From a virus, in IMG/VR virus record IMGVR_UViG_3300017772_000128, positions 1-24,052 of that record: a DNA stretch of 24,052 bases. The stretch is one strand, 5' to 3'. Positions 1-24,052 of this stretch are shown here, in pieces. Within the stretch, counting starts at the first letter, position 1. Each line of letters starts with the position of its first letter. A program made the position numbers and the translations under genes. The notes beneath the pieces are model-generated. The model was not told the DNA's origin, ran no database searches, and worked only from the letters and a program-made list of their open reading frames with translations.

Positions 1-1
1 A

Positions 2-1549
2 ACAAACCCTAATGCTATTATATATGACGGTATGTACAGCCCTAATATGCAACTATACAAAGTACCAGATTATGTAGCAGCTTGTAACTGGTGTTTAATT
101 GACCAAAAGGTAGCAGAATTTCATTTAGCAAATATAGAAAACGGTTTTGCAGGATCTTACTTTATTAGTTTTGCTAATGGAGTACCAACAGCAGAAGAAC
201 GAAGACAAGTAGAAAATAGTATTAAAAAGAAATTTACAGGTTCAGGTAATGCAGGTAAATTTGTACTTACATTTTCAGACGATAAAAACAGAACACCAGA
301 CATAACACCTATTTCGGTAGCTGACGCAGACAAACAATACTTAGCTTTACAGGAACTTTTAGTACAAAACATACTTACAGGTCATAGAGTTACTTCACCT
401 ATGTTAATGGGTATTAAAAACAGTACAGGTTTAGGTAATAACGCAGAAGAACTAAATAGTGCTTTTGAAGTATTTTTAAACACTGTAATAAAACCATTTC
501 AAAATAACATATTATCTTGTTTAGGTAAAATCTTAGAAGTAAACGGTATTAACTTACCTTTAGAAATAGTACAGAACAAACCAATTACAACAAGGTTTAC
601 TATAGAAGATATGAAGTCAGTAATGACTGAAGACGAAATACGTGCAGAATTAGGTTTAAAACCTTTAGAAGAAGAACTAACAGCTGACGACGAAGACAAT
701 AGACAAGAATACGCAAAGGTTGGTAGTATGATAACAGACGGTAAAGAACTACCTTTATTCGACACTATAGAAGAAGCAGAAGCTGAAGCAGAAAAATTAG
801 GTTGTTCAGGTTACCACGAACACACACAAGACGGTAAAACGTATTATATGCCGTGTGAAAACCACGACCAAATAACTAACTTACAAAAGTGTGATTGTGC
901 TAAACCTTCTAAAGATTGTAAAAAAAAATGTGACAGATACGAAGAAACAGAACTAGATAAGTTTATAGCAGAATACGGAGAGGACGCACCAGAAGGTTAC
1001 GAACTAATAGATGACGAAAGAGTAGAAGACGAAGACGAAGACTTTGATTTCGAAAAAGAATTAAACGAAATACACCGTTTAGACTTAGCTACAACAGGAA
1101 CAGCAAGACCTAACGCACGTTCAGAACAAGACGGAATAGATAAAAACTACAACTTATACAAAGTAAGATACGAATACGCAGAAGATACAGGACTAACTAG
1201 AGAAAGTGGTAAAAGTAGGGAGTTTTGCACTAAAATGTTATCGGCTAAAAAAATGTATCGTAAAGAAGATTTAATAAGATTAGAAAATATACCTGTAAAT
1301 AGAGGTTGGGGTAAAGGTGGTGCAGACACTTATTCTATATGGAAATTTAAAGGAGGGGGTTCGTGTCATCATTACTTCAGAAGGAAGATCTGGAAATTTA
1401 CTTTAGGAGTTTCAAGAAGTGGTAACTTAGAAGATGGGGATGTTATTAGTACTGCTAAAGCTAGGAAGTCAGGATTTTACCCAGAAGCTAACGATATTAA
1501 AGTATCTACAGCACCGAAAAGAATGCCGAACAAAGGATTTATAAAATAA
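2..1549 (+). CDS. Portal protein (5' end missing) fused to a minor-head-like C-terminal domain
   Basis: The reading frame is open from base 2 with no stop upstream, so the N-terminus lies outside the window; the ATG at 32 is internal. Numbering from that Met, residues 1-215 resemble the C-terminal half of a siphovirus portal, the dodecameric ring at the capsid vertex through which DNA is packaged. Residues 255-300 form a Cys/His-rich stretch (GCSGYHEH, YYMPCENH, CDC, DCKKKC) that could bind metal. A very acidic linker follows (320-345). Residues 370-455 (SREFCTKM, NRGWGKGGADTYSIWKFKGG, SCHHYFRR) resemble the domain that Bacteroidota phages carry in place of a Mu gpF-like minor head protein. 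A head-tail connector gene follows 6 bases after the stop. Portal assignment is by family recognition; the role of the C-terminal domain is inference. Confidence 0.8.
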   Translation, partial: TNPNAIIYDGMYSPNMQLYKVPDYVAACNWCLIDQKVAEFHLANIENGFAGSYFISFANGVPTAEERRQVENSIKKKFTGSGNAGKFVLTFSDDKNRTPDITPISVADADKQYLALQELLVQNILTGHRVTSPMLMGIKNSTGLGNNAEELNSAFEVFLNTVIKPFQNNILSCLGKILEVNGINLPLEIVQNKPITTRFTIEDMKSVMTEDEIRAELGLKPLEEELTADDEDNRQEYAKVGSMITDGKELPLFDTIEEAEAEAEKLGCSGYHEHTQDGKTYYMPCENHDQITNLQKCDCAKPSKDCKKKCDRYEETELDKFIAEYGEDAPEGYELIDDERVEDEDEDFDFEKELNEIHRLDLATTGTARPNARSEQDGIDKNYNLYKVRYEYAEDTGLTRESGKSREFCTKMLSAKKMYRKEDLIRLENIPVNRGWGKGGADTYSIWKFKGGGSCHHYFRRKIWKFTLGVSRSGNLEDGDVISTAKARKSGFYPEANDIKVSTAPKRMPNKGFIK

Positions 1550-1555
1550 AATTAA

Positions 1556-2119
1556 ATGTCATACGTATTATTCATAAGTGAAAACAAAATAAAAGACAGT
1601 ACTGCAATAGGTGGTAATGTAGACAACGAATTTTTACTACCATACATAAAGGTAGCACAAAAGAAGTATATAGAAACTAAGTTAGGAACTGACCTATTCG
1701 AAGCGTTACAGACGAAAATAACAGCAGGTTCTTTAAGTGGTGCATACCAGACTTTAGTAGACGACTACATACAAGACGCTTTAGTACATTGGAGTTTTTA
1801 CGAAGCTTTACCATTTTTACGTTATAAGGTTATGAACAACAACGTAGTTTCTAAAACTGCAGAAAACAGTACACCTTTAACACGAGAAGAAGCACAAGAT
1901 TTGCGTGAAGAAATTAGGAACACTTCTGAATTCTACACCGAACGCCTCATAGAATTCATTAAAAACAATACTGCAAGTTTTCCTGAATATTCTACTAACA
2001 CAGGTGCAGACGTAACACCAGACCACAGTAACTATTATTCTGGAATGAATTTAGAATACGACAGAAACCAACGTAGAGATATTACTTTAGACGACTTCTT
2101 AACACCAGATCTTAAATAA
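1556..2119 (+). CDS. Head-tail connector (neck) protein
   Basis: This 187-residue protein starts 6 bases after the portal stop. The N-terminus (FISENKIKDSTAIGGNVDNE, then a helix with YIKVAQKKYIETKLGTDLF) matches the pattern of the uncharacterised connector family that follows the portal in many Bacteroidota phages: a helical protein predicted to dock under the portal and close the head for tail joining. The helical middle (DDYIQDALVHWSFYEALPFLRYK) is typical, and the acidic tail is unlike a membrane or enzyme domain. The stop overlaps the next ATG as TAATG. Family resemblance and position support the call; I see no catalytic motif. It could instead be an adaptor of the gp6 or gp15 class. Confidence 0.7.
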   Translation: MSYVLFISENKIKDSTAIGGNVDNEFLLPYIKVAQKKYIETKLGTDLFEALQTKITAGSLSGAYQTLVDDYIQDALVHWSFYEALPFLRYKVMNNNVVSKTAENSTPLTREEAQDLREEIRNTSEFYTERLIEFIKNNTASFPEYSTNTGADVTPDHSNYYSGMNLEYDRNQRRDITLDDFLTPDLK

Positions 2120-2232
2120 TGAAAAAGAACTATAAACCGAAAGCTAAAAACGAAGTAGCTTTAAAAACATATATTAAAAGTGCCAATAAGAACAGCAACA
2201 AAAGACACAGTAGAAACAATAGTAGTAAATAG
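2119..2232 (+). CDS. Small basic protein, 37 aa, unknown
   Basis: The ATG overlaps the connector stop (TAATG), an arrangement seen at many real junctions here, and encodes a Lys/Asn-rich peptide beginning MKKNYKPKAKNEVALKTYIK. The last 53 bases overlap the holin-like ORF in another frame. Translation of this peptide may couple expression of that ORF, which has only a GTG start. Alternatively the coding signal of the first half belongs to a +1 shift into the holin-like frame. No function can be assigned, and the C-terminal third (asparagine/serine-rich) is probably unconstrained. Confidence 0.45.
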   Translation: MKKNYKPKAKNEVALKTYIKSANKNSNKRHSRNNSSK

Positions 2233-2353
2233 TTCTGTAATAGGTTTTACTACATTTGCCGAAATAGAAATGATTTTAAAAATATTACTATTAGTTTTAA
2301 CTATTGGATATACTGTAAATAGGTGGTACTCGCACTATAAAAAAAATAAATAA
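2180..2353 (+). CDS. Holin-like small membrane protein
   Basis: GTG is the only usable start in this frame, because a stop lies at 2162-2164 and no ATG or TTG intervenes. The 57-residue product begins with a polar segment (PIRTATKDTVETIVVNSS). It continues with a short amphipathic stretch and one strong membrane helix at about residues 31-47 (MILKILLLVLTIGYTV), then a basic tail (RWYSHYKKNK). This resembles small membrane proteins I know from lysis regions of Bacteroidota phages. Its place just ahead of an M15 peptidase supports a role in letting endolysin reach the peptidoglycan. A holin role is inferred from topology and neighbours only; it could also be a tail- or head-associated membrane peptide. 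The start overlaps the preceding basic ORF in a different frame. Confidence 0.65.
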   Translation: MPIRTATKDTVETIVVNSSVIGFTTFAEIEMILKILLLVLTIGYTVNRWYSHYKKNK

Positions 2354-2440
2354 ATGAAAACACTTTGTAAAATATTATACTACATAACTTTAAAAAAAGT
2401 ATGTTTAGGTAAATGCGACCTAGACTGTAAAAAAAAATAA
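2354..2440 (+). CDS. Tiny Cys/Lys-rich peptide, 28 aa
   Basis: The ATG at 2354 directly follows the holin-like stop and its TAA overlaps the ATG of the M15 peptidase (TAATG). The product has four cysteines and a basic end (CLGKCDLDCKKK) after a short hydrophobic N-terminal part (MKTLCKILYYITLKK). I have an impression of similar short ORFs in this position in other Bacteroidota phages, but cannot verify it. The hydrophobic start and Cys-rich end would suit an exported or membrane-edge lysis accessory. No function is assigned. Confidence 0.5.
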   Translation: MKTLCKILYYITLKKVCLGKCDLDCKKK

Positions 2441-2823
2441 TGACTTTAAAATACTTTAAACACTCAGAGTTTAATTGTAATTGCGGTGGTGAAGACTGTA
2501 AAGGTGAAAAGATGAACTACGCATTTTTAGACAAACTAGACCGTGCAAGAGGACTAGCAGAAAATACACCTTTTAAAATAACGAGTGGGTTTAGATGTAA
2601 GGAGTACAACGAAGATCTTATAAAAAGAGGTTATAAGGCAAGTCGCAATAGTAGTCACTTAAAAGGACTAGCAGCAGACATAAGCGTTAAGGATAGTAAA
2701 AGTAGATTTATAGTTATTAATAGCTTATTGTTAGCAGGTTTTACCAGGATAGGTATTGCAGATACATTTATTCACGTAGATTTAGATTTAGAAAAAACAC
2801 AAAACGTAACTTGGACATATTAA
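2440..2823 (+). CDS. M15-family peptidase, probable endolysin
   Basis: The 127-residue protein carries the D-Ala-D-Ala carboxypeptidase (M15A) signature: SSHLKGLAAD at 71-80 supplies zinc ligands H73 and D80, and HVD at 112-114 supplies H112. SGFRC at 49-53 is the usual preceding element, and the N-terminus (HSEFNCNCGG) contains extra cysteines. Enzymes of this type cut peptide bonds in peptidoglycan stem peptides. In phages they act as endolysins for release. The short length, with no signal peptide or cell-wall-binding domain, fits a minimal cytoplasmic endolysin needing a holin; a holin-like ORF lies just upstream. A virion-associated role is the alternative. The start overlaps the previous stop (TAATG). 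Confidence 0.9.
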   Translation: MTLKYFKHSEFNCNCGGEDCKGEKMNYAFLDKLDRARGLAENTPFKITSGFRCKEYNEDLIKRGYKASRNSSHLKGLAADISVKDSKSRFIVINSLLLAGFTRIGIADTFIHVDLDLEKTQNVTWTY

Positions 2824-2840
2824 CTAAAATTATATATATT

Positions 2841-2996
2841 ATGGAATTATCAAACATTGACTGGACTACTTTAATTTGGTCACTAATAGCAATTTTCGAA
2901 GTAATTGTTAGACTTACACCGTCTGAAAAAGACAACTCATTATTAAATAAGGTTATTTGGTTTATCGATAAAGTAGTACCAAACAGAACCAAGTAA
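2841..2996 (+). CDS. Small membrane protein of the lysis region, 51 aa
   Basis: I chose the ATG at 2841 (MELSNIDWTT) over the in-frame ATG at 2811, because 2811 lies inside the peptidase gene and would add an unlikely leader; the A/T leader before 2841 suits local starts. A hydrophobic helix (about residues 10-23, LIWSLIAIFEVIVR) is followed by a polar segment and an amphipathic C-terminal helix (LLNKVIWFIDKVVPN). The pattern is familiar from Bacteroidota phage lysis and tail-end regions. It may be a second holin, antiholin or spanin-like peptide. The stop overlaps the next ATG (TAATG). Confidence 0.7.
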   Translation: MELSNIDWTTLIWSLIAIFEVIVRLTPSEKDNSLLNKVIWFIDKVVPNRTK

Positions 2997-3715
2997 TGCG
3001 TAATAACCGTTATAGGTTAAAACCACACGAAATAGAAGTATTAAATAAACTACGTTCAGAACCAAAAAGAAACGTATTAGTTATAGGTGACTTACACTGT
3101 CCTTTTGACTTAGACGAATATTTAGACTTCTGTAAAGAACAGTACGTTAAATACTCTTGTAACGAAGTTGTATTTATAGGTGACGTTATAGATAATCACT
3201 ATAGTAGTTATCACGAAACAGACGCCGACGGAATGGGTGGAGGTGAAGAACTAGACTTTGCTATAAAACGAATTGCAAGGTGGTATGAAGCGTTTCCTAA
3301 AGCTACAGTTATTATAGGAAACCACGACAGACTTATAATGCGTAAAGCACAAACAAGCGCAATACCGAAGAAGTGGATAAAGTCTTATAAAGAAGTCTTA
3401 GAAGTGCCTAAATGGAATTTTAAGGTATCTTACGAATTAGACAACGTACAATATTTACACGGTGAAGGTGGTACTGCACGAACAAAATGTCGTGCTGATC
3501 TTATGAACACAGTACAAGGACACTTACATACACAATGTTATACAGAAAACTATGTAGGTAAAAACTTTCGTATTTTTGGTATGCAAGTAGGTTGTGGTAT
3601 TGACTTTTCTAGCTATTCTTTTGCTTATGCTAAGGCGGGTAAAAAACCAGCTATAGCGTGTTCGGTAGTATTAGAGAACGGAACAGTACCAATAAACCTT
3701 TTAATGTCTTTATAG
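2996..3715 (+). CDS. Calcineurin-like metallophosphoesterase
   Basis: All signature blocks of the metallophosphoesterase fold are present in order: GDLHCP (31-36, metal ligands D32 and H34), GDVID (62-66, D63), GNHD (108-111, N109 and H110), HGEGG (155-159) and GHLH (175-178). The enzyme should bind two metal ions and hydrolyse phosphoesters such as nucleic acid ends, cyclic nucleotides or nucleotides. The substrate cannot be told from sequence. At 239 residues it is a single catalytic domain without a membrane or secretion signal. It is the last gene before the 3716-3877 gap, so it is probably expressed with the late genes although its role is enzymatic. Phage relatives are often listed as phosphoesterases of unknown target. 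Confidence 0.9.
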   Translation: MRNNRYRLKPHEIEVLNKLRSEPKRNVLVIGDLHCPFDLDEYLDFCKEQYVKYSCNEVVFIGDVIDNHYSSYHETDADGMGGGEELDFAIKRIARWYEAFPKATVIIGNHDRLIMRKAQTSAIPKKWIKSYKEVLEVPKWNFKVSYELDNVQYLHGEGGTARTKCRADLMNTVQGHLHTQCYTENYVGKNFRIFGMQVGCGIDFSSYSFAYAKAGKKPAIACSVVLENGTVPINLLMSL

Positions 3716-3739
3716 GTACGTTTTAAGACACTTTCGTAC
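3716..3739 (+). terminator. Weak hairpin just after the late block
   Basis: Arms GTACG (3716-3720) and CGTAC (3735-3739) begin within a base of the phosphoesterase stop. A G-T pair can extend the stem, and a small inner AAG/CTT pairing is possible in the loop. The stem is short and only an ATTTTAAT stretch follows, so termination here is uncertain. Confidence 0.25.
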
Positions 3740-3765
3740 TATTTTAATACAAACACACTACAGAA

Positions 3766-3786
3766 GTATCTAAACTTATTAGATAC
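3766..3786 (+). terminator. Perfect 8-bp hairpin in the intergenic gap (terminator or operator)
   Basis: Arms GTATCTAA (3766-3773) and TTAGATAC (3779-3786) are perfectly complementary with a 5-base loop (ACTTA). No T-run follows, so it is not a classical intrinsic terminator. It lies between the convergence of late transcription and the promoter at 3841, which suits either transcript-end formation or a protein-binding dyad. This gap (3716-3877) holds no gene that I can support. Confidence 0.5.
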
Positions 3787-3840
3787 AAAATCCTTATAAA
3801 CACCCTAAATGTTAATAACTTTTAAATAATTTTGTTTAAA

Positions 3841-3873
3841 TTTGTGTTAGTAATAAAATAATTACTATATTTG
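3841..3873 (+). promoter_or_regulatory. Host-type (Bacteroidota sigma) promoter for the early genes
   Basis: TTTG at 3841-3844 and TATATTTG at 3866-3873 match the Bacteroidota -33 TTTG and -7 TAnnTTTG boxes with a 21-base spacer. The box ends 4 bases before the ATG at 3878, so transcription should begin at or near that codon. It lies in the only large gap and faces the early genes. Confidence 0.7.
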
Positions 3874-3877
3874 TAGT

Positions 3878-4039
3878 ATGAAAACAATAGAAATAAATAC
3901 TACTCAATATTGGACGAACAAAAGAAGCGGTTTAGTTTGGTCGGTTCAACAATCAGAAAACGATATTATTATATTTAGACATAACAAAACTAAAATAATA
4001 TCTATTGAAAATTTATTAAAAAATTTCATACAAAAATAA
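3878..4039 (+). CDS. First early ORF, 53 aa, unknown
   Basis: The ATG lies 4 bases downstream of the -7 box, so the message would be leaderless or nearly so. The product begins MKTIEINTTQYWTNKRSGLV and includes a beta-rich centre (GLVWSVQQSENDIIIFRH) and a helical end (ISIENLLKNFIQK). No family is recognised. Its place as the first gene behind the early promoter is where phages often keep small host-takeover or antidefence proteins, but nothing in the sequence shows that function. Confidence 0.65.
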   Translation: MKTIEINTTQYWTNKRSGLVWSVQQSENDIIIFRHNKTKIISIENLLKNFIQK

Positions 4040-4070
4040 TTAAACGAATTAAAAACTAAAAATTAAAATT

Positions 4071-4295
4071 ATGAAAACAAGATTAAAAAAAGACGTCTAC
4101 AAGATTATTGAAAACGGGCAACACCTTAATAGTTTAGACGCTACAGAACGTATTGTAAAAATTGCAAACGATTATTGTACGGACAAAATGATAGAGCATA
4201 TAAACCATATTATAGACACTTATATATTAGATAATATAAGTTTACACGCTTTACAGAATAAAAGAAGTGAATTGTATAACATTAAAACAAAATAA
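4071..4295 (+). CDS. Hypothetical early protein, 74 aa
   Basis: This is a charged, mostly helical protein (MKTRLKKDVYKIIENGQHLN..., with a central DKMIEHINHIIDTYIL helix) and no recognisable domain. It begins after a 31-base A-rich leader, and the next gene begins one base after its stop, so it is part of the early operon. Lack of cysteines or a membrane segment points to a small cytosolic protein. Function unknown. Confidence 0.65.
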   Translation: MKTRLKKDVYKIIENGQHLNSLDATERIVKIANDYCTDKMIEHINHIIDTYILDNISLHALQNKRSELYNIKTK

Positions 4296-4296
4296 G

Positions 4297-4509
4297 ATGT
4301 TTAAAATAACTAACAAACAATCGGGATTTAGTCAGTATATGAGTAAGCAAGATATGCAAAGATTTATAACGCATAACAACGACTATAAATATAATGTAAA
4401 AAGAATTAACGAAATAGATATAGACTTAATTAGTGAAATAACATACGCTGTAATTGGTGTTATATCTTTATCTATATTAATAACCTTATTTTACTTTATA
4501 AGCTTATGA
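4297..4509 (+). CDS. Small membrane-anchored protein, 70 aa
   Basis: I placed the start at the ATG 4297 (MFKITNKQSG), one base after the previous stop, rather than at an upstream in-frame GTG inside the previous gene. The first 45 residues are polar (SQYMSKQDMQRFITHNNDYK). The last about 22 (ITYAVIGVISLSILITLFYF) form one clear membrane helix ending at the C-terminus, so the protein is probably tail-anchored with its N-terminus in the cytoplasm. It could be a superinfection-exclusion or host-modifying protein; that is inference. Its stop overlaps the next start (ATGA). Confidence 0.65.
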   Translation: MFKITNKQSGFSQYMSKQDMQRFITHNNDYKYNVKRINEIDIDLISEITYAVIGVISLSILITLFYFISL

Positions 4510-4685
4510 TAACTATAATAACAAACGAACAATACGATCCTACAGAATATAACGGAGATAATGTTATTTGTGGACTTTGTGAAAAAGAAGCAGAATTTGA
4601 CGACTGCTATTGTGAAGACCACCAAAATTGTAAAGAGTGTGGAGAACGTGAAGTATGCGAAGACGAATGTATAATATATAAATAA
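4506..4685 (+). CDS. Cys-rich zinc-binding-like protein, 59 aa
   Basis: The start overlaps the previous stop (ATGA). After about 20 polar residues come eight cysteines and one histidine in knuckle-like pairs: CGLC, CYCEDH, CKEC and then C-x3-C near the end. This looks like one or two small zinc ribbons. Such acidic zinc-ribbon proteins are common in phage early regions as DNA-, RNA- or protein-binding modules. No specific family is recognised. An antisense open frame crosses it but has no coding support. Confidence 0.65.
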   Translation: MITIITNEQYDPTEYNGDNVICGLCEKEAEFDDCYCEDHQNCKECGEREVCEDECIIYK

Positions 4686-4691
4686 ATAAAT

Positions 4692-5105
4692 ATGAATTTA
4701 ATCAAAACAACAAACATTAAGGAAACTGTAGCAGAAATAACTACTGCAGTACAAAACGGAGAAGTAAACGCTTTAGAAGCTTTTATAAGCCTAAAGAAAA
4801 TCGAAGAAATTATTAAACAAGTTAAAAAGAATGTAGACGACTTAGTAATAGAAGAAGCAGCTAAGTTTAATACAAAAACTTTTACTACATTTGACGCAGA
4901 AGTTACACTTAAAAATTCTGCTACTAGATACGATTTTTCTAACATACCAGAAATTGTAACAAGAGAACTTGAATTGAAAGCTTTAAAAGACAAACACAAG
5001 GCAGCTATAAAGTCAGATGTTATAGACTTAGACACAGGCGAGTTAGTAGAACCACCAATAGTTAAAGGTGGTAAAGAAGTAGTAAGTATAAAATTAAACA
5101 AATAG
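4692..5105 (+). CDS. Conserved phage protein of the replication region, 137 aa
   Basis: The pattern matches a family I recognise from many Bacteroidota phages and prophages. An N-terminal helical part (NALEAFISLKKIEEIIKQVK) is followed by a charged helix, a beta segment (TFTTFDAEVTLKNSATRYDF) and a C-terminal strand (EVVSIKLNK). No function is established for it to my knowledge. The steady location just before the SSB-like protein and replication genes suggests a DNA-metabolism role, which is inference. The extended charged helix makes a coiled-coil dimer possible. Confidence 0.7.
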   Translation: MNLIKTTNIKETVAEITTAVQNGEVNALEAFISLKKIEEIIKQVKKNVDDLVIEEAAKFNTKTFTTFDAEVTLKNSATRYDFSNIPEIVTRELELKALKDKHKAAIKSDVIDLDTGELVEPPIVKGGKEVVSIKLNK

Positions 5106-5150
5106 GGGTAAGTCGAAAACCTAATAGAGTAGACAAAATAAATAAATATT

Positions 5151-5594
5151 ATGAAAACAGCAAAAGTAACAAACGTACAAGGTTCAGGAACATTTAAAGA
5201 ATTATATGTATTTGAACTAGAATTAGACAACAACGACGCAGGTAAAATCTACAAGAAAGGACAAGACGCAGGCGTTAAAGTAGGTGACGAAATAACCTAC
5301 ACAATAAACGATAAAGGTTCTATAAAGATACAAAGAGAACAATACAGCGGTGGCGGTGGATATTCTAGTAAATCTAACCCAGACGTACAGAAGTCTATTA
5401 TTAAACAATCAAGTTTAAAAGCAGCAGTAGAACTATGTAGTGCTTATATAAAGTCTGGTAACAGTGTAAATAGTGCAGATGTATTAAGATTAGCAGACAC
5501 TTTTACGCATTGGGTAAACGGTAAAGAAACAGAAGTAGTAGCTAAGACAGAAAAAGTAGTTGCTAAAATTGATAACACAGACTTACCGTTTTAA
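5151..5594 (+). CDS. SSB-like single-stranded DNA-binding protein
   Basis: The 147-residue protein has a beta-rich N-terminal domain (residues 1-65, TAKVTNVQGSGTFKELYVFE, then KVGDEITYTINDKGSIKIQ), consistent with an OB fold. A Gly/Ser-rich linker (66-75, YSGGGGYSSK) and a helical region (80-122) follow. It ends in DNTDLPF at the extreme C-terminus. That tail closely resembles the acidic DDDLPF-type tip by which bacterial SSB proteins recruit partners. Role: coat single strands at the phage fork and recruit replication and repair proteins. The order differs from classic SSB by the helical insert, so the domain call is moderate. It overlaps the next start (TAATG). Confidence 0.65.
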   Translation: MKTAKVTNVQGSGTFKELYVFELELDNNDAGKIYKKGQDAGVKVGDEITYTINDKGSIKIQREQYSGGGGYSSKSNPDVQKSIIKQSSLKAAVELCSAYIKSGNSVNSADVLRLADTFTHWVNGKETEVVAKTEKVVAKIDNTDLPF

Positions 5595-6115
5595 TGATTT
5601 TAGAAGGAATAACGGACACAAAAGAAGTAAAAGACCTTTGTAATATTGCTACTGAAATAGTAGGACTAGAACAAGGTTCTTTAACTTCTAAGTCAAGGAA
5701 GGAGCCGTACGCTTTAGCAAGACAAGTAGTAGCGAATATATGTTTAAAAAATGGAATACATTTCGTTACAATAGCTAAGGTGTTAAACCGTGACAGATCT
5801 AACATTTACCACTACCAGAAGAAACACGCAGACAACTTTAAACTTTGGGCACAATACAGAAACCTATTTACTAAAGTATTTAATGTTTATAAGGAAAGTA
5901 AAAAAGAACAAAAGACTTTTTTAACTAAACAAGACTTACGTAACCACTTGTTAAGTAACGGAGTTAAAACCTCGACAGGTGAAGTATTTATTATTGTTAA
6001 AAGTGGTGTGTTAAAAACTTCTATAAGAACTTCTTATAAAGACTTTAGTAATCAATTAGAAAAGATTAGAATTGCTTTATTAGATTATCGATTTAGTTTA
6101 GACGTACAAATATGA
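5594..6115 (+). CDS. DnaA domain IV-like DNA-binding protein
   Basis: Residues about 18-78 (EIVGLEQGSLTSKSRK, ALARQVVANICLKN, FVTIAKVLNRDRSNIYHYQKKH) follow the layout of the C-terminal DNA-binding domain of DnaA: the basic KSRK loop, a helix beginning ALARQ, then a helix-turn-helix in which NRDRSNIYHY stands where DnaA has GGRDHTTVLHA. There is no AAA+ ATPase part. The C-terminal 95 residues are unassigned and helical. The likely role is recognition of a replication origin or regulation of initiation, and the next gene is a replisome-organiser type protein. A transcriptional regulator is the main alternative. The stop overlaps the next ATG (ATGA). Confidence 0.65.
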   Translation: MILEGITDTKEVKDLCNIATEIVGLEQGSLTSKSRKEPYALARQVVANICLKNGIHFVTIAKVLNRDRSNIYHYQKKHADNFKLWAQYRNLFTKVFNVYKESKKEQKTFLTKQDLRNHLLSNGVKTSTGEVFIIVKSGVLKTSIRTSYKDFSNQLEKIRIALLDYRFSLDVQI

Positions 6116-6717
6116 AACCGAACTACTACGCAATACTAACTTCTGAAGTTAGATACAACCAGAACTTAACCCCGAACGCTAAGTTATTATATGCAGAAAT
6201 TACAGCGTTAATAAATATGAACGGGGTTTGTTTTGCTAGTAATAGTTACTTCGCAAACCTTTACGGAAAAACTAAAACCACAATTAGTAAATGGGTAAGT
6301 GAATTAGTTAAAGAAGGTTTTATAGAAATATCTTTTACATACAAAGAAGGTAGCAAAGAAATCGACAATAGGTATATAAGAATTATTAAAGGGGGTGTTG
6401 TTAAAAAGGTCAATACCCCCCTTGTCAAAAAGTTAAAAGATAATACTACAATACTTAATAATAATACTACGTATAGTAATAGTAAACCCTCTGTTGAAGA
6501 AATTAAACAATATTGTTTAGAACGTAACAACGGAATAGACGCAGAACAATTTTTTGACTTTTACGAAAGTAAGAATTGGTTTGTAGGTAAAAACAAAATG
6601 AAGAACTGGCAGGCGGCGGTTAGAACGTGGGAAAAACGAAAACAACAAAACCCTACATCTAAAATAGACCAACAGCTAGACAATTATAATAACGCAAAAA
6701 AACATTTAGGACTATGA
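6112..6717 (+). CDS. Replisome organiser / helix-turn-helix replication protein
   Basis: Residues 1-75 form a winged-helix type domain of the HTH_36 kind (YYAILTSEVRYNQNLTPNAK, FASNSYFANLYGKTKTTISK, WVSELVKEGFIEI), as in phage replication initiators. Residues 90-125 are a low-complexity linker (GGVVKKVNTPLVKKL, then N/T-rich). The C-terminal part (IDAEQFFDFYESKNWFVGKN, then WQAAVRTWEKR) matches the tail domain of such organisers, which loads the helicase. By analogy with lambda O the origin may lie inside the gene, and a striking hairpin with repeats is found in the linker. The helicase or its loader is not obvious nearby, so the phage probably borrows the host helicase. ATGA overlaps both neighbours. 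Confidence 0.75.
   Translation: MKPNYYAILTSEVRYNQNLTPNAKLLYAEITALINMNGVCFASNSYFANLYGKTKTTISKWVSELVKEGFIEISFTYKEGSKEIDNRYIRIIKGGVVKKVNTPLVKKLKDNTTILNNNTTYSNSKPSVEEIKQYCLERNNGIDAEQFFDFYESKNWFVGKNKMKNWQAAVRTWEKRKQQNPTSKIDQQLDNYNNAKKHLGL
6391..6434 (+). repeat. Origin-like hairpin and iteron pair inside the replication gene
   Basis: GGGGGTGTTG (6391-6400) pairs with CAATACCCCC (6411-6420), a 10-bp stem with one G-T pair and a 10-base loop. Two 13-mers, TTGTTAAAAAGGT (6398-6410) and TTGTCAAAAAGTT (6422-6434), match at 11 of 13 positions and are spaced 24 bases apart. The G/C-rich arms stand out in this AT-rich genome. The position in the initiator gene recalls the lambda origin. The function is inferred. 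Confidence 0.5.
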
Positions 6718-7361
6718 AAATATTAAATTTATATGCGTGTTTAGGTGGCAACAGATACAAATGGAATGAAGTAAAAAGTGATATTGAAGTAACGGCAGTA
6801 GAATTAGATACTGAACTAGCAAGGTTATATCAAGATCGGTTTCCTAACGATAAAGTAATAATAGCAGACGCACATAAATACTTACTAGAAAATTATAAAG
6901 AATACGATTTTATTTGGAGTTCTCCTCCTTGTCCGACACACTCAAAAGCTAGGTATTGGGCGATAGGTGCAAATGGTAAAAACCCTATTTACCCAAATAT
7001 GCAACTTTACGAAGAAATTATATTTTTAGAACACCATTTCAAAGGTAAGTATGTAGTAGAAAATGTTATACCTTATTACGAACCTATGTTAAACCCTAAA
7101 AAAAGAGGTAGACATTTATACTGGACAAACTTTAATTTATCAAATTTTTTAAATTATAGAACTTTTAGTGTCTGCCAAGGAAAAGATGAGTTAAAAAGAT
7201 TATGCAAGTTTCATAATTACAACTTCAATAAATATAAAGGAACACAAAAAAAATTAAAAATAGCTAGAAACCTGGTAGATTACGAAGCGGGTAAAACAAT
7301 ACTAGAAACTGCTTTAGGAATAATAAATAACAACAACAAAGAACAAACTAAACTATTTTAA
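6714..7361 (+). CDS. C5-cytosine DNA methyltransferase-like protein (first of two)
   Basis: The 215-residue protein shows a SAM-binding motif I variant (LNLYACLGGNRYKW, residues 4-17), an acidic VEL after strand 2 (E30), the catalytic motif IV PPC (71-73; C73 in SSPPCPTHSK) and motif VI ENV (116-118). Position 132-139 (GRHLYWTN) resembles the later conserved block. It is much shorter than typical bacterial C5 enzymes (300-400 residues) and has little room for a target-recognition domain. It probably methylates cytosines in phage DNA as protection from host restriction. The target sequence cannot be read from the protein. The start overlaps the previous stop (ATGA). Confidence 0.75.
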   Translation: MKILNLYACLGGNRYKWNEVKSDIEVTAVELDTELARLYQDRFPNDKVIIADAHKYLLENYKEYDFIWSSPPCPTHSKARYWAIGANGKNPIYPNMQLYEEIIFLEHHFKGKYVVENVIPYYEPMLNPKKRGRHLYWTNFNLSNFLNYRTFSVCQGKDELKRLCKFHNYNFNKYKGTQKKLKIARNLVDYEAGKTILETALGIINNNNKEQTKLF

Positions 7362-7362
7362 T

Positions 7363-7617
7363 ATGAGAACAAAGAAACCAGAAGTACATAGATTTTTTCG
7401 CAAAGGACAATACAATACTTTAGATAAAAGTTTGTTTCATCAGTGGCTAAAAGAAGAAGGCTACAGCCGTTACGGTTTAGCAATAGACTTAGACAAAACA
7501 CCTTTGACTATAGACAGGTATATGAACGAACCAGAACGACTTACATTAAAGCAAGTAAAAATTATTTGCGAAGAAACAGACGTAGACGCTAACTTTATAA
7601 TGGACTTAATTTATTAA
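7363..7617 (+). CDS. Small helix-turn-helix protein, 84 aa
   Basis: The protein contains a Cro/XRE-like arrangement at about residues 24-80: WLKEEGYSRYGLAIDLDKT, a recognition-type helix (PLTIDRYMNEPERL), then TLKQVKIICEETDVDANFI. The last part looks like the final helices of XRE domains, where a leucine-rich helix precedes a residue pattern like DANFIMDL. It probably binds DNA and may tune early transcription. No partner repressor or divergent promoter is visible, so there is no evidence for a lysis-lysogeny switch. It starts 1 base after the methyltransferase stop. Confidence 0.6.
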   Translation: MRTKKPEVHRFFRKGQYNTLDKSLFHQWLKEEGYSRYGLAIDLDKTPLTIDRYMNEPERLTLKQVKIICEETDVDANFIMDLIY

Positions 7618-7619
7618 AT

Positions 7620-7730
7620 ATGAACTTAGAAGAATACAACAAAAAGAAAAGAAAAGAATATTACACAAACGTAATACTTTCAATTTTAATTTATATTATT
7701 GTAGGTATATTAATATCGAAATTAATATGA
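7620..7730 (+). CDS. Small single-pass membrane peptide, 36 aa
   Basis: The ATG lies 2 bases after the previous stop and the stop overlaps the next ATG (ATGA). A charged N-terminus (MNLEEYNKKKRKEYY) precedes one hydrophobic helix (VILSILIYIIVGILIS). By the positive-inside rule the basic end should stay in the cytoplasm. Function unknown. Confidence 0.55.
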   Translation: MNLEEYNKKKRKEYYTNVILSILIYIIVGILISKLI

Positions 7731-8101
7731 AAATAAAAGAAATAGAAACTTCACAACTCAAGTTAAAATGTTTAGATCTTATAACTAAGACTTTTGTAGA
7801 ACTTGGACAAGTAAAAGACGACAAGACTTTAGCAATACTTGCACAGACTTTAGCTACAGACCTTTTAGAAGACTTTCCTAACTTGACCTTCGAAGACATA
7901 GTACAGTCTTTTAGAAACGGTGTTAGACATACAGACACCTTTGTATTGAACGTACAGACATATTACAAGTGGATAAAAGCACACAGGGCTGTAATTTGGA
8001 ATAACGAAGGTAAAGAACACACAGACAAAAGACTAAGATACAGAAGTAGAAAAGGTACAGGACTTAACAAAATAGAAAACAAAATAAATTTAATAAAATG
8101 A
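7727..8101 (+). CDS. Conserved phage protein of unknown function, 124 aa
   Basis: Pattern residues DLLEDFPNLTFEDIVQSFRN (about 46-65), then GVRHTDTFVLNVQTYYKWIK, match a helical family I have seen in replication regions of Bacteroidota phages, where a conserved NV-x-T-(Y/F)-x-KW core follows a helix. The tail is basic (KRLRYRSRKG). A helicase-loader-like role would suit its place near the organiser but is speculation. ATGA overlaps link it to both neighbours. Confidence 0.65.
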   Translation: MKIKEIETSQLKLKCLDLITKTFVELGQVKDDKTLAILAQTLATDLLEDFPNLTFEDIVQSFRNGVRHTDTFVLNVQTYYKWIKAHRAVIWNNEGKEHTDKRLRYRSRKGTGLNKIENKINLIK

Positions 8102-8259
8102 ACGAAGAACTTAACCCTGTAAGTAAAGCACGTATAATAGTAGATACTTTAACAGAAGACGTTAGACTACAAATTAAATTGTTAGAAATACTTACAAGGA
8201 ATTTAACAGGTGAAGAAATAAATAAACTTTATGAAAGTTTTAGAACTGTTTGCAGGTAG
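8098..8259 (+). CDS. Small helical protein, 53 aa, overlapping the second methyltransferase
   Basis: The ATG overlaps the previous stop (ATGA), and the ORF runs 29 bases into the following methyltransferase gene in another frame. The product is helical and charged (VSKARIIVDTLTEDVRLQIK, EILTRNLTGEEINKLYES). Placement directly before the methyltransferase suggests translational coupling. It could be a small regulator of the methyltransferase-nuclease pair. That is inference, because no DNA-binding motif is certain. Confidence 0.5.
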   Translation: MNEELNPVSKARIIVDTLTEDVRLQIKLLEILTRNLTGEEINKLYESFRTVCR

Positions 8260-8857
8260 TCGTTCATTTGGTAAAGTAGCCGAAAAGTTTGGTTTAGAAG
8301 TGTTTAGTGTAGATATAAACGACTTTAAAAATATAGACTATATTACAGACATTTTAGAATTTGACTATAGTAAAGTACCATTTAAACCAGATATAATTTG
8401 GGCAAGCCCACCTTGTACGTATTTTAGTGTAGCAAGTATAGGACACCACTGGCACGAAGACCACACACCAAAAACAGAAGAAGCTATTTTAGGAATGCAA
8501 ATACTTAATAAAACTTTAGAAATAATAGAACACTACAAACCAGACTATTATTTTATAGAAAACCCTGTCGGCAAAATGCGTAGAAAAATAAAAGGTATTA
8601 ATCGTACAACAGTTACGTATTGTTCTTATGGTGATAACAGAATGAAACCTACGGACATTTGGAGCAATCATATTTACGATATATTTAATACTGAAGGTTG
8701 GCGACCTAAACCACAATGTTACGCAGGAAATACAAAGTGCCACCACGAAGCAGCCCCAAGAGGTTCTAAAACAGGAACACAAGGATTAAAAAATAACTAC
8801 GAACGAAGTAAGATACCAGAACAATTACTAATAGAAATAATAGCTAGTACACTATAA
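8231..8857 (+). CDS. C5-cytosine DNA methyltransferase-like protein (second of two)
   Basis: The 208-residue protein has motif I (VLELFAGSRSFGK, residues 3-15), D28 after strand 2 (SVDIN), motif IV ASPPCTYFS with candidate nucleophile C62, and a motif VI variant ENPVGKMR (110-117) where most enzymes have ENV. A Cys/His-containing segment (KPQCYAGNTKCHHEA, about 155-169) is unusual and may bind metal. It is only distantly like the first methyltransferase here, so this is not a simple duplication. The role is probably base methylation of phage DNA. A nuclease-like gene follows 7 bases after the stop, which would suit a restriction-modification pair. Confidence 0.7.
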   Translation: MKVLELFAGSRSFGKVAEKFGLEVFSVDINDFKNIDYITDILEFDYSKVPFKPDIIWASPPCTYFSVASIGHHWHEDHTPKTEEAILGMQILNKTLEIIEHYKPDYYFIENPVGKMRRKIKGINRTTVTYCSYGDNRMKPTDIWSNHIYDIFNTEGWRPKPQCYAGNTKCHHEAAPRGSKTGTQGLKNNYERSKIPEQLLIEIIASTL

Positions 8858-8864
8858 AAATAAT

Positions 8865-9365
8865 ATGTTAAAACGTAATATAACATACCCTTATTTGTTT
8901 CATAAAATAGCTAAAGAACTTTCTACAGATCGTACAAAAGGTATGTTGAAAAACTATGTAGGTAAAGAATATTACGCAGGTAAAGACACTAAGAAATATA
9001 ACGTACAAGGAATACTTGCAGAACTAATAGCACAAGAATACTTTTTACAAAACGACACAGAATATAAAGCTTTAACATTTTTAGGTACAGAACCAGAAGT
9101 TGAAGCAGACATAGTAGTAGGTAAAAGAAAAATAGACGTTAAATATATACCTAGACACGGCAAACTACTTATTGTTAATTACAATGCACATAACAACAAA
9201 AACAAACAAGTAACGGAATATATGTTTATACAACCTGTAGAACGCTATACTTACGCAACAGCTAAAGCTATTATTTGGTTTGTAAACCACAAAGAAGTAG
9301 ATAAGTGGAAAGTAGAACAACAAACACGAACAAAAGTATATAGTAATAAAATATTAATAAAGTAA
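8865..9365 (+). CDS. PD-(D/E)XK-type nuclease (candidate restriction partner)
   Basis: Residues 49-60 form a helix with a conserved-type acidic residue (GILAELIAQEYF, E53). The core follows as EADIVVGKRKIDVKYI (80-95), reading D82-x8-D91-V-K93, which fits the PD-(D/E)XK metal-binding pattern. The rest is beta/alpha with no other domain. At 166 residues it is near the size of small restriction enzymes, Holliday-junction resolvases or phage end-processing nucleases. It begins 7 bases after a methyltransferase-like gene and ends the early block. What it cuts, and whether it depends on methylation, cannot be read from the sequence. A resolvase or lambda-exonuclease-like role is the alternative. 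Confidence 0.55.
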   Translation: MLKRNITYPYLFHKIAKELSTDRTKGMLKNYVGKEYYAGKDTKKYNVQGILAELIAQEYFLQNDTEYKALTFLGTEPEVEADIVVGKRKIDVKYIPRHGKLLIVNYNAHNNKNKQVTEYMFIQPVERYTYATAKAIIWFVNHKEVDKWKVEQQTRTKVYSNKILIK

Positions 9366-9409
9366 TGTTCATAACTATATAAAAAAATAGTAAAATAAAA
9401 AAGAAATAT

Positions 9410-9421
9410 TTATATTATTGA
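9410..9421 (+). promoter_or_regulatory. TTATATTATTGA element before ninG-like gene
   Basis: This is the weakest copy of the motif found before the small terminase, tail chaperone and protease genes. It ends 3 bases before the GTG of the NinG-like gene, in the 59-base gap after the nuclease gene. It may be a phage-specific -10 box for a leaderless message or a translation signal. Confidence 0.4.
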
Positions 9422-9424
9422 ATT

Positions 9425-9820
9425 GTGAAAAGTATAAGTAAATTAAAAAAGGAGTTAGACAAATGGTTTAGTTTATTTATTAGATTAAGAAACGCAAGTA
9501 AAGACGGAATAGTTGAGTGTTGGACTTGTGGAAAAACAGCACACTATAAAAAGATGCACGCAGGTCACTTTATGTCTAGGAAACACCACGCTACAAGGTG
9601 GAACGAAGACGGGAACGTACAGGTACAATGTCCTAAGTGTAACCTATTCGGACAAGGTGAACAATATACATTTGGTAAACTTATAGACGTTAGGATCGGT
9701 GAAGGTAAGAGTGAAGAACTACAAGAACTAAGTAGAACGACTGTAAAGTATATGCGACACGAATACGAAGATATGATTAAGTTTTATAAAGAAAAAGTAA
9801 ATGCTATTAAAACCGATTAG
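9425..9820 (+). CDS. ninG: NinG-like recombination protein (Rap family)
   Basis: The 131-residue protein shows the NinG hallmarks: an N-terminal helix (LKKELDKWFSLFIRLRNAS), CWTC (32-35), AGHF-x-SR (46-52), a region ending RWNEDGN (58-64) and CPKC (69-72), followed by GEQY. The paired cysteines and histidine make a zinc-binding HNH-like nuclease core. Lambda NinG (Rap) cleaves branched DNA such as D-loops and Holliday structures and supports recombination. Start: only GTG at 9425 keeps the conserved N-terminal helix; the next ATG would remove it. It is separated by a gap and a TTATATTATTGA element from the early block, so it may open a new transcription unit. Confidence 0.8.
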   Translation: MKSISKLKKELDKWFSLFIRLRNASKDGIVECWTCGKTAHYKKMHAGHFMSRKHHATRWNEDGNVQVQCPKCNLFGQGEQYTFGKLIDVRIGEGKSEELQELSRTTVKYMRHEYEDMIKFYKEKVNAIKTD

Positions 9821-10169
9821 TATAAACTACCAACACGAAATAGCTTTACAAGTGTATTTAGATATGATAACTACAACTATAAAAGACGTTACAAAAAACG
9901 AAGACAAATATAAAGACTTTATAGACGTAGCTAATATAATTATAGAACACCACAACAACTATAGAAAAGACGTATTAGTACTTGCGAACTATCAAGACTT
10001 TATAAGTCTAATACCTACACACTTCACAGCTATGTTAAACGGATATTTAACAGGACTAGAAAACGAAAAGAATAGAAATACTGTTAGATTATATAAACAC
10101 TTATTAAGTGAAGAAGGTTATAACTTTATAGAAAAAGTACAAGATATAAAAATTGAACAAGATATATAA
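9801..10169 (+). CDS. Hypothetical helical protein, 122 aa
   Basis: The ATG overlaps the NinG-like gene by 20 bases. The product is almost wholly helical and acidic/basic mixed (EIALQVYLDMITTTIKDVTK, DFIDVANIIIEHHNNYRKDV), with a C-terminal helix overlapping the sigma-like start. No motif is recognised. Its tight coupling to the sigma-like gene (17-base overlap) might mean joint regulation. Confidence 0.6.
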   Translation: MLLKPISINYQHEIALQVYLDMITTTIKDVTKNEDKYKDFIDVANIIIEHHNNYRKDVLVLANYQDFISLIPTHFTAMLNGYLTGLENEKNRNTVRLYKHLLSEEGYNFIEKVQDIKIEQDI

Positions 10170-10704
10170 AATATTAGCAGACCTAAGAAGTCACTTTGTG
10201 AAAATGACTTACGGACTTACTACCGACAAGAACGAAGTAGACGAAGTAGTCCAGGAACTTATGCTTTACTTACTACAGATGAACCCCGACACACTAAAAG
10301 GAATATACGACAAGGACGGAGAAAAGGGTTTAATAAGATACGGAGCAGTAGTAATACGTAGAAGTCTACAAAGTAAAAACAGTCCTTATTATTATAAGTA
10401 TAAAAAATACTACACAAATTTAGCAGGTACTTCTACTTCAACTATTCTTAGTCAAGAAGCTTATCATAAAAGTATTTACAACTTACCAGAAGAAATAGTA
10501 GACAATTACAAATGGAAAAAGTTAGAAGAAATAGATAAAGAGTTAGACGATATGTACTGGTACGACAGGGAACTATTTAAGTTGTACTATTACGAAACGA
10601 ATACATTAGATAGTTTAGCAAAGAAAACAGGAATAAGTAGAAACAGTTTATTTACTACAATAGATAACGTAAGACAATTACTTAAAGATAAATTAAATGA
10701 ATAG
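10153..10704 (+). CDS. Sigma-factor-like protein (phage RNA polymerase specificity factor)
   Basis: Residues 24-44 (TDKNEVDEVVQELMLYLLQM) read like the helix of sigma region 2 that binds the polymerase clamp. Residues 136-180 (YDRELFKLYYYETNTLDSLA, then KTGISRNSLFTTIDNVRQLL) form the helix-turn-helix of region 4. The 183-residue layout, with the linker between them, suits ECF-type or T4 gp55-like small sigma factors. TTG at 10153 is the only start that covers the first helix and it overlaps the previous gene. Later in-frame starts are GTG 10198 and ATG 10204. Role inferred: redirect host polymerase to middle or late promoters, perhaps the TTATATTATATA motif. A DNA-binding terminase-like regulator is the alternative. 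Confidence 0.6.
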   Translation: MNKIYKILADLRSHFVKMTYGLTTDKNEVDEVVQELMLYLLQMNPDTLKGIYDKDGEKGLIRYGAVVIRRSLQSKNSPYYYKYKKYYTNLAGTSTSTILSQEAYHKSIYNLPEEIVDNYKWKKLEEIDKELDDMYWYDRELFKLYYYETNTLDSLAKKTGISRNSLFTTIDNVRQLLKDKLNE

Positions 10705-11092
10705 GTTCTTTGTAAATAAAGAAGTATATAAAGAACGGTTAGACACTTGTAGAAGTTGTGACGAATATTTTAAACCTACAGGATCTTGTAAATTGTGTGG
10801 TTGTTTTATGCGTATCAAGGCTTCTATGGGAATTATGGACTGTCCTAACGAATACTGGTTAGCGACGCAAGAGTACGAAGCACCTAAAGAAATACCTACA
10901 CACCTTAAAGACGAAATAAAGGAAGTATGGAAACTAATAGACAACGGACGAATAAAAGACACAAAGAGTAAACAAAGACTAATAGAACTATATAATACAA
11001 TACACGATACTACATACAGTGTAAATACAAATTGTAGTAGTTGTTTAAAAAGTATGTATTTATTTATGCAAGACGTAATTACTAAGATATGA
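10697..11092 (+). CDS. Zinc-finger-like phage protein, 131 aa
   Basis: An N-terminal cysteine cluster (CRSCDEYF at 18-25, then CKLCGCFM at 31-38, then MDCPNEYW at 47-54) is a zinc-binding knuckle of a kind I know from phage proteins of Bacteroidota and others. A second pair near the C-terminus (CSSC, about 118-121) may form part of another site. Between them lies a charged helical region. Function unknown; possibly a nucleic-acid- or protein-binding module. It starts inside the 3' end of the sigma-like gene, and its stop overlaps the next ATG (ATGA). Confidence 0.65.
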   Translation: MNRFFVNKEVYKERLDTCRSCDEYFKPTGSCKLCGCFMRIKASMGIMDCPNEYWLATQEYEAPKEIPTHLKDEIKEVWKLIDNGRIKDTKSKQRLIELYNTIHDTTYSVNTNCSSCLKSMYLFMQDVITKI

Positions 11093-11217
11093 AGAAACGA
11101 AAACTAAACTCGAAACACCCACGCTACAAAAAGAAAAAGGAAGTTAAAGAGTATAAAAGGGTATTAAAGAAAGTAGGAAAGAATTTTAAAATGTATTTTT
11201 TATATGAAAAAGAGTAA
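11089..11217 (+). CDS. Tiny very basic protein, 42 aa
   Basis: The ATG overlaps the previous stop (ATGA), and the last 14 bases overlap the following gene. About half of the residues are Lys/Arg (MKKRKLNSKHPRYKKKKEVK and so on), suggesting nucleic-acid or ribosome association. Function unknown. The preserved overlap at both ends supports it as a real gene. Confidence 0.5.
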   Translation: MKKRKLNSKHPRYKKKKEVKEYKRVLKKVGKNFKMYFLYEKE

Positions 11218-11569
11218 ACACTATTACGAGTTCGACAGGAACTTAGACAATGCAAAAATGAAGAATTGGCAAGACGAAGTAATACAAGATAAAGATAATA
11301 AATGGTCTGGTGGTAAGATACCTAACTGGGAAAATGTAACACCAACGAAAAAGATAGAAATAGATAATAGAGTACCAGAATACTACAAAGGTAAGAACGG
11401 TTACGAAGCTAGGAAGGTATGCGATAACTTTGATTTACCATACCACCTTGCGACAGCAGTAACTTACATATTAAGATCGTACCACAAACACGACACACCG
11501 ATTGAATGTTTAACTAAAGCTAAGGCACACTTAGAATTTGAAATAGAAAAATATGTCGAAAATAATTAA
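11204..11569 (+). CDS. DUF3310-like protein
   Basis: The C-terminal half (about 60-118) contains YYKGKNGYEARKVCDNF, a helix (LPYHLATAVTYILRSYHKHD) and PIECLTKAKAHLEFEIEKY. This is the DUF3310 pattern: a conserved Tyr region, then helices with a Lys-x-His motif and a Leu/Ile-rich end. In phage T7 the domain is part of gp1.7, a nucleotide kinase. Many siphophages carry it alone. A nucleotide-metabolism role is possible but is not shown for this stand-alone form. The N-terminal half is polar and unassigned. It overlaps the next ORF by 17 bases. Confidence 0.75.
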   Translation: MKKSKHYYEFDRNLDNAKMKNWQDEVIQDKDNKWSGGKIPNWENVTPTKKIEIDNRVPEYYKGKNGYEARKVCDNFDLPYHLATAVTYILRSYHKHDTPIECLTKAKAHLEFEIEKYVENN

Positions 11570-11777
11570 AGGTAAATTAATAGGTCGTACTAAAACTAGA
11601 TACGAAAAACCTTCTATAGTAAACGACTACGAAAATATAGAAGACAAAGTAATAACACTACCAGAAATAATAACAGAAGACTTCGGTTACGAGATGCACT
11701 TTGGAATACGTGAACTATCTACAACAAAAGAAAACTCGTACACAAATACAAAATGGACACCATTATACAGAAAATGA
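11553..11777 (+). CDS. Hypothetical protein, 74 aa
   Basis: The ORF overlaps the DUF3310 gene by 17 bases, and its TGA overlaps the next ATG. The sequence starts MSKIIKGKLIGRTKTRYEKP, is rich in charged residues, and has a short beta-like stretch (YEMHFGIRELSTT). No domain is recognised. Coding support comes from the coupled overlaps. Confidence 0.55.
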   Translation: MSKIIKGKLIGRTKTRYEKPSIVNDYENIEDKVITLPEIITEDFGYEMHFGIRELSTTKENSYTNTKWTPLYRK

Positions 11778-11947
11778 AATATAAAAACATTAAGAACATA
11801 TTAAGAAAACAAATAGACAACGGAGTAAAAACCTTTTGGACTTTTAACGAAGAACAACAAGAGTTCACGCAGATATACAAGAACTATAATGACGGACTAA
11901 CAATATACACACCGTTACAACTATTAGAATACCTTTTATCGAAATGA
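11774..11947 (+). CDS. Small helical protein, 57 aa
   Basis: I chose ATG 11774 (MKYKNIKNILRKQIDNGVKT), which overlaps the previous TGA as ATGA. The in-frame ATG at 11753 would start 25 bases inside the preceding gene. The product has a basic first helix and a C-terminal amphipathic helix (IYTPLQLLEYLLSK). Unknown function. Confidence 0.5.
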   Translation: MKYKNIKNILRKQIDNGVKTFWTFNEEQQEFTQIYKNYNDGLTIYTPLQLLEYLLSK

Positions 11948-12024
11948 TAATAAACGCAATAATATTTGGACTAGGTTTTGTATTAGGAATGTATATACTA
12001 ACACAAATAGAAAACAGACTATGA
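11944..12024 (+). CDS. 26-residue single-pass membrane peptide
   Basis: The ATG overlaps the previous TGA and its TGA overlaps the next ATG, so the ORF is held in a coupled chain. The product is one hydrophobic helix (INAIIFGLGFVLGMYILT) with a short polar end (QIENRL). A membrane peptide of unknown role. Confidence 0.5.
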   Translation: MIINAIIFGLGFVLGMYILTQIENRL

Positions 12025-12239
12025 AGTTTATTTGTAACGAATGTAGTAAGACTACAGATATATATAAAGTAAAGTTTACAGCAACTACAAACGGTTTAGT
12101 ATGTAAAGACGCTATATGCTGTAACGAATATATGAAACAAGTAAGAACAAAAGAATACGAAGGTATACCAGAGATTAAACGAAACGAAGAACATTGTAAA
12201 AGCAGTAACTACGTTAAAGGACTTATGAAAGGTGAATAG
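12021..12239 (+). CDS. Small zinc-ribbon-like protein, 72 aa
   Basis: CNEC (5-8) begins a zinc-ribbon pattern, completed by CKDAICC (28-34) in the first half. The second half is charged and helical (KRNEEHCKSSNYVKGLMKG). The layout resembles small phage zinc ribbons without known function. ATGA overlaps the upstream membrane peptide, and 8 bases overlap the following GTG. Confidence 0.6.
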   Translation: MKFICNECSKTTDIYKVKFTATTNGLVCKDAICCNEYMKQVRTKEYEGIPEIKRNEEHCKSSNYVKGLMKGE

Positions 12240-12465
12240 AACACACGCACAAAACAAATACTATTTTAAGTGTATAGTAATACCATTAGGTAACTACTTG
12301 GGTTACCATAAGTTTGAGATGCACGAAATACTTAAAGATTTGTTTATAGCAGATACAAGTAAAGAACTTAATACAAACGAATTTAAAGACTATTGCGAAC
12401 AAATTAGGGTATGGTCTATGTCAGAGTTTAACTTTACCTTAGAAGAACCCGAAACAAATAAATAA
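12232..12465 (+). CDS. NinB-like recombination-associated protein, 77 aa
   Basis: Starts at GTG 12232, overlapping the previous gene by 8 bases. The pattern (R-T-x-x-QN-x-YYF at the N-terminus, LGNYLGYHKFEMHEILKDLF in the middle, then a helix with TNEFKDYCEQIRVWSMSEF) is that of the short phage proteins related to the C-terminal part of lambda NinB (Orf), a recombination mediator that binds SSB-coated single strands. The QN motif followed by an E-F-x-x-Y/L-x-E-x-I helix is the main similarity. With NinG and an SSB-like protein also present, a lambda-like recombination set is plausible. The family match is from pattern only. Confidence 0.5.
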   Translation: MNRTHAQNKYYFKCIVIPLGNYLGYHKFEMHEILKDLFIADTSKELNTNEFKDYCEQIRVWSMSEFNFTLEEPETNK

Positions 12466-12472
12466 GTCTTAT

Positions 12473-12487
12473 TTATATTATATAGTA
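12473..12487 (+). promoter_or_regulatory. TTATATTATATAGTA element before small terminase
   Basis: One of three near-identical copies of the motif that mark starts of late genes. It lies 27 bases upstream of the terminase ATG, in the 49-base gap after the NinB-like gene, and is followed by a dyad. Candidate late promoter -10 region. Confidence 0.5.
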
Positions 12488-12489
12488 AG

Positions 12490-12503
12490 ATTGGTTAATC
12501 AAT
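12490..12503 (+). promoter_or_regulatory. Dyad ATTGGTTAATCAAT in terminase leader
   Basis: This 14-base sequence equals its reverse complement at 12 of 14 positions. It lies between the TTATATTATATAGTA element and the terminase ATG, where an operator or leader structure would act. A/T-rich chance palindromes are common, so the weight is low. Confidence 0.3.
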
Positions 12504-12514
12504 TTATTTCAATT

Positions 12515-12784
12515 ATGGATAAAAGAAAAAATAACGGCGGTGCTAGGAAAGGTTCAGGCCGTAAGAGTAAAGCAGAAGAACAGAAACTAATAGAGAACTT
12601 AACACCTATGAACGCTAAAGCTTTAGAGGCTTTAAAAGAAGGGTTAGACAAAAAGGAACAATGGTCGGTTAAATTATTCTTTGAATACTTCTACGGTAAA
12701 CCTCAACAAAGAGTAGACGTAACGACAAACGATGAAAGTTTAAATATGCCACTAATAAACTTTATAGACACTGAACCTAAATAG
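12515..12784 (+). CDS. Small terminase subunit-like protein
   Basis: I used ATG 12515 (MDKRKNNGGARKGSGRKSKA) rather than the in-frame TTG 12491, which would add eight residues and lacks a conserved role. The GARKGSGRKS N-terminus is the basic segment seen in many Bacteroidota small terminases and terminase-linked DNA-binding proteins. The rest is helical (ALEALKEGLDKKEQWSVKLF). Small terminase recognises the packaging site and gives DNA to the large subunit. The large terminase reading frame overlaps the end of the gene. It is short (89 residues), so assignment rests on the N-terminal pattern and position. Confidence 0.65.
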   Translation: MDKRKNNGGARKGSGRKSKAEEQKLIENLTPMNAKALEALKEGLDKKEQWSVKLFFEYFYGKPQQRVDVTTNDESLNMPLINFIDTEPK

Positions 12785-13973
12785 TAAATACAATAATCTA
12801 TTTACATCTAATTGTAGATATTACATAGTTACAGGTGGTAGGGGTTCTGGTAAGTCTTTTGCAGTTACTGTATTCTTAACACTACTAACTATGTCTAAAG
12901 GTGTTCGTGTATTGTTTACTCGTTATACTATGATTAGTGCACACCTAAGTATTGTACCAGAGTTTTTAGAGAAGATAGGTTTATTAGGTTTTACGAGTAT
13001 CTTTAATATTAACAAGTCCGAAGTAGTCAATACTAAAACAAACAGCGATATTATATTTAGAGGTATTAAGACTTCTTCAGGAAACCAGACAGCAAGTCTA
13101 AAATCTTTACAAGGGATTAGTTGTTGGGTACTTGATGAAGCAGAAGAACTAATAGACGAAAACACTTTCGATACTATAGATCTGTCAATTAGAGAAAAGG
13201 AAGTACAGAACAGAATAGTATTAATACTTAACCCTACAACAAAGGAACACTGGATATATAAAAGGTTCTTTGAAAACAGAGGTGTAGAAGCAGGGTTTAA
13301 TGGTATTAAAGACGACATCTGTTATATACACTCGACATACTTAGATAACGAACACAACTTAAACGAAAGCTTCTTACAACGTATAGAAACAATACAACAA
13401 AACAATATAAAGAAATACAACCATAAAATACTTGGTGATTGGTTAGATAAAGCAGAAGGTGTAGTATTTGAGAATTGGACTATAGGAAGGTTTAACCCTA
13501 ACGGACTACAAACGTCTTGTGGTATGGACTTTGGTTTTAGTGTAGACCCAGATACATTAATAGAAATAGCTATAGACAAAACGAAGAAGAAAATATACCT
13601 TAAAGAACATATATACAGAAACGGGTTAAAGTCACACGAGTTAGCAAAGATTGTATTAAACAAAGTAGGTAACAAACTAATAGTAGCAGATAGTGCAGAA
13701 CCTAGACTAATAGAAGACTTAAGACATACGGGAGTAAATATAAGACCTGTAAAAAAAGGTACTATTGAAAGTGGTATTACACGAATGCAAGACTACGAAC
13801 TAATTGTAGATACAGACAGTATAAATATAGTTAAAGAATTAAACAACTATATATACGCAGACAAGGGTTCTAAGTTATACGTAGATAGTTTTAACCACGC
13901 TATAGACGCAATACGTTATAACGTAATATACCACTTAGACAACCCTAACGCAGGTAAGTACTTTGTACAATAA
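12771..13973 (+). CDS. Large terminase subunit (DNA packaging motor), unusual start
   Basis: The motor ATPase part has Walker A GGRGSGKS (residues 22-29 if counted from CTG 12771) and Walker B VLDEAEE (about 120-126). The RNase H-like nuclease part has acidic residues in CGMDFGFSVDP (D253), IVADSAEP (D307) and HAIDAIRY (D379). The protein cuts and pumps concatemeric DNA into the prohead. The frame is open from just after a stop at 12765-12767. No ATG, GTG or TTG occurs before the Walker A, and the first ATG is 12891, beyond it. CTG 12771 is the only near-cognate start that leaves the conserved N-terminus (SKYNNLFTSN). A shift from the small-terminase frame is another possibility. Confidence 0.9.
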   Translation: MNLNSKYNNLFTSNCRYYIVTGGRGSGKSFAVTVFLTLLTMSKGVRVLFTRYTMISAHLSIVPEFLEKIGLLGFTSIFNINKSEVVNTKTNSDIIFRGIKTSSGNQTASLKSLQGISCWVLDEAEELIDENTFDTIDLSIREKEVQNRIVLILNPTTKEHWIYKRFFENRGVEAGFNGIKDDICYIHSTYLDNEHNLNESFLQRIETIQQNNIKKYNHKILGDWLDKAEGVVFENWTIGRFNPNGLQTSCGMDFGFSVDPDTLIEIAIDKTKKKIYLKEHIYRNGLKSHELAKIVLNKVGNKLIVADSAEPRLIEDLRHTGVNIRPVKKGTIESGITRMQDYELIVDTDSINIVKELNNYIYADKGSKLYVDSFNHAIDAIRYNVIYHLDNPNAGKYFVQ

Positions 13974-13989
13974 ACTAAAAACAACAAAT

Positions 13990-14001
13990 TTATATTATAT
14001 A
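13990..14001 (+). promoter_or_regulatory. TTATATTATATA element before tail chaperone
   Basis: A copy of the late-gene motif in the 30-base gap after the large terminase gene. It ends 2 bases before the chaperone ATG, so a promoter here would give a leaderless message. It may alternatively mark translation initiation. Confidence 0.5.
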
Positions 14002-14003
14002 CT

Positions 14004-14624
14004 ATGAAAGTAAAACTATTGAACGGTAAAAAGAAGTTAAGTTTTAATATACCAGAAAGTTTTAACGAATTAAACTTAGGAAGGTATCAGAGACTTATGG
14101 CAGTTCTTAAAAAAGATGAGGACGTACACGACATCGAAAAGGTTATAAGAATACTTAATTGTATTACGGATATACCAAAAAGACAATTGTACGGTCTGGA
14201 TATGAAAAGTATAGGTAAGTTAGGTAAACACTTAACTACGTTTTTAGAAACAGTACCTACAGACGAACTTAAACACTTTATAGAAATAGAAGGTGTAGAG
14301 TATGGGTTTCACCCCAAGTTAGTAGATATGACACTTGGTGAATTTGTAGACTTAGAAACATATACAGAAAACTTAGAAGAAAATCTACATAACATTCTAA
14401 GTATATTATACAGACCTGTTACAGCAAAGAAGGACGACAAGTATAGAATAGAAGACTACGAACCTAACGAAGAACGAGCAGACCTATTTAAGAAACATTT
14501 AAAGGTAGAAGACTTTAACGGTGCTTCGGTTTTTTTTTACGATTTAGGAACTCAACTTTTAATCAATTCCAAGAAGTCTTCAATAGAGAAATTGAAGAAG
14601 ACGGATTTAGTCAAGACGGACTAG
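14004..14624 (+). CDS. Tail assembly chaperone, zero-frame product
   Basis: The 206-residue protein has a helical C-terminal half (YGFHPKLVDMTLGEFVDLETYT, RPVTAKKDD, then DYEPNEERADLFKKHLK) like the chaperones that bind the tape measure before tail assembly. It ends in a frameshift region: zero-frame reading goes V-F-F-Y-D, and the last 28 residues would be lost after slippage at 14531-14537. A second overlapping frame is open after the site and continues with the typical second half of such chaperones. The pair mirrors lambda gpG/gpGT, but the order here is large terminase first, with the tape measure far downstream. The family call is moderate; the frameshift pattern is strong. Confidence 0.65.
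   Translation: MKVKLLNGKKKLSFNIPESFNELNLGRYQRLMAVLKKDEDVHDIEKVIRILNCITDIPKRQLYGLDMKSIGKLGKHLTTFLETVPTDELKHFIEIEGVEYGFHPKLVDMTLGEFVDLETYTENLEENLHNILSILYRPVTAKKDDKYRIEDYEPNEERADLFKKHLKVEDFNGASVFFYDLGTQLLINSKKSSIEKLKKTDLVKTD
14531..14537 (+). other. -1 programmed frameshift site T_TTT_TTT
   Basis: Within a run of nine T bases (14530-14538) the zero-frame codons are GTT TTT TTT TAC, giving the homopolymeric slippery heptamer T_TTT_TTT. Moving back one base makes the next codon TTA at 14537, and the frame then stays open to 14791. No clear stimulatory stem follows. The -1 frame opens after a stop at 14516 and has no start codon before its conserved part, so slippage is the natural explanation. 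Confidence 0.8.
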
Positions 14625-14791
14625 CTAAAAAGTGGGGGTGGTACAACGCTATCTATATGTTAGCAAACGAAAACTTTTTAAACGTAGAACAAGTAGTAAA
14701 GAAACCAGCGTACGAATGTTTAACATTTATGAGTTATAAAAAAGACGTAAACCAAAAAATAGAAAATGAGTATAGACAGCATAAGATTTAA
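14537..14791 (+). CDS. Tail assembly chaperone, -1 frame extension (T half)
   Basis: Read after slippage, this extends the chaperone to about 262 residues. The 84-residue extension includes FQEVFNREIEEDGFSQDGLA, KKWGWYNAIYMLANENF, VVKKPAYECLTFMSYKKDVN and a final charged helix. The WGWY-x3-IYMLA block resembles the downstream chaperone frame of several Bacteroidota siphophages. It ends 26 bases inside the next gene, which starts at 14766, and the zero frame would stop at 14624. In known systems the minor extended product binds tape measure and tail tube and is absent from the virion. The frameshift is inferred from sequence, not measured. Confidence 0.7.
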   Translation, partial: LRFRNSTFNQFQEVFNREIEEDGFSQDGLAKKWGWYNAIYMLANENFLNVEQVVKKPAYECLTFMSYKKDVNQKIENEYRQHKI

Positions 14792-15275
14792 AAGTTACAA
14801 TAACGTAATAGATACCTTAAAGTGTGTAGGAGAACAACACTTAAATATACATACTGTTACAAGTGGTGACTTATGGTCACTCGATTTAGAAAAGAATACA
14901 TTGTTTCCTTTGTTTCATATTAACCCCGTAAACGTAACGGTAGGACAAAACACAAGATCGTTTAACTTTCAGTTGTTTGTTATGGATTTAGTAGAACCAG
15001 ACGAAAGTAACGAACAAGAAGTATTAAGTGATTGTTTAGAAATAATGAACGACATAATAGCAGTATATAAACAAGGTGAGATACTATACGCTTACGACGC
15101 AGCAGCAGGTGAAGAACAAAGGTACTTTATAGACAACGACTTTACAATAGAACCTTTTACTGAACGATTTGATAACGCAGTAACAGGTTGGGTAATGTCT
15201 TTTGCAATAACAGTAGAAAACGAATTGAATAGTTGTATTGTACCAATAGACAATACTACAATATGTTCAAAATAA
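14766..15275 (+). CDS. Tail terminator-like or neck protein
   Basis: The 169-residue alpha/beta protein (LWSLDLEKNTLFPLFHINPV, TVGQNTRSFNFQLFVMDLVE, WVMSFAITVENELNSC) matches a family found between terminase/chaperone genes and tail-tube genes in Bacteroidota phages. Its fold sense (a helix followed by strands, then a conserved end strand) is compatible with tail-terminator proteins that cap the tail tube. No catalytic motif is seen. The order (large terminase, chaperone, this, then minor tail genes) makes a tail or neck role likely; the exact role is inference. The first 26 bases overlap the chaperone extension. Confidence 0.5.
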   Translation: MSIDSIRFKSYNNVIDTLKCVGEQHLNIHTVTSGDLWSLDLEKNTLFPLFHINPVNVTVGQNTRSFNFQLFVMDLVEPDESNEQEVLSDCLEIMNDIIAVYKQGEILYAYDAAAGEEQRYFIDNDFTIEPFTERFDNAVTGWVMSFAITVENELNSCIVPIDNTTICSK

Positions 15276-15331
15276 AAATAGGAAAATTAACAATACAATT
15301 AATACCACCAAAAATAACTTATGGACTATAA
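15263..15331 (+). CDS. Possible tiny peptide, 22 aa
   Basis: An ATG at 15263, inside the 3' end of the previous gene, opens a short basic and hydrophobic peptide (MFKIKIGKLTIQLIPP...) that ends 11 bases inside the next gene. The overlaps at both ends resemble other coupled ORFs here. It also fills the only 45-base space between genes. Evidence is weak; it may be just a leader of the following gene. Confidence 0.3.
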   Translation: MFKIKIGKLTIQLIPPKITYGL

Positions 15332-15671
15332 CGAAGTAATAGAGAAACTAGAAGAAATAAGTATAGAGTTAGAAAGTTATACAGACTACCCACAAGGAGC
15401 TACTAACAACGCTAAACGAGCTATAGAGTATAAAGAAGAAAACGGTAGTAGTTGTGGTACTCGTGTAGGTTGGACTAGAGCAAGACAACTAGCAGATAAA
15501 AAACCTATATCAAGAGATACTATAGCACGTATGGCTTCATTTAAAAGACACCAACAACATAAAGACGTACCATACAGCGAAGGTTGCGGAGGTTTAATGT
15601 GGGATGCGTGGGGCGGTTCTAGTGGTATAAATTGGGCAATAAATAAACTTAAACAAATAGACAAAAAATAA
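15321..15671 (+). CDS. Phage structural-region domain protein, 116 aa
   Basis: The pattern NNAKRAIEYKEENGSSCG, TRVGWTRARQLADKKPISRD, TIARMASFKRHQQHKDVPYS, then GCGGLMWDAWGGSSGINWA is familiar as a domain found alone or attached to phage head proteins and proteases. Aromatic-rich GLMWDAWGG, conserved RMASF-x-RH and GC motifs make up its core. No function is established to my knowledge. Here it is a free-standing gene in the tail region. It might be a virion-maturation accessory, as proteins with this domain often sit near head protease genes. It starts within the preceding tiny ORF. Confidence 0.6.
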   Translation: MDYNEVIEKLEEISIELESYTDYPQGATNNAKRAIEYKEENGSSCGTRVGWTRARQLADKKPISRDTIARMASFKRHQQHKDVPYSEGCGGLMWDAWGGSSGINWAINKLKQIDKK

Positions 15672-15672
15672 T

Positions 15673-16125
15673 ATGGCAGATTTAACAACAACAATTACAG
15701 AAACTGTAACAATCAACGGAACAAATAGAGGTTCTACAAACACAGTAACAACAACAGGAATAGTAGACACTTTAGAACGTACTATTACTTGTCCTCATTC
15801 ACAGACTACTACAATAGCAGCATTCGCAGCAGCAGTACATACTTCAAGTAGTGCAATAGATGTAGACTTAGTTAAATATATTAGGGTTACTAACTTAGAC
15901 GAAAACGCAGAAATAGAGTTAGGAGTAGTAGGTACATCTGACAACTACCAAGTAACGATAACGCCTGGTAATAGTCACGTACTAAGTCAAGCAGCAGCAA
16001 TACTATTAGCTGAAGAAGATACTACGCCTTCTTTTGGTACTATGGAAAACTTAGCAAGTCTACAAGTTAAACCAGTAGGTAGTTCTTACAACCCACAAGT
16101 AGAATTGTTTATAGCTAGCGCATAG
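15673..16125 (+). CDS. Virion beta-sandwich protein, 150 aa (tail tube or decoration candidate)
   Basis: It starts just after the previous stop. The composition is Thr/Ser/Val-rich (TTTITETVTINGTNRGSTNT at the N-terminus), with strands like YIRVTNLDENAEIELGVVG and SHVLSQAAAILLAEE. The protein seems all-beta and secretion-signal free, as in phage tail or capsid structural proteins. Being between the neck and tail-completion genes it could be a tail tube subunit, but it is small and no match to a tube family is certain. A minor decoration protein is the alternative. The stop overlaps the next GTG (TAGTG). Confidence 0.55.
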   Translation: MADLTTTITETVTINGTNRGSTNTVTTTGIVDTLERTITCPHSQTTTIAAFAAAVHTSSSAIDVDLVKYIRVTNLDENAEIELGVVGTSDNYQVTITPGNSHVLSQAAAILLAEEDTTPSFGTMENLASLQVKPVGSSYNPQVELFIASA

Positions 16126-16664
16126 TGGCGTTTGGTTTAAAATACGACAGTTTAGAAAACTACTTAAAATCTTACGGTAAATATATTGTAAGACAAGCTA
16201 GAGGTATCTTAAAAAAAAGAGGTAAGAACGTAACAGGTAAACTATCTAAGTCTTTAAGATATGATATCGTAGAAACTAAAGACGGTTACGATATACAATT
16301 TTTAGCTAGTAAATATGCAGCTTTTGTAAATAAAGGTGTTTCAGGTACTCAAGGTCGAAGGACGTATATAGACAAAGACGGTAACAGAAAAGTAAGTCCT
16401 TTTAAATTTAAGAAACAACCCCCTAGTTCAGTTATAGAAGGTTGGATAGGTAACAGAGGTATTAAAGGACGTGACCGTAAAGGTAGGTTTATAACAAGAA
16501 AGTCTTTAGCTTTTCTAATAGCTAGAAGTATTAAACGTAAAGGAATACCAGCAGCAAGTTTTTATACACAACCTTTAAGTTATAGTTTTAACAAATTTAA
16601 AAAGGATATGATGAAACATTTTAAAACAGATATATTAAACGAAATAAAAACATTTAAGAAATGA
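16125..16664 (+). CDS. HK97 gp10-like head-tail/tail completion protein
   Basis: GTG at 16125 overlaps the previous TAG. The 179-residue protein has a helical N-terminus (ENYLKSYGKYIVRQARGILK), a central strand region (SKYAAFVNKGVSG) and a basic loop region (FKKQPPSSVIEGWIGNRGIK, GRFITRKSL). The end ASFYTQPL is a strong mark of the HK97-gp10 family, in which a conserved tail-completion fold includes Y-x-x-F/V-N/E-x-G and PAxSF-x-x-P motifs. The product helps join head and tail or closes the tail tube. It is longer than typical (100-150) because of a basic insert at about residues 72-120. The TGA overlaps the next ATG. Confidence 0.8.
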   Translation: MAFGLKYDSLENYLKSYGKYIVRQARGILKKRGKNVTGKLSKSLRYDIVETKDGYDIQFLASKYAAFVNKGVSGTQGRRTYIDKDGNRKVSPFKFKKQPPSSVIEGWIGNRGIKGRDRKGRFITRKSLAFLIARSIKRKGIPAASFYTQPLSYSFNKFKKDMMKHFKTDILNEIKTFKK

Positions 16665-18112
16665 GTTTATCAATAGAACAAAAACCAAAATATAGACTTA
16701 TACCAGCAGGTAGTAATATAATTTACACACTATATGACGCAGTAACTATAAACCCTATAAACAATAAGTTTAAAATAAAATATAAGGCTACTGTATATGT
16801 AAGTAACAAAACTTCTAATATAGTTTCTAGTGCTAATAGAGTAGGAGTATTTAAAGTAAGTCCTAACGGTGAAGGTTACGGAATATTTGACTTGTCACCT
16901 GTTTTACAGAACTATGTAAGTCCTGAATATACGGGAGGTACAGTACACAATACAAATACTACAAATAATTCGCAATACAACGGAGTAGAATATACAGAAA
17001 ACACACCCCATACTATACACCAAATAGACGACTTTAGTACAAATAGAAATAGTGTTAGGTTTGTTGCAGTAAGGTTTAATATAGAAGCCGCAGATAGTGC
17101 TACAGGTAACGTAACAGAACAATACGGAAGTAATACTATAGCAGACACTGTTTTAATATATAACGGTGTTCTATACGATACAGACATTTTAAACTTAGGT
17201 AGTAGTGGTAATTTTGGTTATAACTTAGACGAAGCAGGATTTGTTATGAATAGTAATACAGACAAGTTTTTAACTAACGCTCCGACTACACAATACATAC
17301 GAGAAAACGACTACTTAACTTTATCGTATTTTAGTGAGTACGATTGGGACTTTGAAGTAGGTACAGCAGGACTACAATACCCTTCTTTAAGATTTGTTAA
17401 GATACAATTCTATTATAACGGAAGTACTACAGGATCGTTAATAACGAAAACAATAGAAGCTTCGACAGGTGGACATTCAGGGTATATGAACGACAGTAAT
17501 GTTAAACTACAATTTGCAGGAATAGGTACAGGTAACTTAGTAGGAGCAGGTGAAACAATACCAGGCAGTTGGGACTACTACACAGTTATAGCTTACGATT
17601 TAGGTAACAATCAAATAAGCGACACTTATAAATTTTACAAACAAACAGAAGACTGTAAAGAATACGAAACGATACGTTTAACGTGGTTAAATAAGTTCGG
17701 TGTATGGGACTACTACAACTTTACGAAAAAGTCCGTTAGAACCTTTAATACTCAACGAATGTCTTATACACAAATAACGGGTACTTGGAATACAAGCAGG
17801 TACAGACCAGACGGACACACAGGCGGTACTAAATACTTTGGTAATAATGTAAAAGAAAGTATAACATTAAATACAGACTACATAACAGAAAACGAGGCTA
17901 TTTGGTTAGAAGAACTATTTATTAGTAACGATGTTTATATCTTAGAACAAAGATCTACAGACGTTACAAATGTAGGATATATGAGAAAGTATATAAAACC
18001 TACAACTATAATAGATAAAAAACATACAAGGAAAACAAAAGCAAACGACAGACTAATACAATATACATTTAAAATAGAAGTAGATAAAACAAAGAAAAGT
18101 CAATTAATGTAA
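16661..18112 (+). CDS. Large tail structural protein, 483 aa
   Basis: ATGA overlaps the previous gene, and its stop overlaps the next (TAATG). The sequence is beta-rich: an N-terminal region (EQKPKYRLIPAGSNIIYTLY), a glycine/asparagine-rich middle with possible loops (about 90-130), and a C-terminal domain containing IRLTWLNKFGVWDYYNFTKK, as in tail or baseplate proteins of Bacteroidota phages. No enzymatic motif is seen. It is probably a distal-tail or baseplate component, together with the next protein. The family has no exact published role that I can name. Confidence 0.7.
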   Translation: MSLSIEQKPKYRLIPAGSNIIYTLYDAVTINPINNKFKIKYKATVYVSNKTSNIVSSANRVGVFKVSPNGEGYGIFDLSPVLQNYVSPEYTGGTVHNTNTTNNSQYNGVEYTENTPHTIHQIDDFSTNRNSVRFVAVRFNIEAADSATGNVTEQYGSNTIADTVLIYNGVLYDTDILNLGSSGNFGYNLDEAGFVMNSNTDKFLTNAPTTQYIRENDYLTLSYFSEYDWDFEVGTAGLQYPSLRFVKIQFYYNGSTTGSLITKTIEASTGGHSGYMNDSNVKLQFAGIGTGNLVGAGETIPGSWDYYTVIAYDLGNNQISDTYKFYKQTEDCKEYETIRLTWLNKFGVWDYYNFTKKSVRTFNTQRMSYTQITGTWNTSRYRPDGHTGGTKYFGNNVKESITLNTDYITENEAIWLEELFISNDVYILEQRSTDVTNVGYMRKYIKPTTIIDKKHTRKTKANDRLIQYTFKIEVDKTKKSQLM

Positions 18113-20826
18113 TGAGCGTACAACTAATACTATACCCACAAAACTACGAAGGTCAATACAGTTCAATAAGTACACCTTTTTTTACAGAATACGTAAGCGA
18201 CTATTCTTTTAATATAGGTTCTTTAGGTTCTGGTTTTAGTGGTTCTGCAGGTAATCAAGGTGCAGCAATAAGTAACTTAATACCTTTAAATATTTGGCAA
18301 CAATATAATGTAACAGGGGGTTCGTTTACAAGTGCTAACGCAGCTACTGTTTCAAGTGGTAAAATAACTTTAGATAGTGCAAGTTCTACAAGTTTAACGG
18401 GTATATATCAATTAATAAGCAATCTACAAATAGGTTCTACATACGTTTTAAAAGTAGAACGATTAGCAGGTACAACAGGTGTAGTTACTTTAGGACATAG
18501 TGGTACTTGGTCTGTTTCCGGTAATACATACACCCCTTTACCATTTGTACTTTTACCGAACACTGTAGGAACACACACTTTTACATTTACAGCTACAAAC
18601 ACAGAACAAGTATTTTTATTAAACTATGTAAATGACGACAATAGTAATTTAGAAATAGGTAGTGTATCTATAAAAGAAGACATAGCAAGCGCACCAACAG
18701 TAGACGTATTTAAAGACGGTCAAGTTATTTGTGACCTTTATAACGAAAGTAATATACCTTTAAGTTTATCAGTAGACGACTTCAAAAACATACACGAAAA
18801 AAAACAAAGTTTTAGTAAACCTTTTAAACTACCAGCAACAAAAAGAAACAACAAAATATTTAGTAGTCTATTTGACGTAACTAAGTCTGTTAAAGACGAT
18901 GTATTTAGTTTTAATCCTTATAAGAAAACAAAGGCTATTTTAAAAGAAGACGGTTACACGATCTTTGACGGTTATTTAACACTAATAGATGTAGTAGATA
19001 AACAAAACGAAATAAGTTATAATGTAAACTTATACGGTGAAACTATAACACTAGCAGACAAACTAAAAGACAAGAAATTTAAACATATTGACTTTACCGA
19101 ACTTTCACACAATTACAATAAAACAAATATAAAACAAAGTTTTGAAAGTAACGACGGAGTAAGTTTAATTAGTAGTTTAACTACAGATAGTTTTGCATAT
19201 AACGCAACTTTAGGAGTAGACAAGACAGACGTAATTAAATACCCTTTTGTAAAATGGAACGGCGACAGTTACTTAGACGCAGGTAACGTAAAGTTACAGA
19301 AACTTGAAGACGCTTTTAGACCTTTTATAAATTGTAAATATTTATTAGATAGAATAATTACAGAAGCAGGTTTTACTTATAGTTCAGACTTTTTAAATAC
19401 TCCAGATTTTACTAAACTATTTATGGACTTTAATTTTGGTGATAGTGTACCTAATCAAGCAACTGGTAGTATGCACGTACAACAAGACGCACCTACGGGA
19501 GGTTCTACAATTTACGCAGGTACAAGTTATACTACACTAATACCATTAATAACAGGTCAGATAGGTTCTAACGCACCCCCTTTACCACAATACAACACAA
19601 CAACTGGTGTATATACAGCAGACGTAAACAATTTACAGTTTGCCGCAACATATAATGTTACTATAGAAAATACAGACAGTTCTAGTCGTGACGTTACTTT
19701 TAGGTGGGTTACTTCTACAGGTGTAGAATTTGATTTACAAACAGTTACTTTAGCAGCGGGAACTACTACTACTATTTCTGGTTCTTTAAGTGGTGTATTA
19801 TTAGCTTCAGGTGAAACTATACAACCACAATTTAAAGCTACTGCAGGTTCAGTAGTTAAGTTTACAGATTATACGGGTTTTACAGTTTTATCACAAACTA
19901 ATTTAGTAAGTAACAACATACTTAATGTATTACGTGGTGACTTAGGACAATTTGAGTTTTTGAAAGGTTTGTTTACTATGTTTAACTTATTAGTAATACA
20001 AGACAAAGAAAACCCTAGTAACTTAATTATAGAACCTTATAAGTCAGTATTTATAGACGCAGCAAGTCAATACATAACACATAAGACGTTAGACTGGACT
20101 TCTAAAGTAGATATATCAGAAATTAAACTAAAACCTTTAAAGCTAAAGAAGAAGGTATTTTTAGACTTTGTAGAAGACAGTAACGATTACCCTTTAGGAG
20201 TTTATAAAAACGCTACAGGTTATAGATACGGTTCTGAAGAAATAGACGCAAGTATATTTACAGGACTTGACGGTGAAACTAAAGTAGAAGCAAAACCTTT
20301 TAGTCCTACATTTGTTAAACCTATATTTGACGGATTTACTACAGAAATGACTATACCCGTAATATATAAAGGTAACGAAGACGGAACATATGAAAGTTAC
20401 GACAACAAACCTAGAATACTTTTTAACATAGGTAAAGTTACTATGTCTAACAATACATATTTTATACCAGCACAAAATAGTTTAGCAGAAGAAAACCAAA
20501 GTAGTTTTTTACAGTTTTCACACTTAACAGAAACACCAACAACAGCAAGTACAAAAGATTATAACTTTAGAACAGGACAATTAATAGGTTCAATAGGTAA
20601 TACACCTATAGATAACTTATATAATACGTATTGGTCACCGTATTACGACGAATTATACAACCCAGATACAAGACTTGTAAACATAAAGATATATTTAACA
20701 CCAGGAGATATAGCAAACTTTGAGTTTTACTATAAGATTAGAATTAAGAATAGAGAATATAGAGTTAATAAAATAGACTACAAACCTTACGAATTAAGTA
20801 GTGTAGAATTAATACTAATAGGATAA
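18112..20826 (+). CDS. Large tail protein with inserted beta-sandwich domains, 904 aa
   Basis: The N-terminus (SVQLILYPQNYEGQYSS) is of the type seen in Bacteroidota phage tail proteins. Residues about 55-190 form a Ser/Thr/Gly-rich beta domain (NVTGGSFTSANAATVSSGKI, TYVLKVERLAGTTGVVTLGH) that looks like a carbohydrate-binding or jelly-roll insert. The segment from about 200 (SLSVDDFKNIHEKKQSFSKP, then PFKLPATKRNNKIFSSLF) is the conserved core. A second beta insert occurs at about 480-600, containing ATYNVTIENTDSSSRDVTFR. The C-terminal region is again conserved tail-type. The order with the tape measure downstream suits a tail-tip or host-recognition component. No enzymatic motif is seen. 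Confidence 0.7.
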   Translation: MSVQLILYPQNYEGQYSSISTPFFTEYVSDYSFNIGSLGSGFSGSAGNQGAAISNLIPLNIWQQYNVTGGSFTSANAATVSSGKITLDSASSTSLTGIYQLISNLQIGSTYVLKVERLAGTTGVVTLGHSGTWSVSGNTYTPLPFVLLPNTVGTHTFTFTATNTEQVFLLNYVNDDNSNLEIGSVSIKEDIASAPTVDVFKDGQVICDLYNESNIPLSLSVDDFKNIHEKKQSFSKPFKLPATKRNNKIFSSLFDVTKSVKDDVFSFNPYKKTKAILKEDGYTIFDGYLTLIDVVDKQNEISYNVNLYGETITLADKLKDKKFKHIDFTELSHNYNKTNIKQSFESNDGVSLISSLTTDSFAYNATLGVDKTDVIKYPFVKWNGDSYLDAGNVKLQKLEDAFRPFINCKYLLDRIITEAGFTYSSDFLNTPDFTKLFMDFNFGDSVPNQATGSMHVQQDAPTGGSTIYAGTSYTTLIPLITGQIGSNAPPLPQYNTTTGVYTADVNNLQFAATYNVTIENTDSSSRDVTFRWVTSTGVEFDLQTVTLAAGTTTTISGSLSGVLLASGETIQPQFKATAGSVVKFTDYTGFTVLSQTNLVSNNILNVLRGDLGQFEFLKGLFTMFNLLVIQDKENPSNLIIEPYKSVFIDAASQYITHKTLDWTSKVDISEIKLKPLKLKKKVFLDFVEDSNDYPLGVYKNATGYRYGSEEIDASIFTGLDGETKVEAKPFSPTFVKPIFDGFTTEMTIPVIYKGNEDGTYESYDNKPRILFNIGKVTMSNNTYFIPAQNSLAEENQSSFLQFSHLTETPTTASTKDYNFRTGQLIGSIGNTPIDNLYNTYWSPYYDELYNPDTRLVNIKIYLTPGDIANFEFYYKIRIKNREYRVNKIDYKPYELSSVELILIG

Positions 20827-20870
20827 TGGAATTTAAAAAAGACTTTAAAATAAAAACTTATTTATTATGA
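20826..20870 (+). CDS. 14-residue coupled peptide ahead of the fibre gene
   Basis: ATG overlaps the stop of the large tail gene (TAATG), and its TGA overlaps the ATG of the next gene (ATGA). The peptide MEFKKDFKIKTYLL repeats residues 12-21 of the following protein (IEFKKGFKIK). It is probably a relic of a duplicated start that now couples translation, or a remnant of a lost paralogous fibre gene. Expression as a stable peptide is doubtful. Confidence 0.4.
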   Translation: MEFKKDFKIKTYLL

Positions 20871-20932
20871 GTGCAGCACCATCAAGTTCAATTCCTTTAA
20901 TAGAATTTAAAAAAGGTTTTAAAATAAAACCT
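20829..20932 (+). repeat. 30-base imperfect direct repeat at start of fibre gene
   Basis: Bases 20829-20858 and 20903-20932 match at about 27 of 30 positions (both begin GAATTTAAAAAAG), spaced 74 bases apart, so the copies are in different frames. The first copy encodes the 14-residue peptide and the second the conserved FKKGFKIK of the fibre. Confidence 0.6.
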
Positions 20933-21745
20933 AAAGAAGTAAATTTAAACGGTTTAGTTACTTTTACAGACGGTACAAATAACGTAGTACCTAATCAGTT
21001 AGCTTGTGAGGCTTACGGTTATAAATACGACACACTAACAGGTACTTGTATGTCTTTTATACCTACTTCAAAATTAGACAATCAATTAAAAGAACCTACT
21101 AATACTATTACAGGTGTTACTAACACTCGTAACAAAGGTACTTCAAAGTCTATAATAAACGGAACACTAAACACTACAAAAGGATTTAACGAAAACTGTT
21201 TAGTAACAGGAGAAAAGAACGAAGTACAAAACAATATAAATAATAGCTTACTTGTCGGTAAGATGGGTAAAGTAACACACGACAGCGAATTTTGTATTGG
21301 TGGTGGTGGTTTTAATAGTGAAGCGGGACTTTTACAATATAGTGTATTACAAGTTTCAGGAAAAACAACGACTGCATCAGACGTAGACCTATATATAGAA
21401 GGTAACGACGTTTTACAAAACGAAATATTGCTACCAGCTAATAGTGTAACGACATACGAGATCTGGTTAAGTGGTTTAGTAACGGGTGGTTCTTCAGGAA
21501 CACCAGGGCACTACGATACTTACGAGTACCACGGTACTATAAGGTGTGGTAATACAGGAACACTTACACACAACGCTAAAATAGCTAGGTTATTAGGACG
21601 TACAGGAGGTTTAGGAACAAAAACAATAGATACAGCAACAGCATTTACATTAAAGATACAAGTAGCAGGACAAAACAACGTAAATACAAGTTGGCACGCT
21701 GTAGTGAAATTACATATAAACAAAACAAACGCAGTAACATTTTAA
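20867..21745 (+). CDS. Tail fibre / receptor-binding-like protein
   Basis: The 292-residue protein begins with a conserved leader (IEFKKGFKIKPKEVNLNGLV, residues 12-31) and CEAYGYKYDTLTGTC (47-61, a two-Cys motif of a kind I recognise from fibre-like proteins of marine Bacteroidota phages). Residues about 85-155 are an Asn/Gly/Thr-rich repetitive stretch (GTSKSIINGTLNTTKGFNEN, then CLVTGEKNEVQNNINNS) suggesting a beta-helix. The C-terminal half (SVLQVSGKTTTASDVDLYIE, then TYEIWLSGLVTGGSSG) is a beta-sandwich like those found at phage fibre tips. This supports an adhesin role. It starts by ATGA coupling behind the 14-residue peptide, and is followed 3 bases later by the tape measure gene. Confidence 0.65.
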   Translation: MSAAPSSSIPLIEFKKGFKIKPKEVNLNGLVTFTDGTNNVVPNQLACEAYGYKYDTLTGTCMSFIPTSKLDNQLKEPTNTITGVTNTRNKGTSKSIINGTLNTTKGFNENCLVTGEKNEVQNNINNSLLVGKMGKVTHDSEFCIGGGGFNSEAGLLQYSVLQVSGKTTTASDVDLYIEGNDVLQNEILLPANSVTTYEIWLSGLVTGGSSGTPGHYDTYEYHGTIRCGNTGTLTHNAKIARLLGRTGGLGTKTIDTATAFTLKIQVAGQNNVNTSWHAVVKLHINKTNAVTF

Positions 21746-21748
21746 AAT

Positions 21749-23596
21749 ATGAGTGAAAAAGTAGAGTTAGATTTAATATTAAAAGGAGGTGCTAAGGCAG
21801 TAAAAACTATAGGAGAGCTTGAAGAAGGTTTAGCGCAAGCACGAGAAAAAATAAAAGGTGTAGAAAAAGGAAGCGAGGACTTTAAAAAGTTAGCAACAGC
21901 AATACAAGACGCAAGTTCTGAAGTTAAAACCTTAGAAAAACAAATGGAAGGTCTTGAGCCACAGCAAAAGGCTGAAGCGTTCTTAAAGATGGGTGAAGGT
22001 ATAGCGGGAGGTTTTGCAGTAGCACAAGGAGCGTTAGCACTTGCAGGTGTTGAAAGTGAAGAACTAGAAAAAATACAAGTAAAAGTACAAGCAGCTATAT
22101 CTATAGCAATGGGTGTACGTATGATGAGTGAAGCGGCTTTAATGGCTACTACTGCTAAAAGGGTAGTCGCAGAAAAACTAGCTTTAGTACAGACTAAACT
22201 AGGTACTGCTTTAGCTTACGCTCAGTCTGTAGCTATGGGTGTATGGGCTACAGCACAAGGAGTATTAACGGGTGCAGTTAGTGCTACTACTGCAGGTATG
22301 AAGTTACTAAGGTTAGCTATAGCAGCAACAGGAATAGGTGCTTTAGTTTTAGCAATAACAGCAATAGGTGTAGCAGTTTATAATTGGGCTACAGCTACGG
22401 ACGCTACGGCAGACGCACAAGCAAACCTTAACGAAAAACTGGTTAAAGAAAACGAACAATTTTTAAAAAATAGGGATTTACAAAAAGAATTAGCAGCAGC
22501 AGAAACAAAAAACGAAAAACTGTTAGTAAGTAAAACAAATTCGTTAAACAACGTAATAGAAAAGTTAAAAGAAAACAACAAAAACTTAGAAGAAAACGAA
22601 AAAAAACTTAGAACGCTAAATGAATTTTCAGAAGAAGAACAAAAGCAAATACTGAAGACAGCAAAAAAACTAGAACGTAGAAATAAAAATTATCAGAAAT
22701 CAATTAACTTATTAGATAGGTCAATAGACAAAACAAAAGAGGCTATAGCAGCAGATGAAGAAGCAGCACGAAAAGAAAAAGAAAGAGAAGATGAAAGAAA
22801 AAGAAGACGTGAAGAAAGAAAAGCACAAAGAATACAAGAAGCCGAAGAATTAAGAACGCTAGAACAAGAAATAGAGTTATTAAGAATAGAAGACGATAAC
22901 GAACGAGCAGCAGCAAAAATAGAACAAGACAGACAAATACACTTAGAAAAAGTTGCAAACGCAGAAAACGCAAGAGAACAAATCTTATTGATAAATGAAA
23001 AGTACGATAGTTTAGAGTTAGAAAGAATACAAACACAACAAGAAAAAGAGCAAGAAGAATACGATAAAGCTATAAAAGAACATTCGGACAGAGTACAACA
23101 ACAACAACAAGAAAACAGCGACAGAATTAAAGCGGCAAGAGATAAAGCAGTAGCAGAAGAAAAAGAACGACTACAAAAAATAGCAGACTTTAAAGACAGT
23201 CTAGGAGAACAAGGGTTTACTTTAGCTAAACAGTTAGGGGGTAAAAACGAAAAAGTACAAAAAAAGATAGCAATTGCAGAAACTGCATTTTTTACGGGTA
23301 AGTCTATTATGCGAGCGTTAGCAGACATACCTGCACCTTTTGGTATTGCACAAGCAGCTATACACGGTGCAATGGGAATATCGCAAATAGCAAATATAAG
23401 AAACGAAAAAATAGGAGGTGCTAGTGGAGGCGGCGGTGGTGGTACAGACATAGTAGAACCTATGTTACCGTCTAGTACAGGTGCTTTTACTTTAGGTGGT
23501 GTAGAACAACAAGCTGTTAAGGCGTTTGTTGTAGAAAGTGAGATCACGGACAGCCAGGCACAAATGGCAGACATAAATAGAAGAAGTACAATTTAA
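21749..23596 (+). CDS. Tape measure protein
   Basis: The 615-residue protein has the order typical of tail length rulers: an amphipathic helical N-terminal part (ELDLILKGGAKAVKTIGELE, GLAQAREKIKGVEKGSEDFK), a hydrophobic part at about 95-215 with membrane-like helices (AATGIGALVLAITAIGVAVY), a long Lys/Glu/Gln-rich coiled coil (about 225-490, with runs such as QQQQENSDR), then a Gly-rich C-terminal part (GGASGGGGGG near 560). It would set tail length and help inject DNA. At about 1.5 angstroms per residue the tail would be roughly 90 nm, which is only an estimate. Long antisense frames over the coiled coil are composition shadows. Confidence 0.85.
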   Translation: MSEKVELDLILKGGAKAVKTIGELEEGLAQAREKIKGVEKGSEDFKKLATAIQDASSEVKTLEKQMEGLEPQQKAEAFLKMGEGIAGGFAVAQGALALAGVESEELEKIQVKVQAAISIAMGVRMMSEAALMATTAKRVVAEKLALVQTKLGTALAYAQSVAMGVWATAQGVLTGAVSATTAGMKLLRLAIAATGIGALVLAITAIGVAVYNWATATDATADAQANLNEKLVKENEQFLKNRDLQKELAAAETKNEKLLVSKTNSLNNVIEKLKENNKNLEENEKKLRTLNEFSEEEQKQILKTAKKLERRNKNYQKSINLLDRSIDKTKEAIAADEEAARKEKEREDERKRRREERKAQRIQEAEELRTLEQEIELLRIEDDNERAAAKIEQDRQIHLEKVANAENAREQILLINEKYDSLELERIQTQQEKEQEEYDKAIKEHSDRVQQQQQENSDRIKAARDKAVAEEKERLQKIADFKDSLGEQGFTLAKQLGGKNEKVQKKIAIAETAFFTGKSIMRALADIPAPFGIAQAAIHGAMGISQIANIRNEKIGGASGGGGGGTDIVEPMLPSSTGAFTLGGVEQQAVKAFVVESEITDSQAQMADINRRSTI

Positions 23597-23617
23597 AATC
23601 AAATAATAACGAATAAC

Positions 23618-23629
23618 TTATATTATATA
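23618..23629 (+). promoter_or_regulatory. TTATATTATATA element before protease
   Basis: A copy of the late-gene motif in the 37-base gap after the tape measure gene, continuing TTATATTATATAGTATATG into the protease ATG at 23634. It shares at least 15 bases with the copy before the small terminase (TTATATTATATAGTA). Confidence 0.5.
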
Positions 23630-23633
23630 GTAT

Positions 23634-24052
23634 ATGAAAAAGAAAACAACTAAAATCACAGAATTAGTTATAGACGAAGAAAACGAAGCTTTAGCAATCG
23701 ACGCAATTAGTTTAGTAACGTCACCAGCTATAGAAGTAGACTTTGTATTTTTCGGAAAAGAAAAGAATAACTTAACCTTTGCTAAAGTAGACGAAGAAAA
23801 AAGAGAACTTATAGCACCCGCCCTCATCCCTTTAAAAAATATCTATCGATACTGCGCAAATACAGACCAAGAATATTACGTATACTTTTCAAAAGATACT
23901 GTAAAGAAGGCAGCTTATAGTTACTTAAAACACAACAACCACCATAAAGCAACATACCAACACGAACAAAGAGTAGCAGGAGTATTAACAGTAGAAAGTT
24001 GGATTAAAGAAGGCGACCAGGACAAGTCAAAACTTTATAATTTCGATTTAGC
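23634..24052 (+). CDS. XkdF-like prohead protease (3' end missing)
   Basis: ATG 23634 follows the TTATATTATATA element. The frame is open to the window end, so only the first 139 residues are visible. The conserved block (RELIAPALIPLKNIYRY, about 57-73; YYVYFSKDTVKKAAYSYLK, 81-99; HEQRVAGVLTVESWIKEGDQ, 110-129; then YNFDL) is that of the XkdF-type phage serine protease, with H110 a likely catalytic residue. A serine lies outside the window. Such proteases trim scaffold and capsid proteins during head maturation. Since the portal enters from the left end of the window, the major capsid gene is probably in the missing stretch. Confidence 0.8.
   Translation, partial: MKKKTTKITELVIDEENEALAIDAISLVTSPAIEVDFVFFGKEKNNLTFAKVDEEKRELIAPALIPLKNIYRYCANTDQEYYVYFSKDTVKKAAYSYLKHNNHHKATYQHEQRVAGVLTVESWIKEGDQDKSKLYNFDL

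Follow-up and report, generated by a model that had tools for sequence, protein, structure and literature searches.

The PD-(D/E)XK superfamily includes restriction enzymes, Hjc and VRR-NUC resolvases, and RecB/Cas4-type nucleases, whose members carry a glutamate in a helix, an aspartate before a strand, and a D-x-K motif in the next strand. The fold is common among restriction enzymes. In type II restriction-modification systems, the nuclease is linked to its cognate methyltransferase and is not kept without this protection, and a C protein with an HTH may accompany the pair. Nucleases that degrade host DNA are often encoded by lytic phages, and phage recombination modules carry nucleases of their own (NinG/Rap, PDDEXK_15/RusA-like, VRR-NUC). 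Phages also encode solitary methyltransferases: in lactococcal 936-type phages, orphan methyltransferases located in a replication or packaging region were shown by expression, with SMRT sequencing alongside, to protect against restriction enzymes (PMC4190342).

Here we analyze a 24,052-base virus record, taken whole and referred to below as the window. In it a methyltransferase gene (MT2) and a PD-(D/E)XK-like gene (NUC) lie side by side, as in a type II pair, and a preliminary description had proposed that they might form a compact restriction-modification unit. Unlike the genes of a type II pair, however, NUC and MT2 are not co-inherited, and each is kept without the other. The kind of neighborhood that NUC occupies is that of the phage recombination-module nucleases, although it has no detectable sequence homology to those families.

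Results

The window's terminase has its closest relatives (64%; Nonlabens phage P12024S/L) in phages of marine flavobacteria, which makes a member of the Flavobacteriia the probable host. A replication/recombination module occupies 5.1 to 10.7 kb of the window and comprises, in order, a DnaA-C-like gene, a replication-initiation protein, a first methyltransferase (MT1), a 124-amino-acid (aa) protein, a 53-aa open reading frame (ORF), MT2, NUC, and NinG. From the replication-initiation protein through the 122-aa protein that follows NinG, these genes are on the plus strand. The initiation-like protein (6112-6717) is of the HTH_36 type (PF13730, 47.6 bits; phrog_19658, 4.4e-29), and MT1 (6714-7361) is a short C5-methyltransferase (PF00145, 36.4 bits) that the preliminary description did not include. 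The 124-aa protein (7727-8101) has no assigned function, and its same-position relatives (27 to 82% identity) make it a landmark of synteny ahead of the NUC slot. NinG (9425-9820), a NinG/Rap-type recombination endonuclease, matched PF05766 at 50.8 bits (cutoff, 25.4) and phrog_5034 at 1.2e-26, and synteny marks it as the usual downstream neighbor of NUC. In phages with the NUC-NinG arrangement, NinG is followed by a 122-aa protein (9801-10169) that lacks a convincing family match and is placed by synteny. A conserved 183-aa protein with a sigma-factor-like look (10153-10704) comes after these two genes in nearly all NUC-NinG phages; a PHROG search at E 0.001 returned no match to it.

NUC (8865-9365; 166 aa) starts after a 7-base gap from MT2 (8231-8857; 208 aa), whose start is overlapped by the 53-aa ORF (8098-8259), exactly as had been described. 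Single-sequence searches with NUC gave no convincing match in Pfam, PHROGs, NCBIfam, PADLOC, PDB sequences, GenBank phages, or plasmids, and recovered only copies that are 98% identical. Distant relatives, at 36 to 45% identity, were reached only through viral contigs fetched by way of the flanking genes. Alignment-based scans of IMG/VR yielded 49 relatives, while scans of GTDB genomes yielded none; with the window's own, these gave a set of 42 distinct sequences. (Viral contigs compared with the window are given L numbers below.) E53, D82, D91, and K93, the residues singled out in the preliminary description, are invariant in all 42, as are R23, G49, I55, P77, N105, K114, Y119, and F121, and a literal P-D stands ahead of D-x-K in six members. 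Codon changes in NUC are mostly synonymous (7 synonymous versus 4 nonsynonymous between the window and L002, 17 versus 7 between L188 and L189, and 43 versus 22 between L186 and L190), indicating a protein under purifying selection rather than a chance ORF. As judged from these sequence searches, the NUC family is phage specific, has no name, and is absent from the family libraries searched.

The E...D...(D/E)xK active site of the superfamily is thus present in 42 of 42 NUC sequences, and structure prediction, which had been suggested as a check, returned the nuclease core as judged by secondary-structure order. The AF2 model built with 23 family members had a pLDDT of 89.3 and a pTM of 0.87, versus a pLDDT of 35.8 from the single sequence. 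In the model, E53 falls in a helix (residues 39-62), D82 at the start of a strand (83-85), and D91 and K93 in the following strand (88-94), with further strands at 101-105, 118-127, and 132-141; this predicted alpha-beta order fits the superfamily. With the motif invariant and placed on the expected helix and strands, the assignment of NUC to the PD-(D/E)XK superfamily holds and can be taken as established in terms of sequence and predicted structure, although NUC, lacking a convincing match to Pfam, PHROG, NCBIfam, or PDB sequences, makes up a phage family of its own. In a profile comparison, NUC was linked to another phage family of PD-(D/E)XK-like type, and the motifs of the two came into register (probability, 82.5; E, 9.7e-6). 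We also noted a PD-(D/E)XK-like phage family with a GE...D...IDVKT pattern (L072:2314-2793 and L041:5635-6177), which has a relative in Ruegeria phage RpAliso whose only annotation is hypothetical.

We then considered how NUC and methyltransferases are associated across the relatives. A methyltransferase directly adjoins NUC in 12 of the 42 distinct relatives: MT2 in 6, MT1 in 3, a full-length C5 enzyme on the other side in 2, and an N-type enzyme on the other side in 1. In L191, L192, and L202, the gene directly upstream of NUC is MT1. Within 1.6 kb of NUC, a methyltransferase was found in 15 of 42 and none was detected in the remaining 27. By comparison, 18 of 52 NinG genes without NUC have a methyltransferase within 1.6 kb upstream, so the adjacency of NUC to methyltransferases is at the local background level. 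The partners are also exchanged. NUC of L183 is 99% identical to that of L186 and L188, yet the MT2 proteins of these phages are only 59% identical, and L189, whose NUC is 97 to 98% identical to the NUC of all three, has no adjoining methyltransferase. In alignments, the methyltransferase block is cleanly present or absent between preserved flanks (L188 versus L189 and L190; L202 versus L136). When the labels were mapped on the NUC tree by parsimony, the MT2 label had to change four times and the three labels together six times, although resolution is poor at the deep branches of this tree and the starred branches call for fewer changes. The adjoining C5 gene of L213 contains a stop codon (possibly a sequencing error) while NUC is intact, and several 17- to 31-kb records with NUC (L226, L235, L237, and L198 among them) had no PF00145 or PF01555 match; these records may be incomplete, and some methyltransferases fall outside the two families.

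The same independence is seen from the side of MT2. The C5-methyltransferase call of the preliminary description was borne out by matches to PF00145 (30 bits; cutoff, 22) and phrog_757 (1.8e-32) and by PPC (P61 C62) and ENP (E110 N111) motifs at least 97% conserved among 67 homologues. MT2 is short for a C5 enzyme, its PF00145 match spanning profile positions 3-115 of 324. At least 236 relatives occur in viral contigs, few of them next to NUC, and NUC comes next after only 5 of the 59 distinct MT2 genes with downstream sequence. In the sister phages L006 and L010, MT2 is retained at 93 to 95% identity and is followed by an unrelated 134-aa protein, N134 (5624-6028 in both contigs), in place of NUC; the flanking DNA is 83 to 90% identical as far as the slot boundaries. 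The swap of NUC for N134 among close sisters lies exactly between MT2 and NinG. The N134 family (38 sequences), which likewise has no name, shows invariant D30 and E39-x-K41 in 13 aligned members, a PD-(D/E)XK-like arrangement, and also occurs elsewhere in NUC-carrying contigs, for example, L195, L197, L198, and L206. We rejected N134 as a homologue of NUC, as the two have no profile similarity despite the D...E-x-K pattern of N134. As a separate observation, the near-identical phage L002 lacks MT1 and instead encodes nearby (2988-3854) a protein of 288 aa that contains the motif SGGKSS and resembles a PAPS-reductase-type enzyme; similar proteins flank MT2 in L012, L036, and L070.

The 53-aa ORF is real, being 94% identical in L002 to L005 and having relatives at 51 to 53% identity in L011 and L082. 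Searches of Pfam, PHROGs, and NCBIfam matched it neither to an HTH, which a C protein would carry, nor to any regulator, and in L011 its relative is on the downstream side of the methyltransferase; the suggestion that it might regulate MT2 is therefore without support. The location of its relatives with respect to the methyltransferase varies (L011:5624-5809 and L082:3819-3953), and in this the ORF behaves as a small mobile gene would, not as a regulator fixed in place.

We examined the surroundings of NUC in 50 contigs (the window and the 49 relatives). In 24 of them, the gene immediately downstream is NinG. A DnaB-like/AAA ATPase takes this position in 14 (phrog_18375, 4e-45 for L195), most of which, where the contig is long enough, have small conserved proteins upstream along with NinG. 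In three (L243, L244, and L246), a phrog_1770-type Holliday junction resolvase lies directly upstream of NUC; the match was run for L243 and L244, with L246 assigned by its near-identical start, and a DnaB-like helicase precedes the resolvase in L243 and L246. In some relatives, L206, L238, L239, and L241 among them, the nearest neighbors are small or unrelated genes. We suspected RusA for the gene after NUC in L242, but the match was not confirmed. L018 has a PDDEXK_15/RusA-like protein between two methyltransferases, in a place similar to that of NUC. P12024S encodes a VRR-NUC protein a few genes before its terminase; since only the TerL, TerS-like, and phosphoesterase genes matched in a gene-order check, this is a positional parallel to NUC at most. 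By gene content, the neighborhoods of NUC are a replication/recombination context across several phage groups.

Discussion

The arrangement in the window invites a restriction-modification reading, in which NUC would cut the site methylated by MT2 and so exclude competing phages or degrade host DNA. The fold is frequent among restriction enzymes, and the close adjacency, by a 7-base gap or a 4-base overlap, recurs in 11 contigs. Across the relatives, however, NUC is not consistently linked to a methyltransferase, and it persists where the methyltransferase is gone, as in L189 and L190 relative to L188 and in L136 relative to L202. Because linkage is at background, partners are exchanged, whole blocks are lost or gained, MT2 is kept without NUC, and the L213 methyltransferase gene carries a stop, the sequence comparisons do not support NUC and MT2 as a restriction-modification unit, and we give this reading very little chance. 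The preliminary description had named nuclease relatives without a methyltransferase neighbor as what would count against its proposal; they make up most of the family and include L189, and by this loss of the methyltransferase with NUC kept the reading appears already largely refuted. We also set aside a Vsr-like role, as a mismatch nuclease beside a C5 methyltransferase, given that most NUC relatives have no C5 methyltransferase neighbor. MT2 itself is probably an orphan that acts independently of NUC in anti-restriction. Like the lactococcal 936-type orphans it is a solitary phage methyltransferase, but those are N6-adenine enzymes (PMC4190342), whereas MT2 is a 208-aa C5-type protein known from its sequence.

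Of the functions that had been entertained for NUC, service in recombination is the one favored by its neighborhoods. We consider it probable, if well short of certain, that NUC is a DNA-processing nuclease of the phage replication/recombination module that happens to stand beside an independent orphan methyltransferase. As a predicted metal-dependent PD-(D/E)XK DNA nuclease, NUC would cut or trim DNA intermediates of phage replication and recombination, such as branched junctions, flaps, or ends, and may do so together with NinG or a different junction resolvase, or with the replicative helicase. MT2 would mark phage DNA against host restriction and merely fill the neighboring slot. As NUC co-occurs with resolvases and does not replace them, the main junction resolvase may be another enzyme; processing of flaps, ends, or branches seems at least as likely. 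NUC has no sequence or profile match to a characterized recombination nuclease, and gene neighborhood alone cannot name its substrate. Nor is NUC indispensable, as many sister phages do without it (L006 and L010 carry N134 instead).

That same co-occurrence with resolvases of differing families (NinG and phrog_1770) could also mean that NUC is a nuclease-fold DNA-binding or accessory factor that recruits or regulates NinG or another resolvase, with cleavage secondary. The invariance of all four catalytic residues in 42 sequences argues for catalysis, however, and we regard such a factor as unlikely. A nuclease for host-genome degradation or takeover, one that attacks host DNA lacking modification and spares phage DNA protected by other means, would suit a lytic phage, and some relatives have another methyltransferase elsewhere in the record; with no conserved partner to protect phage DNA, and with NUC located among replication and recombination genes, this too strikes us as improbable. 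Still more doubtful is a free-standing homing-type endonuclease inserted between phage genes. The patchy distribution of NUC among close sisters and the exact exchange with N134 are what such an element might leave, but the NinG or helicase neighborhoods are stable across 32 to 60% identity and several phage groups, the slot in L006 and L010 holds another nuclease-like gene rather than being empty, and no intron or intein was seen.

By sequence, then, NUC represents a family not described before, within a known superfamily and in phage surroundings of an ordinary kind. That this family works specifically with differing junction enzymes (NinG/Rap or phrog_1770 resolvases) or with the replicative helicase, and is in that sense a general phage recombination nuclease, is a real possibility, though one we hold only tentatively. 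In phage genomes, a methyltransferase gene next to a nuclease gene can give the appearance of a restriction-modification unit, and comparing co-inheritance with the local background rate is a cheap test of such apparent pairs. A second outcome is a family of predicted phage nucleases, with 42 or more distinct members, whose catalytic residues do not vary, whose structure is predicted with confidence, and which is tied to phage DNA replication and recombination.
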